From Firmicutes bacterium FC7 (GTDB taxonomy: Bacteria; Bacillota; Clostridia; Tissierellales; Tissierellaceae): a stretch of 64,000 nt of DNA. Shown piece after piece: positions 1 through 64,000 of this stretch. Made by a program: the position numbers and the translations under genes. The stretch spans positions 340,774-404,773 of the forward strand of contig JAKELU010000001.1 of NCBI GenBank assembly GCA_022760735.1. Direction: 5' to 3'. The notes under the pieces were generated by a model, which saw nothing but the letters and a program-made list of their open reading frames with translations, searched no databases and had not been told where the DNA came from. Within the stretch, counting starts at the first letter, position 1, and each line of letters opens with the position of its first letter.

Positions 1-1291
1 CAACTGTAACCTCTGTATCCTTTGTATTTACTTCTACATTATCTGCTTTTGCTTCTACGCTTTTTACAGAACCTTTTCCTTCGATTTTTGTACCTTCACT
101 ATTTACTTCTACTTTTTCTACCTTTCCACCATCTGCAACATTAATTACAGATTTTTCAGCTTGTTTAGTAGTTTCAATATTTTTAACTTCTCCTGATATT
201 TCAACCTTAGCTTCTTCTGCATTTATTGTAACTTTATTTATTGTCGAATTGCTTGAAACTACAAATTGAGAGTTTGATGCTGAAATATTTACATTCTCAA
301 TAGTTGCATTATTTGCTGTTATTTGAATGTCTGTAGCAGCAACTGTTAAAGTCCCTATTGTACCTTCAATTATAACATCATCATTACCGTCTACTACTAC
401 TTCTCCTACCTCTGTACCATCTTCAGCTAACACTCTAATTTTTCCATCAACGCGTGCAATTACAATGTTTTTGATATTAGAATTTCCTGTAATTCTAATG
501 GAGTTTTCTCCACCACCACGGATAATTGTTCTTCCTGTAACATTTACATTATCAAGAACTACATCTCCATCTCCAACTCCATCACCTATGATTAAGTCTC
601 CTTCTACTGTAACATCTTTAAGTGTTACATTTGGAACATTAATCATTACATTTCCTTTAGACAGCGAAGTATATGTACCCGCTTCTTTAATATATACCTT
701 TACTAAATTGTCCATAATTTTGGCAAATTCAGCTCTAGTAATATTTTGCTTTGGATTTAGAATTCCATTAGATCCATTTACATAACCTGCTGCTACTAGA
801 GAAGCTACTCCATCCTTTGCCCAAGTACTAACTAGTGCACTATCTGTAAATCGATCTAATACACCTAAATTAGCTCCACTAAGCTTGAAAGCTCTAGATA
901 ATACTACAAAAGCTTCTTCACGTGTAATATTGCTTTCTGGACTTAACTTGCTTCCATCTCCTTTAAAGGTTTGCATTTGTACTGCTTTTGCCATATCATC
1001 GTAATACCATGCACTTGGTGAGACATCTGTAAATTTACTAATATCCACCTTTTCTATTGTTCCAAATGCACGATTTACTACTGCTGCCATTTGAGCTCTA
1101 GTTAGATTCTCATTTGGCATAATTTTACCATTTGAACCTTTTAACAGCCCATTAGAAACTGCATTTTTTAATGCTGCTGTAGACCAGTTATTAGGCATAT
1201 CAGTAAATTCTGATAACCCAAAAACACTAGCTGGAAATACAGCAATTATTATTGCTATAGATACCAAAATAGCAAAACTGTTTTTCCTCAT
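1..1291 (-). CDS. SLH-domain surface protein (C-terminus cut by window edge)
   Basis: The frame is open from ATG at 1291 to the window edge, giving about 430 residues without a stop. An AAAGGAGG ribosome binding site lies just upstream of the ATG. Residues 1-23 form a signal peptide. Three S-layer homology repeats follow (about 27-70, 82-140 and 145-195), each with the FTD...W and ITRAE/LTRAQ signatures; this triple unit normally binds pyruvylated secondary wall polymer. From about residue 205 the chain becomes Val/Ile/Asn/Gly-rich short strands typical of a right-handed beta-solenoid. The role is probably a wall-anchored surface protein; the substrate or partner is unknown. It is not obviously a paralogue of the other SLH proteins here beyond the SLH domains. 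Confidence 0.9.
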   Translation of the reverse strand, partial: MRKNSFAILVSIAIIIAVFPASVFGLSEFTDMPNNWSTAALKNAVSNGLLKGSNGKIMPNENLTRAQMAAVVNRAFGTIEKVDISKFTDVSPSAWYYDDMAKAVQMQTFKGDGSKLSPESNITREEAFVVLSRAFKLSGANLGVLDRFTDSALVSTWAKDGVASLVAAGYVNGSNGILNPKQNITRAEFAKIMDNLVKVYIKEAGTYTSLSKGNVMINVPNVTLKDVTVEGDLIIGDGVGDGDVVLDNVNVTGRTIIRGGGENSIRITGNSNIKNIVIARVDGKIRVLAEDGTEVGEVVVDGNDDVIIEGTIGTLTVAATDIQITANNATIENVNISASNSQFVVSSNSTINKVTINAEEAKVEISGEVKNIETTKQAEKSVINVADGGKVEKVEVNSEGTKIEGKGSVKSVEAKADNVEVNTKDTEVTV

Positions 1292-1490
1292 ATTTTCCTC
1301 CTTTGATATATAAGATTTAAGAAATATGAATGTTATTGTAATTAGACTGGATATTTTGGTATATATTGCTATTGATAATATTATAACGCATGATTCCATA
1401 TTTTGTTAGGGAATTTTCCTATTTTCCTAATTTTTTTCAAACGCTTGCACTAAAAAGCTATATATCCTTTGAAGGAAGTTTTTATTCAAA

Positions 1491-1530
1491 AAAAAGACAT
1501 CAACCATAATAGTATGATTGATGTCTTTTT
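1491..1530 (-). terminator. Terminator after the RND permease gene
   Basis: Perfect 13-bp stem (AAAAAGACATCAA with TTGATGTCTTTTT) ending in a T-run when read on the minus strand. It lies 12 bases after the permease stop codon and closes the efflux operon. Confidence 0.85.
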
Positions 1531-1541
1531 GGAATTTATAA

Positions 1542-4500
1542 CTAATTTACTACCTTATCCTTTATCTTTCTAACTTTGGCTTTTGCAGAAGTTGATAAAT
1601 CATCAAATACAGTATATAGTACTGGAACAAGAACTAGGGTTAAAACAGTGGATAAAAGCAATCCTCCTATAACTACAGTACCCATAGGAGCCATCAACTC
1701 TGCCCCCTCTCCAATACCAAGTGTCATTGGCACTAATCCTAATATAGTGGTCAATGTAGTCATTAGAATAGGTCTTAGTCTAATCGGTCCAGCTATATTA
1801 ATGGCTTCTTCTCTTTCTTTTTCTTCCTTACGCAAAATATTGATATAGTCAATTAATATAATACCATTGTTTACAACTATACCAGATAGAATAATTGCAC
1901 CAATTAGAGCAGTTACTCCTAATGCCCTCCCAGTTAAGAAAAGCGCTAAGGCTCCACCTGAGAAAGCTAAAGGTATTGTAAACATAATGATAAATGGATA
2001 TATTAAGGATTCAAACTGTGCTGCCATTACCATATATATCAGTATTATGGCAAGCAATAGTGCTAATGCAAGCTGTGTAAATGCTTCAATCATCTCTTGA
2101 TTTTCTCCACCAATTGAGTAATTATATCCCTTTGGCATATTATATTCTTCTAGCTTCTTCTCAATATCTGCCATTATGCTTCCTAAATCCCTATCAACGA
2201 TTTGGCCTGTAACTGATACTACTCTTTCTTGCCCCTGACGATTTATAACCGTAGGTCCTTTTATAATAGACAAATCCGCTAACTGACTTAATGGAATATT
2301 TATGCCACTAGGAGTATTTATCTCCATTTGTTCAAAATTAGCTATGCTATCCGTAACCTCTCCTATACCTCTAATAACTACATCTATTTCTTCACCCTGA
2401 ACTTTATATCTAGTAGCAGTTACTCCAGATGCTCCAGCTCTTACAGCAGATGCTACTTGAGCTGCTGTTAATCCATATGTTGCAGCTATATCCTTCTTGA
2501 TTAAAACCTCCAATTCAGGAACAGCTTCACTTAAGCTAGTCTTTACCTCTCTTGTTCCCTGAACACTTTCTATAATCGCCTTGAAATCATTGGATATGTC
2601 TTCAAGCACATCGAGTTCAGCTCCCCTAATACTGATACTTATAGGACTTCCTCCTGTAAAGCTCATACTTGAAGTTGCAGTTACTGATATATCAGCTCCA
2701 GGGATATCCTTCAACAAGCTTCTAATCTCTTCAGCAACTTGTGCCGTACTTCTATCCCTTTCACTTAGTTTAATCAAAGTTACATTTATACTGGCTCCAT
2801 TAGTAGAAAGACTTCCTCCCATCATAATGTTCCCTGAACCTATATTAGAGAATATAATATCCAATTCATCTATTGATGATATCTTATCTTCTATAACCTT
2901 TACTACTTCTTCCACCTTTTCTATTTCTGATCCCAAAGGTAAGCTTATATTTATGGATATGGTTCCTTCATCTGTAGCTGGTAAGAATTCCATACCTACA
3001 GCAAATATGCTGAGAATGCTGGCTACAAATATAGAAGCAGCAAGAATGATAGTGGTCTTTCTTCTATTAAGAGCTTTATTCAACAACTTAACGTAAGTTC
3101 CTTGAATCTTGTTCAGTATATTATCAAATACATCATATAACTTTTGTAGTTTTTTCTTCTTCTGTATCGCCCCTTCCTCACCATCTACTGTTAATATCTT
3201 TGAAGATAGCATAGGTATCAATGTTAGAGAAACTAACAGAGATGCCCCTAGAGACAATGATACAGTTAAGGCAAAATCCTTAAATATACTCCCTACCATA
3301 CCCTCAACAAATATTATAGGAATAAATACTGCAATAGTAGTTAGAGTAGATGCAACAATGGACAAGCCTACTTCCGATGCCCCATCTATGGCAGCATCTA
3401 TCTTAGAATGTCCTTCAGTTCTATATCTGAAGATATTCTCTAATACAACTATAGAACTATCCACCAGCATACCTACAGCTAAGGCTAATCCACCCAAGGT
3501 CATCATATTTAGAGTTATTCCATTGACATACAATAGAATAAATGATGCAATCAATGATATTGGAATTGATACACCAATAATCAGTGTAGTTCTTACATTT
3601 TTCAAAAATATATATAGAATTAGAACAGCTAGCAATGAACCAAATATAGCATTTTTGGCAACTGCATTTATGGATTGCTTAATAAACATTGCTGTATCCA
3701 TTACTATATCTATTTGGACATTAGGATAATCCTCTTGAAGAGCTTTTATTTCTTCATTGATTAAATCAGCAACCTGTACAGTATTTTTCCCTGATTGCTT
3801 TTGTATGGAAATGTTAATAGTCTCCCTACCATTTGTTCTAGATATTGAACTAACTTCTTTATTGATCAGTTCAACTTGTGCTACATCCTGTAGCTTGATA
3901 ACATCACCTGTCATTAAAGGTATAGGCATATCCTTTATTTCATCAATATCTTTGAATTCTCCAGTTACCCTTATGGCTAGCTTTTGATCTCCCTTGCTAA
4001 CATTTCCACCAGGAAGATTCATATTTGATGCGCCAATTAATTGGGATAGTTGATTTATACTTAAGCCATAATTAGCTAATTCACTTTCTTCCACAGATAT
4101 TTCAATCTCTTTTGAAAATCCTCCACCTATACTAACAGAAGCTACTCCATCCAATCTTTCAAGTCTTTGACTAAATGTATCTTCTGCCAATGTTTGCAGT
4201 TCAGCCAAATCTCCATCAGTTGATAAAGCCACTTGAATAATAGGCATAGAATTTGGATCTACCTTTAAAACCATTGGATCATTAGCATCCTCAGGTAGAA
4301 ATCCTTTTACCATATCAACCTTCTCTCTAATCTCCAATGTGGCCATATCCATATCCGTTCCAAAATTGAACAGAGCTATAACTAAGGAATTCCCTTCTGA
4401 GGACATAGACTCAACCTGGTCGATATTACCTACAGTAGATATGGCACCTTCTATCTGCTTAGTAATGAGATTTTCAACTTCTTGAGGTCCTGCACCAGAA

Positions 4501-4652
4501 TATGATGTAGAAACAACTGCTACAGGTATTTCTATTTCAGGAAACAGGTCTATAGGCAAATAAGTCAATGAAATACTTCCCAGTAGCACAACTATCAAAA
4601 CTAGCATAGTTATAGTAACGGGTCTTTTTACCGATAATTTAGATAAATTCAT
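1542..4652 (-). CDS. RND-family efflux permease (AcrB/MexB-like)
   Basis: At 1036 residues it has the normal size and layout of an RND pump: one N-terminal membrane helix, a large extracytoplasmic loop (about 30-330), a TM2-6 bundle, a second loop (about 560-850) and TM7-12. The TM4 stretch VGMLVDSSIVVLENI carries the acidic residue used for proton relay. It should export small hydrophobic or lipid-like substrates using the proton motive force. The upstream adaptor gene ends two bases before this start, so they form one operon. RND pumps in single-membrane Firmicutes lack an outer membrane to cross; a TolC-like gene lies at 16.5-17.7 kb. The substrate cannot be told from sequence. Confidence 0.93.
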   Translation of the reverse strand: MNLSKLSVKRPVTITMLVLIVVLLGSISLTYLPIDLFPEIEIPVAVVSTSYSGAGPQEVENLITKQIEGAISTVGNIDQVESMSSEGNSLVIALFNFGTDMDMATLEIREKVDMVKGFLPEDANDPMVLKVDPNSMPIIQVALSTDGDLAELQTLAEDTFSQRLERLDGVASVSIGGGFSKEIEISVEESELANYGLSINQLSQLIGASNMNLPGGNVSKGDQKLAIRVTGEFKDIDEIKDMPIPLMTGDVIKLQDVAQVELINKEVSSISRTNGRETINISIQKQSGKNTVQVADLINEEIKALQEDYPNVQIDIVMDTAMFIKQSINAVAKNAIFGSLLAVLILYIFLKNVRTTLIIGVSIPISLIASFILLYVNGITLNMMTLGGLALAVGMLVDSSIVVLENIFRYRTEGHSKIDAAIDGASEVGLSIVASTLTTIAVFIPIIFVEGMVGSIFKDFALTVSLSLGASLLVSLTLIPMLSSKILTVDGEEGAIQKKKKLQKLYDVFDNILNKIQGTYVKLLNKALNRRKTTIILAASIFVASILSIFAVGMEFLPATDEGTISINISLPLGSEIEKVEEVVKVIEDKISSIDELDIIFSNIGSGNIMMGGSLSTNGASINVTLIKLSERDRSTAQVAEEIRSLLKDIPGADISVTATSSMSFTGGSPISISIRGAELDVLEDISNDFKAIIESVQGTREVKTSLSEAVPELEVLIKKDIAATYGLTAAQVASAVRAGASGVTATRYKVQGEEIDVVIRGIGEVTDSIANFEQMEINTPSGINIPLSQLADLSIIKGPTVINRQGQERVVSVTGQIVDRDLGSIMADIEKKLEEYNMPKGYNYSIGGENQEMIEAFTQLALALLLAIILIYMVMAAQFESLIYPFIIMFTIPLAFSGGALALFLTGRALGVTALIGAIILSGIVVNNGIILIDYINILRKEEKEREEAINIAGPIRLRPILMTTLTTILGLVPMTLGIGEGAELMAPMGTVVIGGLLLSTVLTLVLVPVLYTVFDDLSTSAKAKVRKIKDKVVN

Positions 4653-4654
4653 TA

Positions 4655-5875
4655 CTACTCACCCCTTACTACTTTCACTTTTCCACCATTTTCTACATAG
4701 TGTTGACCTTCTACTATTACTTTATCTCCTTCTGAAATCCCTGCCTTTATTTCAATAAGGTTTCCTGTATCCAACCCTACAGTTACTTCCTTTTCTACAG
4801 CTATATCTCCATCTACTACATATATGACTCTTTTTCCATCTTTATCTAGAACTGCGTTAGATTTAACTACTATAGCAGAATCCACTTGATCCATATTTAT
4901 TTTTACCTTTCCGTTCATTCCAGGTCTTATATTATTATCCACATTATCTAGGTATACTTTTACTGGATATAGTTGACTTCTTGCATCTGCAGTAGGACTA
5001 ATATAGCTTATAGTACTGGTAACATATTCGTCAAAAGCAGCTGAAACATTTACCTTTACCTCTTGACCTACCTCAAGTTTGTTTACCATATTTTCAACTA
5101 CATTAAATTGAATATATACCTTGTCCTTATCTACGATTGTAGCTGCCGCTTGAGCATTAGTTACAATTTGTCCTTGCTTCACATTTAAGGAAGATACAAC
5201 CCCACTTATTGGAGCTGTTACAACTGTATTGTTTAAGCCATTTAATGCTTGTTCATATGCTATTTCAGCCTGTCTTAATTGGTTTAGAGATTGTTCATAA
5301 GCTATTTGAGCTTGATTTAATTGAGCCTCCAAAACGCCAATATTCTTGTCACTTGCAGCTAGTTCTGCCTGTTCTAATTGGCTCTTTGATACTGCCCCTT
5401 CTTCATAGAGCTTTCTTGTACGCTCTAAATTTAACTGTGCATTTTCAATCTTTTCTAAATTTAAATCATAATTTAATTTGGCAGTATTGATATTGTTTTC
5501 TGCCTGAGCAACTGACTTTTTAGCTAAATCAACTGCATTTGCAGCTTGCTCAACACTTTTTAAAATATCATCTTTCTCTATAGTAAAAAGGATAGCGCCT
5601 TCTTCAACATAATCACCTAACTTTACATCTACGCTTGTCACAATTCCCATAGCTTTAGGAATAATCATAATCTCCTCATTAGCTACCACTTTGCCATTTA
5701 AGGTAATCTCGTTTGCAATTGTATCGACATAAGCAGAAGCTACCTCTACTGGTGTATAATCCTCTTCAATCTTTGAACCTGTATCTTCTAAATTTTTGCC
5801 GCAGCCTGACAAAAGGCTAATGACCAACATTAAGATAATTATTAAAAAAATATAATGTCTAAACTTTTTTCCCAT
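4655..5875 (-). CDS. RND periplasmic-adaptor-like lipoprotein (HlyD/MFP family)
   Basis: The protein has a lipobox (SLLSGCGK), a biotinyl-lipoyl-like half motif, a long heptad-rich coiled coil (roughly residues 90-220), then beta-barrel and membrane-proximal domains, the order of RND membrane-fusion proteins. I chose the ATG at 5875 rather than the upstream ATG at 5929: TAGGAGGTC sits at ideal distance before 5875 and the residues before it do not resemble a leader, while MGKKFRHYIF begins a lipoprotein signal. It should bridge the permease at 1542-4652 to an exit duct or the wall. No strong promoter was identified in the 320 bases upstream. Confidence 0.9.
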   Translation of the reverse strand: MGKKFRHYIFLIIILMLVISLLSGCGKNLEDTGSKIEEDYTPVEVASAYVDTIANEITLNGKVVANEEIMIIPKAMGIVTSVDVKLGDYVEEGAILFTIEKDDILKSVEQAANAVDLAKKSVAQAENNINTAKLNYDLNLEKIENAQLNLERTRKLYEEGAVSKSQLEQAELAASDKNIGVLEAQLNQAQIAYEQSLNQLRQAEIAYEQALNGLNNTVVTAPISGVVSSLNVKQGQIVTNAQAAATIVDKDKVYIQFNVVENMVNKLEVGQEVKVNVSAAFDEYVTSTISYISPTADARSQLYPVKVYLDNVDNNIRPGMNGKVKINMDQVDSAIVVKSNAVLDKDGKRVIYVVDGDIAVEKEVTVGLDTGNLIEIKAGISEGDKVIVEGQHYVENGGKVKVVRGE

Positions 5876-6148
5876 TACTTGACCTCCTATTGATTTGTAT
5901 ATAACACACTCTATATATTTATGTACCATCTCTAATGCCTATACTATATCTACAGTTGCATTTTTTCTTCACTCCCATAATAAATTACCCATACTTTCCC
6001 GTGTACTATATTGCCAAAGAATTATGAACTAATCATTAACAATTGTACTAAAACCTTTAAATTTATATTTAATAATCAAAGACCTTTATACCCTTCTACA
6101 GTAATATATAACGATGAGATACTGTTGTCAATTGCTGGCAACAAAAAT

Positions 6149-6170
6149 GCAGCAAGATTTCTCTTGCTGC
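6149..6170 (-). terminator. Terminator after aminotransferase gene
   Basis: Nine-base-pair stem (GCAGCAAGA with TCTTGCTGC), TTTC loop, followed by ATTTTTG on the minus strand. It ends the symporter-aminotransferase operon. Confidence 0.75.
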
Positions 6171-6194
6171 TAAAACAATAAATATATAAGCACC

Positions 6195-7385
6195 TTACTC
6201 TACTTGTGTACTTAATTGGTTGACTGCATTTCTTAGATTTTCTAAAGCCTTTTTAATTGTGGACCTAGGACAAGCTATATTCATCCTCATGAAGCCTTCC
6301 CCCACTTTACCAAACCAATAGCCACTATCTAATGCTAAGCCAGCTTTGTTAATAAAAAGGTCGTCTAATTCTTCTATACTTAGGCCTAAGTCTCTACAAT
6401 CCATCCATAAAAGATAAGTTCCTTCAAGTTCATATGCTCTTATTCCAGGTATATTTTCATTAATATATTTTATAGAATAATCAATATTGTCCTTTAGAAA
6501 ATCCACCAACCCGTCAACCCACTCATGACCTTGTTCGTATAAAACTTGAGTTACCTCTTGACTGAATACATTGGACCTGTTCAAATCCAAAAGACCTAAT
6601 TCCTTCCTATAAGTAGCCATCATCTCTTTATTGTTTATAATGCAATAGGCACTATGAAGACCAGCTATGTTAAAAGTTTTACTTGGAGCTGTACAAGTTA
6701 TAGAGTTATTTAAAAATTCTTCAGATATGCTGGCAAATGGTATATGTTTATTAGGTTTATAAACCAAATCAAAGTGAATTTCATCCGATACCACCAAAAC
6801 GTTATTGTCGATACATATCCTACCTAAACGCTCCAACTCTTCTTTAGTCCACACTCTTCCCCCCGGATTATGAGGATTACAAAGAATCATCATCTTACAA
6901 TCTTGATCACTTGCCTTTTTCTCTAAATCTTCATAATCCATGTAGTACTTACCATCTTTCAGCACTAGATTGTTCTCCACTATAACCCTATTATTTCCCT
7001 TGATTATGTTAAAGAAAGGGTAATAAACAGGAGGTTGAATAATTATCTTATCCCCTTCTTTAGTAAACTTTCTTATCATCATATTAAGTAAAAATACAAC
7101 ACCAGGTCCATACTCAATACTATCTCTACTGACCTTTAAATTATGTCTACGATCCAGCCAATTTACTATCGAGTCATAGAACTCTGGCATCCTTTTAGAG
7201 TACCCAAATATGCCATGATCAGCTCTTTTTTTAATGGCTTCTATCATAAAGTCAGGAGATTTTACATCCATATCAGCCACCCAAAGGGGTATTAGGTCAT
7301 TTCTACCAAAGTTTATATCCATCTCATCATATTTCACTGATTTTGTATTATATCTATTTATACTGTCATCATCATATTTATACAT
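6195..7385 (-). CDS. PLP-dependent MalY/PatB-type aminotransferase / cystathionine beta-lyase-like enzyme
   Basis: Length (396 residues) and motifs are those of fold-type I class I/II aminotransferases in the MalY/PatB branch: PLWVADMD near the N-terminus, NPHNPGGR at 170-177, DEIH at 201-204, the Schiff-base lysine K236 in APSKTFNIAGL, and a C-terminal FMRMNIACPR with the carboxylate-binding arginine. Members usually cleave C-S bonds of cystathionine or related thiol amino acids, releasing pyruvate and ammonia. It begins 16 bases after the symporter and shares its sigma-54 promoter, so it probably degrades the amino acid that the symporter imports. True aminotransferase activity is the alternative. 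Confidence 0.88.
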   Translation of the reverse strand: MYKYDDDSINRYNTKSVKYDEMDINFGRNDLIPLWVADMDVKSPDFMIEAIKKRADHGIFGYSKRMPEFYDSIVNWLDRRHNLKVSRDSIEYGPGVVFLLNMMIRKFTKEGDKIIIQPPVYYPFFNIIKGNNRVIVENNLVLKDGKYYMDYEDLEKKASDQDCKMMILCNPHNPGGRVWTKEELERLGRICIDNNVLVVSDEIHFDLVYKPNKHIPFASISEEFLNNSITCTAPSKTFNIAGLHSAYCIINNKEMMATYRKELGLLDLNRSNVFSQEVTQVLYEQGHEWVDGLVDFLKDNIDYSIKYINENIPGIRAYELEGTYLLWMDCRDLGLSIEELDDLFINKAGLALDSGYWFGKVGEGFMRMNIACPRSTIKKALENLRNAVNQLSTQVE

Positions 7386-7401
7386 GTCTTCACCTTCTTA
7401 A

Positions 7402-8670
7402 TTATGATATACTATCCTGAACTTGTTTCTTCTTCATCCAATCCTTTCCATCAACAATTCTACTAACCATCAAGCTAACTACTGTATCACCTGTGGAATT
7501 TACCATTGTAGCAATAGGGTCTGTCAACAAACCAATAGTTAGTATTACAGGTAGAACTTCTTGATTAAATCCATAGAAGCTCAATATTATTAGCTCACCC
7601 ATCATACCCCCACCTGGAATACCGCTAAGTATAACTCCAGACATTGTGGAAATGAGTATAGCAGGTATCCATACATCTAACCCAACAAAGTCTAGATTGA
7701 AAAGCCCAAATAGGAAAGCTATTTTAAACAGTGTAGTCATAACAGCACCATCCATGTGAATGGTAGCTCCTAAAGGTAATATAATACTGCTTATATCTTC
7801 ACTAACACCCATTCTCTTGGTAGCTGCAAAGTTAGTAGGCAATGTTGCTATAGAGCTTTGAGTAGCTAAAGATGTTACTGCAGAAGGGAAAATATTCTTG
7901 TAAAATATCTTAATTGCGTCAACACCACCAGCAAAGTATGCATAACCAGTAAAAGCAATAAAGAAATAAACGATACATATTGGGAAGAACATTACTATAG
8001 CTTTACCATAGGCCCCTATTAACTCAGAACCATAATCTCCAATTAGAGCAGCAAAATATGCTCCTAAGCCTATTGGTGCATATAACATAATGATGCTAAT
8101 CAACTTCATGAGTGCTTCAGCCATTATGTCAAGGAATAAAACTACTGGGTTGTTTTCGATATCTTTAGTTACAAAGCTGATACAGTAACCTAGGGCAATG
8201 GAGAAAATAATTAATGGTAACATTGCACTCCTAGATAGGATTTTACTAAAGTCATTTACTGATATAGCACTTACAATCTGGGCTAATACGTTTAACTTTT
8301 CAGGTTCTTCATAAGCACCAAAGTCTATATTGACTCCTTCAGCAGGTGGTATAATAGTAACTACAATTATTAGATAAATAGAAGCTATTATTGCTGTAAT
8401 AAAAAATATTAGCAAAGTATATCTTAAAATCTTACCTAATCGCTTCATATTAGTCATTTTTGCTATGGAGCTAGATAGACTGAAAAATACTAAAGGTACA
8501 ACAGCTGTAAACATTAAATTTAAAAATAATTCACCAAATGGTTTTAGAGCTACAGCCTTCTCTTTAAATACAAGACCAATTATTGAACCAATAATAATAC
8601 CAGTAAGTAGAATTAAAATAAACCGATAGTTCTGCAAAACACTTGATTTTACTTTTCTTTCTTCACTCAT
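7402..8670 (-). CDS. Dicarboxylate/amino acid:cation symporter (DAACS family)
   Basis: The protein has 422 residues with eight or more membrane helices and the DAACS reentrant signatures: a serine-rich SLATQSSIATLP hairpin, GATIHMDGA in TM7, and a C-terminal substrate/sodium site around DPIATMVNSTGD. The family imports glutamate, aspartate, dicarboxylates, serine or cystine-like amino acids with Na+ or H+. Start ATG is preceded by AGGAGGGAAAGC. It is the first gene after a sigma-54 promoter (8743-8758) and is followed by a MalY/PatB enzyme, so a sulfur or hydroxy amino acid substrate is an inference. Confidence 0.92.
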   Translation of the reverse strand: MSEERKVKSSVLQNYRFILILLTGIIIGSIIGLVFKEKAVALKPFGELFLNLMFTAVVPLVFFSLSSSIAKMTNMKRLGKILRYTLLIFFITAIIASIYLIIVVTIIPPAEGVNIDFGAYEEPEKLNVLAQIVSAISVNDFSKILSRSAMLPLIIFSIALGYCISFVTKDIENNPVVLFLDIMAEALMKLISIIMLYAPIGLGAYFAALIGDYGSELIGAYGKAIVMFFPICIVYFFIAFTGYAYFAGGVDAIKIFYKNIFPSAVTSLATQSSIATLPTNFAATKRMGVSEDISSIILPLGATIHMDGAVMTTLFKIAFLFGLFNLDFVGLDVWIPAILISTMSGVILSGIPGGGMMGELIILSFYGFNQEVLPVILTIGLLTDPIATMVNSTGDTVVSLMVSRIVDGKDWMKKKQVQDSIS

Positions 8671-8742
8671 TGCTTTCCCTCCTAATATTTATTAATAATA
8701 CCTAAAGAAAACTGAATACGTTTTCCTTATAACTATTAATTA

Positions 8743-8758
8743 AGCAAAACTTATGCCA
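8743..8758 (-). promoter_or_regulatory. Sigma-54 (-24/-12) promoter for symporter operon
   Basis: On the minus strand the sequence reads TGGCATAAGTTTTGCT: the invariant GG (-24) and GC (-12) are separated by exactly 10 bases and the flanks match TGGCA-N6-TTGC. Predicted start is near 8732, leaving a leader of about 60 bases before the symporter ATG. The divergence-free layout, with a sigma-54 activator encoded just upstream, supports function. Confidence 0.8.
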
Positions 8759-8832
8759 AATATTTGTAAAAAGAGCAAATTATTATACTAATTAAAGTGT
8801 GGTTTATTTCTAATTCTAAAGAGCCTCTAATC

Positions 8833-8844
8833 ATTGAGATCAAT
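8833..8844. promoter_or_regulatory. Candidate activator-binding palindrome upstream of sigma-54 promoter
   Basis: ATTGAGATCAAT is an inverted repeat (ATTGA/TCAAT around GA) about 75 bases upstream of the -24 element. A looser TTCTAAA...TTTAGAA pair at 8814-8856 brackets it. Enhancer-binding proteins usually bind such dyads 80-150 bases upstream of the start. Assignment to the neighbouring activator is inferred only from position. Confidence 0.35.
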
Positions 8845-8883
8845 TTAGATTTAGAACTTTAAAAAATGATAGAAAAATAAATA

Positions 8884-8916
8884 GGGTTAATGGTGTGTTT
8901 TTTCACCCATTAACCC
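8884..8916 (-). terminator. Terminator after sigma-54 activator gene
   Basis: Stem GGGTTAATGG...CCATTAACCC with a T-rich loop, followed by TATTTATTTTTC on the minus strand, just after the activator stop codon at 8924. Confidence 0.7.
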
Positions 8917-8923
8917 ATATAAT

Positions 8924-10963
8924 TTATACGGATATAACTTTTTTAATATGTTCGATGCCTTTCTTAGTAATAGTTGTGCCTCCTCTTCCACGTGATGTAT
9001 AGACAAGTCCTAATTCTGATAACTCCTCTAATATTCCTTTTACATCATATTCAGATATATGATAATTATTTTTATAGGCAATCTCACTAATGGTTCTTCT
9101 TCCCAACTTACTTTTATTTAAAAATGCATCATATAGTATTTGCAGCACAATTGTATTCTTATCCTGACCATAATCTAATCTCTTTGATAAATTGTAATCC
9201 TTTGATTTAATATTATTTCTAATATGATGCGGCAAATCCATAGGTTTAATAATCGGCTTATTTAGATTGTCCAAATACAATACGCAGTTTATTAATTCAC
9301 GTATATTGCCATCCCAATCGTAATTTTTTAAAATTTCCAAGGTTTCTCTATCTAAGATGAAGTTAGAATTGTAATGCTTCATGAAATAGTTCAATAACGG
9401 TTCGATGTCTTCTTTTCTTTCTCTTAGGGGAGGTATATTGATAGGTAGCACATTTAATCTATAATATAGGTCCTTTCTAAATAGTCCTTTCTTAATCTGT
9501 TCCAATAGGTCTAAATTTGTTGCTGCAATAATTCTTAAATTGACCTTTATTATTTCATTGCCTCCAACTCTTAAAAACTCACCTTCTTGTATTACCCTTA
9601 AAAGTTTAACTTGAAGGTCTATGCTCATCTCCCCAATTTCATCAAGGAAAAGAGTACCGTTATTGGCCATTTCAAAGATTCCCTTTTTACCTTCTTTAAT
9701 GGCACCTGTAAAAGCACCTGGCTCGTAACCAAACAGTTCACTTTCCAAAAGGGAAGGGTTAAAAGCAGCACAGTTAACTGCAACAAAGTGACTACCTTTG
9801 TTGTTGGACAAATTATGTATTGCTTGAGCCACCAATTCCTTTCCAGTTCCACTTTCACCGGTTATTAGTACTGGTGAATTAGATGGAGCCATCCTGACAA
9901 TTAGCCGTCTTACTTCTTTAATTGCATCGCTCTTTCCTATGATATTATTAATATCGTATTTAGCTACATGGCCCTTTTTCATTAGTTGGAGCCTTAATTT
10001 GTTTTGGGCTTTTTCCTTAGATTCAAAATCTTCTATGATGGCATAGGAACCATTATATTCACCTGTAGGACTATTTATTTTATATATGGAGACAGTTATG
10101 TATTCGTCATTTATTTTAATGAGCTTATTCTTCATGTTAAAATTATTAAAGTCGATTTGGGGCAAATTTTCTTTCGCAGGTTTACCTATTATATCGCCAC
10201 CACTTATCTTCATTATCTTTTCAACAATTCCGTTAAAGGAAGCGATATTACCATTCTTATCTACATGTATAAGACCCTTGTCCATTAATTTAAGTAAAGT
10301 GCTCAATTGATTTCTAAGTAAATTGGATTTGTTAAGCAAGTATTCAGTGCCCATATTATATGATACTAGCTTATCAAAATAATTAACTACATTTTCACTT
10401 TCCAATTTGTCTTCCATACCTAGAGCGATAAATAACTCAATTATAGTCATTTCATCTATAAGGCGATGACCTAAATCATATACTCTTGTAACAGTATCTG
10501 GTACATACCTTCTTTCACCAGTAGTAATTGCCACATCAAGATTTGGGATTTTCTCCATATTCGGATATACAGGAGTGAATTTTATATGGTTGATACCTAA
10601 GGCATATAGTAGCCCCATAGTCTCAATAGCCATCTCTAAACTTAAGTTTACTAACATGGCTGATTGAATATCTTTGAGATTCTTTAAGGTCTTATATCCT
10701 TCTTTAGATAGGGTTAACTTCCCAATAACCATATTAAAATCTCTACCTAAATAGTTCTTTATTATTTCATATTGTGAGTATGTACTAATTAGTATTAGGT
10801 CTGAAGTCTCAATTTGCCTTAGATTATTCACATCATCAAAGTCATTATTTTCAAAGGAATAATGATTAATTTGGACTTCATCTCCAAATAATTCTTGTAG
10901 TTGATTCTTATAATACAATCCTACTTCAGAACTTGTGGTGACAATTCCCAGCCTTTTTTTCAT
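8924..10963 (-). CDS. Sigma-54-dependent transcriptional activator, PrpR-like sensor + PAS + AAA+
   Basis: The 679-residue protein has an N-terminal alpha/beta receptor half (1-190) resembling PrpR N-domains, a PAS-like segment (about 215-310), and a sigma-54 AAA+ module with Walker A GESGTGKE (369-376), the sigma-54 contact loop GAFTGA (416-421) and Walker B TLFLDEIGE (437-445). The C-terminus (about 595-679) looks like a winged-helix ending in GRGGTTITKKG rather than the usual Fis-type helix-turn-helix, which is unusual. PrpR-type N-domains bind small metabolites. The gene sits directly upstream of a sigma-54 promoter driving an amino acid symporter and a PLP enzyme, so it most likely activates that operon when the substrate is present. 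Confidence 0.9.
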   Translation of the reverse strand: MKKRLGIVTTSSEVGLYYKNQLQELFGDEVQINHYSFENNDFDDVNNLRQIETSDLILISTYSQYEIIKNYLGRDFNMVIGKLTLSKEGYKTLKNLKDIQSAMLVNLSLEMAIETMGLLYALGINHIKFTPVYPNMEKIPNLDVAITTGERRYVPDTVTRVYDLGHRLIDEMTIIELFIALGMEDKLESENVVNYFDKLVSYNMGTEYLLNKSNLLRNQLSTLLKLMDKGLIHVDKNGNIASFNGIVEKIMKISGGDIIGKPAKENLPQIDFNNFNMKNKLIKINDEYITVSIYKINSPTGEYNGSYAIIEDFESKEKAQNKLRLQLMKKGHVAKYDINNIIGKSDAIKEVRRLIVRMAPSNSPVLITGESGTGKELVAQAIHNLSNNKGSHFVAVNCAAFNPSLLESELFGYEPGAFTGAIKEGKKGIFEMANNGTLFLDEIGEMSIDLQVKLLRVIQEGEFLRVGGNEIIKVNLRIIAATNLDLLEQIKKGLFRKDLYYRLNVLPINIPPLRERKEDIEPLLNYFMKHYNSNFILDRETLEILKNYDWDGNIRELINCVLYLDNLNKPIIKPMDLPHHIRNNIKSKDYNLSKRLDYGQDKNTIVLQILYDAFLNKSKLGRRTISEIAYKNNYHISEYDVKGILEELSELGLVYTSRGRGGTTITKKGIEHIKKVISV

Positions 10964-11023
10964 TTGATTATCCCCGACCTTTACTTATCTATTTATAAAT
11001 ATTATATAATAGTTTATAAAAAT

Positions 11024-11063
11024 AAAAAGGTACCTTATAACTTTTATGTTATAAAATACCTTT
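11024..11063 (-). terminator. Terminator after SLH gene at 11.1-13.6 kb
   Basis: Long near-perfect stem (AAAGGTA..TTATAAC with GTTATAA..TACCTTT) followed by TTTTTATTTTT on the minus strand. Confidence 0.8.
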
Positions 11064-11070
11064 AGATTAA

Positions 11071-13605
11071 TTAATATACAGCTAATACTTCTATTTCTCC
11101 ATCTTCGTCTACATCAAAGGCTATTTTATCTCCTTCTCTAACCTTTGTAGCACCGAACATTATTAAATCCCTTGAAACAAATTTTTCTTCTTCTCCTAAA
11201 TCAGTTGCTATTGTAATGGCGTCTAACTTAGCAGATCTATAATCAACATCTACTACTTCATATACTCTGTTGTTTCCATGTATTCTTATATCAGCATCTA
11301 CTACACTTCCAGCTTCATCAATATAAAGAGTGACTATATCCTTAGCCTTTAAGGAAGGTACTTTTGAATAATTCTTGACCTGATATTTTGTTTCTTTGCC
11401 ATTTATATCTTTTCCTATAATTACGTCATTGCTATTAGGGTCATAATTAAATGACATTTCTATAGTTTCAGTTTCTAAGAAAGAATCATCCACTACAAAA
11501 TCGGTAAATATTATAGTATGAGCTACTACACCTGAGTTTCCTACTCTTTTCTTGTTACCAACATTTAAGTTGTTAAAGTCTTTTTCTGATATAACATAAG
11601 CTTTTAGGTCAGTACCTACTTTAGCTTTTTCAGCAACTTCCTTAAGACTTGTTGCTACAATATCTGTAACTACATTTCCATCCATTTCAACAACATATAC
11701 ATTAGTAGTATTGCTTAACTCATATATACCAGATTCAAGTCTTATCCAGGAGTTACTTAGATTGATATCAAATTCTCCCTTATTTGTCTTAACGACTTTC
11801 ACTGAACTTGTTGCTATATTATCAGAAGTAGCCATCTTTATTAAGGTATTTACCATATTTCCATCGTTGAAAAGATATACTATATCTCCTCTATTAAATT
11901 CATTAAGATTTCTCTTGGTATTAGACTTTGCTATATATAGGCTAGAATAATTATCTATCTTATATACTTCCTTATTACCTTCAGAATCTACTACTTCAAT
12001 ATCTCTTATTCCAACCTTATCTATCACTACTGTATCTTCACTAAATTCAAGTTCTCCTTCTATTAACTGAATATGTCCATTTACATCAAGAAGATATCTT
12101 ACATCCTTACCCTTTAAATCATTCAATGCAGTTGATGCATCTGCAGCCATAAGCGTAAAATACTTATTGCCATCTAGTGAATATATAGGTCTCTTATAAC
12201 TTGAATTTCTTACTTGATATCTGTTTCCAGCTATTTCAGTATAATATACGTCATATGCTTCTAATACTCTTTCATATTTACCGTTTTGTTCTGCATCCTG
12301 TCTTACTATTGCTTTATTGCTGTCGTATACATGTATTACATCTTCAGCCTTAATATCATTTAATTTAAGTTGTGAGTATCCGTCTTTAGAATAACTAATT
12401 ACTTGTTCTAAGTTATATTTAGCTTTATTTGCTTTTACCAAGTCATCAAATACATATATTTCTTCACCAGATTTATTAACATCTGTTACTGGAGCTATAT
12501 CATCAAAGGTAAAGGAATCAATAAAGTATGTTCTATTACCTTTTACAGTGACTCTTGCATGTTCAGGTATGAATAATTCGTCATCTGCACCATCAAATGC
12601 ATCAAGTTTTTCTACATATTCATCATATTTAAAAGCTTGGTCGTTGTGATAAACACCAAATATCTTATCTATTGAATTAGAATATCTATTTTCTAGATAT
12701 ACTTCATAAGTATCATTGTTCTCCAAACGAATCTCATCTTTACCTGCTGCCATAAGTCCATTTATATATGAATAGCTATCGTCTATTGCCATTTTAACAG
12801 CGTTATCGTTCTTATCTATAGTTATATCTACCACCTTGCCTAATAGGGTCTCAGAATCGAATTCCTTAGGTAATTTAATCCTAATTTCACTATCCTTATC
12901 ATATCTTAATTCTGCTTTTGGTGAGTTATTTCCCTTAGAGAATACAACAAGCTTTATTTCATCTTCTTTTAATTTACCCACTCTGGAATTCTCAGTTACA
13001 ATACCCTTATATGTTTCCTGCTCTGCACTTTGTAGTAACATAATGGTGTTGTATACCAACTCAAATACCTTTTCTCTTGTGGCAGGTGTATTATAGTCAT
13101 TATTAGGGATAGTAACCCCTTCAGTAATACCCACTTCTTTTGCCTTTGTGATATATGGTATCGCCCAATAACTACCATCAAACCCTGTTAACTCATGCTT
13201 ATCTCCATTGATCATTACCAATATCTTTATAACCTCAGCGTAAGTAATATCTTTCTTAGGTCCGAATGTACCATCTGGATATCCGTTTACATAATTACTG
13301 CTGGCTACAAAATTTACATATCCCCTTGCCCAAAGGACATCACTTAAATTCATATCAGGAAATACACTCTTTATGCCCTTTAGTGTATTTGCTATGTCTT
13401 CCTCACCTAATGCTCTAACTACCATAGCTGCAACTTCTTGTCTTCTGATTCTGTCATTCAGTCTATAGCCACCAGCATCCCCTGTTACAAGGCCTCTTTC
13501 TATTAACCAATCCACCTTTTCATTTCCAGTAGCTGCTGTTGCAATATTTACTGATCCTAAAACCATAACTAGTGCTAGTACAATTGCTAAAAATTTTCGA
13601 TTCAT
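11071..13605 (-). CDS. SLH-domain surface protein, long paralogue
   Basis: The 844-residue protein has a signal peptide (1-24, ending ATAA) and N-terminal SLH repeats to about residue 200 (RLNDRIRRQEVAAMVVRAL, YPDGTFGPKKDITYAEVIKILV). The rest is a beta-rich acidic modular region with no recognised enzyme motif. Residues 1 to about 510 align along their whole length with the product of the next gene upstream (13686-15221), ending at the shared YLLD-NGHIQ motif; this protein then continues for over 300 residues. Start ATG has AAAGGAGG. Only 80 bases with a hairpin repeat separate the two genes, and no promoter is visible there, so transcription probably reads through from 15254-15283. Confidence 0.88.
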   Translation of the reverse strand: MNRKFLAIVLALVMVLGSVNIATAATGNEKVDWLIERGLVTGDAGGYRLNDRIRRQEVAAMVVRALGEEDIANTLKGIKSVFPDMNLSDVLWARGYVNFVASSNYVNGYPDGTFGPKKDITYAEVIKILVMINGDKHELTGFDGSYWAIPYITKAKEVGITEGVTIPNNDYNTPATREKVFELVYNTIMLLQSAEQETYKGIVTENSRVGKLKEDEIKLVVFSKGNNSPKAELRYDKDSEIRIKLPKEFDSETLLGKVVDITIDKNDNAVKMAIDDSYSYINGLMAAGKDEIRLENNDTYEVYLENRYSNSIDKIFGVYHNDQAFKYDEYVEKLDAFDGADDELFIPEHARVTVKGNRTYFIDSFTFDDIAPVTDVNKSGEEIYVFDDLVKANKAKYNLEQVISYSKDGYSQLKLNDIKAEDVIHVYDSNKAIVRQDAEQNGKYERVLEAYDVYYTEIAGNRYQVRNSSYKRPIYSLDGNKYFTLMAADASTALNDLKGKDVRYLLDVNGHIQLIEGELEFSEDTVVIDKVGIRDIEVVDSEGNKEVYKIDNYSSLYIAKSNTKRNLNEFNRGDIVYLFNDGNMVNTLIKMATSDNIATSSVKVVKTNKGEFDINLSNSWIRLESGIYELSNTTNVYVVEMDGNVVTDIVATSLKEVAEKAKVGTDLKAYVISEKDFNNLNVGNKKRVGNSGVVAHTIIFTDFVVDDSFLETETIEMSFNYDPNSNDVIIGKDINGKETKYQVKNYSKVPSLKAKDIVTLYIDEAGSVVDADIRIHGNNRVYEVVDVDYRSAKLDAITIATDLGEEEKFVSRDLIMFGATKVREGDKIAFDVDEDGEIEVLAVY

Positions 13606-13629
13606 TTTGAACCTCCTTTACAATAAACC

Positions 13630-13680
13630 AGAGATCCCTCGACCATGCTCGTCATTCTGAACGCAGTGAAGAATCTCGGG
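13630..13680. repeat. Intergenic inverted repeat (CCCGAGATTCTTC family)
   Basis: Read on the minus strand it begins CCCGAGATTCTTCACTGCG, continues GTTCAGAATGACGAGC and closes with an ATCTC arm, forming a stem-loop between the two SLH genes. Similar units occur at 36047-36114 and, reduced to the outer stem, at 41602-41640. It may also act as a weak terminator. Confidence 0.65.
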
Positions 13681-13685
13681 TTTGC

Positions 13686-15221
13686 CTACTTTCCTATTAT
13701 AGCTTGTATATGTCCATTTATATCTAATAGATAGGTTACTTCACTACCTATTAAGTCAAGTAAGTCTCTATCTGGATCTTCTGCATATAGCGTTTTAAAG
13801 TTTTCACCATCAATAGAGTAAACAGGTCTTTTATCTTCAGTTGTCCTAACTTGATAAGTGTCTCTACCTATTTCTGCGAAATAATATTCTCGTTCATATT
13901 CAAACAAATCAGCAAAGTATCCCTTATTCTTTGAATCCTTCCTAACTATAGCTTTATCTTTATCATATATATGAATGACATCTCCATCTCTTATACTTCT
14001 ATGCTTTAGTGTTTCAAATCCCCACTCATAATTATACGATAATACATTACTTATATATAATGTTCTTAGGCCAGCATCACTGCTGTCATCATATATCACT
14101 ACTTCGTCATATTTCGTTACAACATCTTCTACAGGTGCTATATCACTAAAGGTAAATGAGTCTATAAAATAAACTCTTCCATTTTTTATAGTTACATTGG
14201 CAAACTCAGCTAAGAATGCAAGATTCTCATCTTCATCATAAGCCCCTAACCTATCCACATATCTACTATATTTATAGCTTGCATCATTATGATAAACCTG
14301 CAACTCTTCATCTACACTGTAATACTCTCCATTCATACCTACATAAACCTCATCTTCATAGGCAAGTATAGGCCCTTCCATATATGAATAGGAATCATCA
14401 ACTTCAACATCAGTAATAACATTGTTATTGTCTACTGTTATATCCACTACCTTACCCATTAGATACTCTACATCTTCAATATCCTTTGGTAGAGTAAGCT
14501 TCACTTTGTCATTCTTCTTATATCTTGGCTTAACATCTGACGATCTATTTAAGTCCTCAAAGACTATAAAAGAAACCTCATCATCATCTAATCTACTTAC
14601 TCTGTAATTCTCCATAATAATTCCATGATACTCTTCTAAGGCAAGAGGTTCTTCTTCAAACATTGTATTGAAAACCATCTCAAAAACCTTTTCCCTAGTA
14701 GCAGGAACATAATAGTTAGAAATCTCTACTCCTTCTAGAATCCCAACTTCTCCAGCTTTAAGTATATATGGGATTGCCCAAGATGGTCCAGTATAAAATT
14801 CTAAATTAGAAGGTATATCACCGTTAACTAATACTAGTAATTTTATAACCTCTGCATATGTAATGTCCTTGCTAGGACGAAAAGTATTATCTGTATATCC
14901 ATTTATCAATTGATTTATGAAAGCAGTATTTATATATCCATTTGCCCAATGATCTAAACTAACATCATTGAATTTACTAGCTAAATACTTAAAGCTATCA
15001 ACATATTCTCCTAATCCACCAGCTTCAACTATCATCTTAGTGGTTTCTGCCCTAGTAATACTATCATTTAACCTATATCCTCTTGAGTCTCCAGTCACAT
15101 AACCATGCTCTATTAACCAATCAACCTTAGAATTTCCAGTAGTTGAAATTGCATTTGTTATAGTTGTAAAAAACAACAACATAAGTATGGTTAGAATCAA
15201 TACTTTAGTTTTTCTTGCCAA
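13686..15221 (-). CDS. SLH-domain surface protein, short paralogue
   Basis: The protein has a signal peptide, SLH repeats to about residue 200 (SRGYRLNDSITRAETTKMIV, YTDNTFRPSKDITYAEVIKLL), then an acidic beta-rich region like the first 510 residues of the 11071-13605 product. It stops one residue after the shared NGHIQ motif. I chose the TTG at 15221 because GGGGGG lies five to six bases before it and MARKTKVLILTI begins a clean signal peptide; the ATG at 15245 has no ribosome binding site. Together the pair looks like a tandem duplication in which one copy lost, or never gained, the C-terminal modules. Function is surface-layer associated by domain; nothing more can be stated. Confidence 0.87.
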   Translation of the reverse strand: MARKTKVLILTILMLLFFTTITNAISTTGNSKVDWLIEHGYVTGDSRGYRLNDSITRAETTKMIVEAGGLGEYVDSFKYLASKFNDVSLDHWANGYINTAFINQLINGYTDNTFRPSKDITYAEVIKLLVLVNGDIPSNLEFYTGPSWAIPYILKAGEVGILEGVEISNYYVPATREKVFEMVFNTMFEEEPLALEEYHGIIMENYRVSRLDDDEVSFIVFEDLNRSSDVKPRYKKNDKVKLTLPKDIEDVEYLMGKVVDITVDNNNVITDVEVDDSYSYMEGPILAYEDEVYVGMNGEYYSVDEELQVYHNDASYKYSRYVDRLGAYDEDENLAFLAEFANVTIKNGRVYFIDSFTFSDIAPVEDVVTKYDEVVIYDDSSDAGLRTLYISNVLSYNYEWGFETLKHRSIRDGDVIHIYDKDKAIVRKDSKNKGYFADLFEYEREYYFAEIGRDTYQVRTTEDKRPVYSIDGENFKTLYAEDPDRDLLDLIGSEVTYLLDINGHIQAIIGK

Positions 15222-15253
15222 ACTTATCCCCCCAATCATTGTCATACTATTTA

Positions 15254-15283
15254 ATTATACCCTATTAAGCATAAAACTCACAA
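15254..15283 (-). promoter_or_regulatory. Sigma-A-type promoter of SLH pair
   Basis: TTGTGA, 18 bases, TATAAT on the minus strand, ending about 30 bases before the TTG start at 15221. Confidence 0.6.
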
Positions 15284-15346
15284 TAAATGTATTATATCAA
15301 TAATTTGCTAATTTCTGGTTACATTGAGGTTACAAAAATATCAAAG

Positions 15347-15380
15347 AAGAGCGCCTAGCTCTATAAAGAACCAAGCGCTT
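15347..15380 (-). terminator. Hairpin after stalk-domain gene
   Basis: AGCGCTTGG pairs with CTAGGCGCT (with G-T pairs) and is followed by CTTCTTTGATATTTTTG on the minus strand. A probable, fairly weak terminator. Confidence 0.55.
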
Positions 15381-15393
15381 GACAATAACTATT

Positions 15394-16413
15394 TTACCAA
15401 TCTAAATCTAAATCCCCATCACTATCAAATTCGAAATCTAACTCTCCAATGTCATCTTTTATATATCCTTTAACACTAGCATCATTAAATTCATCAATTA
15501 TAGCTTCATATATGTCTTCTAAATAGTTGCTCATTTGAGTTTTACTTAATTCTTTAGTTATATCTTTCACATCAGCAACTATTTTAACTGTTATAGAACT
15601 CTTTTTACCACTTAAAGTGATTTTAAAATCAACACCTTTATATTCATCGAAATCATCATTTAAGTCATCTTCTAAATCATCAATATCATAACTACCTGAA
15701 GATGAACTACTTCCTAATGAAACTTTACCTTTAGATGATACAGAAAACTTAATTTTATCTTTCTCATATTCATCTTCCATATATCCTGAAATATCTGCTT
15801 TCTTATATACTTTTAGGATATCATCTACTATATCTTGTAGATAATCTTCTTTATCATCATCATCTAATGCCTTCCATGCATCATAATCAGCATCTTTTTT
15901 GGTGCTGAAGTACACTCTTACCTCTATATCATCTTCATCACCTTTAAGCTTAATTTCATTGATATAAAGTTTCTTACCAATTCTATTATGATCTTCATTT
16001 AAATCATCTTCTAAATCATCTAAATCAACTGATGCATCTTTTGCTTCCTTTAGCTTCTTATTCTCGTCCTGTAATCTAGTTAATTCTTGTTGTAAAGTGA
16101 ATATTTGTTGATATAGCTCATTTGCACTCTGACCTGGTTTGTCATTTACACCAATTTTGTAATTTACTCCATCCCATGTAACATCTTTATCTACCATTTC
16201 TGCCATATCTCTTAAAGGTACATATGTAGTTCCATCAACTATAAATGGCTCTTTAGAGAAATTAAATAGTATCCCATTCTTATAAACCGTGATATTACGA
16301 TAAGTTGCCTTTAAATTAGCAACCGTATTTGCAGCAAATCCACTTGACGCAAATGATAAAGTTATTATCATAACAGCAAGAAACACTGCTAATTTCTTAA
16401 AGTTTCTTTTCAT
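15394..16413 (-). CDS. Secreted stalk-domain protein with internal duplication
   Basis: The 339-residue protein has a signal peptide ending SGFAA and then a copper-amine-oxidase-N-like (stalk) domain at about 30-90 with the signature FIVDGTTYVPLRDMAEM, common in clostridial surface proteins. A short coiled coil (about 98-128) leads into two similar acidic units of about 95 residues, each starting DDLEDDLN and containing a beta stretch, then YLxDI and VKGYI/ISGYM motifs. The unit is not one I recognise. It is secreted and probably wall-associated. Promoter at 16445-16473; monocistronic between two hairpins. Confidence 0.8.
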   Translation of the reverse strand: MKRNFKKLAVFLAVMIITLSFASSGFAANTVANLKATYRNITVYKNGILFNFSKEPFIVDGTTYVPLRDMAEMVDKDVTWDGVNYKIGVNDKPGQSANELYQQIFTLQQELTRLQDENKKLKEAKDASVDLDDLEDDLNEDHNRIGKKLYINEIKLKGDEDDIEVRVYFSTKKDADYDAWKALDDDDKEDYLQDIVDDILKVYKKADISGYMEDEYEKDKIKFSVSSKGKVSLGSSSSSGSYDIDDLEDDLNDDFDEYKGVDFKITLSGKKSSITVKIVADVKDITKELSKTQMSNYLEDIYEAIIDEFNDASVKGYIKDDIGELDFEFDSDGDLDLDW

Positions 16414-16444
16414 TTATTTATCCCTCCCAGTTATTATTAATTAT

Positions 16445-16473
16445 ATCATATAATGGTGGGGCTAGTTTGTCAA
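16445..16473 (-). promoter_or_regulatory. Sigma-A-type promoter of stalk-domain gene
   Basis: TTGACA, 17 bases, TATGAT on the minus strand; start about 25 bases upstream of the ATG, which has GGGAGGG in front. Confidence 0.75.
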
Positions 16474-16529
16474 AGGAGATTTAGTGTAAATTTGTCATTG
16501 TAACTAAATTGTAACTTTATCGAATATAT

Positions 16530-17726
16530 TTATACGCCTTTCCCAATACCTATACTATATTCATAATCAAGTAAAGCTAAGTTGTAGGCATGAATTTGTT
16601 GAGTCAAACTCTTTTTAGCATTCATTAAGTTGATGTTTGCTTGAGTAACCTCGCTTGAAGTACTTTGACCCAATTCAAAAGTTGTCTCTGCAATTTTTAA
16701 AGCTTGTTCAGCTTGTTGTACAGCCTTTTGATAAGTTTTAATCTGTTTTTCTGCTGTTTGTAGATTCAAAACTGCACTTCTTACACCCATTTCTACTCCA
16801 CTTTTAGCAGTTTCAAGGTTTTTAGCAGCTTGTTGTACTAATACATCTTGCTCTTTATACTTATAAGTATTTGAAGGAAATCTTCCACTTATAGCTTTAA
16901 GAGTCAATTTAGCTATTTCATGATTCTCATCTGCAATCTTTATTCCCACGTTGTTTTTTAATGCTATTTTAACTGAATTCTCCAAATCTATTGGTTCACT
17001 TTCTTCATAATCTATTTTATCTGTCAACTTAACAACCTGATTCAATGGCAATCCTAAAGTAGTATTAAAACTCATAAGCTGCAATTCGTAGCCCATCTTT
17101 GTAGATTCATATATACTTTGAGCTTGTGATACTCCCATTTCAAGACCTAGAAGCTGTTGTTTTGAAATTACGCCAAGATTATGTTTAAGCTTTCCTTTCT
17201 CATATTGATCTCTTGATAGTTCCAAGTTTTCCTCTGCTATTTCTAATTCCTTTTCCATTTGAAGCAAGTCAAAATATGCTTTCTGAACATTATATTCTAT
17301 TGTATTTTCCTTTAATTCAAGATTCCACTTTGATATCTGATAAGCTAATTCTACAGATCTTCTTGATACACCATGCTGAATCAATGCTCTATTTACATTA
17401 TCATCTGCTGTAACCTCATAAGTCCTAGGTATATTTATATCGTCTGATGCATCTAATGATTTTTCTGATTGTATTACTGCTCTTCTATTCTGGTTATAAG
17501 CTACTTCAGCTTTATCAAGCTCTAGTCTCTGTATTACCATATCCTTACTATGTTGAAGAGCATATTGAACAGCCTCATCTAAACTTAGTGAAATACTTTC
17601 TTCTTTTGTTGTAATAGTTTCCTCAGTAATTTCTTCTTTAATATCATTTGTACTAGCATATGCAGTTGGTATAGTAGAAAACAACATTGTAGCAACTAAT
17701 CCATATATTAAAACCTTTTTCTTCAT
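16530..17726 (-). CDS. TolC-family (outer membrane efflux protein-like) secreted protein
   Basis: The 398-residue protein has a signal peptide (to about residue 25, TAYAS) and then long alpha-helical heptad segments in two repeats, as in OEP/TolC domains: LSLDEAVQYALQHSKDM near the N-terminus and LEQALKIAETTFELGQSTSSEV followed by QANINLMNAKKSLTQQ near the C-terminus. In Gram-negatives these trimers make the exit duct for RND and ABC pumps. In single-membrane Clostridia homologues are secreted or wall-associated and their job is unclear. An RND permease and adaptor lie at 1.5-5.9 kb but not in the same operon. A 37-bp palindrome upstream suggests repressor control. Confidence 0.85.
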   Translation of the reverse strand: MKKKVLIYGLVATMLFSTIPTAYASTNDIKEEITEETITTKEESISLSLDEAVQYALQHSKDMVIQRLELDKAEVAYNQNRRAVIQSEKSLDASDDINIPRTYEVTADDNVNRALIQHGVSRRSVELAYQISKWNLELKENTIEYNVQKAYFDLLQMEKELEIAEENLELSRDQYEKGKLKHNLGVISKQQLLGLEMGVSQAQSIYESTKMGYELQLMSFNTTLGLPLNQVVKLTDKIDYEESEPIDLENSVKIALKNNVGIKIADENHEIAKLTLKAISGRFPSNTYKYKEQDVLVQQAAKNLETAKSGVEMGVRSAVLNLQTAEKQIKTYQKAVQQAEQALKIAETTFELGQSTSSEVTQANINLMNAKKSLTQQIHAYNLALLDYEYSIGIGKGV

Positions 17727-17766
17727 GATTATTTATCCTCCCTATATTTAGTTCTATAGCAATATA

Positions 17767-17803
17767 TTACACTGTACTATTTCAATAGAATAGTACAATG
17801 TAA
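17767..17803. promoter_or_regulatory. Palindromic operator candidate upstream of TolC-like gene
   Basis: Arms TTACACTGTACTATT and AATAGTACAATGTAA match at 14 of 15 positions around a 7-base centre, 40-77 bases upstream of the start codon. Size and symmetry fit a TetR-type dimer site, but no T-run follows, so a terminator role is less likely. Confidence 0.5.
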
Positions 17804-17946
17804 TTATATAGTCTTACGAAATCATTGTCAATCAATGCCTTATATAAATCCCCCCAATCCCTATTTTGCAATTTACTTTTACTTATAGAGTATTATAATA
17901 TCCTTTAAGGAATATAAACTGTAACATATGTTACAACTTTAAAATG

Positions 17947-17986
17947 AAAATACAGCAAGATTATTTAAAAAATCTTGCTGTATTTT
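17947..17986 (-). terminator. Terminator after small lipoprotein gene
   Basis: Perfect 16-bp stem (AAAATACAGCAAGATT with its complement) and 8-base loop, nine bases past the stop codon. Confidence 0.85.
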
Positions 17987-17995
17987 ATATATACA

Positions 17996-18412
17996 CTATT
18001 CCCATTGAACTTCTGCTTCGCCCTTTGCTTTGGTTCCCTTATATAAAACTGCTCCTCTTTCACCTTCAACTATTATCTCTACATTGTAATAATCATATAT
18101 ATCTCCATAAGATTCATCAGATGGACCTGCTAATTCATCACCTGATACATATCCTCCTAGAAGCTTTACAAAATCTATACCTAGTTGCTTTAGTCTTTCC
18201 TCGGACTCCTCTTGTCCCTCAGCTGGCACCAAATAAAACTTTAGGGTATCATCCTCAACAATTATTTCTGGATCTTCTATTTCAGGATTTGCATTTATAA
18301 GATCTGCACTACCAGTTAAAGCCTCTTCTGGAATCTCAGGTCTATTCCCAGCACAACCAGCTAATATTGAGAGAATTATAACTAAATATACTATAAAATT
18401 TATCTTACGCAA
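17996..18412 (-). CDS. Small lipoprotein of unknown function
   Basis: This 138-residue protein has a clear lipobox (SILAGCAGN) at about residue 20, so it is lipid-anchored outside the membrane. The mature part is acidic, with a predicted alpha/beta fold (TLKFYLVPAEGQEESEERLK, then beta strands EIIVEGERGAVLYKG). I do not recognise the family. It is bounded by a strong terminator and does not appear to share an operon with its neighbours. AGGAGTGAG precedes the ATG. Confidence 0.75.
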   Translation of the reverse strand: MRKINFIVYLVIILSILAGCAGNRPEIPEEALTGSADLINANPEIEDPEIIVEDDTLKFYLVPAEGQEESEERLKQLGIDFVKLLGGYVSGDELAGPSDESYGDIYDYYNVEIIVEGERGAVLYKGTKAKGEAEVQWE

Positions 18413-18503
18413 TCTATCTCACTCCTTTTATAGTATTATTGCCATATTAGTGTCAAATATATTATATTTTTTAAACAGAAGATTATATTAATAAATTCCG
18501 CTA

Positions 18504-18854
18504 TTATACGTCTCTATTACTTTCTGTTTTACTTGTTTTATTTTCTAAAATCTTACTATAACTTGCAGTTGAAAGATAACTGATTATTAGTGCATTCATA
18601 AAAATTAGGAAAATATTTATGACTACAGTTTGTAAACTATCCCACAATACTTTAGTGTCAGATAGTTCTTTTATAGCTGATAGGATTAATGAATAACCAA
18701 AAACTATAAATTCAGTTTCTACCTTATTATCTTTATTAGTTAATTTACATAGTTTATCTGTAAATCTCTTTGTAAATTCTGTAGCAGCCACAACAGTAAA
18801 TAATTGAAATGTGAAATTGCCAATATTATCAAGTGTTAAAAAATCTCCCTCCAT
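18504..18854 (-). CDS. Small membrane protein, unknown (holin-like size)
   Basis: This 116-residue protein has three predicted membrane segments (about 13-30, 48-64 and 75-95), a basic loop KRFTDKLCKLTNKDNK and a hydrophilic tail. Size and topology recall small holin-like proteins, but I cannot place it in a named family. A GGAGG-like motif (GGAGAACAATAGG) precedes the start. It lies between a terminator hairpin and the lipoprotein gene, transcribed in the same direction. Confidence 0.6.
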   Translation of the reverse strand: MEGDFLTLDNIGNFTFQLFTVVAATEFTKRFTDKLCKLTNKDNKVETEFIVFGYSLILSAIKELSDTKVLWDSLQTVVINIFLIFMNALIISYLSTASYSKILENKTSKTESNRDV

Positions 18855-18888
18855 AACCTATTGTTCTCCTTTATCTCAATTTTGCAAC

Positions 18889-18915
18889 AAAGGTCGGGTA
18901 GATCATGCGACCTTT
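18889..18915 (-). terminator. Hairpin after dprA
   Basis: AAAGGTCG pairs with CGACCTTT around an 11-base loop, 18 bases after the dprA stop codon. The AGGTCGGGTA core recurs near 22570 and in part near 54856, so it may be a repeat-derived terminator. Confidence 0.6.
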
Positions 18916-18932
18916 TATGGTATATTTCCTTA

Positions 18933-20045
18933 TTAACTTGCCTTATACCTTCCACCAGCTAAAGCGCTAACTTTCCCTTCCAGCTCCATTTCAGATAGAT
19001 ACCCTATTAATTCAATTTGATCGATTTTTGTTTCAAAAGATATTATTTCAATGGGTTTTGGGTCATTAGAAATACATGATATTATCTTTTCCTCAATAGG
19101 TGATAAGTCTACTTTATTGTTAGATAGGGTTTTATTTGTTTGTGCTACTTTAGGTAGTATTGAATCAACAATATTTTCTTTATCATTGGAAGTTATAGAT
19201 TGGATTAATAATTGTGATGGATCCACAAACATCTTTGCACCTTCTATGAGGAGTTTATTAGTTCCTTTCCCTGTAATACTAAATATTTCATGGGGAGGTA
19301 CATATACCTCTTTCCCCTGGGACTTTGTATGGTTAGCAGTTATAAGCGCTCCACTTTTCTCTGCTGCCTCAACAACTAACACCTTTTTACTCCAACTACT
19401 TATGAGCCTATTTCTCTTAGGAAAATGTTCAGCTCTTGGTCTAGAACCAGGTGGATACTCTGAGATTACTGCACCATTTTCAATAATAGCTTCCATTAAC
19501 TCTATATGTTCTACAGGATAGCAAATATCTACACCACATCCTAGAAAAGCCAAAGTATATCCTCCATTTTTGATACAAGAAATATGAGCATAGCTGTCTA
19601 TCCCCTTTGCCATACCACTGATTACAGGGATGTTATTCTTTGCTAAGTACTCTGCAGTAGTTATAGCTATTTCTTTACCATATTCAGAGCATCTTCTTGA
19701 ACCAACTATTGCTACACCTTCACAATTCTCTTTTAAAGTGCCTCTATAATATAATAAGGTTGGAGCATCATCGTACTCCTTTGATATACTAGGATATAAG
19801 CAATCATTATATGTAAGTATCTTTATATTATGTTTTTCACACTCATTTAATATGGAATATGCTTTTTCTAATGATCTGTTAGAAAGAATTGTATTAGATA
19901 TTGAATTGCCAATTCCATGAACTGCTTTCAACTCTTCCTGACTAGCATCATAGATTGCCTTTGGATTATCAAATACAGACAATAATCTTTTTTCAATTAT
20001 TGGTCCTAATCTCTTTATTGTTCTTAACCAAAGCCAATACTCCAT
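18933..20045 (-). CDS. dprA: DNA-processing protein DprA
   Basis: The 370-residue protein has the standard layout: N-terminal helix-hairpin-helix (VHGIGNSISNTILSN), a Rossmann-like DNA-binding core with VAIVGSRRCSEYG, the ISGMAKGIDSYAH signature and LGCGVDICYP, and a C-terminal winged helix (about 310-370). DprA binds incoming single-stranded DNA during transformation and loads RecA; it is also widely kept in species not known to be competent. It starts 11 bases after the comM-type gene, the usual dprA-comM arrangement in Firmicutes. Start ATG has AGGAGGAT. Confidence 0.96.
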   Translation of the reverse strand: MEYWLWLRTIKRLGPIIEKRLLSVFDNPKAIYDASQEELKAVHGIGNSISNTILSNRSLEKAYSILNECEKHNIKILTYNDCLYPSISKEYDDAPTLLYYRGTLKENCEGVAIVGSRRCSEYGKEIAITTAEYLAKNNIPVISGMAKGIDSYAHISCIKNGGYTLAFLGCGVDICYPVEHIELMEAIIENGAVISEYPPGSRPRAEHFPKRNRLISSWSKKVLVVEAAEKSGALITANHTKSQGKEVYVPPHEIFSITGKGTNKLLIEGAKMFVDPSQLLIQSITSNDKENIVDSILPKVAQTNKTLSNNKVDLSPIEEKIISCISNDPKPIEIISFETKIDQIELIGYLSEMELEGKVSALAGGRYKAS

Positions 20046-20055
20046 TTTAATCCTC

Positions 20056-21591
20056 CTATAGTACTGCCATAACTGACTTATCTTTTTCTAAATCCCTAGA
20101 CATTAATGTTGCAGCTATATCTTTCTTTCTTAGTTTTTCTGAACCATCCATGTCAGCAAAAGTTCTAGCTACCTTAAGGTATTTATGAAAGGTTCTAGCA
20201 CTGTATTTAAACTTATTGTAGGCTAACTCCATAAGCCTCTGACCTTCTGCTTCTATGTGACAATATTCTTTAATAAGAGAATTACTCATCTGTGCATTAC
20301 AATTAACTTTCTCTACACCTTCGAATCGCTTCTTTTGAATCCCTCTGGCAAGTTCTACCCTTTCTCTTAGCTCTCTTGAGGATTTCCCCATAGAATAGCT
20401 AGAAAGATTCATAAAATCAACAGGTCTTACATATTTCTGAATATCCATCCTATCCATTATAGGACCAGAAATTTTTTGTCTGTATTTTAATACTTCATAG
20501 TCGGTACATTTACATTTGTCACTTCCATAATATCCACATGGACAGGGATTCATTGCGGCAACAAGCATGAAACTTGCAGGATATGTATTAGTATATTTAA
20601 CTCTGGATATTGTAACCTTTTGATCTTCCATTGGCTGTCTAAGTGACTCCAATGTTTTTTTATTAAACTCAGCTACTTCATCTAAAAATAAAACTCCATT
20701 ATGTGCTAAAGATATTTCTCCTGGAGTAGCATCATTACCACCACCAATTAATGAATTAGTCGAAGCATTGTGATGTGGTGCCCTAAATGGTCTATCAACT
20801 ACTAAGCCACTCTTTGTTCTAAGTATTCCTGCAACACTATAAATTTTAGTAACTTCTAGAGCTTCTTCATCAGTCATACTTGGCAATATTGTTGGAATGC
20901 GTTTCGCTATCATTGACTTCCCACATCCTGGTTGTCCAATCATTAGTAAATTATGACCACCTGCGGCTGCAACTACTATATATTCAATTAATCCATCCTG
21001 ACCTTGAACATCTCGAAAGTCTAGCTTAAATCTATCCTCATCATCACCATTTGCTAAAACTATTTGAGTTTCATATTCTCTTCTGTTTTCTAAAAACTCA
21101 ACTACTTCTATTAGGGAATCAAATCCAAATATATTAATTCCATTTACAAGAGATGCTTCTCTAACATTATCCAAAGGAACTATGATATTTTTAATTCCAG
21201 ATTCTTTGGCTGCAATAATCATAGGAAGCACACCTGAGCATGCTCTTAGCTTTGCATTTAAAGATAATTCGCCAATAAAAGCAAACTCTTCTTCTTTTTC
21301 TTTTATAATCTGTTCTGTTTCCATTAATAATCCTATGGCTATACTTAGGTCAAAATGTGAACCACTTTTCTTTAAATCACTTGGAGCAAGATTAATTACA
21401 ATTTTTTTCTGAGGAAAAGTATAATTACTATCATTAATAGCAGCTTGAACTCTTTCACGAGCTTCCTTTACTGCTGTATCCCCTAACCCAACGATTGATA
21501 TCATAGGTTGCCCTTCAATTTGCTTTACCTCTACATCAACTAAATATCCATCAACTCCTAATATTGCAAAACTCTTTACAATGGAAGCCAT
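20056..21591 (-). CDS. comM: YifB/ComM-family Mg-chelatase-like AAA+ ATPase
   Basis: The 511-residue protein has an N-terminal Lon-like domain (about 20-170), then a Mg-chelatase-type AAA+ core with Walker A GQPGCGKSM, the RAPHHNAST insertion, Walker B GVLFLDEVAEF, a cysteine-rich NPCPCGYYG segment and a C-terminal helical lid. ComM is a hexameric helicase that extends branch migration of recombination intermediates during transformation. It is in an operon with dprA downstream. The transposase at 21606 lies just upstream and reads in the same direction, so the native promoter may have been displaced; none is evident in the 14-base gap. Confidence 0.95.
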   Translation of the reverse strand: MASIVKSFAILGVDGYLVDVEVKQIEGQPMISIVGLGDTAVKEARERVQAAINDSNYTFPQKKIVINLAPSDLKKSGSHFDLSIAIGLLMETEQIIKEKEEEFAFIGELSLNAKLRACSGVLPMIIAAKESGIKNIIVPLDNVREASLVNGINIFGFDSLIEVVEFLENRREYETQIVLANGDDEDRFKLDFRDVQGQDGLIEYIVVAAAGGHNLLMIGQPGCGKSMIAKRIPTILPSMTDEEALEVTKIYSVAGILRTKSGLVVDRPFRAPHHNASTNSLIGGGNDATPGEISLAHNGVLFLDEVAEFNKKTLESLRQPMEDQKVTISRVKYTNTYPASFMLVAAMNPCPCGYYGSDKCKCTDYEVLKYRQKISGPIMDRMDIQKYVRPVDFMNLSSYSMGKSSRELRERVELARGIQKKRFEGVEKVNCNAQMSNSLIKEYCHIEAEGQRLMELAYNKFKYSARTFHKYLKVARTFADMDGSEKLRKKDIAATLMSRDLEKDKSVMAVL

Positions 21592-21605
21592 AGTATCCCC
21601 CCTGT

Positions 21606-22445
21606 TTAAGTATCAGAATTATGTAACTTAAAGACAGCAACATCACTTATTGATATGCTCTTGCCGATTTCCTTCATCGTATAATTTGATTTCAAAGCAG
21701 CATCAATAAATTCTCTTTTATATGAAGTTAAATATCTTTTCCTTGAACCTGACTTTATCTCATTATATATTTTTTCATTATTAGTAACATCTTGGAGTAT
21801 CTGCTCTAGAGTTTTTCTATCTGGTTTTATATATTCATCTATTATTCTAGTACTTACCCGTCCTATTACATCTGTCTTTTCAAATACATCTATATCTTCT
21901 TTCTTGTTCTCATCCATGAAATCAATGTATGCTTTTATTGCAGCTGATCTATTTTGAGAAAATATATTTAGTATAAAGTCTATGTCCACAATACCGTCCT
22001 GAATATTATATCTATAAAGTCCATCACTACTCCATGGATAATCATTTACACTCTCACACATTCCTGCAATTACTGGATTTTGATGTACATATCTTAATAA
22101 TGATAGAAGATATTTATCGTCTATTACAAGGATACCCTTGTATCTATTTTCAAATACATGGCCTGTCCTTTTGTATTTTATATTAAAGGTTCTACTAAAT
22201 TTATTATTAATTCTATGCATTATGTCCTTCAATGGTACATCAGAGAGTTTAATTATTAGATGATAATGATTACTCATTATGACATATCCATATATGTCAA
22301 AACCCATCTTTTGACTATATTCCTCTAACAAGCTCATTAAGAACTTCTTATCCTCATTATTTTCAAAGATATATCCTCTGTTATTTCCTCTCTGTATAAG
22401 ATGATAAACACCACCTGGGTACTCAAATCTAGGTTTTCTTCCCAA
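21606..22445 (-). CDS. REP-associated tyrosine transposase-like (Y1_Tnp) protein
   Basis: The 279-residue protein has an N-terminal Y1 HUH-nuclease domain: RKPRFEYPGGVYHLIQRGNN, the HUH motif SNHYHLI, and a downstream helix LLSLLRYVHQNPVIAG with the nucleophilic tyrosine. The C-terminal half contains a DnaA/Trp-repressor-like helix (NYTMKEIGKSISISDVAV). This is the RAYT-type architecture, usually single-copy and linked to short palindromic repeats rather than flanked by IS ends. Start is TTG at 22445 with AAAGGGTG upstream. The 2 kb beyond it hold several hairpin repeats and four copies of a GTGACTGGCAC-type motif, the likely DNA partners. It separates comM from whatever lay upstream. Confidence 0.88.
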   Translation of the reverse strand: MGRKPRFEYPGGVYHLIQRGNNRGYIFENNEDKKFLMSLLEEYSQKMGFDIYGYVIMSNHYHLIIKLSDVPLKDIMHRINNKFSRTFNIKYKRTGHVFENRYKGILVIDDKYLLSLLRYVHQNPVIAGMCESVNDYPWSSDGLYRYNIQDGIVDIDFILNIFSQNRSAAIKAYIDFMDENKKEDIDVFEKTDVIGRVSTRIIDEYIKPDRKTLEQILQDVTNNEKIYNEIKSGSRKRYLTSYKREFIDAALKSNYTMKEIGKSISISDVAVFKLHNSDT

Positions 22446-22580
22446 TTGAAAAACACCCTTTCGATTATATATTATCTTAATATTCTACATATAATTGTAA
22501 AATCCTTCTTTATTAGAGTAAATTTTTATCTATAACTAGGTTATTGATATCCCCCACTTCTTATAAGCGGTCGGGTACCT

Positions 22581-22669
22581 ATTTAAGTAAACAGGTGGTG
22601 TGTGATAATCGCTCACCTCGTTGCAGTGGTGTGACGAAATTGCATAGCAATTTCTTCCGATACTTAAAT
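22581..22669. repeat. Large palindromic element next to the RAYT gene
   Basis: Terminal arms ATTTAAGTA (22581-22589) and TACTTAAAT (22661-22669) are exact complements. Inside are GAAATTGC-ATA-GCAATTTC (22636-22654) and AGGTG...CACCT. The whole unit folds into a branched hairpin, as expected for a small non-coding mobile element. It lies 136 bases upstream of the transposase start. Confidence 0.65.
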
Positions 22670-22674
22670 TCAAA

Positions 22675-22710
22675 AGACATCTCACAAGTATCTTTACCTG
22701 TGAGATGTCT
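22675..22710 (-). terminator. Hairpin after HEPN/MNT pair
   Basis: Perfect 12-bp stem (AGACATCTCACA with TGTGAGATGTCT), 12-base loop, followed by TTTTGAATTT on the minus strand. Works as terminator of the toxin-antitoxin operon and is the first half of a composite repeat. Confidence 0.7.
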
Positions 22711-22718
22711 GGTTTTAT

Positions 22719-22760
22719 TCAATCCTTACACTCGATAAGTTAGTAAGTTAAGTGACTGGC
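22719..22760. repeat. GTGACTGGCAC repeat, copy 1
   Basis: TTCAATCCTTACACTC followed by GTAAGTTAAGTGACTGGC. The 3' part differs from the other copies (GGCAATG instead of GGCACTG). It directly follows a hairpin, as in copies 3 and 4. Confidence 0.7.
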
Positions 22761-22767
22761 AATGTTA

Positions 22768-23088
22768 TTATAATGGAATTTCAATACCTGTTCTTATTAT
22801 TTCCTCAATTATTCCAACTGGTTTTTCATAATCATCTACTGTGAATGCAAGAGGTTGTAAATCTATATTATAATCTAATGTCTGCATGAATAGAAATTTA
22901 AAAGCTTCTAGACCTTCCAAGTTTGCAAAGTATCTAGAGAATATAGCAATATCAATATCACTACCTTCGTCATAATTCTCTTTTGCATATGATCCAAATA
23001 ATATTGCTTTTTCTATAGGTATTTGGTTTCCAATCTTCTGTACATAATGCTCTATTATTTTTTGTATTGACTCAGGGATTCTAGCCAC
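22768..23088 (-). CDS. MNT-type nucleotidyltransferase (antitoxin of HEPN/MNT pair)
   Basis: This 106-residue minimal nucleotidyltransferase has the signature ILFGSYAKENYDEGSDIDIAIF: the GSYAKG-like loop and the two metal-binding aspartates of SDID. Start is GTG at 23088 with GGAGGTGTTTAC in front; it overlaps the end of the HEPN gene by 34 bases in another frame, giving tight translational coupling. In characterised MntA-HepT systems the MNT protein inactivates the HEPN RNase by adding AMP to it. The third acidic residue should be near residue 72-80 (NIDLQP). Confidence 0.85.
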   Translation of the reverse strand: MARIPESIQKIIEHYVQKIGNQIPIEKAILFGSYAKENYDEGSDIDIAIFSRYFANLEGLEAFKFLFMQTLDYNIDLQPLAFTVDDYEKPVGIIEEIIRTGIEIPL

Positions 23089-23495
23089 GTAAACACCTCC
23101 TTAGATTTATCCAAAATATCTTTCGCTTTTTCTTTAGAGATAAATGAAGATAATTTTTGTTTATATGTAGCGTATCTTTCAGATATATAATAATATAATA
23201 GTTCAGCGAAAAATTCTGTATATTCTTTCCTAACTTTATCAAAATTAGCATCCTTTATCATTTTCCTATTATCAGTGACATCAAATGTTTTATTGAAAAT
23301 TCTTGCTATATTATGAGTTCTGTCAGCTTCTTCATTAGTATATAGTATATGAAGACCTTTTACCACTTTTTCAATTGATTGTTGACACATAAATACTACA
23401 TATAGATATCTACCTGATTTATAATTAGCTACTGCAGTTTCCAAATCATACTGGGCAATATCTAACCAATATTCATATTTTTCTTTACTATTCAC
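23055..23495 (-). CDS. HEPN-domain protein (toxin of HEPN/MNT pair)
   Basis: The 146-residue all-helical HEPN protein begins YWLDIAQYDLETAVANYKSG, with KGLHILYTN mid-chain and the conserved C-terminal SERYATYK, close to the RYP-type ending of HEPN domains paired with nucleotidyltransferases. I do not see a clean R-x4-6-H RNase motif, so nuclease activity is uncertain. It precedes and overlaps the MNT gene. The pair sits in a repeat-rich segment beside a RAYT transposase, consistent with horizontal movement. Confidence 0.82.
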   Translation of the reverse strand: MNSKEKYEYWLDIAQYDLETAVANYKSGRYLYVVFMCQQSIEKVVKGLHILYTNEEADRTHNIARIFNKTFDVTDNRKMIKDANFDKVRKEYTEFFAELLYYYISERYATYKQKLSSFISKEKAKDILDKSKEVFTWLESLSQYKK

Positions 23496-23564
23496 TATAT
23501 ATCACTTCCTTATATAAATTAAATTATGTGATAAGCTAGGAATTTATTATAGTATATCATTTAT

Positions 23565-23588
23565 AAGTTAAGTGACTGGCACTGATTG
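23565..23588. repeat. GTGACTGGCAC repeat, copy 2
   Basis: AAGTTAAGTGACTGGCACTG followed by ATTG, here without the preceding hairpin. It shares its downstream flank (ATTG..TTCCT) with copy 3. The rest of the 23496-23906 interval holds only this, copy 3 and AT-rich DNA. Confidence 0.75.
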
Positions 23589-23712
23589 GTTTCCTTGTTC
23601 TTAATTACATTATACCATTTAATACAACCGTTTAACACTATTCAATTTTTAAGATAAAAATAGTTTTATATATTTTTGTTTTATTCGCCAAACATTAATT
23701 TTGAGACTAAAA

Positions 23713-23800
23713 AGAGACACCCTCTAAGGATTTCTCCTCAAAGGGTGTCTCTCATTCAATGCCACACTCTCATTAAGTTAATAAGTTAAGTGACTGGCAC
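23713..23800. repeat. Composite repeat, copy 3: hairpin plus GTGACTGGCAC motif
   Basis: Hairpin arms AGAGACACCCT and AGGGTGTCTCT (23713-23752) enclose a loop with GGATTTCTCC. Then CATTCAATGCCACACTC and TTAATAAGTTAAGTGACTGG follow, ending CAC. Copies 1 and 4 have the same order, with different stem sequences. Confidence 0.75.
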
Positions 23801-23906
23801 TGATTGTTCCTGTTTATTTTTCACTTACTACTGAATCTTACTCAAAACTTACTGTTAGATAACTTCCATCATAGATTGGTTCTTAAGTTCAGCCAGGGTG
23901 CTATTT

Positions 23907-24059
23907 TTACTTATCTACTTCTAATACTACTTTAAACTTTACTGAAAACGGATTAGCAGCCTCCGACTCTGGAAGCCCATTAACTATTTCATATTCTTCA
24001 TCAAATTCATCAAAGAAGTTTTTATACTCTTCATAGCTTGGAAATATTATACCTTCCAT
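23907..24059 (-). CDS. Possible small acidic protein, unknown
   Basis: An open frame of 50 residues starts at ATG 24059 with AAAAGGGATCT before it and ends inside a repeat-rich gap. It is acidic (YEEYKNFFDEFDEEYEIVNG) with no recognised domain. An in-frame ATG at 24092 lacks a ribosome binding site. It could be a genuine small gene or the stump of a gene broken by the repeats around it. Confidence 0.35.
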   Translation of the reverse strand: MEGIIFPSYEEYKNFFDEFDEEYEIVNGLPESEAANPFSVKFKVVLEVDK

Positions 24060-24080
24060 AGATCCCTTTTTAATCAAAAA

Positions 24081-24145
24081 AGAGAGGAACAAGACCTCTC
24101 GATCTCATTCCCCTCAATAAGTTAATAAGTTAAGTGCCTGGCACC
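24081..24145. repeat. Composite repeat, copy 4: hairpin plus GTGCCTGGCAC motif
   Basis: Short hairpin GAGAGG...CCTCTC, then CATTCCCCTCAATAAG and TTAATAAGTTAAGTGCCTGG-CAC. In this copy the core is a perfect palindrome, GTGCC-T-GGCAC. Confidence 0.75.
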
Positions 24146-24158
24146 TACTTATTTATTA

Positions 24159-24359
24159 ATGATTCATTATTTCTATGGGAGACTTCTTACTTTTGAATTA
24201 ACTGCTACAGATAAATTTACTTTAGTAGTAAATGATGAAAGGACTTTCAATTTTATGCTTGAAAGACCACCAATAAATCTAAGAGCTAACCTGTTTGTGA
24301 TGCTGGTTGATTTGGAAAATAGAAGAATAATCAGAGAAGAGAAAATAAGCGAATATTAG
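24159..24359 (+). CDS. Possible gene remnant, unknown
   Basis: An open frame of 66 codons, starting at an ATG without a ribosome binding site only 14 bases after repeat copy 4. It encodes a mixed alpha/beta sequence (DKFTLVVNDERTFNFMLERP, then NRRIIREEKISEY) and its stop codon overlaps a strong intrinsic terminator on the same strand. The terminator implies that a plus-strand gene once ended here. I read it as the 3' remainder of a truncated gene; a short functional protein is possible. Confidence 0.3.
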   Translation: MIHYFYGRLLTFELTATDKFTLVVNDERTFNFMLERPPINLRANLFVMLVDLENRRIIREEKISEY

Positions 24360-24393
24360 GATTATGCTAACTAAGGCATAGTCCTTTTTTTTT
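24359..24393 (+). terminator. Strong intrinsic terminator on plus strand
   Basis: Stem GGATTATGC with GCATAGTCC (one G-T pair) followed by nine T residues. Confidence 0.85.
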
Positions 24394-24404
24394 GCAATAA
24401 AAAA

Positions 24405-24470
24405 AGCACCCCAGCAAACTATCAAAGTCTACCAGGGTGCTGAATACTCACACTCAACCTAAGAACATAA
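24405..24470. repeat. Degenerate composite repeat, copy 5
   Basis: Hairpin arms AGCACCC and GGGTGCT (24405-24441), then ACTCACACTCAACCTAAG, which matches the CACACTC...TAAG spacer of copies 1 and 3, but without the GTGACTGGCAC core. A CCAGGGTGCT fragment at 23893-23903 looks like debris of the same hairpin. Confidence 0.45.
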
Positions 24471-24471
24471 A

Positions 24472-24505
24472 AAGAACCCCTTTGGATTTCTCCGCTGGGG
24501 TTCTT
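24472..24505 (-). terminator. Terminator after the large S-layer gene
   Basis: AAGAACCCC pairs with GGGGTTCTT; read on the minus strand it ends in TTTTTATG. The loop contains GGAGAAATCC, identical to the loop of the hairpin at 23713-23752. Confidence 0.85.
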
Positions 24506-24546
24506 CTTTGGTTGAGAACCTTGTTAGGTGTCTCTAGATTTTAGTT

Positions 24547-27500
24547 TTATTCTAATACTTGAGCAATGGCAGCTTTAAGTGCCGCTAAATTTTCGTATCC
24601 ATCTTCTGGTCTAACTTCAAACACATGAGCTGCAACATCATCAAGTTCAGCAGCAGGAATATCTAATTCTAGCAATTCATTTTGTAACGCTTTTTTCATC
24701 ATTACTGATGAAGTTGCCTCATTTACAGCTTCTAATGCTGCATTTTTAGCTGCTTCTAATGCAGTTTCATCTACTGGAACATTAATTTCAAATGAACCTT
24801 CAGCTATTACATATTCAGTTTCAAAGTCATCATTTGAAATAACAGTTACGAATGTTACTTCGCCTTCAATAGCTTCTAAATTGCCAGTGATTTCTACATT
24901 CCATTTATCATTCTTGATGCCTTCTACAAATGGTTTTGGATCAATATCAAGTAATTCACTTAGTAATAGTTCAGTTTTACCTTCTACAGCCTTATTACTT
25001 ACTACTGGAGTTTCGCCATATTTAACAGTTACTTTTGTTCCTTCTGGCAATTTCCCATCAAAAGTAATTCTTGCGTCAGCAAGGAATCCTTCAATTGCTT
25101 CTGGGAATTCTTCGCCTTCTAGAGCTTCATCAAAGCTTACTGTGAATTCTTTACCTTCAGTATAATTGATATCTAATGCATATCCTTCAGTAACAGCATC
25201 TAATGCTTCTTCTAATGCTTTTTCAGCAGCTGCTTCATCTGCTCTCTTAACTAATGTCATTTTTACTACAACGCCATTTTTAACTTCAACGTCTTTAACT
25301 ACATCATTTTCATTTAATTTAGTTGCTATATCTTTTCCACCAACTGCTATTGTCTTTCCATCTTCTAGTAGTCTAGTGTTTTCATCCATGTCGTATAGTT
25401 CGCCATCGATTTCTATCTTAGCACCTGTAGTTTTGTTAATATAAGTTACTACTCCTGATTCTGTTGGTGTTCCACTTACTATTCCTACTAAAATATAGTC
25501 AACGAATCTTGCGCTACTTCCTTCGTGGTAAACTGTAATTTCCATACCACTCTTAAGTTCTCTTAGATTCAATTCATCAAAATCATCATTAACATCATAG
25601 ATTACTGCCTTAGTATTTAATTCTACTGCAACATCTTTTTTGTTAGAATCTTTTCCATAAATTGTTCTACCACTTATTCTGTCTATTATAACTTTATAAC
25701 CATCTTTGTAATCAAATCTTTCAACTTCATTTGAAGTTTCTCCTACTACAAGCGTTACAATTGTGTTTGTATAATCTTTGTCAAATTTATCTACTTCTGC
25801 TTGAGTATACTTATCTTTTGATACTAATCTTTGAGTTTCCCCTAATACTTTAACTGTAAATTGTGCTTTTCCAGCTGTTGTTCTCTTAACTCCAGTTACT
25901 AATCCCGTTACATCTTTTGTATCAGTATCAGCATCTGTTTTTCCTACTACAGCTACTACTCTGCCTTTTTCAACATAAATTGTTGAACCTTCTTCTACTT
26001 CTGAGAATTTATCCTTAGCATTTCCTAAAGTTTCAACTTTCTTAGTCTCATCATAGAATACTAATGTATTAGATTGAAGTCTATAGCTTACTTCACCAAC
26101 CTTAACATTTGAATCATCTATTTCAAATGCTTTTGCATTTTTATAGTTTTCAGGTAATTCAATTGATGTTACATCTCCGTCTTTGTCAAGAGAAATCTTT
26201 AACACTATACCTTTTTCTAATTCTCTTAGTTCTTCTAATTTAATATTTTCTAATTTGATATCTTTATTGATGATATCTTTTTCAGCTAGGTCATACTCAA
26301 CTTTTTCGTTAGCTCCATTTCTTATATCAAGAGCTATCATTTTACCTTTTCTTCCTTCATAGGTTTCTGCTTTAGCTGTTAATACACCATAAGCACTATT
26401 ACCTATTGATGACACTTCACCTGATACTACTACAACTCTACCAGCAAAATCAACAAATACTGTAATTGTAGCTTCATCATCTAAGAATTCATCTAGTATT
26501 TCTTCGTTTAACTCTCCAACTTTACCTTCATCAAAGTAGATTGCAGGTGTTGGTAATTCTGTAAGTTTATAAGCTTCGCCTTCAAATCTGAAAGAAGCAT
26601 CTGTATAAACTCTATCTAATTCGCCTTCTGTACCTTTGTTGTATACAACTGCGAATTCTTCGTCATTGTTGTAGAATAGAATGTCTTCTTCTTCAATTCC
26701 ATCTATTCCAATAGTTTTTCCTTCTTTAACTATTGTGAAGTCTTCTAAATCAACTTCATCAAAGTCATCATAGCTATAAGCTACTTCATCTTTTACTTCT
26801 TCAACTAAAATGAATCCATCAAATGTGTATCCTTGTGCCCAGATGATTTCATCATCATCATTTAATACAACTTTAGCATAATTTGCATTGAATTCATCTT
26901 GATCTACTTTTTTGCCATCAAGAATTAATGTTGCATTTCTAGCTACTTCGTAGTTTTTATCTTCTGTAACTAATGTTAATTCATCATCATCAACTTCTAC
27001 AGCATCAAATTTAGCGTCTTCTTGTACTGTATAAACAACAACTACGTCATCTTTTGACCAGAATTTAGTTACTAAACCTTCTACTTCATAGAAGTCAAAT
27101 CCTTCTTCTACTTCTAATGTTACATTCTTAAGATCTTCATCTGTAGGGTCAACTGTTATTTTATCAGTTTTTGTATTAACTGATATAACTCTACCTTTTA
27201 CAGAATCAAATCCCATGTCATCTAATAAATATCTTTCTTCTGCGTTGTCACCATGTTCTTTTGAACCTGATACAACCCATTTAGTATCTTGACCAAATCC
27301 AACTTGAATCATCATTGGAATTTCTAATGCGTTATCAGTCATTTGAGCAACGATTCCTCTTGAAGCTGGTGCTCCTTGAGTTCCTTTAACGTCATCAAGT
27401 AAACCTACTTCGTTAGCTACGATTAAATATCCATATGGATATCCACCTTTAGCTTGAGCAGCTGCTTCATAACCTAATGCTCTTACTAACATTGTTACAG

Positions 27501-27894
27501 CTTCTTCGTATTTAACTGGTGCTTGTGGAGCGAATAATCCATTTCCAACACCGTTAACAATACCTGATTTTGCTGCTACACCAACAATACCTGAAGCCCA
27601 GTTATTTGCTGGTACATCTTCGAATCCTGTTGGTAAACCTTCTGCTGCTTTTGCTGCATTTGCTAATCCTTTAGCTCTAACAGCTACAGCTGCAAATTCT
27701 GCTCTTGTGATTGTGTTTTCAGGTTTAAATGTTCCATCTGGATAACCTGTTAATATCTCTAATAATGATAGTCTGTTAACTGCTTCTGCATATTCAGTGC
27801 CAGTTACGTCATCGTATTTAGCAGCTGATACGAAGCTGAAGCTTCCAAGTACCATTACTAGAGCAAGTACTAATGATAATACTTTTTTACTCAT
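24547..27894 (-). CDS. Major S-layer-type protein with N-terminal SLH domains
   Basis: The 1115-residue protein has a signal peptide (to about residue 24, FVSAA), three SLH repeats by residue 200 (YPDGTFKPENTITRAEFAAV; FAPQAPVKYEEAVTMLVRAL; a weaker third), and then some 900 residues of acidic beta-rich modules with no catalytic motif. Low Cys, high Asp/Glu/Val/Lys and regular strands are typical of lattice proteins. Start ATG has AAGGAGGTCATTACG. A near-consensus extended -10 promoter (28042-28070) and a structured leader of about 140 bases suggest very high expression and a stable mRNA, so this is the best candidate for the main lattice subunit. Confidence 0.88.
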   Translation of the reverse strand: MSKKVLSLVLALVMVLGSFSFVSAAKYDDVTGTEYAEAVNRLSLLEILTGYPDGTFKPENTITRAEFAAVAVRAKGLANAAKAAEGLPTGFEDVPANNWASGIVGVAAKSGIVNGVGNGLFAPQAPVKYEEAVTMLVRALGYEAAAQAKGGYPYGYLIVANEVGLLDDVKGTQGAPASRGIVAQMTDNALEIPMMIQVGFGQDTKWVVSGSKEHGDNAEERYLLDDMGFDSVKGRVISVNTKTDKITVDPTDEDLKNVTLEVEEGFDFYEVEGLVTKFWSKDDVVVVYTVQEDAKFDAVEVDDDELTLVTEDKNYEVARNATLILDGKKVDQDEFNANYAKVVLNDDDEIIWAQGYTFDGFILVEEVKDEVAYSYDDFDEVDLEDFTIVKEGKTIGIDGIEEEDILFYNNDEEFAVVYNKGTEGELDRVYTDASFRFEGEAYKLTELPTPAIYFDEGKVGELNEEILDEFLDDEATITVFVDFAGRVVVVSGEVSSIGNSAYGVLTAKAETYEGRKGKMIALDIRNGANEKVEYDLAEKDIINKDIKLENIKLEELRELEKGIVLKISLDKDGDVTSIELPENYKNAKAFEIDDSNVKVGEVSYRLQSNTLVFYDETKKVETLGNAKDKFSEVEEGSTIYVEKGRVVAVVGKTDADTDTKDVTGLVTGVKRTTAGKAQFTVKVLGETQRLVSKDKYTQAEVDKFDKDYTNTIVTLVVGETSNEVERFDYKDGYKVIIDRISGRTIYGKDSNKKDVAVELNTKAVIYDVNDDFDELNLRELKSGMEITVYHEGSSARFVDYILVGIVSGTPTESGVVTYINKTTGAKIEIDGELYDMDENTRLLEDGKTIAVGGKDIATKLNENDVVKDVEVKNGVVVKMTLVKRADEAAAEKALEEALDAVTEGYALDINYTEGKEFTVSFDEALEGEEFPEAIEGFLADARITFDGKLPEGTKVTVKYGETPVVSNKAVEGKTELLLSELLDIDPKPFVEGIKNDKWNVEITGNLEAIEGEVTFVTVISNDDFETEYVIAEGSFEINVPVDETALEAAKNAALEAVNEATSSVMMKKALQNELLELDIPAAELDDVAAHVFEVRPEDGYENLAALKAAIAQVLE

Positions 27895-27934
27895 AGTCGT
27901 AATGACCTCCTTATAATAATATTATTATTTTCGT

Positions 27935-28026
27935 GAAGGAATTTTTGATAAACTTATGTCAGCTGCAATTCCTTCAAAACCAAGCCGACATAAGATGAAT
28001 AATTAGGAGATAACAGAGTTATCGCC
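27935..28026 (-). promoter_or_regulatory. Structured 5' leader of S-layer mRNA (predicted pseudoknot)
   Basis: In transcript order: hairpin AGG-GATAAC/GTTATC-CCT (28026-28005); stem CTTATGTC/GACATAAG (27994-27987 with 27960-27953); and GAAGGAATT in that stem's loop (27975-27967), complementary over 9 bases to AATTCCTTC downstream (27943-27935). The last two helices interleave, so they form an H-type pseudoknot or exclude each other. It does not resemble any riboswitch I can recognise by motif. Confidence 0.6.
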
Positions 28027-28041
28027 TACATTCTACTCTGT

Positions 28042-28070
28042 ATTATAGCATTCTTAAACTTTGACTTCAA
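28042..28070 (-). promoter_or_regulatory. Strong sigma-A promoter of S-layer gene
   Basis: TTGAAG, 17 bases, TGC-TATAAT (extended -10) on the minus strand; start near 28035, about 140 bases before the ATG. Confidence 0.8.
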
Positions 28071-28212
28071 GCATAAGATGCCAATGTAATGAATTTGTAA
28101 TATAGGGTAACCCCTACCTAACAAATCAATCTATAATTATTATATAGAAAAACTTTCTGAAATACCATTACAGTTGTGTTACAAATAAATTACGAATGTG
28201 ATTCATTTAACG

Positions 28213-30714
28213 TTATTTATACATTAATGAATCTGTGTAAAATCCACTAACTCCATTCTCTATTAGTGCGCTTACCTTTTCCATATCATTAATTGTATGG
28301 GCATAAACATATACTCCTCTATCGTTTAATTTCTTTGGCAAATCCGTATGTGCTGTTGCTTCTGGCATTGTTACTGCCAATAGTTCATCTAGATGTTCAA
28401 AATCAAGTATTTCTTCTTTATCTCTCATTAGATATAAAGTGAAGATTATGTTTTCATAACCTAGTTCCTTTACAGGTTCATATTCTTCGGGTTTATATAT
28501 TTGAGGTATTATCCTATTGATTAAATGTGGAAAGGTATCACTAAGATATCTTAGTCCCTCAATATTGTTGCTTTTTATATCTGTCACTATATATGCGTCA
28601 TGATGTGTTTCCATCCATTGACTTAATATATCTGGTGTTAATTGAGTCCAATTATTTATCATGGTAAAATTTTTGAATTCATCATAAGTGTACCTATTTA
28701 CTTCCACATTGAAGAATTTATTGATAAATCCATCCCAGGAATGTACACATACCAACCTATTATCCCTTGTCCATTCAAAATCAACTTCCATTAGCCTAAT
28801 TCCATTTTCATAGCTTAAGTCAAGTGCATCTTTTGAATTGGTATATGTATGTCCATCTAGTTCTCCTCCAGCATGAGCGACTAGATACATGTTTCTACCT
28901 GTTAAAGCAATGGAGTTTTCAACAAGGTCCTTAAGTAAATTATTTTCAAGTATGTAATTAGATTTCTCTATTTCTGCTATTGCCTTTTGATACTGATCTT
29001 TAAACATATTTATGTCTAAGCTTTCCTTTGTATTGATATCATAGGCTCTGCTATGATCATAAATACCATCTCTAGCAAATACAAAGACAGATTCATCATC
29101 TATAATTGATCCTTTTAACATATAGGTTTGCTGGTAGACATAGTTCTTTCCTACGTGGTTATTTAGGTCTACTCCAAAGACTAACCCCTTCTTATTTTTA
29201 TATCCCATTATATTTGCAATGGTAGGATAAAAATCAAGATGACTTCCTGTTACAGATACCACTTCATTTATTTCTTCTCCAGGTACTGTTATTATCAATG
29301 GAACGTTCATCATATTATCGAAATCATAATTCTCACCTAGAAAATCACTCATTATTTTCTGTTCTTTTTCCTGTGTAGATAATACTGCAAAGTGATCCCC
29401 ATATATGGCAAGTACCGTATTATCATATAGACCTTCCTGCTTTAATCCTTCTATGAACATTCCTATAGCTTTATCTGTATAGTGTATAGCTTGAAGATAA
29501 TTTCCTAATAAGGTGTCCTTATGTTCTTCTTTTATTTCCAGTACTTGATATTCCTCTGGCATATTAAAAGGTGTATGGCTGGTTAGTGTAACCATAAAAG
29601 CGTAAAAAGGATGCTCATTTAATTCATCAAGTTCCTTTATATATTCTAATGATTGAATAAAGAAGTCCTCATCCTTTATACCAAAGCCAATTGTATCCTC
29701 ATATGTGAAATCTTCTTGTGAAATAAACCGTTGAAATCCTTGATTTACATATGCATTTGCTCTATTCCAATAATCCTTTTTATATCCATGAAAGGCCCAA
29801 CAGGTATAATTATTGTCCCTTAATAGCCATGGTAGTCCGTAAAATGTATTCTTTTCATACTGAGTATATGTGGGTTCTTCCATGGAAGGGTATAGGGAAT
29901 TATGAGTAACGAACTCTGCATCAGATGTATTTCCTCTACCAAGAAGTTGATAGTAATTGTCATAGTAAATTGAGGACTTGTCCATAATTAACTTATTTAA
30001 ATTCGGTGTTACTTCTTGTCCGTTGTAGTTTAAGTTAATTACAAAATTTTGTAGGGCTTCTACTTGAATTACTATTAAATTTTTTCCCTTTCCAATTCCA
30101 TTATATTTGCTACCTTTAAATTCGGCTCTTTCTTTTAGTTCTTGAAGATCGTCTGATGTAAATACTTCGGCTGCTTCTACTTTATCCTCATTATTTATAC
30201 TTGAGTTCACAATATCATTAAAATGGTATAGGAAAACTTCTTGCGCAACTACTGAATCTAATTTACCTTGTTTGCTGTATGAAATCATGATAACAAGTAG
30301 AATAAGTCCTATGGCTAAAGGTCTTTTTGGAATGGGTTTATCTATATCTATTGATTTATAGCTTAAGAAAATTAAAATAGGTATATCTAATATTAATGTA
30401 AATAGTTTAAAGCTAAATAACGACTTTATACAATCTCCAACAGCTGATAGTAAAGGTATTAATGTAATTAGTTTAATTGAAGTAAGTTGATTAAATTGAG
30501 CAAAGTACATAGCATCTATAAACATCAATATGGAAGAAAAAGCATAGAATGCAAGAGCTATTGCATTCTTATGCTTTAATTTTGAATGATATATTAAAGA
30601 AAATATTAAAAAGGAGATTAAACTACTTATTAATACTACTTCAAATCTATTGTTAATAACATTTGTTAATTCTACAAAAAGAAGTATTTTTATTACTAAC
30701 AAAATAGAGATCAT
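28213..30714 (-). CDS. LTA-synthase-like sulfatase fused to a GDPD domain
   Basis: The 833-residue protein has five predicted membrane helices (about 1-150), an extracellular alkaline-phosphatase-superfamily domain like LtaS (about 205-560), and a C-terminal glycerophosphodiester phosphodiesterase domain (about 610-833). The LtaS part has the metal-site VIQVEALQNFV, the nucleophile threonine in GRGNTSDAEFVTHNS and YGDHFAV. The GDPD part opens with VAHAGGELDGHTYTNS and LMEVDFEWTRDNRLVCVHSW. LtaS adds glycerol-phosphate from phosphatidylglycerol to a polymer; GDPD enzymes hydrolyse glycerophosphodiesters, so one chain could build and trim the polymer. It is the last gene of a three-gene operon, eight bases after an S41 protease. 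Confidence 0.9.
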   Translation of the reverse strand: MISILLVIKILLFVELTNVINNRFEVVLISSLISFLIFSLIYHSKLKHKNAIALAFYAFSSILMFIDAMYFAQFNQLTSIKLITLIPLLSAVGDCIKSLFSFKLFTLILDIPILIFLSYKSIDIDKPIPKRPLAIGLILLVIMISYSKQGKLDSVVAQEVFLYHFNDIVNSSINNEDKVEAAEVFTSDDLQELKERAEFKGSKYNGIGKGKNLIVIQVEALQNFVINLNYNGQEVTPNLNKLIMDKSSIYYDNYYQLLGRGNTSDAEFVTHNSLYPSMEEPTYTQYEKNTFYGLPWLLRDNNYTCWAFHGYKKDYWNRANAYVNQGFQRFISQEDFTYEDTIGFGIKDEDFFIQSLEYIKELDELNEHPFYAFMVTLTSHTPFNMPEEYQVLEIKEEHKDTLLGNYLQAIHYTDKAIGMFIEGLKQEGLYDNTVLAIYGDHFAVLSTQEKEQKIMSDFLGENYDFDNMMNVPLIITVPGEEINEVVSVTGSHLDFYPTIANIMGYKNKKGLVFGVDLNNHVGKNYVYQQTYMLKGSIIDDESVFVFARDGIYDHSRAYDINTKESLDINMFKDQYQKAIAEIEKSNYILENNLLKDLVENSIALTGRNMYLVAHAGGELDGHTYTNSKDALDLSYENGIRLMEVDFEWTRDNRLVCVHSWDGFINKFFNVEVNRYTYDEFKNFTMINNWTQLTPDILSQWMETHHDAYIVTDIKSNNIEGLRYLSDTFPHLINRIIPQIYKPEEYEPVKELGYENIIFTLYLMRDKEEILDFEHLDELLAVTMPEATAHTDLPKKLNDRGVYVYAHTINDMEKVSALIENGVSGFYTDSLMYK

Positions 30715-30722
30715 TCAAACAC

Positions 30723-31841
30723 CTACTTGTGTAATATTTTAACTGCCTCTTTTATTTGCAAATCATTATCTAATGTGTTTTCAACTATTATATCTGGCAC
30801 TACCCCTACTCCATGTATGCTTGTCTTATTTGGAGTTAGGTATTCTGCCGTAGTCATCTTTAATATTCCACCATTTTCTAAAGGAAGTAATGATTGGACA
30901 ATTCCTTTACCAAAGGTTTTATTACCTATAATAGTTCCTGCTTTTGTATCCTTTATTGCTCCTGCTACAATTTCAGAAGCTGAGGCACTACTTCCATTTA
31001 CCAAAATCACTAACTCATATTTTGGTTTTTCATTATAAGACATATAAGTAACAAGAGACTTATTTTTCTGTCTTAGATGTACAACTGGGCCTTTGGGAAC
31101 AAATAGTTTTGATATTTCAATAGCCTGATCTAATAATCCACCAGGATTGTTTCTTAAATCTAGGATTATTTTATTTATACCAACTTTGTCAAATTGGTTT
31201 AGGGCTTTTTTTACTTCCTTTGCTGCAGTTTCTGTAAAATTGGATAGTACTATATAACCTATGTTCTTTTCTATTACTTTATATTCTACTGGATTTATTT
31301 CAATTTCTCGTCTTGTTATTTCTATATAAATAGGTTGAGTTTTGTTGTCACGAATAATTCCAAGCTTTACCTTTGTACCTTCTTTACCTTTTATCAACTT
31401 TTGTACATTATCTACTGACATTCCTTTTACGTCTACTCCGTCTACAGAGACTATTAAATCATTTTTCTTTAGACCGGCAGATTCTCCTGGAGAGCCTTTT
31501 ATAGTATCCACTATATTAATGTAGTTATCTTTTTGCTCTATATATACTCCTATACCTGAAAACCTTCCAAGCATGTCTTCATATATTTCCATTGCTTCTT
31601 CAGAAGTATAGTAGTTGCTATATGGATCAATAGCCTGTAGCATTCCCTTTAAAGATGCTTCAATTAGATCTTTATCCTCAATTTCAAATGGATAATTATC
31701 CTTTATATATTTAAAGGTCTCCATAAAAAAATAGAGGTCTGCTTCTGGCTTCTTATATTCTGTTACTGGTGCTGCTGCAAAAACACTATTTGGTAAAATC
31801 AGCGTTAAAGCTAGTAGTATTACAAGTAGTTTTTTTGACAT
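30723..31841 (-). CDS. S41-family C-terminal processing peptidase (CtpA-like)
   Basis: The 372-residue protein has a signal peptide (to about residue 23), a PDZ domain (about 95-175, GIGVYIEQKDNYINIV and GLKKNDLIVSVDGVDV) and the S41 catalytic core: NPGGLLDQAI, the serine nucleophile in NGSSASASEIVAGAIKD and the lysine in GNKTFGKGIVQ. Such proteases trim secreted proteins at their C-termini. It lies between two LTA-synthase-like genes, with gaps of 14 and 8 bases, so it may process one or both of them; that is an inference from position. LtaS itself is known to be cleaved after its membrane domain in other Firmicutes, by a signal peptidase. Confidence 0.92.
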   Translation of the reverse strand: MSKKLLVILLALTLILPNSVFAAAPVTEYKKPEADLYFFMETFKYIKDNYPFEIEDKDLIEASLKGMLQAIDPYSNYYTSEEAMEIYEDMLGRFSGIGVYIEQKDNYINIVDTIKGSPGESAGLKKNDLIVSVDGVDVKGMSVDNVQKLIKGKEGTKVKLGIIRDNKTQPIYIEITRREIEINPVEYKVIEKNIGYIVLSNFTETAAKEVKKALNQFDKVGINKIILDLRNNPGGLLDQAIEISKLFVPKGPVVHLRQKNKSLVTYMSYNEKPKYELVILVNGSSASASEIVAGAIKDTKAGTIIGNKTFGKGIVQSLLPLENGGILKMTTAEYLTPNKTSIHGVGVVPDIIVENTLDNDLQIKEAVKILHK

Positions 31842-31855
31842 GATAAACCCTCCAG

Positions 31856-33670
31856 TTAGTTAGTATTTATTAGGTTTTTTTGTAGTATATAGTTTGATAG
31901 ATATATTTCTTTTAAAGCTCTTTTATGGAGTTCTCTAAATTGATCTATATCTATTTCCTTACCAGTTTTTCTTTCTCTGGCTGCACTATGGTCGAAAATG
32001 CCATCTCTAGACATTTCAAATATTGCATTTTCAGTTATTACCGAACCAGGCTCTATATACATTTGTGGAAAGACATATTTTTCACCATCATAGTTATTTA
32101 AATCTCTACCAAAGATCAATCCTTTTTCAATTTTATAGCCCATGATATTTACAATAGTTGGATAGAAGTCTATTTGGCTTCCTAGTTTAGTTACTGTTTC
32201 ATTTATTTCCTCACCTGCTACATGAATCAGTAAAGGTACATTCATCATTTCATCAAAGTCATAAGGCTTGTTAAGCAAATCAGTCATTATATCCTTACAA
32301 TATTTATCAGATAAAGGTATAGCATAATGGTCTCCATATATGACAATTACAGTGTTGTCATATAGGCCTTCTTTCTTTAATTCTTCTATAAATCTACCTA
32401 TTTGCTTATCAGTATAATGAATAGCCTGTAAATAATTCCCTACCATTGTATCCTTATGTTCTTCCCTTATATTAAGAACATGATATTTTTCTGGCATTAT
32501 AAAAGGCGTATGACTAGTTAGGGTTATCATAAAGGCATAAAACGGATTATCATTAACGCTATCTAATTCCTTAAGATATTTTATTGACTGTCTAAAAAAG
32601 TCCTCATCCCTTATTCCAAAGCCAATAGTTTCTTCAAATTCAAAATTCTCTTCTGAAATAAATCTCTCATATCCTTGATTTACATATGCATCATTTCTAT
32701 TCCAATAATCCTTGTCATAGCCATGGAAAGCCCAGGCCGTATAGCCATTATCTCTTAGTAGCCAAGGAAGACCGTAGAAGGTATTACTACCATATTCCAT
32801 ATAGGTTGGTCCTGTTAAGGATGGATAAAGAGAATTGATTGTAGCAAATTCTGCATCTGCAGTATTTGCTCTTCCTACTGACTGATAATAGTTCTTGTAG
32901 TAGATGGTTGATTTATCCTTAATTAACCTATTTAGATTAGGTGTTATTTCCTGGCCATCATAATTGAAGTTAATTACGAAGTTTTGTAGAGCTTCTACTT
33001 GAATAACTAATAGATTTTTGCCATTCCCTATACCCGTTAATTTTCCGTCTTTTAGATTTTTTCTGTTCTTTAACTCATCCATATCCTTTTGTGCATATAT
33101 TTCAGATGCTTCAACTAGTTCATCTTTTAATAGGTAGTCCTTTATATCAACTAGGTGATAGGTAAAAAACTCCTGTTTTGTAATGGCTGTTAGTTGGCCT
33201 ATTGTACTAAAGTATGATATTAGAATTAATAAACTCAGTCCAAACACTATTGGCCGCTTTAGCAATGTAATTGGGGCTCCCTCGACCTTGATGAACTTTT
33301 TCTTAAGGAAAATTACAAATGGCAAATCTATAACTAATGCAATGATCTTTATATTTAGTAAGACCTTTAGGCTATCTCCCACTGTATTTATTTGTGAAAT
33401 CTGCTTTAATATTGCTACAGAAGGCAGAGTCCTAAATTGACTAAAATAAGTTGCATCTACCAACATAAGCACTGAAACTACAGCATAAAAAATTACTTCA
33501 AAGGTTGTCTTCCTTTTTATCCTAGATTTATTAATTAAGGATATTATAAACAAGGAAAAAAGGCTACTAATTATTATAATAGGTATTCTGTTGTACTCTA
33601 CGTTGAGTATATCTGTAAAGATTATATATTTTAATGTTAATAATATGGGTAACATATTAAACCACCTCAT
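31856..33670 (-). CDS. LTA-synthase-family phosphoglycerol transferase
   Basis: The 604-residue paralogue of the N-terminal 600 residues of the 28213-30714 product has the usual LtaS size: membrane helices (about 1-150), then the sulfatase-fold domain with VIQVEALQNFVINF, GRANTADAEFATINSLYPS (threonine nucleophile) and YGDHYAI. Expected to polymerise glycerol phosphate outside the membrane for a lipoteichoic-acid-like polymer. First gene of the operon LtaS-CtpA-LtaS/GDPD. It shares long identical stretches with the fusion protein (FHGY, YWNR, AYVNQG), showing recent duplication. It lacks the GDPD tail. Confidence 0.92.
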   Translation of the reverse strand: MRWFNMLPILLTLKYIIFTDILNVEYNRIPIIIISSLFSLFIISLINKSRIKRKTTFEVIFYAVVSVLMLVDATYFSQFRTLPSVAILKQISQINTVGDSLKVLLNIKIIALVIDLPFVIFLKKKFIKVEGAPITLLKRPIVFGLSLLILISYFSTIGQLTAITKQEFFTYHLVDIKDYLLKDELVEASEIYAQKDMDELKNRKNLKDGKLTGIGNGKNLLVIQVEALQNFVINFNYDGQEITPNLNRLIKDKSTIYYKNYYQSVGRANTADAEFATINSLYPSLTGPTYMEYGSNTFYGLPWLLRDNGYTAWAFHGYDKDYWNRNDAYVNQGYERFISEENFEFEETIGFGIRDEDFFRQSIKYLKELDSVNDNPFYAFMITLTSHTPFIMPEKYHVLNIREEHKDTMVGNYLQAIHYTDKQIGRFIEELKKEGLYDNTVIVIYGDHYAIPLSDKYCKDIMTDLLNKPYDFDEMMNVPLLIHVAGEEINETVTKLGSQIDFYPTIVNIMGYKIEKGLIFGRDLNNYDGEKYVFPQMYIEPGSVITENAIFEMSRDGIFDHSAARERKTGKEIDIDQFRELHKRALKEIYLSNYILQKNLINTN

Positions 33671-33776
33671 CCTATTTTATATTATTACCCAATTATTTCA
33701 TTAATGTGAATATATCTTAAGTTTACACCTTATTGGATTTATTTACAAGAATGTGAAGACTGACAAATAAAAGAAA

Positions 33777-33795
33777 GGAGCAGAATATCTGCCCC
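33777..33795 (-). terminator. Terminator after ypeB
   Basis: GGGGCAGA pairs with TCTGCTCC around a short loop, then TTTCTTTTATTTG on the minus strand. Confidence 0.7.
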
Positions 33796-33858
33796 AAATT
33801 GTTGTTTAGTTATTATTGTGGTAACTGCTTATTATTTTGTGGAATTGCAAGTTATTAA

Positions 33859-35229
33859 CTAGAAAGTAAATGTTCCATTTTCATTTTCTACTATTTGCAG
33901 AATTTGTTCTTCTTGACCTGTTTCAGCATTGATATACACTATATATTGATTATCCTCGTAAACTCCTTTAAATTCATAGCAAACAACTTCAGTTTTGCCC
34001 TTCGGAATCATTGCTAATCTTGCGGAATTTACTTGGAAACCATTTCTTAATTTTTTAGCAGCTTCATTTTCTGAGATTCTTATTTTCCCAAAATCTCTAT
34101 TTTCCTGGTGATTTAGATAGTATGCAGAAGCATCAAAGCCTACAATATCACCAGTATCTAAAGCTACCTTGACCTTTACCAAGTCAGGATATACGGTTAC
34201 ACCATCTTCGCTATATACGAAATTATATAAAACCGTACCATCATATCTTAAATTGTAATTTGGCTCCATATTTTTGAATCCTTTGCTTTCAAGGAATTCA
34301 AGAGCCTTTTGTTGACCCTCTTTTACAGAAAGAGTCTTATTTCCTGTTCCACGAGGGTTAGTCATATTGAGGACTACTCCTCCTTGTTTAGATACACTTA
34401 TATACATCATTTCATCTCTATTTCGACTGCTTTGTGCTTGAAAGCTAAATACAGGAATTCTTGCTTCATTCATATTGTCGCCTTCTTCAAAGGCTTGAAT
34501 ATCAACTATTTTATCTCTACCTATAAAGTCTAGGGCAATTTCTCGTGCCTGATTAAGATTTACTTTACGATTTGGTAAACCAACTGGCTTCTTGTTCAAC
34601 ATTTGGTCTGCAAATGGACCGTCATAGATTAGTTCAGGTGTCTTTGCCACTTCCTTATCATAATTTACTAGGCTTGTAATTAATGCATTGGTAGATGCCT
34701 TCTCACTATCTTTATTTCGATTTCCGGCATTAGCCATTCCTACTAGAAAGTTTTCCTCTTGTATGCTTTGAGCTACATTATTCAACTCATTGTTAAATGA
34801 AGCTGTATTTAGCTGTATGTTTTTTATCTGTTCTCTCTGCTCAGGAGTTATATCCTGACCTTCAAGGTGTTTTTGTATTATAAAATATGCATAATCTGCT
34901 GCTTGTGTAAGGAATTTTTCTGTAGCCGATACCTCCGAGTGAGATATTGGCATTTGAGCTAATTTATCCTTAGCTTGTGCTGCTTCATTCATTATCTGTG
35001 TAAATAATAGGATATTTCTTTCCTTAGTTGATGCCAATAAAGCTTTGTTTAAAGATGTACTAACTTTATCTACGTGAGTTTTTACATCAAAGAACAATCT
35101 CTGATAATGATTATCCAATGCTACTTCATATTGTTGATTTCTCATATATTGATTGTATCCCCAAACAAGAGAAGCTATTAATAGTAAGCTAAGCACTGAA
35201 GGGGCAATCCAACTTCTTCTTTCTCTCAT
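33859..35229 (-). CDS. ypeB: Germination protein YpeB
   Basis: The 456-residue protein has one N-terminal membrane anchor (about 12-28), a helical N-terminal domain (30-190) and two or more PepSY-like domains in the C-terminal half (for example VNLNQAREIALDFIGRDK and SVKEGQQKALEFLESKGF), the layout of YpeB. YpeB holds SleB in the inner spore membrane/cortex in an inactive, stable form until germination. It starts 12 bases after sleB, the conserved sleB-ypeB operon. Length matches the family. Confidence 0.94.
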   Translation of the reverse strand: MRERRSWIAPSVLSLLLIASLVWGYNQYMRNQQYEVALDNHYQRLFFDVKTHVDKVSTSLNKALLASTKERNILLFTQIMNEAAQAKDKLAQMPISHSEVSATEKFLTQAADYAYFIIQKHLEGQDITPEQREQIKNIQLNTASFNNELNNVAQSIQEENFLVGMANAGNRNKDSEKASTNALITSLVNYDKEVAKTPELIYDGPFADQMLNKKPVGLPNRKVNLNQAREIALDFIGRDKIVDIQAFEEGDNMNEARIPVFSFQAQSSRNRDEMMYISVSKQGGVVLNMTNPRGTGNKTLSVKEGQQKALEFLESKGFKNMEPNYNLRYDGTVLYNFVYSEDGVTVYPDLVKVKVALDTGDIVGFDASAYYLNHQENRDFGKIRISENEAAKKLRNGFQVNSARLAMIPKGKTEVVCYEFKGVYEDNQYIVYINAETGQEEQILQIVENENGTFTF

Positions 35230-35241
35230 ATTTGTAACCTC

Positions 35242-35943
35242 CTAAATACCAAACCAGTGCTTACCAATTTTTAGATTAACCTTTCTTGACCATATCCATT
35301 TACTAGTAGCTGTAGCAGGATTCCAGTAATATAGACATCCATATGTTGGATCCCATCCGTTTAAAGCGTCTCTTGCTGCATTTATAGAATCCTTATTTGG
35401 AGTCAAGTTTATCTGTCCATCTGCTACTGCTGTAAATGCAAGAGGCTGATAGATTACACCGGCTATTGTATCTGGGAATTGTGGACTTCTTACACGGTTT
35501 AGTACTACCGCACCAACTGCTACCTTTCCTACATATGGTTCTCCTCTTGCCTCTCCATGTATACATCTTGCTAGTAGGTATTCATCCGCTGATCTGCTAT
35601 TTCCTTGTGCATATGCTGGTGATGTGGACATTCCCAGTGCAGCAGCTGTAGCTGGGCCTACTATTCCATCTACCTGTATACCATTTTTCTCTTGGAATCT
35701 ACGAACGGCCCTATAGGTTCTAGCTCCAAATATTCCGTCTACTTGGCCATCGTAATATCCCCATCTTAATAATTTATCTTGAACTGTTCTTACATCATCT
35801 CCTTGTGAGCCCCAATATAGCAATCTAGGAGCCGTAAGTAGCGCTCTGCTCATAGAATTTGCATTAAATGATGGCTCATAAAATTGAATTACAGCTGTAA
35901 ACAATAATGCTAGTATTAATGTAATAACCGTAAACTTCTTCAA
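35242..35943 (-). CDS. sleB: Spore cortex-lytic enzyme SleB
   Basis: The protein has a signal peptide, a peptidoglycan-binding domain (about 40-105, WGSQGDDVRTVQDKLLRWGYY) and a C-terminal hydrolase_2 lytic transglycosylase domain with the catalytic glutamate in ARCIHGEARGEPYVGKVAV. SleB cuts muramic-delta-lactam-containing cortex peptidoglycan during germination. I prefer the TTG at 35943: GAAGGAGG lies about ten bases before it, while the upstream ATG at 35964 would place that site inside the coding region. Forms an operon with ypeB. Confidence 0.94.
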   Translation of the reverse strand: MKKFTVITLILALLFTAVIQFYEPSFNANSMSRALLTAPRLLYWGSQGDDVRTVQDKLLRWGYYDGQVDGIFGARTYRAVRRFQEKNGIQVDGIVGPATAAALGMSTSPAYAQGNSRSADEYLLARCIHGEARGEPYVGKVAVGAVVLNRVRSPQFPDTIAGVIYQPLAFTAVADGQINLTPNKDSINAARDALNGWDPTYGCLYYWNPATATSKWIWSRKVNLKIGKHWFGI

Positions 35944-36046
35944 AACTATATTTCCTCCTTCCACATTTTTTTACCTTTCTGCGTTATTTTTTGTAGAAAG
36001 TATAAAATTATACATATAGTTGCTAATTGATGAAAAAAATGAAAAA

Positions 36047-36114
36047 CCCAAGATTACTTGACTACATTCACAATGACAAGCTTGTCATAATGAACGCAAG
36101 CGATACATCTTGGG
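36047..36114. repeat. Inverted repeat of the CCCRAGAT family, doubles as terminator
   Basis: Two head-to-head arms: CCCAAGATTACTTGAC... at the left and, on the other strand, CCCAAGATGTATCGCTTG... at the right, meeting at AATGACAAGCTTGTCATAATG. Read on the minus strand it ends ATCTTGGGTTTTTC, so it can terminate spoIIR transcripts. Related to 13630-13680. Confidence 0.7.
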
Positions 36115-36169
36115 CTTAAAGTAGAAAGGGGAATCATTAATTTATATATAGTAAAAAAGTATATAAGTA

Positions 36170-36769
36170 TTATTTGAAAATTTCATTAAATAATTCAACT
36201 GTTTTTGATTTTAATTTTAGTGGTTGAGTTTCATCTATGACATATTCCTCAAAGTTATTATCCGGGTCATATGCTGCTGAATGAGTTATATCTACAAAGC
36301 ATAGTGGCGGAAACATAACACACCACCAATTCTGTCCTTCTCCTTTACCTATTGTCACTAGCAATGTTTCATATGTACCTTGTGGAAATACCATATTTCC
36401 ATATTTCCTCGTTGGGAAATAATCCATTCCAAGAAAAACATCTACTGGATAATCATAATTGTTTTTCCTTATTACTCTTTCTGCTATTAATTTTATCTCA
36501 TTCATATTTTCCTTTATTATTTCTCTGCTTTCATCTATAGATGATGAATCCTTAAATTTTTCAACCATTACCTCTAGTATTTCATCTCTGACTTTCAGCT
36601 TTAATGCTTGATCTTCTTCTCTATCGCTATTTGCTCTAACATGAAATCTTATGATTCCTTCATTATATGGATTATCTAAAAGATACTTGTCCGCTAAAAC
36701 TGGATGTATTATGTAAATAAATGATATAAGAAAAATAGATATAATTAAAATGACCTTTTTATATTTCAT
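36170..36769 (-). CDS. spoIIR: Stage II sporulation protein R (SpoIIR)
   Basis: The protein begins with a hydrophobic signal segment and then shows the SpoIIR core: EGIIRFHVRANSDREEDQ (HVRANS signature), LKLKVRDEIL, VDVFLGMDYFPTRKYG and FPQGTYETLLVTIG-GEGQNWWCVMFPPLCF. SpoIIR is made in the forespore, secreted, and triggers the mother-cell protease SpoIIGA to activate sigma-E. ATG 36769 was chosen because the predicted sigma-F start (near 36788) leaves a suitable leader with AAGGGGG; the TTG at 36781 would lie almost at the transcript end. Length is normal. Confidence 0.95.
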   Translation of the reverse strand: MKYKKVILIISIFLISFIYIIHPVLADKYLLDNPYNEGIIRFHVRANSDREEDQALKLKVRDEILEVMVEKFKDSSSIDESREIIKENMNEIKLIAERVIRKNNYDYPVDVFLGMDYFPTRKYGNMVFPQGTYETLLVTIGKGEGQNWWCVMFPPLCFVDITHSAAYDPDNNFEEYVIDETQPLKLKSKTVELFNEIFK

Positions 36770-36794
36770 GGCCTTGTCCAACCCCCTTAGGATT

Positions 36795-36822
36795 AGTATT
36801 GCCAGGATACATTTTTATATAC
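36795..36822 (-). promoter_or_regulatory. Sigma-F promoter of spoIIR
   Basis: Minus strand: GTATA, 14 bases, GGCAATACT. The -10 matches the sigma-F consensus GGnnAnAnT at all fixed positions. The forespore factor is the known regulator of spoIIR. Confidence 0.7.
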
Positions 36823-36902
36823 AAGTGTATTAAAAATTTAGTATTTATTTTAGGATTTCTAATGCTGCACTCGTAAGTAAAATAGCTGTCAGAAAAAATA
36901 GA

Positions 36903-36920
36903 AAAGGCGCTAAAGGCGCC
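36903..36920 (-). terminator. Terminator after gerAC
   Basis: GGCGC/GCGCC stem, short loop and TTTTC on the minus strand, directly after the stop codon region. Confidence 0.75.
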
Positions 36921-36921
36921 C

Positions 36922-38049
36922 TTATTTCGTCAGTCCTCTTCTTCTTATATATACTTTTACATCTAATTCTATATCTATTTCAGGATAGATTTCATCCCAA
37001 TTGTCCTTTACTCTTTTCCAGACCTTTGGTTCAAATTTTCTTAGATGGTCTCCTATTTTCAGAATGTCTACTTTATACTGTTTTTGAATTAAAGCTATGG
37101 TTTTCTTAAAGTCTTCTTCATATTCCTTTGCCACTTGGTTTTGTATATCTTCAATAATTTCTTTTTTGTCAATATGTGTATCATCTCCAATTACATAGCT
37201 GTGAATATGCCCTTCTATCTTAACATCCATTCTCACCTTTATATTGTTGTTTGAAGAACTTATTAGCTTAGGTTTTGAATGAATATTGGTAATCATTAGT
37301 GTTAGATCTGATCCCTTGTATACGGTCCTGAATCCATCCTTATCAACTCTATTTGTTAAATATGCTATATTTCTATTTGTCATTCCATCTATATACCCTA
37401 TTAGCTTATAGTTTTTAAATACTGCTCCACCTTCTATTGCTATTTCATCTTCGTCTGTCATAGCTATTGGAATTATAGAAGCTCCACTAATATCTGTATC
37501 AAATATGAAATTTGCTACAGTTTTTGGAGAAAACATTGTGGAACTTTGGATATTTTGCAATAAGGTATTTAACGTTCCTTCTACCGAACTAAGGCCTCTT
37601 GTTTTAACTGCAGTGGTTAGTACATTCTTCCCATCTTCTCTTACTAAAATCATCTGAACATTTTTATTTGCAACGAAATCTCGATATATTCCATCTAATA
37701 TTTGTCTCATGTGCTTTTCATTTGTAGCAACATTTTCATTTAACGCTAGTACCTTTAAATGATTTAAATAAAAAACATATTCTATTTTTGTCGATAATTT
37801 ATGCATCGCATCAAATATATTATACGCTTCTGTAGATATCACATTTACTTTTTCTTCTGATATGGGATTTTTACCTAAAGCTCCTAAGTTAGGATAGGAT
37901 ATAGTAATATTATATAAACCCTTATTTTCATCTATTAAATCATAAGATACAGAGTAAGGGTATATCCTTTGATCTACTTCAACCATATCCCAGCAGCCAG
38001 TAGTTAACAGCATTGATATTATAATTATAATAAGCAGTATTCTTTTCAT
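36922..38049 (-). CDS. Spore germinant receptor C subunit (GerAC family)
   Basis: The 375-residue lipoprotein has a lipobox (LLTTGCWD) and the GerC pattern: VEVDQRIYPYSVSYDL, KVLALNENVA, GGAVFKNYKLIGYIDG and a C-terminal three-domain fold ending in EIDIELDVKVYIRRRGL. It is anchored on the outer face of the inner spore membrane and works with the A and B subunits. Its ATG overlaps the end of the B gene by four bases, a translational-coupling arrangement. The germinant is not predictable. Confidence 0.94.
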   Translation of the reverse strand: MKRILLIIIIISMLLTTGCWDMVEVDQRIYPYSVSYDLIDENKGLYNITISYPNLGALGKNPISEEKVNVISTEAYNIFDAMHKLSTKIEYVFYLNHLKVLALNENVATNEKHMRQILDGIYRDFVANKNVQMILVREDGKNVLTTAVKTRGLSSVEGTLNTLLQNIQSSTMFSPKTVANFIFDTDISGASIIPIAMTDEDEIAIEGGAVFKNYKLIGYIDGMTNRNIAYLTNRVDKDGFRTVYKGSDLTLMITNIHSKPKLISSSNNNIKVRMDVKIEGHIHSYVIGDDTHIDKKEIIEDIQNQVAKEYEEDFKKTIALIQKQYKVDILKIGDHLRKFEPKVWKRVKDNWDEIYPEIDIELDVKVYIRRRGLTK

Positions 38050-39137
38050 CCTTTAAGCACCTTCTTTCTAACAGATGCTACAATTAGGATTATTATAGGA
38101 ATAACTATTACGGATATTGTAGCAAAAATATTAAAATATCTATCCATATCTTCAAGCAATTCTATAAAATTTTCAGGTATCATTGATATATAATATATAA
38201 CTGGGATTAAAGCCCAGATAAACTTTTTATGCGTTCTTGCTCTAAAAACTTTTGACAATATCTTACCTGCTCCATAGTAAAGTGGTGCCATAGTTGCAAA
38301 CACTACAATGACCCAAAGGCCCATTACTAATCCATCTAAGTTTTCTAAGAAGAATCCAGGCAAATCTAACTGCCTTATTAGCCTTAAAACAGGATAAATA
38401 ATACTATTCAATTGTTCTATGCTAAAATGGCTTATGGACATTACAAACATAGCGATATAAATAATAGTTACAGTCAGCATACCAATTAGTTGAGAGTTAA
38501 AAATATTTTCCTTCTTTTCTACATACGGAATAGCCAAGAGAATTATTTCAAAACCTATAAAGCTAAAAAAGGTTTCTTTAATCCCTTTAATTATTGAAGG
38601 AATATCAGTCTGAAATAATGGTAAAATTCTTGTAAAATCAGCATATGGCAAGGACATCAGCACTATTATTAATGAGAAAAATATTATAATTGGATATATA
38701 AAATAACTTGCCCTTGCAATTACATCTATCTCATAACAAGCTATATATGAAGTAGCTAATATAAAGATTATGATTATAAACTCTAACGGAGTTGATTGAA
38801 GTAGAATAATCTTTATAAGCTCTCCTAAACTTCTAGCTACTATAGCACAGGTTAAGGTAAAATGGCCTACAATTATAATTAAAAAAATCGTAAAAATAAA
38901 TGACCCCAAGGTTTCCTTTCCTATTTCAAAGAAATCTTTATCTGGATAGAGTTTAAATATTTGGTTGTAAACAGCCATTAAAGGAATCAATAATAGTCCT
39001 GCTATTAAAACAGCTATCCAGCCATTATTCCCCATGGCTTCTCCTAGGTCTCCTGGCAAGGATAATACTCCAACTCCAACACTTGTAGAAACTATTAAAC
39101 CTCTTAATTGAATATGAGAAATCTTTGGCTTATTCAT
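38046..39137 (-). CDS. Spore germinant receptor B subunit (GerAB family transporter-like)
   Basis: The 363-residue protein has about ten membrane helices, in the APC amino acid transporter superfamily: the N-terminal QLRGLIVSTSVGVGVLSLPG and GNNGWIAVLIAGLL are characteristic of GerAB/ArcD/ProY proteins. This subunit is thought to bind the germinant. Overlaps the A gene by eight bases and the C gene by four. Confidence 0.94.
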   Translation of the reverse strand: MNKPKISHIQLRGLIVSTSVGVGVLSLPGDLGEAMGNNGWIAVLIAGLLLIPLMAVYNQIFKLYPDKDFFEIGKETLGSFIFTIFLIIIVGHFTLTCAIVARSLGELIKIILLQSTPLEFIIIIFILATSYIACYEIDVIARASYFIYPIIIFFSLIIVLMSLPYADFTRILPLFQTDIPSIIKGIKETFFSFIGFEIILLAIPYVEKKENIFNSQLIGMLTVTIIYIAMFVMSISHFSIEQLNSIIYPVLRLIRQLDLPGFFLENLDGLVMGLWVIVVFATMAPLYYGAGKILSKVFRARTHKKFIWALIPVIYYISMIPENFIELLEDMDRYFNIFATISVIVIPIIILIVASVRKKVLKG

Positions 39138-40638
39138 TCTTCTTCTCTCTCTTCATTCTCTTTATATTCTTTGGTTTTGTAAATCCTGGTCTCTGCCATA
39201 GACTTTGAACAGGTCCCTTTACAAAGGTATCCTTCAAATCTCCCTGCTCAATTCCTAGTCCAGAATATGGAGAAGATAAAGGTATTCCAAAGCTATTTAA
39301 TATTACCAAGTGACTAAATAAGAGTATTACCCCTATCATAATTCCATAGAGACCAAGTATTCCTGACAAAAAGATAAAACCAAATTTACATATTCTCAAT
39401 GCTGATCCTAATTCATAGGACGGAATTGCAAAGGTTGCAATGGTAGTAATAGCTACAATAATTATCATAAGGTTGCTTACAATACCTGCTTCAACAGCTG
39501 CCTGACCTATAATCAGACCTCCTACAATACCAATAGTACTTCCTATTGGTCCCGATATTCTTGTACCCGCCTGCCTAATTAGCTCCATTGTCAACTCCAT
39601 TATGAAAGCTTCTATCACAGCTGGAAAAGGTACATTTATCCTACCAGCCCCTACATAATATACAAGCCTTGTAGGTAGTAGTCCTGGATGATATGCTGTA
39701 AATGCTATATATAAGGAAGGTGATAATAATGCAAGTAAAACCGCAATAAATCTAACGAGTCTTAGAAGAGTACCTTCGGTCCATCTACTATAATAGTCCT
39801 CAGTTGATTGTAACAATGTACCTAAGGTCGCAGGTACTATTAGTACAAAAGGAGAATTATCGACTATAATAGCAACTCTGCCTTCATATAGAGAAGCTGC
39901 AACGGTATCTGGTCTTTCTGTATTGTCTATTTGAGGAAAAAGGCTCTTATAATTATCCTCTATTAAATGTTCTAAAATTGAGCTGTCTAATACAGCATCA
40001 ATATCTATAGCATCGATTCTTCTCCTTACTTCATTCACTAGATTATCATCTGCTATATCTTCGATATATAGAATGGCCACATCAGTTTGGGATCGTCTTC
40101 CAACCTTAGTCATTTTGATTTTTAATCTTGTATCTTTTATTCTTCTTCTTATTAAAGCTGTATTTACTCTTAAGGTTTCCTCGAATCCGTCTCTAGGTCC
40201 TCTAACTACCGTTTCAGTTTGTGGTTCATTTATACCTCTAAGCATCCACCCTCTAGAGGAAATGACTATTGCCTTATCTACTCCATCAATAAAAAATAGA
40301 GTTTCTCCTGATAAGAGCAAATCAATTAATGTTTCAAAATTTCCCTCTTCTTTAATGTCAGCACTAGCAATCCCCTCTTTCATGAGATACTCTAGTAGTT
40401 CTTCCCTTGTTGCATCAAGGCCACCCTCATCTATTTCACTTTCTGAAATCAACCTTTCAATGACAAATTGTGATAATTGATCTTTAAATGCTAATCCATC
40501 TATTAATACAAAGGCAAATTTTTTCTTTTTCTCATCGCCTACTTCTAATCTTCTATATATGATATCATCGCAATCCTTAAAACGAATTTTTAAATAATCT
40601 ATATTTTGTTCAATATCTCTAGATACAGTTTTTAGCAT
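39130..40638 (-). CDS. Spore germinant receptor A subunit (GerAA family)
   Basis: The protein has an N-terminal cytoplasmic region (about 1-280) and a C-terminal membrane domain with RIGPIGSTIGIVGG-like motifs (here RISGPIGSTIGIVGGLIIGQ), typical of GerAA/SpoVAF. I chose ATG 40638: GGAGGTG lies ten bases upstream; the GTG at 40650 falls inside the Shine-Dalgarno stretch. This Shine-Dalgarno is buried in a hairpin (40645-40683) in any transcript coming through from ispE. First gene of the gerA operon. Confidence 0.94.
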   Translation of the reverse strand: MLKTVSRDIEQNIDYLKIRFKDCDDIIYRRLEVGDEKKKKFAFVLIDGLAFKDQLSQFVIERLISESEIDEGGLDATREELLEYLMKEGIASADIKEEGNFETLIDLLLSGETLFFIDGVDKAIVISSRGWMLRGINEPQTETVVRGPRDGFEETLRVNTALIRRRIKDTRLKIKMTKVGRRSQTDVAILYIEDIADDNLVNEVRRRIDAIDIDAVLDSSILEHLIEDNYKSLFPQIDNTERPDTVAASLYEGRVAIIVDNSPFVLIVPATLGTLLQSTEDYYSRWTEGTLLRLVRFIAVLLALLSPSLYIAFTAYHPGLLPTRLVYYVGAGRINVPFPAVIEAFIMELTMELIRQAGTRISGPIGSTIGIVGGLIIGQAAVEAGIVSNLMIIIVAITTIATFAIPSYELGSALRICKFGFIFLSGILGLYGIMIGVILLFSHLVILNSFGIPLSSPYSGLGIEQGDLKDTFVKGPVQSLWQRPGFTKPKNIKRMKREKKNE

Positions 40639-40644
40639 AAGAAA

Positions 40645-40683
40645 CCCCACCTCCGTAACTTATATAGTTACCAAAAGGTGGGG
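40645..40683 (-). promoter_or_regulatory. Hairpin sequestering the gerAA ribosome binding site, with candidate forespore promoter
   Basis: CCCCACCT pairs with AGGTGGGG and GTAAC with GTTAC; the right arm contains GGAGGTGGGG, the gerAA Shine-Dalgarno. On the minus strand GAATA, 16 bases, GTAACTA loosely fits a sigma-G promoter whose start would fall after the left arm, so only that transcript would expose the site. Promoter call is weak; the hairpin is clear. Confidence 0.6.
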
Positions 40684-40691
40684 TCCTTATT

Positions 40692-41537
40692 CTAGATAGT
40701 TTTACAAATATATACTTTGTGGATTTTCTCAGATAGCTTTTTATATGCTAATTTAATCTTTTCTTCATCATTAAAAAGACCAAATACAGTTGGTCCACTA
40801 CCGCTCATCAATGCACCTAGAGCTCCATTTTCAATCATTATATCCTTTATTTCTTGAATAATTGGGTGTTCCTTTATCATAGGCTCTTCCATTCGATTTC
40901 TTAATCTTTTTGCTACACAATGCAAATCATCTTTTTCCATACATGCTACTAGACCATCTATATCATATCTATCTCCATTTAAATCTAGCTTGCTATAGGC
41001 ATATGCTGTAGATATTCCTATTCCTGGATTTCCTAATAGTATGTATTTATCCTTAAATGGTTTAAGAGGTGTCAGTAATTCACCTATTCCTTGTGCTTTT
41101 GCAGTACCTCCCAATAAACAGAAGGGTATATCTGCTCCTAGGGACTGTCCTATGACCATTAGCTCCTCTAGCGACATTTTTAAATCCCATAGCTCATTCA
41201 ATGCCTTAAAGGTTGCAGCAGCATTTGAGCTACCCCCTGCCAGTCCTGCAGCTATAGGAATATTTTTCTCTATTTTTACATGAATACCTCTTTTGATACC
41301 AGTAATATCTTTTAGTTTCTCCCATGCTTTATAAACTAAATTATTTGAATCTAAGGGCATTTCTTCATTATCAGATTCTATGGTGATTCCCTCATTTTTA
41401 TCAGTAAAAATTAATCTATCCTTTAAGCTTATTTCCTGCATTATACTATTTATCTCATGATATCCATCATCTCTTTTGTATAAAACATCAAGGGCTAGAT
41501 TTACTTTTCCGAAAGACTCCATTATAATTTCTTTCAT
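40692..41537 (-). CDS. ispE: 4-diphosphocytidyl-2-C-methyl-D-erythritol kinase (IspE)
   Basis: The 281-residue GHMP kinase has the family motifs: FGKVNLALDVLYKRDDGYH at the N-terminus, the ATP loop PIAAGLAGGSSNAAATF and the C-terminal LGALMSGSGPTVFGLF. It phosphorylates CDP-methylerythritol in the MEP pathway for isoprenoids. Its place beside veg and the sipL-like gene matches the Bacillus oriC-proximal order. AAGGAGAATTATA precedes the start. Confidence 0.97.
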   Translation of the reverse strand: MKEIIMESFGKVNLALDVLYKRDDGYHEINSIMQEISLKDRLIFTDKNEGITIESDNEEMPLDSNNLVYKAWEKLKDITGIKRGIHVKIEKNIPIAAGLAGGSSNAAATFKALNELWDLKMSLEELMVIGQSLGADIPFCLLGGTAKAQGIGELLTPLKPFKDKYILLGNPGIGISTAYAYSKLDLNGDRYDIDGLVACMEKDDLHCVAKRLRNRMEEPMIKEHPIIQEIKDIMIENGALGALMSGSGPTVFGLFNDEEKIKLAYKKLSEKIHKVYICKTI

Positions 41538-41601
41538 TATAATTCTCCTTAAGTAAATTTAACCCTTATATTATAACATACTTTGGAAAATTGACAACGA
41601 T

Positions 41602-41640
41602 TTAAACCCGAGATTCCTAAGCAAAGGATCTCGGGTTTAA
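41602..41640 (-). terminator. Terminator after sipL-like gene, repeat-derived stem
   Basis: Arms TTAAACCCGAGAT and ATCTCGGGTTTAA are perfect complements. The CCCGAGAT outer stem matches the repeat family at 13630 and 36047. Confidence 0.8.
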
Positions 41641-41644
41641 CCTT

Positions 41645-43189
41645 TTAAACTGGTATTTCCTCTATTTTCTTTTCTATAATTATCTTGTCACCTGGATTAA
41701 CCTCACCGGATGTAATATTATTGGATAATATTATATCCTCTATTGTTGTATGATACCTCTTTGCAATATCCCATAGAACATCGCCTTTTTGAACTATATA
41801 TACTGTTATGCTCGGTGCGTTTTTCTTGTCAATAAGTTCATTGGTCTCAACAACCTCATTAATACAATAGATCCTTCTATTTCTACTTAAACTTGTATTT
41901 AATATCACTCTGCAATCAATTTCTAAGCCGTCCCTATTTACATTATGGTTTATACTGTCGATTACAGGGTTAACATCAACCATTGAATCTGCATTAACAT
42001 CATCGTAGATATTTGATTTAAATGGAATATCCTCTCTATGTGTAATTATCTCTTCTGTAATCCTGTCTATGTATTCAATGTCTAAAGACAGAACTCCTTC
42101 CACTTCAACACCAGTATCTACTATTTTTTTATCAAGAACGCCTACATGAGCTTCTACTTCTAGTACATCACTCGCATCAATATTTAATGCTAAATTCAAG
42201 TCCTCAATATGTTTTATGTCCTTTAAGCTTTCTCTAATATTTACTTCTTCTCTTTCAATGTTAAGAACTTCCTTTGTAGAATAAGCGTCTACTATCAATT
42301 CTCTTGATTTGTCTTGGAAAGCCTTTCCTACTACCTTTACCTTAATTTCTAGATCTATTAGCTTTTGCTCGCCTTGTTCATCTACAGATATTTCACAATT
42401 TCCTTCTACTACCTCGTACTCTACACTGCCCACTAGGTCTTTATTTACTCCTTGCATTTCTATGAAATGATTAAATGGAATAGTTGTTTTATATGAATAT
42501 ACTTTATCTTGAGAATAGTAGATAATGTTAGCTATTATTTCTCCAGATGTAATTATTCTATCATCCACTACCATGGATTCAACTTCTCTTGTACTTGTAG
42601 TAAATTTTAATATTTCTTCAATTTCCGGATAGTCATCTCCTAGCTTTATTACATCTTTTACATGAGCATATGAAATTTCTCTTCCAAACACCTCTTTATA
42701 ATTAACAGTTTCCTTTAGAGTCTGTAGAGAGTCCTTCCCTTTGATTTCCTTAATTGCCTCAATATTTTTGTATTCTTCTACTTCTCCCCATAGATTAACT
42801 AATGCCTTAAGCTGTATTCTAGATTCTTCCACTTCATGCTCAAGATATTCAATTTTTGATTTAACCTTTGCAGCCATGTCCTCATCAACGCCATCAATTT
42901 CTAACTCTTCCCTAAATTCTTTAGTCTTTTCTAATGTTTGAAGACTTCTATTGTTTTCCTCATCTACACTATTGTATAGGACATTAAACCTTACGTTTCC
43001 ACTGACAATAAGCTTATCCTTAATCAATTTTGTATTGAGGACATCCACTTTACCATGCACCCATAATATTTTTTCTATATTAGGCTTAGTTGGGCTTAGA
43101 TAAATTTCGTCTTCAACTAAAGTCTGGATCTCGTTGCTACCTTTTAATTCTTCTACCTTAAAGGCCTCTCGGATTAGTTCAATGGCCAT
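41645..43189 (-). CDS. SipL-like spore coat morphogenetic protein (DUF3794 repeats + LysM)
   Basis: The 514-residue protein has three DUF3794-type beta-rich repeats (about 30-170, 170-310 and 310-440) and a C-terminal LysM domain (about 462-507, YIVQKGDVLWDIAKRYH...NPGDKIII). This is the architecture of Clostridioides difficile SipL, which binds SpoIVA through LysM and joins coat to forespore. The gene lies between veg and ispE in the same direction, the typical clostridial location. An AGGGGGGAT site precedes the ATG. No clear sigma-E promoter was called. Confidence 0.9.
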   Translation of the reverse strand: MAIELIREAFKVEELKGSNEIQTLVEDEIYLSPTKPNIEKILWVHGKVDVLNTKLIKDKLIVSGNVRFNVLYNSVDEENNRSLQTLEKTKEFREELEIDGVDEDMAAKVKSKIEYLEHEVEESRIQLKALVNLWGEVEEYKNIEAIKEIKGKDSLQTLKETVNYKEVFGREISYAHVKDVIKLGDDYPEIEEILKFTTSTREVESMVVDDRIITSGEIIANIIYYSQDKVYSYKTTIPFNHFIEMQGVNKDLVGSVEYEVVEGNCEISVDEQGEQKLIDLEIKVKVVGKAFQDKSRELIVDAYSTKEVLNIEREEVNIRESLKDIKHIEDLNLALNIDASDVLEVEAHVGVLDKKIVDTGVEVEGVLSLDIEYIDRITEEIITHREDIPFKSNIYDDVNADSMVDVNPVIDSINHNVNRDGLEIDCRVILNTSLSRNRRIYCINEVVETNELIDKKNAPSITVYIVQKGDVLWDIAKRYHTTIEDIILSNNITSGEVNPGDKIIIEKKIEEIPV

Positions 43190-43353
43190 ATTATCCCCCC
43201 TATATTTTCCTTGTACATCCTATTTATATCCTATGAAAATATATATGAGTAAATGACCAAAATTATGAATAATGTATAGAATAACTAACTTAAATCTTCG
43301 TTTACGGTTTCTAATATCTAAAACTCTATAGTTCATTCCAACAAAAAATACTA

Positions 43354-43391
43354 CAGCTTGCAAACTCGCTACGCTCAAACAGCGCAAGCTG
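43354..43391. repeat. Intergenic palindromic repeat
   Basis: CAGCTTGC and GCAAGCTG arms enclose ACTCGCTACGCTCAAAC. It lies in the gap between veg and the sipL-like gene and belongs to the class of short GC-richer palindromes scattered here. A 69-codon open frame across it looks spurious. Confidence 0.6.
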
Positions 43392-43427
43392 CTTGTGGTC
43401 ATAAATTGGATCAACTCAAAAAAATAC

Positions 43428-43456
43428 AAACCTCTTTAGTTCTCCTAAAGAGGTTT
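43428..43456 (-). terminator. Terminator after veg
   Basis: AAACCTCTTTAG pairs perfectly with CTAAAGAGGTTT, five bases after the stop codon, with T-rich sequence following on the minus strand. Confidence 0.85.
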
Positions 43457-43460
43457 GATA

Positions 43461-43739
43461 TTATGATATTTTTGCTTCTTTGTCTACGTCTTCACATATA
43501 ATTACTTCAACTGTCGAAGTCAATACGTCTGAATATGTGTACGATACTCTCCTAACGCTGTCGTATTGATTTGACACTTTTACAACGAATAAGCTGGGAT
43601 AAGCAGATTCCAGTATTCCTTCTCTAACAATTGTCTTTTTCCTACCTTTGTTGGCTTTGAGAATTACTTTTTTGCCTACGCATCCCTCTAATTCTTTTCG
43701 AATTTGTAATACATTTTTTGCCTCCAATACGAATACCAC
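43461..43739 (-). CDS. veg: Veg family protein
   Basis: The 92-residue protein matches the Veg family: LQIRKELEGCVGKKVILKANKGRKK and REGILESAYPSLFVVKV, followed by a YTDVL-like YSDVL. Veg is a small, highly expressed protein; in B. subtilis it influences biofilm genes by way of SinR. Strong promoter at 43800-43828 and a leader hairpin GAGTGT/ACACTC at 43771-43788. Upstream of sipL and ispE in the same order as other Firmicutes. Confidence 0.95.
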   Translation of the reverse strand: MVFVLEAKNVLQIRKELEGCVGKKVILKANKGRKKTIVREGILESAYPSLFVVKVSNQYDSVRRVSYTYSDVLTSTVEVIICEDVDKEAKIS

Positions 43740-43799
43740 CTTCCTTAGGATTCTCCCTTAGTGGGTAATGGAGTGTTTAGGGACACTCATTATGATAAA

Positions 43800-43828
43800 A
43801 GTATAACACATTTTATTACTTGTGTCAA
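43800..43828 (-). promoter_or_regulatory. Strong sigma-A promoter of veg
   Basis: TTGACA, 17 bases, TATACT on the minus strand. The veg promoter is also among the strongest known in B. subtilis. Confidence 0.85.
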
Positions 43829-44024
43829 ATAAATAAAATATTATACTATTACTCTATTCCTTTGTCAATTACTTGTTTAGAAAAAAGTTTAAAAATATTT
43901 AATAATTATTTAATATTATTTTTATTTTTTATGCATAAATTTATATATTAACTATTTTTGTTAGTCTTTTCATTTATGGTGGTATATTATAGTTAGTAAG
44001 TTCAAATTAAAGGAGGACATTATT

Positions 44025-45827
44025 TTGAAAGGAACTATAGTTTCAGCTTGGATACAGACCTGTAGAACGCTTTATGGGGATAAGGTCACTAATGAAGCTT
44101 TAAATAGCTTTAATATCCACAAGGATAAAATTTTTTCACCTATGGAGGATATAGACGATAAGATAGCCTTTGGTATAGTAGATTATGTAGCACAGAAGGT
44201 TTCAAAAACATCAGAAGAAGTGTGGAAGTCTATTGGAAATAACAATATTCTTACTTTCTCAAAAGATTATCCTGCCTTCTTTAGATACAAAAATTTATAT
44301 TCCTTCTTACAAGCCATGTATGATATTCACGTGGTCGTAACAAAAAGAATACCAGGCGCCCGTCCTCCAATTCTAAATATCACTCCAATTAATAAAAATA
44401 CAGCATATATGACTTATTCTTCCCCAAGAGGTATGTTTTCATACTTCTATGGAATGCTTGAGGGTGCTTCTAAATACTTTAAAGAAGATATTGAAACTAA
44501 TATTTTGGAGAAAACTAAGGATTTTACAAAGGTAGAAATTAAATTTAAAGAAGATATTTACTACGAGAAAAAATATTTCTTGAACAAGCTTTTATCTTTT
44601 GGATTTATAAATAAAATGGAATTAAAGATTGCTATTTCATCTTTCTTACTGGTAGGTATACCTACTATGCTCCTTTATAGATTTACTAATTTAATGGTTG
44701 CATTACCTATTAGCTTAATTTTGTCATTAATTATACCATTTATATTAGGTAAAGCATTGTTTAAGCCTCTTGAATATATAAATAGGTCACTAGATAGCCT
44801 AACTTCTAAGGACTTGTCCATTATAGAGGATATAGTTACCAATGATTTCTTTGAAGATATTAATAAAAAGTTAAACGAAATAAAAAAATCCATTAAGACA
44901 GACTTTGTTGGATATAAAGGAACTACAGATGAGCTTAATACCTTTATAGATAAATTTGCTGAGATATCTAACAACATGTCCTATACTTCAAAGGATATCT
45001 CAAGTGTTGTTGAACAGGTAGCAGATGGGGCAATTAGTCAAGCTGAGGAAACAGAACATGTGGCTGCTCAGCTAAATAAATCTGTTGAATCTCTAAATAA
45101 TGTTGTAGATCGGGAAAACAGAGGAAAGTCTCAACTAGAAACTGCTGTAATACAGTTAAATGAAGGGTTCAATGAGTTAAAATCCACATCTGACAGTTTA
45201 AACCAAGTTTTATTACAGTTTTCTCAGGTTCGTAAAAGAGGACAAGCCTTACAAAGTAGAGCTAACGAAGTAAATCAAATTGTTGCTACTGTAGAGAGTA
45301 TCGCCGAGCAAACAAATTTATTAGCTTTAAATGCAAGCATTGAGGCTGCTCGTGTTGGTGAATTTGGAAAAGGCTTTGCAGTAGTCGCCTCTGAAATCAG
45401 AAAGCTTGCAGAAAATTCAAAGGATGCTGTAAAAACCATAAATGATAATTTAGAATCCTTTATTCAGGATATAGATGGTTTTGTAGATGATATAAGCAAT
45501 CAATACAATATACTTGAACAGGAGAATATGAAGCTAAATTCTGTATCTGAGGAGAACAAAGTTTCAACGGATGCTGTATCTAAGGTTTCTACTTTGATAA
45601 TAGAGTTGACTAATGAACTCTCTAAGGAAACTAATTATATAACTACATTATCCTCAAGTATAGAATCCCTAGCTGCAATTGCAGAGGAAAATTCAGCTTC
45701 TTCTGAAGAGGTATCTGCCAACGTTCAAGCTTATACTGAAGAGATTTCAAAAATGATAAGCAATATTCAAGAGTTTAAAAAGGTTAGTCATGAATTTAGT
45801 AAAGAATTGGAAAAGTATGTAGTATAA
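44025..45827 (+). CDS. H-NOX (heme NO/O2-binding) methyl-accepting chemotaxis protein
   Basis: The 600-residue protein has an N-terminal H-NOX heme domain (1-185), a two-helix membrane hairpin (about 205-250), a HAMP-like linker and an MCP signalling domain with the hairpin tip [19 protein letters not shown]. The H-NOX part aligns without gaps to the well-studied thermophilic Caldanaerobacter protein: proximal heme ligand H102, the Y131-S133-R135 propionate motif, P115, and the distal pocket W9, N74 and Y140 that holds O2. Y140 predicts O2 binding rather than NO-only binding. Both ends are cytoplasmic, so it reads intracellular O2 or NO and signals to CheA. Monocistronic; AAAGGAGG before the TTG at 44025. 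Confidence 0.95.
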
Positions 45828-45842
45828 GATTAGTAATAAATC

Positions 45843-45886
45843 AAATAGAGTCTAAGAAGGTTTTGTAACCTTTTTAGACTCTATTT
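45843..45886. terminator. Bidirectional terminator between H-NOX receptor and mgtE
   Basis: AAATAGAGTCTAA..AAGGTT pairs with AACCTT..TTAGACTCTATTT; T-rich on both sides. Confidence 0.85.
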
Positions 45887-45888
45887 CT

Positions 45889-47226
45889 TTATATGCCTAA
45901 TAGTAAAGTTGCAATTGAAAAGTAAACTGTTAAAGATATGGCATCTACTAATGTAGTTATTAAAGGTCCAGCCATTATTGCTGGATCTATTTTTAGCGTT
46001 TTTGCTATTATTGGCAATACTCCCCCTACCATCTTAGCCATTAGAACTGTTACTATTAAGGTTAGGGAAACAGTTAATGCTACTTTTAATTCAACTTTTT
46101 CTATTACTAGTAATCTTATAAAGTTTGTAATTGAAAGAGTTATACCTACTATTATTCCAACCCTAAATTCCTTCCATAATACTTTAAATTTGTCTTTTAA
46201 TTCTATTTCGCCTGTTGCAAGCCCACGTATTATTAAAGTCGAAGACTGATTTCCAGAATTACCTCCTGTGTCCATAAGCATTGGAATGAACGAAGCTAAA
46301 ATAACAACAGATTGTAATACTTCATTAAACTTAGCTATTATCCTTCCTGTAAAAGTGGCAGACAACATGAGTATCAACAGCCAAGTTATTCTATGCTTTG
46401 CAAGGTTAAACACACTTGTATCCAAATAAGCTACATCTGATGGTGCCATAGCAGCCATTCTTTGGAAGTCTTCTGTTGCTTCTTGTTCCATAACGTCTAC
46501 GATATCATCAACTGTTATAATTCCTGTTAATCTATTTTCATTATCTACTACTGGTAAAGCTAAAAATCCATATTTTTTAAATACATTTGCTACTGTTTCC
46601 TGATCATCGTGAGTATTTACAAAAATTACTTCATCTTGCATTATGTCTGAGATCAGCACATCATCATCAGACGTAACCAAAGTTCTAAGAGATACTATAC
46701 CTTCCAAGGTTCTTTTCTTATCTGTCACATAACATGTATAGATAGTCTCTTTATTTAATCCAGTTTCCTTTAGATGAGCTAGTGCTTCCTTTACAATCAT
46801 TGTCTTTCTTAGCTCAACATACTCGATAGTCATTAGACTACCAGCTGATGATTCTGGATATTTAAGGAACTGATTTATCAGATTTCTTTCCTCTTGAGTA
46901 GAATTTTTAAGTATTTTATTAACTATATTTGATGGCATCTCTTCAATTATATCTATCATATCATCAAAGAAAAGTTCATCTAATATATAGGTTAGCTCCT
47001 TATCTGTAACAGCATTTATTATTTCTCTTTGCTGTTCTGTAGAAAAATGAGCAAATACCTCAACAGCTAAATCCTTGGGAAGCATCCTAAAGATCAGCAA
47101 AGTAGTATTTGTATCAAGAGGGTCTAATATCTCAGCAATATCTACCTCATTCATTTCAGAGAGTATGCTTTTCAACTGTTTATATTGCTTACTCTCAATA
47201 AGTTGTAGGATTTCAAGTTCATTCAT
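45889..47226 (-). CDS. mgtE: Magnesium transporter MgtE
   Basis: The 445-residue protein has an N-terminal helical domain (1-125), two CBS domains (about 130-250; VTDKKRTLEGIVSLRTL and FGFLALPVVDNENRLTG) and five membrane helices (about 280-445) including the pore signature PMLMDTGGNSGNQSSTLIIRG. MgtE is a Mg2+ channel gated by Mg2+ bound to the N and CBS domains. Start ATG has AAGGAGGAAGATT. Upstream lies a leader with a small reading frame and alternative hairpins; I see no M-box signature there. Confidence 0.96.
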   Translation of the reverse strand: MNELEILQLIESKQYKQLKSILSEMNEVDIAEILDPLDTNTTLLIFRMLPKDLAVEVFAHFSTEQQREIINAVTDKELTYILDELFFDDMIDIIEEMPSNIVNKILKNSTQEERNLINQFLKYPESSAGSLMTIEYVELRKTMIVKEALAHLKETGLNKETIYTCYVTDKKRTLEGIVSLRTLVTSDDDVLISDIMQDEVIFVNTHDDQETVANVFKKYGFLALPVVDNENRLTGIITVDDIVDVMEQEATEDFQRMAAMAPSDVAYLDTSVFNLAKHRITWLLILMLSATFTGRIIAKFNEVLQSVVILASFIPMLMDTGGNSGNQSSTLIIRGLATGEIELKDKFKVLWKEFRVGIIVGITLSITNFIRLLVIEKVELKVALTVSLTLIVTVLMAKMVGGVLPIIAKTLKIDPAIMAGPLITTLVDAISLTVYFSIATLLLGI

Positions 47227-47254
47227 AATCTTCCTCCTTATTCAGTTTTTAAGT

Positions 47255-47338
47255 TTAGGAAGACCACAATAAAGGCTTGGATTGTGGTTCTTCCTCATTA
47301 TTTAAATTGCTCTGTTTGGGTAAAGGACTAGAATCCAC
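47255..47338 (-). CDS. Candidate leader peptide upstream of mgtE (27 codons)
   Basis: GTG start at 47338 with AAAGGAG eight bases upstream; 27 codons, stop TAA at 47255, then 28 bases to the mgtE ATG. The peptide is rich in Pro, Ser and acid: it starts MDSSPLPKQ and contains NNEEEPQSKP. The EEEP tract with nearby prolines recalls the ribosome-destabilising leader MgtL, which senses low Mg2+ in enterobacteria. The stop codon falls at the foot of a hairpin (47257-47295). An in-frame ATG six codons upstream lacks a ribosome binding site. Whether it is translated is not shown by sequence. Confidence 0.55.
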   Translation of the reverse strand: MDSSPLPKQSNLNNEEEPQSKPLLWSS

Positions 47339-47343
47339 AATCC
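47257..47343 (-). promoter_or_regulatory. Alternative-hairpin mRNA leader of mgtE
   Basis: Three segments share one sequence: minus-strand GGATTGTGG (47343-47335, covering the leader GTG), CCACAATCC (47287-47279) and ATTGTGG (47270-47264). Segments 1-2 pair over 9 bases; segments 2-3 form part of a 14-bp hairpin (AGGAAGA-CCACAAT with one bulge). Only one can form at a time. Confidence 0.6.
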
Positions 47344-47381
47344 TCACTCCTTTCATACTTATAGTTTCAATTTCTCAATTT

Positions 47382-47410
47382 ATTATAACACAAAGCATCA
47401 CTTATGGAAA
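47382..47410 (-). promoter_or_regulatory. Sigma-A-type promoter of mgtE leader
   Basis: TTTCCA, 17 bases, TGT-TATAAT (extended -10) on the minus strand, giving a start near 47375 and a leader of about 150 bases. Confidence 0.65.
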
Positions 47411-47438
47411 AAAAAGATAAGCTTTTGCTTATCTTTTT
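47411..47438 (-). terminator. Terminator after IscA-like selenoprotein gene
   Basis: AAAAAGATAAGC and GCTTATCTTTTT arms with a TTTT loop; the gene's stop codon overlaps the base of the stem. Confidence 0.85.
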
Positions 47439-47734
47439 TAACAACTTGGACCAACTCTATCTGGTGTTACAGTAAATCCTCTTCTTAACCAGCTATCACC
47501 ATAATCAACTATAAACTTGCCATAACTATTACTTATTTCATCCTCAATGACAAAGTTAAAGTCATCAACCATAATTTTATCATCGCCATCCTTAGGCTCA
47601 TCCAGAGCCAATCCAAATGATGGGCCGCCTCAGCCATAAGATGCAATAAATATCCTTAGTGGTTTATTAGTGTTTTTTGACTCTATTATTTTCTTCAATT
47701 CAGATTTTGCTTTATCAGTAATTTCTATAATCAT
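47438..47734 (-). CDS. IscA/HesB-like selenoprotein (in-frame UGA = Sec)
   Basis: Read with UGA at 47630-47632 as selenocysteine, the frame runs 98 residues from ATG 47734 (AAGGAGGGATTGGTT upstream) to TAA 47438. It begins MIIEITDKAKSELKKIIES and has RIFIASYG-U-GGPSFGLALDE. Sec sits at residue 35, the place of the first conserved cysteine (C35) of IscA; a C-terminal GPSC keeps a second thiol. A SECIS-like hairpin follows the UGA. HesB-like selenoproteins are a known prokaryotic family. Its promoter overlaps a CsoR/CstR-like operator. The role could be redox or Fe-S/sulfur handling; a split pseudogene is the alternative but would not explain the conserved residues on both sides. Confidence 0.88.
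47595..47632 (-). other. Bacterial SECIS element and Sec codon
   Basis: On the minus strand, UGA is followed after 25 bases by the loop of a hairpin GGCTC-TGGAT-GAGCC. Distance, 5-bp stem and G residues in the small apical loop match bacterial SECIS rules. Confidence 0.85.
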
Positions 47735-47755
47735 AACCAATCCCTCCTTATACTT

Positions 47756-47785
47756 TTTATACCCCATAAGGGTATTGCTAAACAA
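47756..47785 (-). promoter_or_regulatory. Promoter with ATACCC-N5-GGGTAT operator (selenoprotein gene)
   Basis: TTGTTT, 18 bases, TATAAA on the minus strand; the palindrome ATACCC-CATAA-GGGTAT (47759-47775) covers the -10 and spacer. Identical geometry to 48975-48993. Confidence 0.7.
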
Positions 47786-47874
47786 CTTAATATTATTATA
47801 TCCGTAAATAAAATTATTGATTATATAATTACATTAACAATTAAAGCCTAAAATAGACTACACCAAAATAAAAA

Positions 47875-47890
47875 GAGGCCTAAAGGCCTC
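47875..47890 (-). terminator. Terminator after small membrane protein gene
   Basis: GAGGCC-TAAA-GGCCTC followed by TTTTTATTTT on the minus strand. Confidence 0.8.
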
Positions 47891-47897
47891 AAATTCA

Positions 47898-48281
47898 CTA
47901 CATTGCTCTACCTGGCATAATGGCATCTACTATACCAATTACAAGGGCTCCAATTATTGAACCCCATATGGATATATTAAATCCTGGAACTATAAATTTT
48001 GTAACATAAAGAATAATTGCAGCAACTAAGAAGCCTGATAATCCTCTACCAAAAGGTGTAGCGTTTATTCCTGTAAACTTTTGAATCAAGTAATCTAAAA
48101 CCCCTATTACTACTGCTGCTAATAACAAACTCCATAGTCCGTCTATAGTAAAGCCAGGTGTGAAAAATGCCGCTATTGCTACAACAATTGCTGTAATTAT
48201 TACTCTCAAGAGCATTTGTCCTATACTAAAATCATTGTCTCTATTTCTTTCATTGTTACGATTTCTTTCGTTATTATCCAT
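47898..48281 (-). CDS. Small membrane protein, phage-holin-4-like superfamily
   Basis: Starting at ATG 48281 (GGAGGTGAGAAT just upstream; the longer start at 48311 lacks one), the protein has an Asn/Arg-rich hydrophilic head (NNERNRNNERNRDND) and four membrane helices with GRGLSGFLVAAI and GLWSLLLAAVVIGVLDYLI. The pattern is that of the chromosomal phage_holin_4_2/YvlD-type family, whose function is not settled. Monocistronic. Confidence 0.75.
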   Translation of the reverse strand: MDNNERNRNNERNRDNDFSIGQMLLRVIITAIVVAIAAFFTPGFTIDGLWSLLLAAVVIGVLDYLIQKFTGINATPFGRGLSGFLVAAIILYVTKFIVPGFNISIWGSIIGALVIGIVDAIMPGRAM

Positions 48282-48475
48282 ATTCTCACCTCCTTTTATA
48301 ATTTTCTCCAAGGAGGTTTGATTTTATACACTTTTACCCCGTGTTAATATTCTAGGAATTTTGGGTAAGAATAAAAAAAGCAAAAGAAATACTATATTAT
48401 ACTAGAAAGTTTAAAAAATATATGCTAGTATATTAGTATGATTTAAAATCCAGATATTATGTAGGAGGAATTCAC

Positions 48476-48661
48476 ATGGAAATTACTAAAGACATGTTAA
48501 TTGGTGAAATCATCAGAAAGAAACCTGAGGCTATAGAAATATTAATGAGATTTGGTATGGGCTGCGTTGGTTGTCCTTCAAGCCAAATGGAAAGCTTAGA
48601 AGAAGCGGCTATGGTTCATGGTTTAAACTTAGACGCACTAATGACTGAATTAAACAAATAG
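48476..48661 (+). CDS. DUF1858 redox-disulfide domain protein
   Basis: The 61-residue protein is one DUF1858 domain: ITKDMLIGEIIRKKPEAIEI, a CxxC motif in GMGCVGCPSSQ, and SLEEAAMVHGLNLDALM. Stand-alone copies are common in anaerobes near hybrid-cluster proteins and sulfur-transfer genes; the vicinal cysteines may bind a metal or form a redox disulfide. GTAGGAGGAATTCAC precedes the ATG. It sits between two genes with the shared palindromic operator, on the opposite strand. Confidence 0.9.
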   Translation: MEITKDMLIGEIIRKKPEAIEILMRFGMGCVGCPSSQMESLEEAAMVHGLNLDALMTELNK

Positions 48662-48680
48662 TTATTAGATACGAAAGAAA

Positions 48681-48698
48681 GGAGAGCAAAAGCTCTCC
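48681..48698. terminator. Bidirectional terminator between DUF1858 and glutaredoxin-like genes
   Basis: GGAGAGC-AAAA-GCTCTCC stem serving both converging genes. Confidence 0.8.
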
Positions 48699-48714
48699 TT
48701 CACTTGATTTTTGA

Positions 48715-48948
48715 CTATTCTTCTTTTAAAAGCTCATCTATTTTTTCTTTATCAAAGCCTACTACTTCCTGACCATTTACTATAAGTACAGGAACTCCCA
48801 TATGTCCCATACTCATAAGTTCTTTTCTTGCTTCCTTATCAGTTTGAACATTCTTTTCTATATATTCTATACCCTTTTCAGTTAAATAATTTTTCGCTAA
48901 AGTACAGTACGGACATGTATTACTAGTGTAAACAGTTACTTCTGCCAT
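48715..48948 (-). CDS. Glutaredoxin-like (NrdH-redoxin type) protein
   Basis: From ATG 48948 (AAGGAGGCGTTTATA upstream; the longer start at 48966 would include that site) the 77-residue protein has the thioredoxin fold of NrdH-redoxins: VTVYTSNTCPYCTLAKNYL with the CPYC active site, the cis-proline loop GVPVLIVNGQEVVGFDK. It can reduce disulfides, with electrons likely from thioredoxin reductase since clostridia mostly lack glutathione. Its promoter spacer is filled by a palindromic operator, so it is probably induced by a thiol, sulfur or copper signal. Confidence 0.92.
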   Translation of the reverse strand: MAEVTVYTSNTCPYCTLAKNYLTEKGIEYIEKNVQTDKEARKELMSMGHMGVPVLIVNGQEVVGFDKEKIDELLKEE

Positions 48949-48972
48949 TATAAACGCCTCCTTCATACCAAT

Positions 48973-49001
48973 ATTATACCCCGCAGGGGTATATAAGTCA
49001 A
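48973..49001 (-). promoter_or_regulatory. Promoter with ATACCC-N5-GGGTAT operator (glutaredoxin-like gene)
   Basis: TTGACT, 17 bases, TATAAT on the minus strand. The spacer is occupied by TATACCCC-GCA-GGGGTATA (48975-48993), a perfect 8+3+8 palindrome, so a bound repressor would block RNA polymerase. Confidence 0.8.
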
Positions 49002-49042
49002 TATCTTTTTTCTTTTTTACCCATTAAAACAATGTATAAACA

Positions 49043-50473
49043 TTAGTCAATAGGGTACATAGGATTTATTGGATAAATTACCTCCCCAGTTAATGGATCA
49101 ATATACATTAGCCAATAACCAGATACTTCGTTTCCAGGAAACCACGTATTGAATCCTGTAGCTCCATTAAATGGATGTTCCTCTTTATAAAAGCCTCCTG
49201 GAACTCCATATACAAAGTATTTTACATCTTCTCCCTCATTATACAGACCAAATATATAATGTCCATGCACTGCCATCATTTCAACAGGGGTAATACTAGT
49301 TTTTGATCTATAGATTCTACCATTATTATCTCCAGTTACATAATTAAAATAAGGAAGGAATCCTTTATCATCTATTTGATAATCTATTCTCCACCAATTA
49401 TACCCAGATAGGGCAACGCTAAATGGGTCAACATATGGGAAATATCTTAGAATGCTTAGAACATAGTTTACTGTCTGAGTCCTTTGGATAACCTTCTTGC
49501 TATGATCATACTCAAAATCGTTGATGCTAATATTTTCCTCATGGATATCATCTGCTTGGACTTCAGGTTCAAATTCCACTTCAGCAGCAGTCTCTTCAAA
49601 TCCAGTTAAGTCAGTTGTTAATTCTTCAGCAGCCTCAGTGATTATTTCTTCAATATTTATTTCTTCTGTATTTATTTCTTCAATTTCATCTAATTCTATT
49701 GCAACCGGTTCCTCTTCAAGGCCAAGATCTGCAATAGGCTCAAATTCCGGTACAAATGGTTCTGATTCCGATTCGATTAATATTTCCGATTCAACTAGTA
49801 CCTCTGGTTCTTCTAATATTTCTACATTCTCTACTATTTCTGGGTCTTTTTCCTGGAGTTCTTCTACTATTTCGGGCTCTTCTGATATTCCAGATCCCTC
49901 TTCAAATTTATCTACGACCATAGGTTGTTCTTCAATCAATATAATCTCTTCTATTTCTTCTTGCTCTTCCATTTTTTCTTCAACTGCCGCTAACTCAATA
50001 ATTGATTCCTGTTCTACTTTTGGCTCTTCTAAAATTTCTAGAGTTTCTAATTTAGGCTCTTCTTCTTTTTCTGGGACAGCTTCCATTGACTTAATATATC
50101 TTTCTATAGAACCATCTTCTTTGCCAGTATAAGCTCCCATTAGAATATCCTTATCTCTTGAAATAAGGATTCCGTTTAACTTATCCATTGAAAAGCCTTT
50201 GGACTCTAGATCCGATAGGTTGAAATCAATTTCTTCTCTACCCTTACCGCTCTTATCTGTATATACTTTTCCTAGAACATAACTATTATCCTTGCCGACG
50301 AGCAATACGTTGTAGAATTGATCACTTTCTGCATTTTCTAGAGATAATGAAAAATTACCTTTCAATCCCTTAATCTCTATTTTACCATGACCTTTAGGAT
50401 TAAGGCCTGAAATGTTCCCATAGTCTTTTTTTAGTATGATAAACTTCTTAGTATATCCTAGAACTCCAGCCAT
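49043..50473 (-). CDS. Large acidic protein of unknown function
   Basis: The 476-residue protein has three parts. The N-terminal 130 residues form a beta-rich domain (YGNISGLNPKGHGKIEIKGL...). The middle, about 135-330, is a low-complexity tract of Glu with Ile, Val and Pro (for example EILEEPEVLVESEILIESES). The C-terminal 145 residues are aromatic- and Gly-rich (YFPYVDPFSVALSGYNWWRI; GYWLMYIDPLTGEVIYPINP). No signal peptide. I do not recognise a named family. Position next to ksgA, near the slot of yabG in Bacillus, and among coat genes hints at a spore-associated role, but this is guesswork. Start has GGGGGGAT. Confidence 0.75.
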   Translation of the reverse strand: MAGVLGYTKKFIILKKDYGNISGLNPKGHGKIEIKGLKGNFSLSLENAESDQFYNVLLVGKDNSYVLGKVYTDKSGKGREEIDFNLSDLESKGFSMDKLNGILISRDKDILMGAYTGKEDGSIERYIKSMEAVPEKEEEPKLETLEILEEPKVEQESIIELAAVEEKMEEQEEIEEIILIEEQPMVVDKFEEGSGISEEPEIVEELQEKDPEIVENVEILEEPEVLVESEILIESESEPFVPEFEPIADLGLEEEPVAIELDEIEEINTEEINIEEIITEAAEELTTDLTGFEETAAEVEFEPEVQADDIHEENISINDFEYDHSKKVIQRTQTVNYVLSILRYFPYVDPFSVALSGYNWWRIDYQIDDKGFLPYFNYVTGDNNGRIYRSKTSITPVEMMAVHGHYIFGLYNEGEDVKYFVYGVPGGFYKEEHPFNGATGFNTWFPGNEVSGYWLMYIDPLTGEVIYPINPMYPID

Positions 50474-50536
50474 AAAAATCCCCCCTATTAAACTTTATTT
50501 AAGTATCCGATTGAAAACGAGAATACCTCGTTACAA

Positions 50537-51406
50537 TTATATGTTTAAAGGGGGTAATTCTGTACTAAGTTTGATAAAATCTTCCACAGAAATATTTTCT
50601 GCTCTTTCTTCTGCTTTGATACCGCTATTTTCTAATGCATTTCTAATTGTATCTTTATCGACATCAAAGCCAAATGTCGAAAGGGCATTTATTATTGTCT
50701 TTCGCCTCTTTGAAAACGCAGCCTTAACTACTTTAAAGAACTGAGCTCTATCAATATCAGGTAAATTGTCCTTAAGCTCAAGTTTAATAACTGCAGAGTC
50801 TACTTTAGGTTTAGGCATAAATACCGTATTTGGCACCTTTACAACTATTTGGGGATTTGAATAGAAGTTCACAAATACTGACAAGGAGCCATAGTTCTTG
50901 CTACCAGGCTTTGCCATCATCCTATCTGCCACTTCTTTTTGAACCATTACTGTTAAAGATTCTATATTTAGCCCTTCTTCTAATAGCTTGCCAATTATCG
51001 GTGTGGTTACATAATAAGGAAGATTGGCTACTACCTTTATTGGCCCGCCATCAAACTTTTCATCTATTAACTGTTTTAAATCTATTTTTAGAATATCACC
51101 ATAGACCACTTCTACATTATCATAGCCTTCAAGGGTTTCATCTAAAATTGGTAACAATTTTCTATCAAGCTCTACTGCAACTACCTTCTTTGCATTTATT
51201 GCTAGTTCCTCAGTTAAGGTTCCCATACCAGGACCTATTTCAAGGACATAAGAATCCTTCGTAATGTTAGCTCCCTGAGCTATTTTTCTAACAATATTTC
51301 CATCTATTAAAAAGTTTTGTCCGAGGCTTTTAGAGAAAGTAAAACCATATTTGTCTAGAACTTCTTTAATTTGTTTAGGAGAATATAGTCTTCTATTTTC
51401 CATCAT
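50537..51406 (-). CDS. rsmA: 16S rRNA (A1518/A1519) dimethyltransferase RsmA/KsgA
   Basis: The protein of about 289 residues has SLGQNFLIDGNIVRKI, the SAM loop LEIGPGMGTLTEEL, VELDRKLLP and the catalytic NLPYYVTTPI. It dimethylates two adenines in the 3' end of 16S rRNA. I prefer ATG 51406, with AGAGG seven bases upstream, over the TTG at 51412. Overlaps the end of rnmV by 14 bases, the standard rnmV-ksgA pair. Confidence 0.97.
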   Translation of the reverse strand: MMENRRLYSPKQIKEVLDKYGFTFSKSLGQNFLIDGNIVRKIAQGANITKDSYVLEIGPGMGTLTEELAINAKKVVAVELDRKLLPILDETLEGYDNVEVVYGDILKIDLKQLIDEKFDGGPIKVVANLPYYVTTPIIGKLLEEGLNIESLTVMVQKEVADRMMAKPGSKNYGSLSVFVNFYSNPQIVVKVPNTVFMPKPKVDSAVIKLELKDNLPDIDRAQFFKVVKAAFSKRRKTIINALSTFGFDVDKDTIRNALENSGIKAEERAENISVEDFIKLSTELPPLNI

Positions 51407-51938
51407 TATCAATCCTCTCCATAGCCTTTAGGAATTCTTCTCTTGTTATTCCAAAATTATTTAACCTATTTAAAAACTGCTTAGCATTAGCATAGCCTAT
51501 CCCAAGAATCTCTCCAAGCTTTTCTCTTTTTTGACTAGAATCAGGTCCACCAGATAGCCCAAAGTCAATTAAGTCTTCCTTTGTAAATTGTTTTTGAACC
51601 TCGATTATTTCTGGACGAGCTTTTGTAATTGCTTCTATAATATCTTCTTTTGTTGCATTTTCAACCCCAATATCTCCTTTCTTTAAAGCCTTTCCTTGAG
51701 GTAAAAAAGCATGTTTACAGTTTTTAATTTTACTTGCTAAGTCTCTTCTAATTTTTTCACCCATATAATCTGGATCCGTAAGAATAATAATACCTCTTCT
51801 TTCTGCCAATGCCTTAAGAGTTTCTACTAATTCCTTGTTATATCCAAATCCATTTGTGGCTATTACTTCGCATTCAAGTGCAGCCTTTACGGCTGTTATA
51901 TCGTCTTTTCCTTCAACTACTATTACTTCTTTTATCAT
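51393..51938 (-). CDS. rnmV: Ribonuclease M5
   Basis: The 181-residue protein opens with a TOPRIM domain: VVVEGKDDITAVKAAL (catalytic Glu), LTDPDYMGEKIRRDLA (DxD) and KGDIGVENATKEDI. RNase M5 does the final processing of 5S rRNA in Firmicutes. AAAGGAGAAATC precedes the ATG. Next to ksgA as usual. Confidence 0.97.
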   Translation of the reverse strand: MIKEVIVVEGKDDITAVKAALECEVIATNGFGYNKELVETLKALAERRGIIILTDPDYMGEKIRRDLASKIKNCKHAFLPQGKALKKGDIGVENATKEDIIEAITKARPEIIEVQKQFTKEDLIDFGLSGGPDSSQKREKLGEILGIGYANAKQFLNRLNNFGITREEFLKAMERIDNDGK

Positions 51939-52024
51939 GATTTCTCCTTTAGTTAATTTCCATTACCTAGGTCCAGAAATACAGACTTTAATGAATACTC
52001 CTTCAAAGCTCTGCATTTCTGTAG

Positions 52025-52795
52025 TTATTTTATACCAAATATAGTCTTTGCATTTTCACTTGTAGCCTTAGCTACTTCTTCTACACTTATACCCCTTAAT
52101 TCTGCTATGGCTTCTGCCGTATATTTTACGTATTTAGGCTCGTTTCGTTTGCCTCTATATGGCTCTGGAGTAAGATATGGACAATCTGTTTCTATTAATA
52201 GTCTATCTAATGGTATAGCCTTAGCTACCTCTTTTGCTACTTTACTATTTTTAAAAGTTACAGGGCCTCCTAGAGATATATAAAATCCTAGCTTTATATA
52301 TTCCATTGCCATTTCAACACTTCCAGAATAGCAATGCATAATTCCTCTAAGTTTCCCACCTTCTGCTGCTTCCTTTAATATATCAAATGTTTCCTGAGCA
52401 GCATCTCTAGTATGGATTACCACTGGAAGATCTAATTCTTTCGCTAAATCTAATTGTTCCTTGAATACCTTTTTCTGTATATCCCTTGGCGAATTATCAT
52501 AATAGTAGTCTAGACCAATCTCCCCTATGGCTACAACCTTTTCTTCCTTCGATAATTCTCTTAAGATATCAAGGTAATCCTCTTCTACATCTTTAGCATC
52601 GTGGGGGTGAACCCCCACAACTGCATAGATGTTCTCAAACTTTTTAGCTAACTGCACAGACGCTTTACTTGATTTAATATCCGCACCTATATTAAATACC
52701 AAATCTATATTATTTTCCTTTAGACTTTCAATCAATATTTCCCTATCCTCATCAAATCTCTCATCATCAAGATGAGCATGACTGTCTATAAACAT
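52025..52795 (-). CDS. tatD: TatD-family metal-dependent DNase
   Basis: The 256-residue TIM-barrel hydrolase has the N-terminal DSHAHLDD metal motif, AIGEIGLDYY, VVIHTRDA, GIMHCYSGS and LIETDCPYLTPEPYRGKRNEP. TatD enzymes are 3'-5' exonucleases on single-stranded DNA. Located between metG and rnmV, as in B. subtilis. Confidence 0.96.
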   Translation of the reverse strand: MFIDSHAHLDDERFDEDREILIESLKENNIDLVFNIGADIKSSKASVQLAKKFENIYAVVGVHPHDAKDVEEDYLDILRELSKEEKVVAIGEIGLDYYYDNSPRDIQKKVFKEQLDLAKELDLPVVIHTRDAAQETFDILKEAAEGGKLRGIMHCYSGSVEMAMEYIKLGFYISLGGPVTFKNSKVAKEVAKAIPLDRLLIETDCPYLTPEPYRGKRNEPKYVKYTAEAIAELRGISVEEVAKATSENAKTIFGIK

Positions 52796-52831
52796 AATAT
52801 CACTCCCGTCCTAGTCGGCTACGTTAGGTCA

Positions 52832-54826
52832 TTAAGATATACTTGCTCCGTCGTTTAATTCATCAAGAGTTGTTAGCAATGAAAGTTTTCCTTCGTTGTC
52901 TTCAGCCGCTAATACCATACCCCTTGATTCTATTCCTCTTAATTTAACTGGCTTTAAGTTAGTAACAACAACAACTTTCTTGCCTATTAGGTCTTCTGCT
53001 GAGTACCATTTCTTGATTCCTGATACTACAGTACGAGTTTCATCACCTATTTTTAATGTTAATACTAATAATTTATCAGCCTTTGGATGATTTTCACAAT
53101 TTACCACCTTTGCTACTTTTAATTTTACCTTGTCAAAATCATCTATAGTAATTTCTTGTGCTTCCTCTTTAACTTCTTCTACTACTTCTTTATTCTCTTC
53201 CACTTTATCTTCTCCATTTCCTACTTTTTTTGTTCTTCTTTCAATTAATTTTTGGTTAGCTTCATTTAATCTAACTAATTCTTTTTGAATATCTAGTCTT
53301 GGGAATATTATACTTCCTTTTTCAACCTTATTACCAATAATAGAAGCTAACTCACTATTCCAAACCTTTGAATCTTCCCACTTAGCTTCTGTATTTATAC
53401 CTAATTGTTTTCTTATTTCATCTGAAGTCTTTTCCATAAATGGCTTGATTAAGATTGATACAATTCTTAAGCTTTCAGATAGATTATATAATACTGTATC
53501 AAGTCTATCTTTCTTTTCTTCTTTTGCCAATACCCATGGCATAGTTTCATCCACATATTTGTTTGTTCTTCTTATTAGCCTCCAGATTTCCTCTAGGGCA
53601 TATGAGAAGTTTAATTTTTCCATTTCAGCTTCTACCTTATTAGCCACGGATACTGCTAACTCTTCTAAGGACTTATCAACCTCTTCTTCAGCCTTAGGAG
53701 CAGGAATAATTCCTTCATTATATTTTTCAACCATTGTAACTGTTCTGCTTACTAGGTTTCCTAAATCATTTGCCAAGTCAGAGTTCAATCTATGAAGGAA
53801 CTTCTCTCTAGAGAATGAACCATCTTGACCAAAGGTGAACTCCCTTAACAGGAAGTATTTAAATGCATCTATTCCATATAGTTCGATTATTGGTTCTGGA
53901 TAGATTACATTTCCCTTTGATTTTGACATCTTATCATCTTCAAATAATATCCAACCATGACCAAATACCTTCTTTGGTAAAGGCAAATCTAAAGCCATAA
54001 GTAGTGCAGGCCATATGATAGTATGGAATCTCACTATTTCTTTTCCTACTAGGTGAACATTAGCTGGCCAGAACTCTTTATATTTTTCTCCACCTTCTCC
54101 ATCAAACCCAAGTGCTGATAAATAGCAGGAAAGAGCATCTATCCAAACATAAACCACATGCTTTTCATCAAATGGTACTTTTACTCCCCAGTCAAAGGTA
54201 GTTCTAGATACACATAAATCTTCAAGTCCTTCCTTTAGGAAGTTGTTTATCATTTCATTCTTTCTTGATTCTGGTTGTATGAAATCAGGATTTTCTTCAT
54301 ATAGCTTTAAAAGTCTATCTCTATATTTAGATAATTTAAAGAAATATGCTTCTTCCTCTTCTATATGCGTAGGTCTTCCACAGTCTGGACATTTATCTCC
54401 ATCTACTAGTTGTGCATCTGTCCAGAAGGATTCACACGGTGTACAATAGTGTCCATTATATACTGATTTGTATATTTCTCCTTTTTCATATAGCTTTGTA
54501 AATAGCTTTTGAACTAATTTTTCATGATGCTCATCTGTACTTCTAATGAAGCAATCATAATCTATCTCAAGCATCTTCCAAAGTTCCTTGATGCTTGCAA
54601 CTATATGGTCTACATATTCCTTTGGAGCTACACCGTTTTCTTTAGCCTTATTTTGTATTTTTTGTCCGTGTTCATCTGATCCAGTGGTAAAGAAAACATC
54701 ATAACCTTGTAGCTTCTTAAATCTTTTAATAGAGTCGGCTGCTACTGTTGTATATGTGTGACCAATGTGCAAGTTGTCACTTGGATAATAAATCGGCGTT
54801 GTTAAATAGTATTTTGGTTTTGACAT
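52832..54826 (-). CDS. metG: Methionyl-tRNA synthetase
   Basis: The 664-residue class I synthetase has the HIGH motif as HIGHTYTT, a zinc-knuckle insert ([12 protein letters not shown]...CPDC), the KMSKSKG motif and a C-terminal EMAP/Trbp111-like tRNA-binding domain (about 560-664, [21 protein letters not shown]). A Lys/Glu-rich linker joins the two halves. Start ATG has AAGGAGGTAAAATAT. Expression is governed by the T-box upstream. Confidence 0.97.
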
Positions 54827-54870
54827 ATATTTTACCTCCTTAATTTATTCATAAAGTCGGCTCCATTAGC

Positions 54871-54970
54871 CAAATCATATTCTCCTGATTACCTTATGGG
54901 TCATGATTTGGATTTCGCGACATCTGACCTACCATCAATTTGCAGAGAAGCATTGCAAATTGGGTTAGAT
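54871..54970. repeat. Palindromic element inserted between metG T-box and start codon
   Basis: CAAATCAT/ATGATTTG (54871-54910) and a nested hairpin ATCTGACC..CAATTTGC / GCAAATTG-GGTTAGAT (54922-54970). The unit resembles the AATTGC-type palindrome near the RAYT gene and lies in the metG mRNA after the T-box terminator. Confidence 0.6.
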
Positions 54971-54973
54971 CAT

Positions 54974-55262
54974 AAAAAAACCTTCATCTCACACATAGAG
55001 ACGAAGGTTGAATTCGCGGTACCACTCTAATTTATTTAAATCTCACGATTTAAATCTTAGTAGGTTTAAAACCTTATAGTATAACGGCTACATCCGTTAC
55101 AGCCTATTAGACTGTAAAATTCAGGGGCCATCTTCAGATAAACTTAAACACTGGCTTTCACCTTACCCAGCTCTCTTTTGATTAAGCACTTATCCTACTC
55201 TTCCCATCATTATTTTTATAGTATTATTTCTTAATATTAGTATTTTATGGTTTGCTACTTAA
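54974..55262 (-). ncRNA. T-box leader of metG
   Basis: On the minus strand: stem I sequence AGAGAGCTGGG..GGTGAAAGCC, a candidate Met specifier AUG (55131-55129, in GAAGATGGCC), the T-box motif TGGTACCGCG (55024-55015), and a terminator AACCTTCGTCTC-like stem (55009-54979) with seven T residues. Uncharged tRNA-Met would favour the antiterminator and metG expression. Confidence 0.92.
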
Positions 55263-55268
55263 TAAGGA

Positions 55269-55297
55269 ATTATACCAAGAAAAATTTGTATAGTCAA
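55269..55297 (-). promoter_or_regulatory. Sigma-A promoter of metG T-box transcript
   Basis: TTGACT, 17 bases, TATAAT on the minus strand. Confidence 0.8.
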
Positions 55298-55402
55298 GAT
55301 AACTTTATTGCTTTGCATAAAAAATTGTCTTGATTTTCTAAATTTGTAATGATAACATGTTTATATTGACTATTATTCGGGATGGATAAAGGGGGAGCAT
55401 AA

Positions 55403-57151
55403 ATGATAACTAGAAATATGTCTAGTATTAGAAAGAAGCTTATAGTTCTCGTTCTATTAACTTCAATAATTTCTTCTATACTTATGTTAAGTATTGCCAT
55501 ATATCAAAGTACTTATGTATCTGAAACTATAATCAATCAAATGTTCTTTGAACAAATAAATAGTGCTGATAATATATTAAGAAGTTCTTACGAAAATGCT
55601 TACGGTCAGCTAAATTTAACAAGCAATGGAAGACTAATAGATAGGACTGGTAGAGTTATTGATAACAATACAGAAATAATTGAATCTGTTAGTAAGAGCA
55701 TGAATATGGATGCTACTCTCTTTGTGAAAGAAAACGAAGACTTTGTAAGGCGAATAACTTCCATAAAGGATCAGAATGGAGAACATATTATAGGTACTAA
55801 GCTAGATAAGACCGGACAAGCATATGATAATCTTATTAAAGGAAAAGTTTTTGTTGGAGAGGTCAAAATACTAGATAAATCTTATATAAGTAAATATACT
55901 CCTATTGTAAACAAAAGTGGTGATATTATTGGTTGTTTTTATGTTGGAAAGGAAATAGACTATATTAACAATTTATTATCCAAGGGACAAACTAGGACAA
56001 TAAATTCAGCCACGAAATCTTCTTTATTATTGTTAATAGGTATTTCTGTTATAGGCTATTATATATCTAATTCATATACCAAGCCAATTTTAATTTCAAT
56101 TAAAGAAGTAGAAAAGATAGCATTGCTTGATTTAAGGAAAACTAGTGATTTTACTAAAAGTAGAAAAGACGAATTAGGGCTATTGCATCAAAACATTGAT
56201 AAGTTGAGAAAGGACTTTTCTTCATTAGTAGAAAATATCCAAGATGTTGCAAATAGTCTATTATCTTCTTCAGAGGATTTAAATATTGCAAGCCAACAGT
56301 CCGCAGCATCTATTGAAGAGATCAATCATACAGTAACTGAGATTGCTAATGGAGCTTCTAAACAAGCAATTAATACAGAGGATGGTGCATTTAGAGTTGA
56401 AAAATTAAGAGAGATAGTAGAATCTAACGCAAAGAGCATAAATGAAGTAGTTCTTTTGCTTAAAGATTTAGATAAATCTAAGGCAAACGCATTATCCCAT
56501 GTTAATAGCTTAAAAAGTTCCTACAATGATGTAAAAAACGCTGTAAATACCATAAATGAAGTTGTAGAACAGACAAATATAAGTGCAATAGAAATTGGAG
56601 AAGCTAGCGAAATAATAAATTCAATTGCAGAAAAAACCAACCTTTTAGCCTTAAATGCATCCATTGAAGCTGCTAGAGCAGGAGAGGCTGGAAGAGGATT
56701 TGCTGTAGTCGCAGATGAGATTAGGAGCCTTGCTGATCAGTCTAAAGTATCAGCAAAAGTAATAGATAATAGAGTTCGTATTCTTCAAGAAAATTCAAAT
56801 ATTAGTATTAATGCAGTAAATATTGCATCAAAAAATATAATTAGACAAGAGGTTAGTGTTAATGATGTAATATATGAATTTAATAAGATTGCTAATGAAA
56901 TTCAAAATTCTAATAAATTAATACAGGAATATTTAGAATCTGTAAAAGAGACTATTAGGACTACTGATATCCTACATGACCTTATTACGAACTTATCTGT
57001 CATTGCGGAAGAAAATTCTGCTTCTACTGAGGAAGTTTCATCTAACATAGAGGAGCAAACAGCTATCATGCAGGAAATAGCTGCTACAAGTAATCAATTG
57101 AAACAATTAGCTCAAAATCTTAAAGAGATTATTAATATTTTTAAAATTTAA
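55403..57151 (+). CDS. Methyl-accepting chemotaxis protein with extracellular Cache-type sensor
   Basis: The 582-residue protein has TM1 (about 13-35), an extracellular single Cache-like domain (about 36-195; [60 protein letters not shown]), TM2 (about 200-222), HAMP and the MCP domain with [19 protein letters not shown]. Cache domains of this class bind small carboxylates or other metabolites. AAAGGGGGAGCATAA precedes the ATG. Divergent from metG. It has no CheR-binding pentapeptide at the C-terminus. Confidence 0.93.
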
Positions 57152-57163
57152 TATTGGCTTAAT

Positions 57164-57200
57164 AAAAAATCCCTTTCTCATATGAGTTTGGGATTTTTTT
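57164..57200 (+). terminator. Terminator after Cache chemoreceptor gene
   Basis: AAATCCC...GGGATTT stem with a T7 tail on the plus strand. Confidence 0.75.
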
Positions 57201-57337
57201 AGTTATATTTTGGAATTCATGGAATAATCTAATAAATATTGGAAAATATAATTGTAACTTAATATCTACTTACTTATTTAATAACTTGGTAGCAAAGAGG
57301 CCTGTTTTCAGAATATTCCGGATATAATCTCAAAAAT

Positions 57338-57366
57338 TTGACAAGTAAATGATATTAGTATACAAT
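57338..57366 (+). promoter_or_regulatory. Sigma-A promoter of yabE-like gene
   Basis: TTGACA, 17 bases, TACAAT. The leader that follows contains the hairpin AAATAGTT...AACTATTT (57392-57416). I see no ydaO/c-di-AMP riboswitch signature, which often precedes such genes. Confidence 0.75.
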
Positions 57367-57439
57367 CTAAAAAGGCCTAGAAAAGTTACAAAATAGTTAC
57401 AAATTTTAACTATTTGTAGCAAAATTAAGGAGGTAAATT

Positions 57440-58465
57440 ATGGATAGCAATAAGATCAAAAAGGATAAATTTAAAGTCCTTGCGATCCTAGCTATAGTAG
57501 CAACAATCCTTGTAGGTTTTATCATGTACCAGGGAAATGATGTAACCGTAGATGTGGATGGAGTAATTATACAGAAAGTTTCCTACTCCAACACTGTAGA
57601 AGAGTTCATCAAATCTGAGAATATTAACATTGAAGAAGGGGCATACATAAGCGTCCCATTGAACACTAAAATTAATGACGACATAGAATTTACAATTAAG
57701 AATCCAAAGAATTATACAATAGATGTTAATGGAGATTTGTTTGAAGTTAAGTCAGTTCACACTAAAGTAGAAGATATTATAAAAGATGCTGGTATGGAAT
57801 TAGGCGAGTTAGATTATACTCTACCTGAGAAAACTAAAGAAGTTAGTCCAAATACCGTCATCGAACTTTATAGGGTGACTGAAGTAGTAGAAATTGTTGA
57901 GGAAGAAATACCTTTTGAAGAACAGGTTATAACGAATAAGAATAAAGACAGAGGCGTTGTAGATGTTGTTCAAAAAGGTAAGACTGGTCTAAAAAGATCA
58001 GAAATTAAAAATGAATATATTAATGGCGTCCTTAATTCGTCTGTTGTAATCAAAGATGAAATAGTCGAAGAGCCAGTTCCTCAAATAGTAGAAAAAGGAA
58101 CAAAGGAATTAGTGATAGCTACATCAAGGGGAGATACCAGATATAAGAAGTCCATGGTTATGACTGCAACTGCATATAGTGCATCATATGAAAGTACAGG
58201 AAAGAAACCTGGCGACAAATATTATGGTATTACTGCCTCTGGTACAAAGGCAAGACCTGGTGTAGTAGCCGTTGACCCTAGGGTTATCCCATTAGGCACA
58301 AGGCTATATATTCAATCCCTGGATGGTACAAAAGATTATGGATTTGCTATAGCAGAAGATAAAGGAAGCGCTATAAAAGGAAACAAAATAGATTTATTCT
58401 TTGAAACCGAAGCTGAATGTTATAGCTTTGGTAGACGAAAAGTAAAAGTTTATGTTTTAGAGTAA
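57440..58465 (+). CDS. YabE/Rpf-like cell-wall protein (DUF348-G5-3D)
   Basis: The 341-residue protein has an N-terminal membrane anchor (about 12-32), two DUF348 ubiquitin-like repeats (about 34-140), a G5 domain (about 150-225) and a C-terminal 3D domain with three conserved aspartates (VDPRVIPLGTRLYI, EDKGSAIKGNKIDLFF). This is the YabE layout; 3D domains are lytic transglycosylase-like and act on peptidoglycan, resembling Rpf resuscitation factors. In the usual order it sits between tatD and rnmV; here it has moved upstream of metG. AAGGAGGTAAATT precedes the ATG. Confidence 0.93.
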   Translation: MDSNKIKKDKFKVLAILAIVATILVGFIMYQGNDVTVDVDGVIIQKVSYSNTVEEFIKSENINIEEGAYISVPLNTKINDDIEFTIKNPKNYTIDVNGDLFEVKSVHTKVEDIIKDAGMELGELDYTLPEKTKEVSPNTVIELYRVTEVVEIVEEEIPFEEQVITNKNKDRGVVDVVQKGKTGLKRSEIKNEYINGVLNSSVVIKDEIVEEPVPQIVEKGTKELVIATSRGDTRYKKSMVMTATAYSASYESTGKKPGDKYYGITASGTKARPGVVAVDPRVIPLGTRLYIQSLDGTKDYGFAIAEDKGSAIKGNKIDLFFETEAECYSFGRRKVKVYVLE

Positions 58466-58468
58466 TAG

Positions 58469-58497
58469 AAAAGTTCCCAAATCATTGGGAACTTTTT
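58469..58497. terminator. Bidirectional terminator between yabE-like gene and glgA
   Basis: AAAAGTTCCCAA-ATCA-TTGGGAACTTTT perfect stem with T-rich tail. It overlaps the last codons of glgA. Confidence 0.85.
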
Positions 58498-59924
58498 GTT
58501 ATTAACTTTTCATATAATTTTATGTACTCTTTAGATGACTTTTCCCAGTCATTCTTAGTGCTCATCGCATTCTTTATAATTAAATTCCACATATCTTTAT
58601 TCTCAAATATATTCAGTGCTTTCTTGATTGTATCAAGTAACTCATTAGTATCCTTATTTATGAAAACAAACCCATTTCCCTCTCCACTTACTTCATTAAA
58701 AGGAATTATAGTATCCTTTAATCCACCAGTTTCCCTTACTATTGGAATCGTTCCATATCTTAATGCAACTAACTGGGCTGTACCACAAGGCTCTGAAAAT
58801 GACGGCATTAAAAATATATCAGCTCCTGCATAGATTAAATGTGCTTCATTTTCATTAAAGTAATTTCTAGCAGAAAATTTATTAGGATATTTTTCTTGGT
58901 AATACTTGAACATTTGCTCATAAATAATCTCACCAGTACCTAGTATAACAAATTGAACATCCTCTATTAATAGTTCATCTAGGATAACCTTAACTAAATC
59001 CAATCCCTTCATTTCAACAAGTCTTGTAACCATTGCAATTAATGGAATATCTCTATTTTGTGGTAGGTTATATTTCCTTTGTAGCTCTAGTTTATTCAAC
59101 TTCTTGTTTTCTATTGCTTCAATGCTATAATTAGCCCTTAAATATTCATCTGTCTCAGGCGAATAGACTTCATAGTCAATTCCGTTGATTATACCATATA
59201 ATTTATCCTTATGCTTAATCATGGTACTTTCTAACCCTTGTCCATATTCACTAGTTATTATCTCTTCTGCATAGGTTCTTGACACTGTAGTGACTATGTC
59301 AGAATAAACAATTCCTGCTTTTAAGAAGCTTATTCCATCGTAATACTTAAGCCCATCTTCTACAATATATTTGCTAGATAAACCTGCAATTTCTTCCAAT
59401 ATATGAGCTGGGTAGATACCTTGATATGCGATATTATGTATTGTAAAGACTGTATAAATATTATGGTAATAAGGATCATATTCCGATAAATCCTTAATAT
59501 ATAAAGGGATCAAACCACTATGCCAATCATTACAATGCACAATATCAGCTTTAAAGTGTATTTTTTTTAGCATCATTATAACTGCCTTTTGGAAGAAAAT
59601 AAACCGCTCCCAATCATCATCTTCTCCATAGGTATTATACCTTTTAAAATAGTACTCATTGTCTATAAAGTAGTAAATCACACCTCTTCTTTTTAAAGAA
59701 TATACTGCTGCATACTGGCTTTTCCATCCAATGTCTACATAATAATCTACTTCCAATTTTAAATCATCAATATTCTGGGCCTTAATACTAGAGTAATATG
59801 GTAATACTATCCTGATGTCATGTCCAACCTCCCTAATAGCAAGGGGGAATGACCCAGCAACATCACCTAATCCACCTGTTTTTATAAAGGGAGCAACCTC
59901 AGATGACACATATAAAATTTTCAT
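58482..59924 (-). CDS. glgA: Glycogen synthase (ADP-glucose)
   Basis: The 480-residue GT5 enzyme has the N-terminal ADP-glucose motif KTGGLGDVAGS, HCNDWHSGLIPLY, IHNIAYQG and the C-terminal FLMPSFSEPCGTAQL. It extends alpha-1,4-glucan from ADP-glucose. Here it stands alone, without glgB, glgC or glgD nearby, between the herA-nurA pair and the yabE-like gene. AAAGGAATGATTCC is the only ribosome-binding-like sequence, and it is palindromic (GGAATGATTCC). Confidence 0.95.
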   Translation of the reverse strand: MKILYVSSEVAPFIKTGGLGDVAGSFPLAIREVGHDIRIVLPYYSSIKAQNIDDLKLEVDYYVDIGWKSQYAAVYSLKRRGVIYYFIDNEYYFKRYNTYGEDDDWERFIFFQKAVIMMLKKIHFKADIVHCNDWHSGLIPLYIKDLSEYDPYYHNIYTVFTIHNIAYQGIYPAHILEEIAGLSSKYIVEDGLKYYDGISFLKAGIVYSDIVTTVSRTYAEEIITSEYGQGLESTMIKHKDKLYGIINGIDYEVYSPETDEYLRANYSIEAIENKKLNKLELQRKYNLPQNRDIPLIAMVTRLVEMKGLDLVKVILDELLIEDVQFVILGTGEIIYEQMFKYYQEKYPNKFSARNYFNENEAHLIYAGADIFLMPSFSEPCGTAQLVALRYGTIPIVRETGGLKDTIIPFNEVSGEGNGFVFINKDTNELLDTIKKALNIFENKDMWNLIIKNAMSTKNDWEKSSKEYIKLYEKLITKSSQ

Positions 59925-59967
59925 CTAGGAATCATTCCTTTCTTAATCTTTAAGATTACAAATATAA

Positions 59968-61803
59968 CTATAGTTTTTTATATCTATATCCAAATAGGGT
60001 TTCCTCCTTAGTGATGTAACCCTTATCTGCCATTAGTTTTAATTTTTCTTCTAAGGCATCTATAGTATATGTTATATTCGCTTCTTTTTCTATATCAGAA
60101 ATTATGTGAACCATATCTATGTCATTTATAGGAAGCTTGTTCATAATGAGACTATAGAATTTTTCATCTTCTTCTTTAGCTTTTGATTTAAGCTCGTCAA
60201 ATGGGTTTTCTGTATGTGGACTTGTTGAATATGCAGCCCTAATTCTAGCATATATTGTCCTTCCCATTGAAGCTGATGAAATAAATACATCTCCTGTTCT
60301 TAAATATGGAAGTCGTTTAGATTCCTCCATAGTAATGTCCGTTTCTTCCTTTATTGTCATAATATCTGATGCTCTTACAGTTCTGAATATAAATTTAGTA
60401 TTTAATTGAGCAGTAATTGTTTCATCAAGAAGTGTAGGTCTTTGGGTTGCAAGAATTAAAAATACCCCATACTTTCTACCTTCCTGAGATATTTCTTTTA
60501 ATACCGATTTAGATGGTGAATCATAGCCCTTTGGAGCAAAATTGTGGGCTTCATCTGTAACTACTATAAATGGAGGGAAATAGTCAGCCTGAGTTTTCTT
60601 GTAAATAGCATCCTTATAGTCCCTTCTTTTATGATATAGATTATTTAATAAATATGTACTAAATACCTGAAGTATTCTAGTACTTCCTTGGATTACTATT
60701 AGCTTACCATTTTGTAATCCATCCTCAATTTCTCTGATGTCCTTTGAGAAAACTCCATCATTTGCAAGTCTCATAAGCCTCCAGATTATACCCCTAACAG
60801 AGCTATTTGGGCAAGATTTATCATAGGTTTCAAAGAGCTCTTTTCTTTCCTTCCAAGCCCTTCTCTCATCTTCTGAATCGGCATTTTCAATTCTAGCCTC
60901 TATTTTTCCTATTGTCCCCTCTTCTTGGGCTTCTGATAGCATTCTCAATCTATCTGAAAAACTAGTGAAGGAGTCTCTTCTTTTAAATAATATATCTACT
61001 ACGTTATGCATAGAGTCAGTTAATCTACCGGCTGCATCTAATAGATTCTTTAAGTCCTGAGGAGATAAATCTTCAAATTTCACACCTACATGAATACCGA
61101 TTTGAAGGCATTTAAACTTATCAACAAAGCTTGGAGTAGTATCTTGATCTATGGCTAATTCACTAAAGTCCATTTCAAAGTGAGGATCAAGCACTATTGT
61201 AGGTATACCCTTTAGCATCAACTCTTCTAATAATACCCTAAGTCCGAAGGATTTACCAGAGCCTGAACCACCAAACACTCCTATATGAGGGTATTGATGC
61301 ATGGAGCGAATATTAAATATATATGGCAGTTCTCTTTGCGGAATCAACTGCCCTTCTTCAAAGGTGTACAGAAGATTTTTAAACTCATCATCCATTTCTT
61401 CTGCTACATCATCTGTGTTTCTAATGACCCCCAATATTAGTCCTTCGTCCTTTTTAGTGTTTATCATCAAGTTCTTTATCTCAGAGAATTTAGGCAATCT
61501 AACATCTGAGCCTGTCTGGACTGGATATAAGGCTTCGTTTAGAAGTCGCACCTTTGCTATATATATGGTATCTTCATCTATGTCATAGCCCAATGCTTTT
61601 AGGGAGTCAATCACAGAATTATCCACGAAATCACCATAGATATTTAGAGGGATGTATCTATTATAGGTCTTCGCTTCTACTACTTCTCCTAATAGATCAC
61701 CCTGATAAGTATCTTCAATTATTAAAAACTCATTTATTCTAAAGTTTCGCTCCTTAGACCCAATAAAGAACTCTTGCTGGGTTGTTATACCTACTACTTT
61801 CAT
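59968..61803 (-). CDS. herA: HerA-like DNA translocase/helicase ATPase
   Basis: The 611-residue protein has an N-terminal HAS-barrel (about 1-130), then a FtsK/HerA RecA-like core: Walker A GVFGGSGSGKSFGLRVL, Walker B PFIVVTDEAHNF, sensor LILATQRPTLLDETI and an arginine-finger region, with a C-terminal winged-helix (about 560-611). HerA hexamers pump DNA and, with the nuclease NurA, resect double-strand breaks in archaea. The nurA-like gene is directly upstream (36-base gap), the conserved pair. GGAGGTATTTAA precedes the ATG. Confidence 0.92.
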   Translation of the reverse strand: MKVVGITTQQEFFIGSKERNFRINEFLIIEDTYQGDLLGEVVEAKTYNRYIPLNIYGDFVDNSVIDSLKALGYDIDEDTIYIAKVRLLNEALYPVQTGSDVRLPKFSEIKNLMINTKKDEGLILGVIRNTDDVAEEMDDEFKNLLYTFEEGQLIPQRELPYIFNIRSMHQYPHIGVFGGSGSGKSFGLRVLLEELMLKGIPTIVLDPHFEMDFSELAIDQDTTPSFVDKFKCLQIGIHVGVKFEDLSPQDLKNLLDAAGRLTDSMHNVVDILFKRRDSFTSFSDRLRMLSEAQEEGTIGKIEARIENADSEDERRAWKERKELFETYDKSCPNSSVRGIIWRLMRLANDGVFSKDIREIEDGLQNGKLIVIQGSTRILQVFSTYLLNNLYHKRRDYKDAIYKKTQADYFPPFIVVTDEAHNFAPKGYDSPSKSVLKEISQEGRKYGVFLILATQRPTLLDETITAQLNTKFIFRTVRASDIMTIKEETDITMEESKRLPYLRTGDVFISSASMGRTIYARIRAAYSTSPHTENPFDELKSKAKEEDEKFYSLIMNKLPINDIDMVHIISDIEKEANITYTIDALEEKLKLMADKGYITKEETLFGYRYKKL

Positions 61804-61838
61804 TTAAATACCTCCGTATTTAGTTTCTTTTGTCTCGA

Positions 61839-62822
61839 TTACCTCTTATCTCTCTCCGATATAAAGAATCTCTCGTAAACTCCTCTGTCCATATATCTTT
61901 CCAACAAGCCTTTCATCATCTCATCTGATATCTTTACTTCCTTATCTACTATATCTAGCCATAGGGGCACACCCCTACTGTTTTCTGGAGTTAGGGTGAA
62001 AACTAGCCTTGCCATCTCTTCAAGATGTTCACGCTGCGTATCTATTATATCCATTCCAATAACAGATGGTTGTAGGGATGATCTTAGAAATACAGAAGCA
62101 TAGCCTTGTGGTTCTTTTTTATTGGCATATTCCTGTATCAATATCATTTCTCCATAGTCTAAGACACCAAAAAGAATCTCTTTATCATAAATCGGTTTTT
62201 CATATTCACTATTTTTCTCTACTATTAAATCTCCAATAACTGAAGTCTTTATATCCTTTATTACCCCAAAGAGGATAATACCTTCTTCTTCACATCTACT
62301 TTTTAACTCAAGCCATTTATCATAGGCATATATATTGTAACGAATCAATCCCCCATCCATCATAATAGCATAAGGTTTAAATTTATCTATACTTTCTAAA
62401 GCTGCTTCTACTTCTAAGTTAGCTAGCTTAATATTCTTTTTATCCTCAATTATCATCTCGCCTACTTCAAGTGGATTTTCGTCATGTTCAGGAATTAAAG
62501 GAGTATATATATCAGTCTTAAATAAAGGTTCATTTTTACAGTATGTAGACTTGGCCAATGCTTGAAAGATTTCAATATAATGTGGATAAGCACCACCAAT
62601 TCTATTGTTAGAGCCATCAACTCCAACAATACCACCGCTGGAATGAAAATCTGCTAACTTGTCCTTATTAAGCTTGGTCATCTTCTTTATTTGGCCAACA
62701 TTATCTTCTATAAATTGCCTAAACTTAGTCTTATCTAAATCAAAAATATTTTTATACTTTATTTCTAACAAATTATTAATATTTGAAATTTTTTCCTTTA
62801 ATTCATCATTTATGGTGAACAT
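61839..62822 (-). CDS. nurA: NurA-domain nuclease
   Basis: The 327-residue protein has a NurA (RNase H-like) fold: the first catalytic aspartate in GGIVGVDGSNNRIGGAYP, a second acidic region in AIMMDGGLIRYNIY, and a late YERFFISERDKR tail. NurA is a 5'-3' exonuclease/endonuclease driven by HerA. Paired with herA downstream. It begins close to the divergent abrB-like gene at 62957. Confidence 0.9.
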   Translation of the reverse strand: MFTINDELKEKISNINNLLEIKYKNIFDLDKTKFRQFIEDNVGQIKKMTKLNKDKLADFHSSGGIVGVDGSNNRIGGAYPHYIEIFQALAKSTYCKNEPLFKTDIYTPLIPEHDENPLEVGEMIIEDKKNIKLANLEVEAALESIDKFKPYAIMMDGGLIRYNIYAYDKWLELKSRCEEEGIILFGVIKDIKTSVIGDLIVEKNSEYEKPIYDKEILFGVLDYGEMILIQEYANKKEPQGYASVFLRSSLQPSVIGMDIIDTQREHLEEMARLVFTLTPENSRGVPLWLDIVDKEVKISDEMMKGLLERYMDRGVYERFFISERDKR

Positions 62823-62871
62823 TTCGCTATACCACCTTATTTTTCTTTTGTCGATAATTGTTATATTTTGT

Positions 62872-62899
62872 TTGACTTATTTTTACAGTATGGTATAAT
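62872..62899 (+). promoter_or_regulatory. Sigma-A promoter of abrB-like gene
   Basis: TTGACT, 16 bases, TATAAT, about 57 bases before the ATG. Confidence 0.75.
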
Positions 62900-62956
62900 T
62901 ATACAATGCATAGTATAAAATACCAATTATAGTTTTATTCACAGGAGGAAATGTAG

Positions 62957-63199
62957 ATGAAATCAACAGGTATTGTTAGAAAGGTTGACAACCTAGGAAG
63001 AGTTGTAATCCCAATAGAACTAAGAAGAAACTTAGATATAGAAATTAGGGATGCTTTAGAAATATTCGTTGAAGAAGATCAAATTATCCTAAAAAAATAT
63101 GCACCTGCTTGTATCTTTTGTGGACAAGCAAAGGATGTTAAGCCTTTCAAAGGCAAAAATGTTTGCCCATCTTGCTTAGAAGAATTAAAGACAGAATAA
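62957..63199 (+). CDS. abrB: AbrB-family transition-state regulator
   Basis: The 80-residue protein has the swapped-hairpin AbrB/MazE/SpoVT DNA-binding domain: STGIVRKVDNLGRVVIPIEL and RRNLDIEIRDALEIFVEED, followed by a zinc-ribbon-like CxxC...CxxC tail (CIFCGQ, CPSCLEE) usual in clostridial AbrB. It represses many stationary-phase genes in Bacillus. ACAGGAGGAAATGTAG precedes the start. Between rsmI and metG in synteny. Confidence 0.95.
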   Translation: MKSTGIVRKVDNLGRVVIPIELRRNLDIEIRDALEIFVEEDQIILKKYAPACIFCGQAKDVKPFKGKNVCPSCLEELKTE

Positions 63200-63208
63200 T
63201 CTTTTATA

Positions 63209-63240
63209 AACATTCTATAGTTTTCTATAGAATGTTTTTT
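63209..63240 (+). terminator. Terminator between abrB-like gene and rsmI
   Basis: AACATTCTATAG-TTTT-CTATAGAATGTT, T7 tail on the plus strand; A-rich on the other side, so possibly bidirectional. Confidence 0.85.
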
Positions 63241-63249
63241 TATGCTATA

Positions 63250-64000
63250 TTATTTTAACTTTAAGCTCTCTGCATATACAATATTCTTAGGTAGTTTATG
63301 TTCCTCTACAACTCTTCTAATTGCATCTTTCTTGGACATACCATTTTCGATATATTTTAAAAGCTCTTCTTCAATATTTACTTCTATTTCTTCCTCAACC
63401 ACATTATTTCCCTCTACTATTATAACAAATTCTCCCTTAACTTGAACATTAGAGAATTTTATTAAAGCTCCTTCGAAATCACCTCTATAGATTTCTTCAT
63501 GAATCTTTGTGAGCTCTCTAACTATGGCAACTTTCCTATTTCCCAATATTTTAAACATATCCTCAAGGGTTTCTGTTAGTCTATGGGGTGACTCATAGAA
63601 TATTATAGTCCTTCTTTCATTAACCAAATCATTTAAAGCATTTTGTCTATCCTTTTTTCTAGATGGTAAAAATCCCTCAAATGCAAATTTGCTAGTTGAA
63701 ATACCTGATACTACTAAAGCCGTGATTGATGCTGATGGTCCAGGTAATCCTACTACTTCTATTCCTGCCTCAATAGCCAGCCTTATTATATCTTCACCAG
63801 GGTCTGATATACCAGGCATTCCTGCATCCGTTATAATTGCTATATTCTTGCCATCTAGTATTTTCTCTATAAGTTCAGGTCCTTTTTCTTTGACATTATG
63901 CTCATGATAACTTGTTAAAGGCTTTTTTATCTCATAATGATTTAATAATTTTAAACTATGTCTTGTATCTTCACACGCCATTAAATCCACCTCACCTAAT
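63250..64000 (-). CDS. rsmI: 16S rRNA 2'-O-ribose C1402 methyltransferase RsmI (N-terminus beyond window)
   Basis: The frame is open through the window edge: codons before the GTG at 63990 read Leu-Gly-Glu, matching the RsmI run before VDLMACEDTRHSLKLL. About 25-30 N-terminal residues with the SAM-binding ATPIGNL motif lie outside. Visible motifs are EDTRHS, SYHEHN, ITDAGMPGISDPGEDII and GPSASITALVVSG, SKFAFEGFLPSRKKDRQ. It methylates C1402 of 16S rRNA. First of the synteny group with abrB and metG. Confidence 0.95.
   Translation of the reverse strand, partial: LGEVDLMACEDTRHSLKLLNHYEIKKPLTSYHEHNVKEKGPELIEKILDGKNIAIITDAGMPGISDPGEDIIRLAIEAGIEVVGLPGPSASITALVVSGISTSKFAFEGFLPSRKKDRQNALNDLVNERRTIIFYESPHRLTETLEDMFKILGNRKVAIVRELTKIHEEIYRGDFEGALIKFSNVQVKGEFVIIVEGNNVVEEEIEVNIEEELLKYIENGMSKKDAIRRVVEEHKLPKNIVYAESLKLK

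Follow-up and report, generated by a model that had tools for sequence, protein, structure and literature searches.

Results

The leader region of mgtE

The stretch of DNA analysed here, 64,000 nucleotides long and referred to as the window, carries on its minus strand a gene for a Mg2+ transporter of 445 amino acids, mgtE (positions 45889-47226; PF01769, 5.2e-39; MgtE_N, 8.8e-26; CBS, 5.1e-17). Its start at 47226 is preceded by a Shine-Dalgarno (SD) sequence. MgtE is the only such protein encoded in the genome, the second match being limited to 53 residues with an E-value of 7.5e-4. A leader of about 150 nt separates mgtE from an upstream HesB/IscA-like gene (47438-47740, minus strand). The latter contains an in-frame TGA at codon 37 (SYG-U-GGPSFGL), scores slightly below the cut-off with NF038090 (IscA_HesB_Se, 1.8e-22) and is a probable selenoprotein gene; SelB is encoded in the same genome, with a score above the cut-off.

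At the upstream end of the leader we found a sigma-70-type promoter with an extended -10 element (TTTCCA, 17 nt, TGT-TATAAT; 47382-47410, minus strand), which has 10 of 12 matches and a TG preceding the -10 hexamer. Transcription probably starts near 47375, and TGTGNTATAAT was found again in relatives at the equivalent promoter position. An earlier note on this DNA had described a 27-codon frame at 47338-47255 with AAAGGAG at good distance, and both features were recovered on the minus strand. The upstream open reading frame (uORF), MDSSPLPKQSNLNNEEEPQSKPLLWSS, starts with GTG and ends after 27 codons with TAA at 47257-47255. Its SD sequence AAAGGAG (47353-47347) is located 8 nt upstream of the GTG and is conserved across an alignment of 25 leaders. 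Codons 2-7 (47335-47318) encode DSSPLP, with one acidic residue and two prolines, and form a candidate ribosome-destabilising sensor. An in-frame ATG further upstream, at 47356, was ruled out as the start codon, as it is not conserved (AAG in relative L038) and lacks an SD sequence of its own.

No intrinsic terminator was found in the leader. An Rfam scan of the window detected neither the M-box (RF00380) nor the Salmonella mgtA leader RNA; around the leader, nothing M-box-like and no relevant family appeared even at an E-value of 10. The M-box was also absent from the genome itself and from three other genomes of the genus. The sole Rfam match in the window was a T-box leader (RF00230, 127 bits) at 54994-55219 on the minus strand. 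No EttA-type ABC-F protein scored above the NCBIfam cut-off in the organism's own genome.

Alternative folds of the leader

Folding of the leader, together with covariation in relatives, defines four RNA segments on the minus strand. Region 1, GGATTGTGG (47343-47335), spans the uORF start codon and is complementary without a mismatch to CCACAATCC (47287-47279), which is part of region 2. Region 2 as a whole (47295-47279) encodes EEEPQS, and its positions 47295-47281 can alternatively pair with region 3. Region 3, ATTGTGGTCTTCCT (47270-47257), has as its partner either region 2, in the predicted ON state, or the ribosome-binding site of mgtE, in the predicted OFF state. Region 4, AGGAGGAAGATTAT (47238-47225), comprises the mgtE SD sequence and spacer, and becomes inaccessible in the OFF fold through pairing with region 3. 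The complementarity of ATTGTGGTCTTCCT to the SD sequence in AGGAGGAAGATTAT provides a third helix, which the earlier note had overlooked.

When the leader was folded whole, helices 1:2 and 3:4 formed together. Removal of the start region gave a 14-bp hairpin of regions 2 and 3, with one bulge, which CCACAAT joins and which ends at the uORF stop; the mgtE SD sequence was then largely free. When both the start region and region 2 were removed, region 3 paired with the SD sequence. The two competing hairpins of the earlier note are borne out by these folds, including their pairing positions. The fold of the 166-nt leader was better than that of 198 out of 200 dinucleotide shuffles (z -3.15), and the isolated 3:4 hairpin of the window gave a z of -3.06.

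Occurrence of the leader in relatives

A DNA search of 60 relatives located the leader in the genus, in other genera of the family and in another family. Within the family, it precedes 27 of the 29 mgtE genes present in 28 genomes, and where mgtE is duplicated in tandem the leader is kept at each copy. For wider searches, a covariance model (R1) was built from 25 leaders, and a second model (R2) was used for the phylum. The leader was detected in 62 of 199 genomes of the order (R1, E<1e-5), in 39 of 391 genomes of the class (R1, after removal of the false hits L203 and L205) and in 17 of 398 genomes of the phylum (R2, after removal of the false hit L216). Carriers include Tissierella, Soehngenia, [Clostridium] ultunense, Geosporobacter and a Haloplasmataceae MAG. 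Pattern hits in Streptomyces and Eubacteriaceae (L165 and L161) were rejected as false on reading.

We also surveyed the class starting from mgtE rather than from the leader, by searching 65 upstream regions for an SD-preceded M[DE]x0-2P frame. Such a frame was present in 9 regions, as compared to 0.65 in shuffled sequences and none on the reverse strand, or in 11 if L230 and L231 are counted, which the script missed through SD spacing or start choice. The leader thus accompanies a minority of the mgtE genes of the class, yet it does so across many families. Four further mgtE leaders in the class have variant peptide starts (MDAYPGR in L240, MDAHPGR in L246, MDDGSCP in L239 and MDDGPCH in L250) and were caught by neither model; the leader family is probably wider than both models show. 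One genome (G032) has a second, near-identical leader (L108, G032:C1:2174200-2176300) in front of an mgtE gene whose reading frame is interrupted after 14 codons, representing a decaying duplicate or a sequence error.

Covariation and accessibility of the mgtE ribosome-binding site

Helices 1:2 and 2:3 are mutually exclusive, and both covary. For helix 1:2, 93.6% of the alignment cells were paired and 10 of 13 base pairs had changed on both sides, with a score of 0.528 versus at most 0.139 for slid positions. With an alignment that had not been fitted to the helix, pairing was 91.4% and the score 0.437 versus at most 0.179. Helix 2:3 was paired in 82.4% of the cells, with double changes in 6 of 10 pairs and a score of 0.323 versus at most 0.168. 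Helix 3:4 is the weakest of the three: its best-duplex energy beats 95% of shuffles in only 30% of the leaders.

Because the 3:4 sequences differ among clades, the accessibility of the mgtE SD sequence was computed instead. A first two-state fold gave no clear effect and was confounded, long bulged 1:2 helices having run into region 3; in the final version the helix was limited to its core. Over 94 leaders, the probability that the SD sequence is unpaired was 0.27 when region 2 was held by region 1 and 0.65 when region 1 was masked, whereas control leaders with a shuffled region 3 gave 0.36 and 0.34. Averaged over 21 families, a step taken to reduce the influence of relatedness (70% clustering was dropped, the lenient aligner having merged the leaders into two clusters), the values were 0.27 versus 0.60, with 0.46 and 0.40 for the control (Wilcoxon p 1e-4). 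The unpaired probability rose by more than 0.1 in 15 of the 21 families and fell in one, while about five to six families showed little or no predicted difference (f9, f25, f40, f49, f59 and f63). As judged from these comparative and folding data, the anatomy of the switch is strongly supported.

Conservation of the leader peptide

Codon statistics were derived from 85 leaders in the covariance-model alignment, since an earlier pattern-picked set was biased by the presence of D2 and P in the selecting pattern. Codon 2 encodes D or E in all 85 leaders, codon 5 proline in 83 and codon 7 proline in 72. The conserved N-terminus, M-[DE]-[SP]-x-P-L-P or more generally M[DE][SP]xPxP, directly follows the start codon, with variants such as MDPVPLP, MDPGPLP, MDSYPEP, MDSDPLP, MDYPDPLP, MDPDPGS and MEPVPKP. 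The synonymous share of differing codon pairs was 0.25-0.89 for codons 2-7 versus 0.03-0.05 for codons 8-15, a pattern indicating that codons 2-7 are under selection at the level of the peptide. The rest of the peptide drifts, freely so in codons 8-15, yet the frame runs open through both hairpins. Past codon 8 it continues for 16 codons or more in all 85 relatives, whereas the other two frames do so in 9 and 7 of them. Most uORF stop codons lie 11-18 nt before mgtE; some overlap mgtE and some uORFs extend well beyond the mgtE start.

Conservation across families, covariation and maintenance of the frame together exclude chance as the origin of the leader. The earlier note had placed the Mg2+-sensing element at EEEP, codons 20-23, and this assignment was rejected. 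EEEP occurs in two of the four genomes of the window's genus and EEP in the other two, these four being the only ones with EEEP or xEEP; the codons sit in the pairing arm of region 2, where other genera encode other residues, and what is conserved and codon-constrained instead is M[DE][SP]xPxP, which the note had passed over. The alignment that the note had proposed as a check showed covariation in both helices and no conservation of the EEE/Pro codons beyond the genus.

Association with Mg2+ genes and with the M-box

Nearly all leaders precede mgtE. The remaining ones are leaders before corA in two Anaerosolibacter genomes (PF01544) and in one third genome, one before a PRC-barrel protein, and those of L209, L210, L212 and L213, four species that share a genus. 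In these four, a leader starting with MDSGPYS precedes a gene whose 416-aa product has PRC, MgtE_N and CBS domains but lacks the MgtE membrane domain; L209 also has an M-box.

An M-box precedes the leader by a few hundred bases, within one 5' region, in at least 15 scanned loci, one Anaerosolibacter corA among them (L097, L100, L120, L133, L141, L146, L166, L209, L218, L225, L229, L230, L232, L233 and L238). In such loci the two elements apparently act as two Mg2+ sensors in series. The suggestion that the leader stands in place of an M-box therefore holds for the window's genus, which has none, but not for the many relatives that carry both in tandem.

Discussion

Proposed mechanism

The sequence comparisons support the earlier suggestion of a translated leader that is coupled to alternative hairpins before mgtE and resembles enterobacterial Mg2+ leaders. 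On these grounds, and by analogy with those leaders, we consider it probable that a leader peptide and a four-segment RNA switch sense low Mg2+ via the ribosome and control translation of mgtE. We infer that the uORF is translated, that Mg2+ is the signal, that ribosomes drop off rather than arrest, and that the switch has the ON and OFF direction described below. Combining the layout of mgtQ with the ribosome drop-off of MgtL leads to a model centred on a ribosome translating MDSxPLP. Segment 1 would be the uORF start, segments 2 and 3 would lie inside the uORF, and segment 4 would be the mgtE SD sequence. As long as the vicinity of the start is free of ribosomes, or once a ribosome has passed through, 1:2 would pair, so that segment 3 would pair with segment 4 and bury the SD sequence (OFF). 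If a ribosome is detained on the start codon or on codons 2-7, it would cover segment 1, allowing 2:3 to form and freeing the SD sequence (ON). In its acidic residue and alternating prolines, M-[DE]-[SP]-x-P-x-P belongs to the kind of motif that destabilises ribosomes at low Mg2+. At low Mg2+, ribosomes translating MDSxPLP would pause or drop off close to segment 1, and MgtE would be made, whereas at sufficient Mg2+ they would reach the stop codon beside the mgtE SD sequence, 1:2 would re-form behind them and mgtE would be shut off.

Alternative explanations

The same switch and a real peptide could also serve a different signal, with ribosomes slowed at the early prolines by a shortage of prolyl-tRNA, by reduced EF-P activity or by translation stress in general. 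Next to D2, conservation is strongest at P5 and P7, and Mg2+ leaders of Salmonella reportedly also respond to EF-P and to the translation of proline codons (PMC6460261, and a paper on MgtL proline codons cited in PMC11282234). The peptides have no PP motif, however, and a proline sensor would not need the invariant D/E2; furthermore, the leader is found only before genes of the Mg2+-transport type, often beside an M-box. We therefore regard a proline or EF-P signal as improbable. A sensor is dispensed with altogether if ribosomes that terminate on the uORF are simply passed on to the start of mgtE and raise its translation, the peptide and helices setting no more than the rate. The tight clustering of stop codons just upstream of mgtE, some overlapping it, would suit such translational coupling, which is nevertheless rather less credible still: it requires neither peptide-level conservation of codons 2-7 nor competing covarying helices, and some uORFs end well past the mgtE start.

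Two other readings are very unlikely. That EEEP is the Mg2+-sensitive element gains from its combination of acidic residues with proline and from its presence, in full or as EEP, throughout the genus. Apart from its absence elsewhere and its position in a pairing arm, a ribosome lost at EEEP would already be past region 1 and would have disrupted 2:3, which leaves this reading with hardly any credit. A protein-free riboswitch or purely RNA-based Mg2+ sensor, with an incidental frame, would account for strongly structured RNA with covariation. It would explain neither the synonymous pattern in codons 2-7 nor the open frame in every relative, nor the SD sequence and start codon that are always present, and in the loop that separates regions 1 and 2 nothing resembling an aptamer is conserved apart from the codons; we consider it the least plausible of all.

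Significance and relation to known systems

Beyond the window, we lean slightly towards the view that Bacillota have widespread ribosome-based Mg2+ sensors, MD[SP]xPxP leaders of mgtE, corA and MgtE_N proteins, which arose independently of MgtL and MgtQ, converged with them in peptide chemistry and in the 1:2/3:4 versus 2:3 logic, and often act in series with an M-box. If this is true, ribosome-based Mg2+ sensing is widespread and has arisen more than once, and M[DE][SP]xPxP provides mechanistic studies with a natural collection of destabilising N-termini. It would also explain control of mgtE in lineages without an M-box, and where an M-box is in series the division of labour between RNA sensor and ribosome sensor can be tested on a single mRNA.

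The M-box (ykoK, RF00380) is likewise a Mg2+-responsive 5' UTR element before mgtE and corA, but it is separate from the leader, upstream of it in many relatives and absent from the window and genus. In Mycobacterium tuberculosis, an Mbox and a conserved small uORF share one leader; there the Mbox is reported to control the uORF (PMC12810186). The 'mgtE motif' SRC-65-1, a structured RNA upstream of mgtE found only in Thioalkalivibrio and proposed to be a riboswitch, has no uORF described (PMC11109978). No Rfam family covers the present leader, and we found no description of it in the searchable full-text literature.

Enterobacterial MgtL starts with MEPDPTPLP. The Bacillota leader shares with it an acidic and alternating-proline N-terminus (the variants MDPDP and MEPVPKP included) in a uORF before a Mg2+ transporter gene, although in codons 2-7 the window peptide is less acidic and proline-rich than EPDPTPLP. 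The predicted output is the SD sequence of mgtE, whereas MgtL acts on mgtA, encoding a P-type ATPase. At low Mg2+, ribosomes translating MgtL drop off at EPDP (PMC11282234); full translation keeps the transporter off, with mgtA controlled by Rho-dependent termination, according to Chadani 2017 and others as summarised in PMC11282234.

In Salmonella mgtQ, a switch between 1:2/3:4 and 2:3 has been shown experimentally; its region 1 lies in the uORF, and the acidic codons 2 and 5 are required (PMC8092293). The Bacillota leader resembles it in the alternation of 1:2 plus 3:4 with 2:3, in the location of region 1 inside the uORF, in acidic codon 2, and, as predicted here, in occlusion of the transporter's ribosome-binding site by 3:4 and in translational rather than transcriptional control. 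By prediction, 3:4 hides this site only when 1:2 forms, an effect that is weak or absent in some families. Codon 5, acidic in mgtQ, is almost always proline here. Moreover, mgtQ has 8 codons and precedes the gene for the P-type MgtB between mgtC and mgtB in a virulence operon, whereas the Bacillota leaders have 24-60 codons (27 in the window), a proline-rich N-terminus and a place in the 5' UTR of mgtE, often with an M-box; there is no evident homology between the two. The leader would thus work like MgtL and mgtQ but belongs to neither, differing in gene, organism, length, sequence and codon 5. In the literature found, Mg2+-reporting leader peptides that act by way of unstable ribosomes are confined to enterobacteria, and the Bacillota case would be new.
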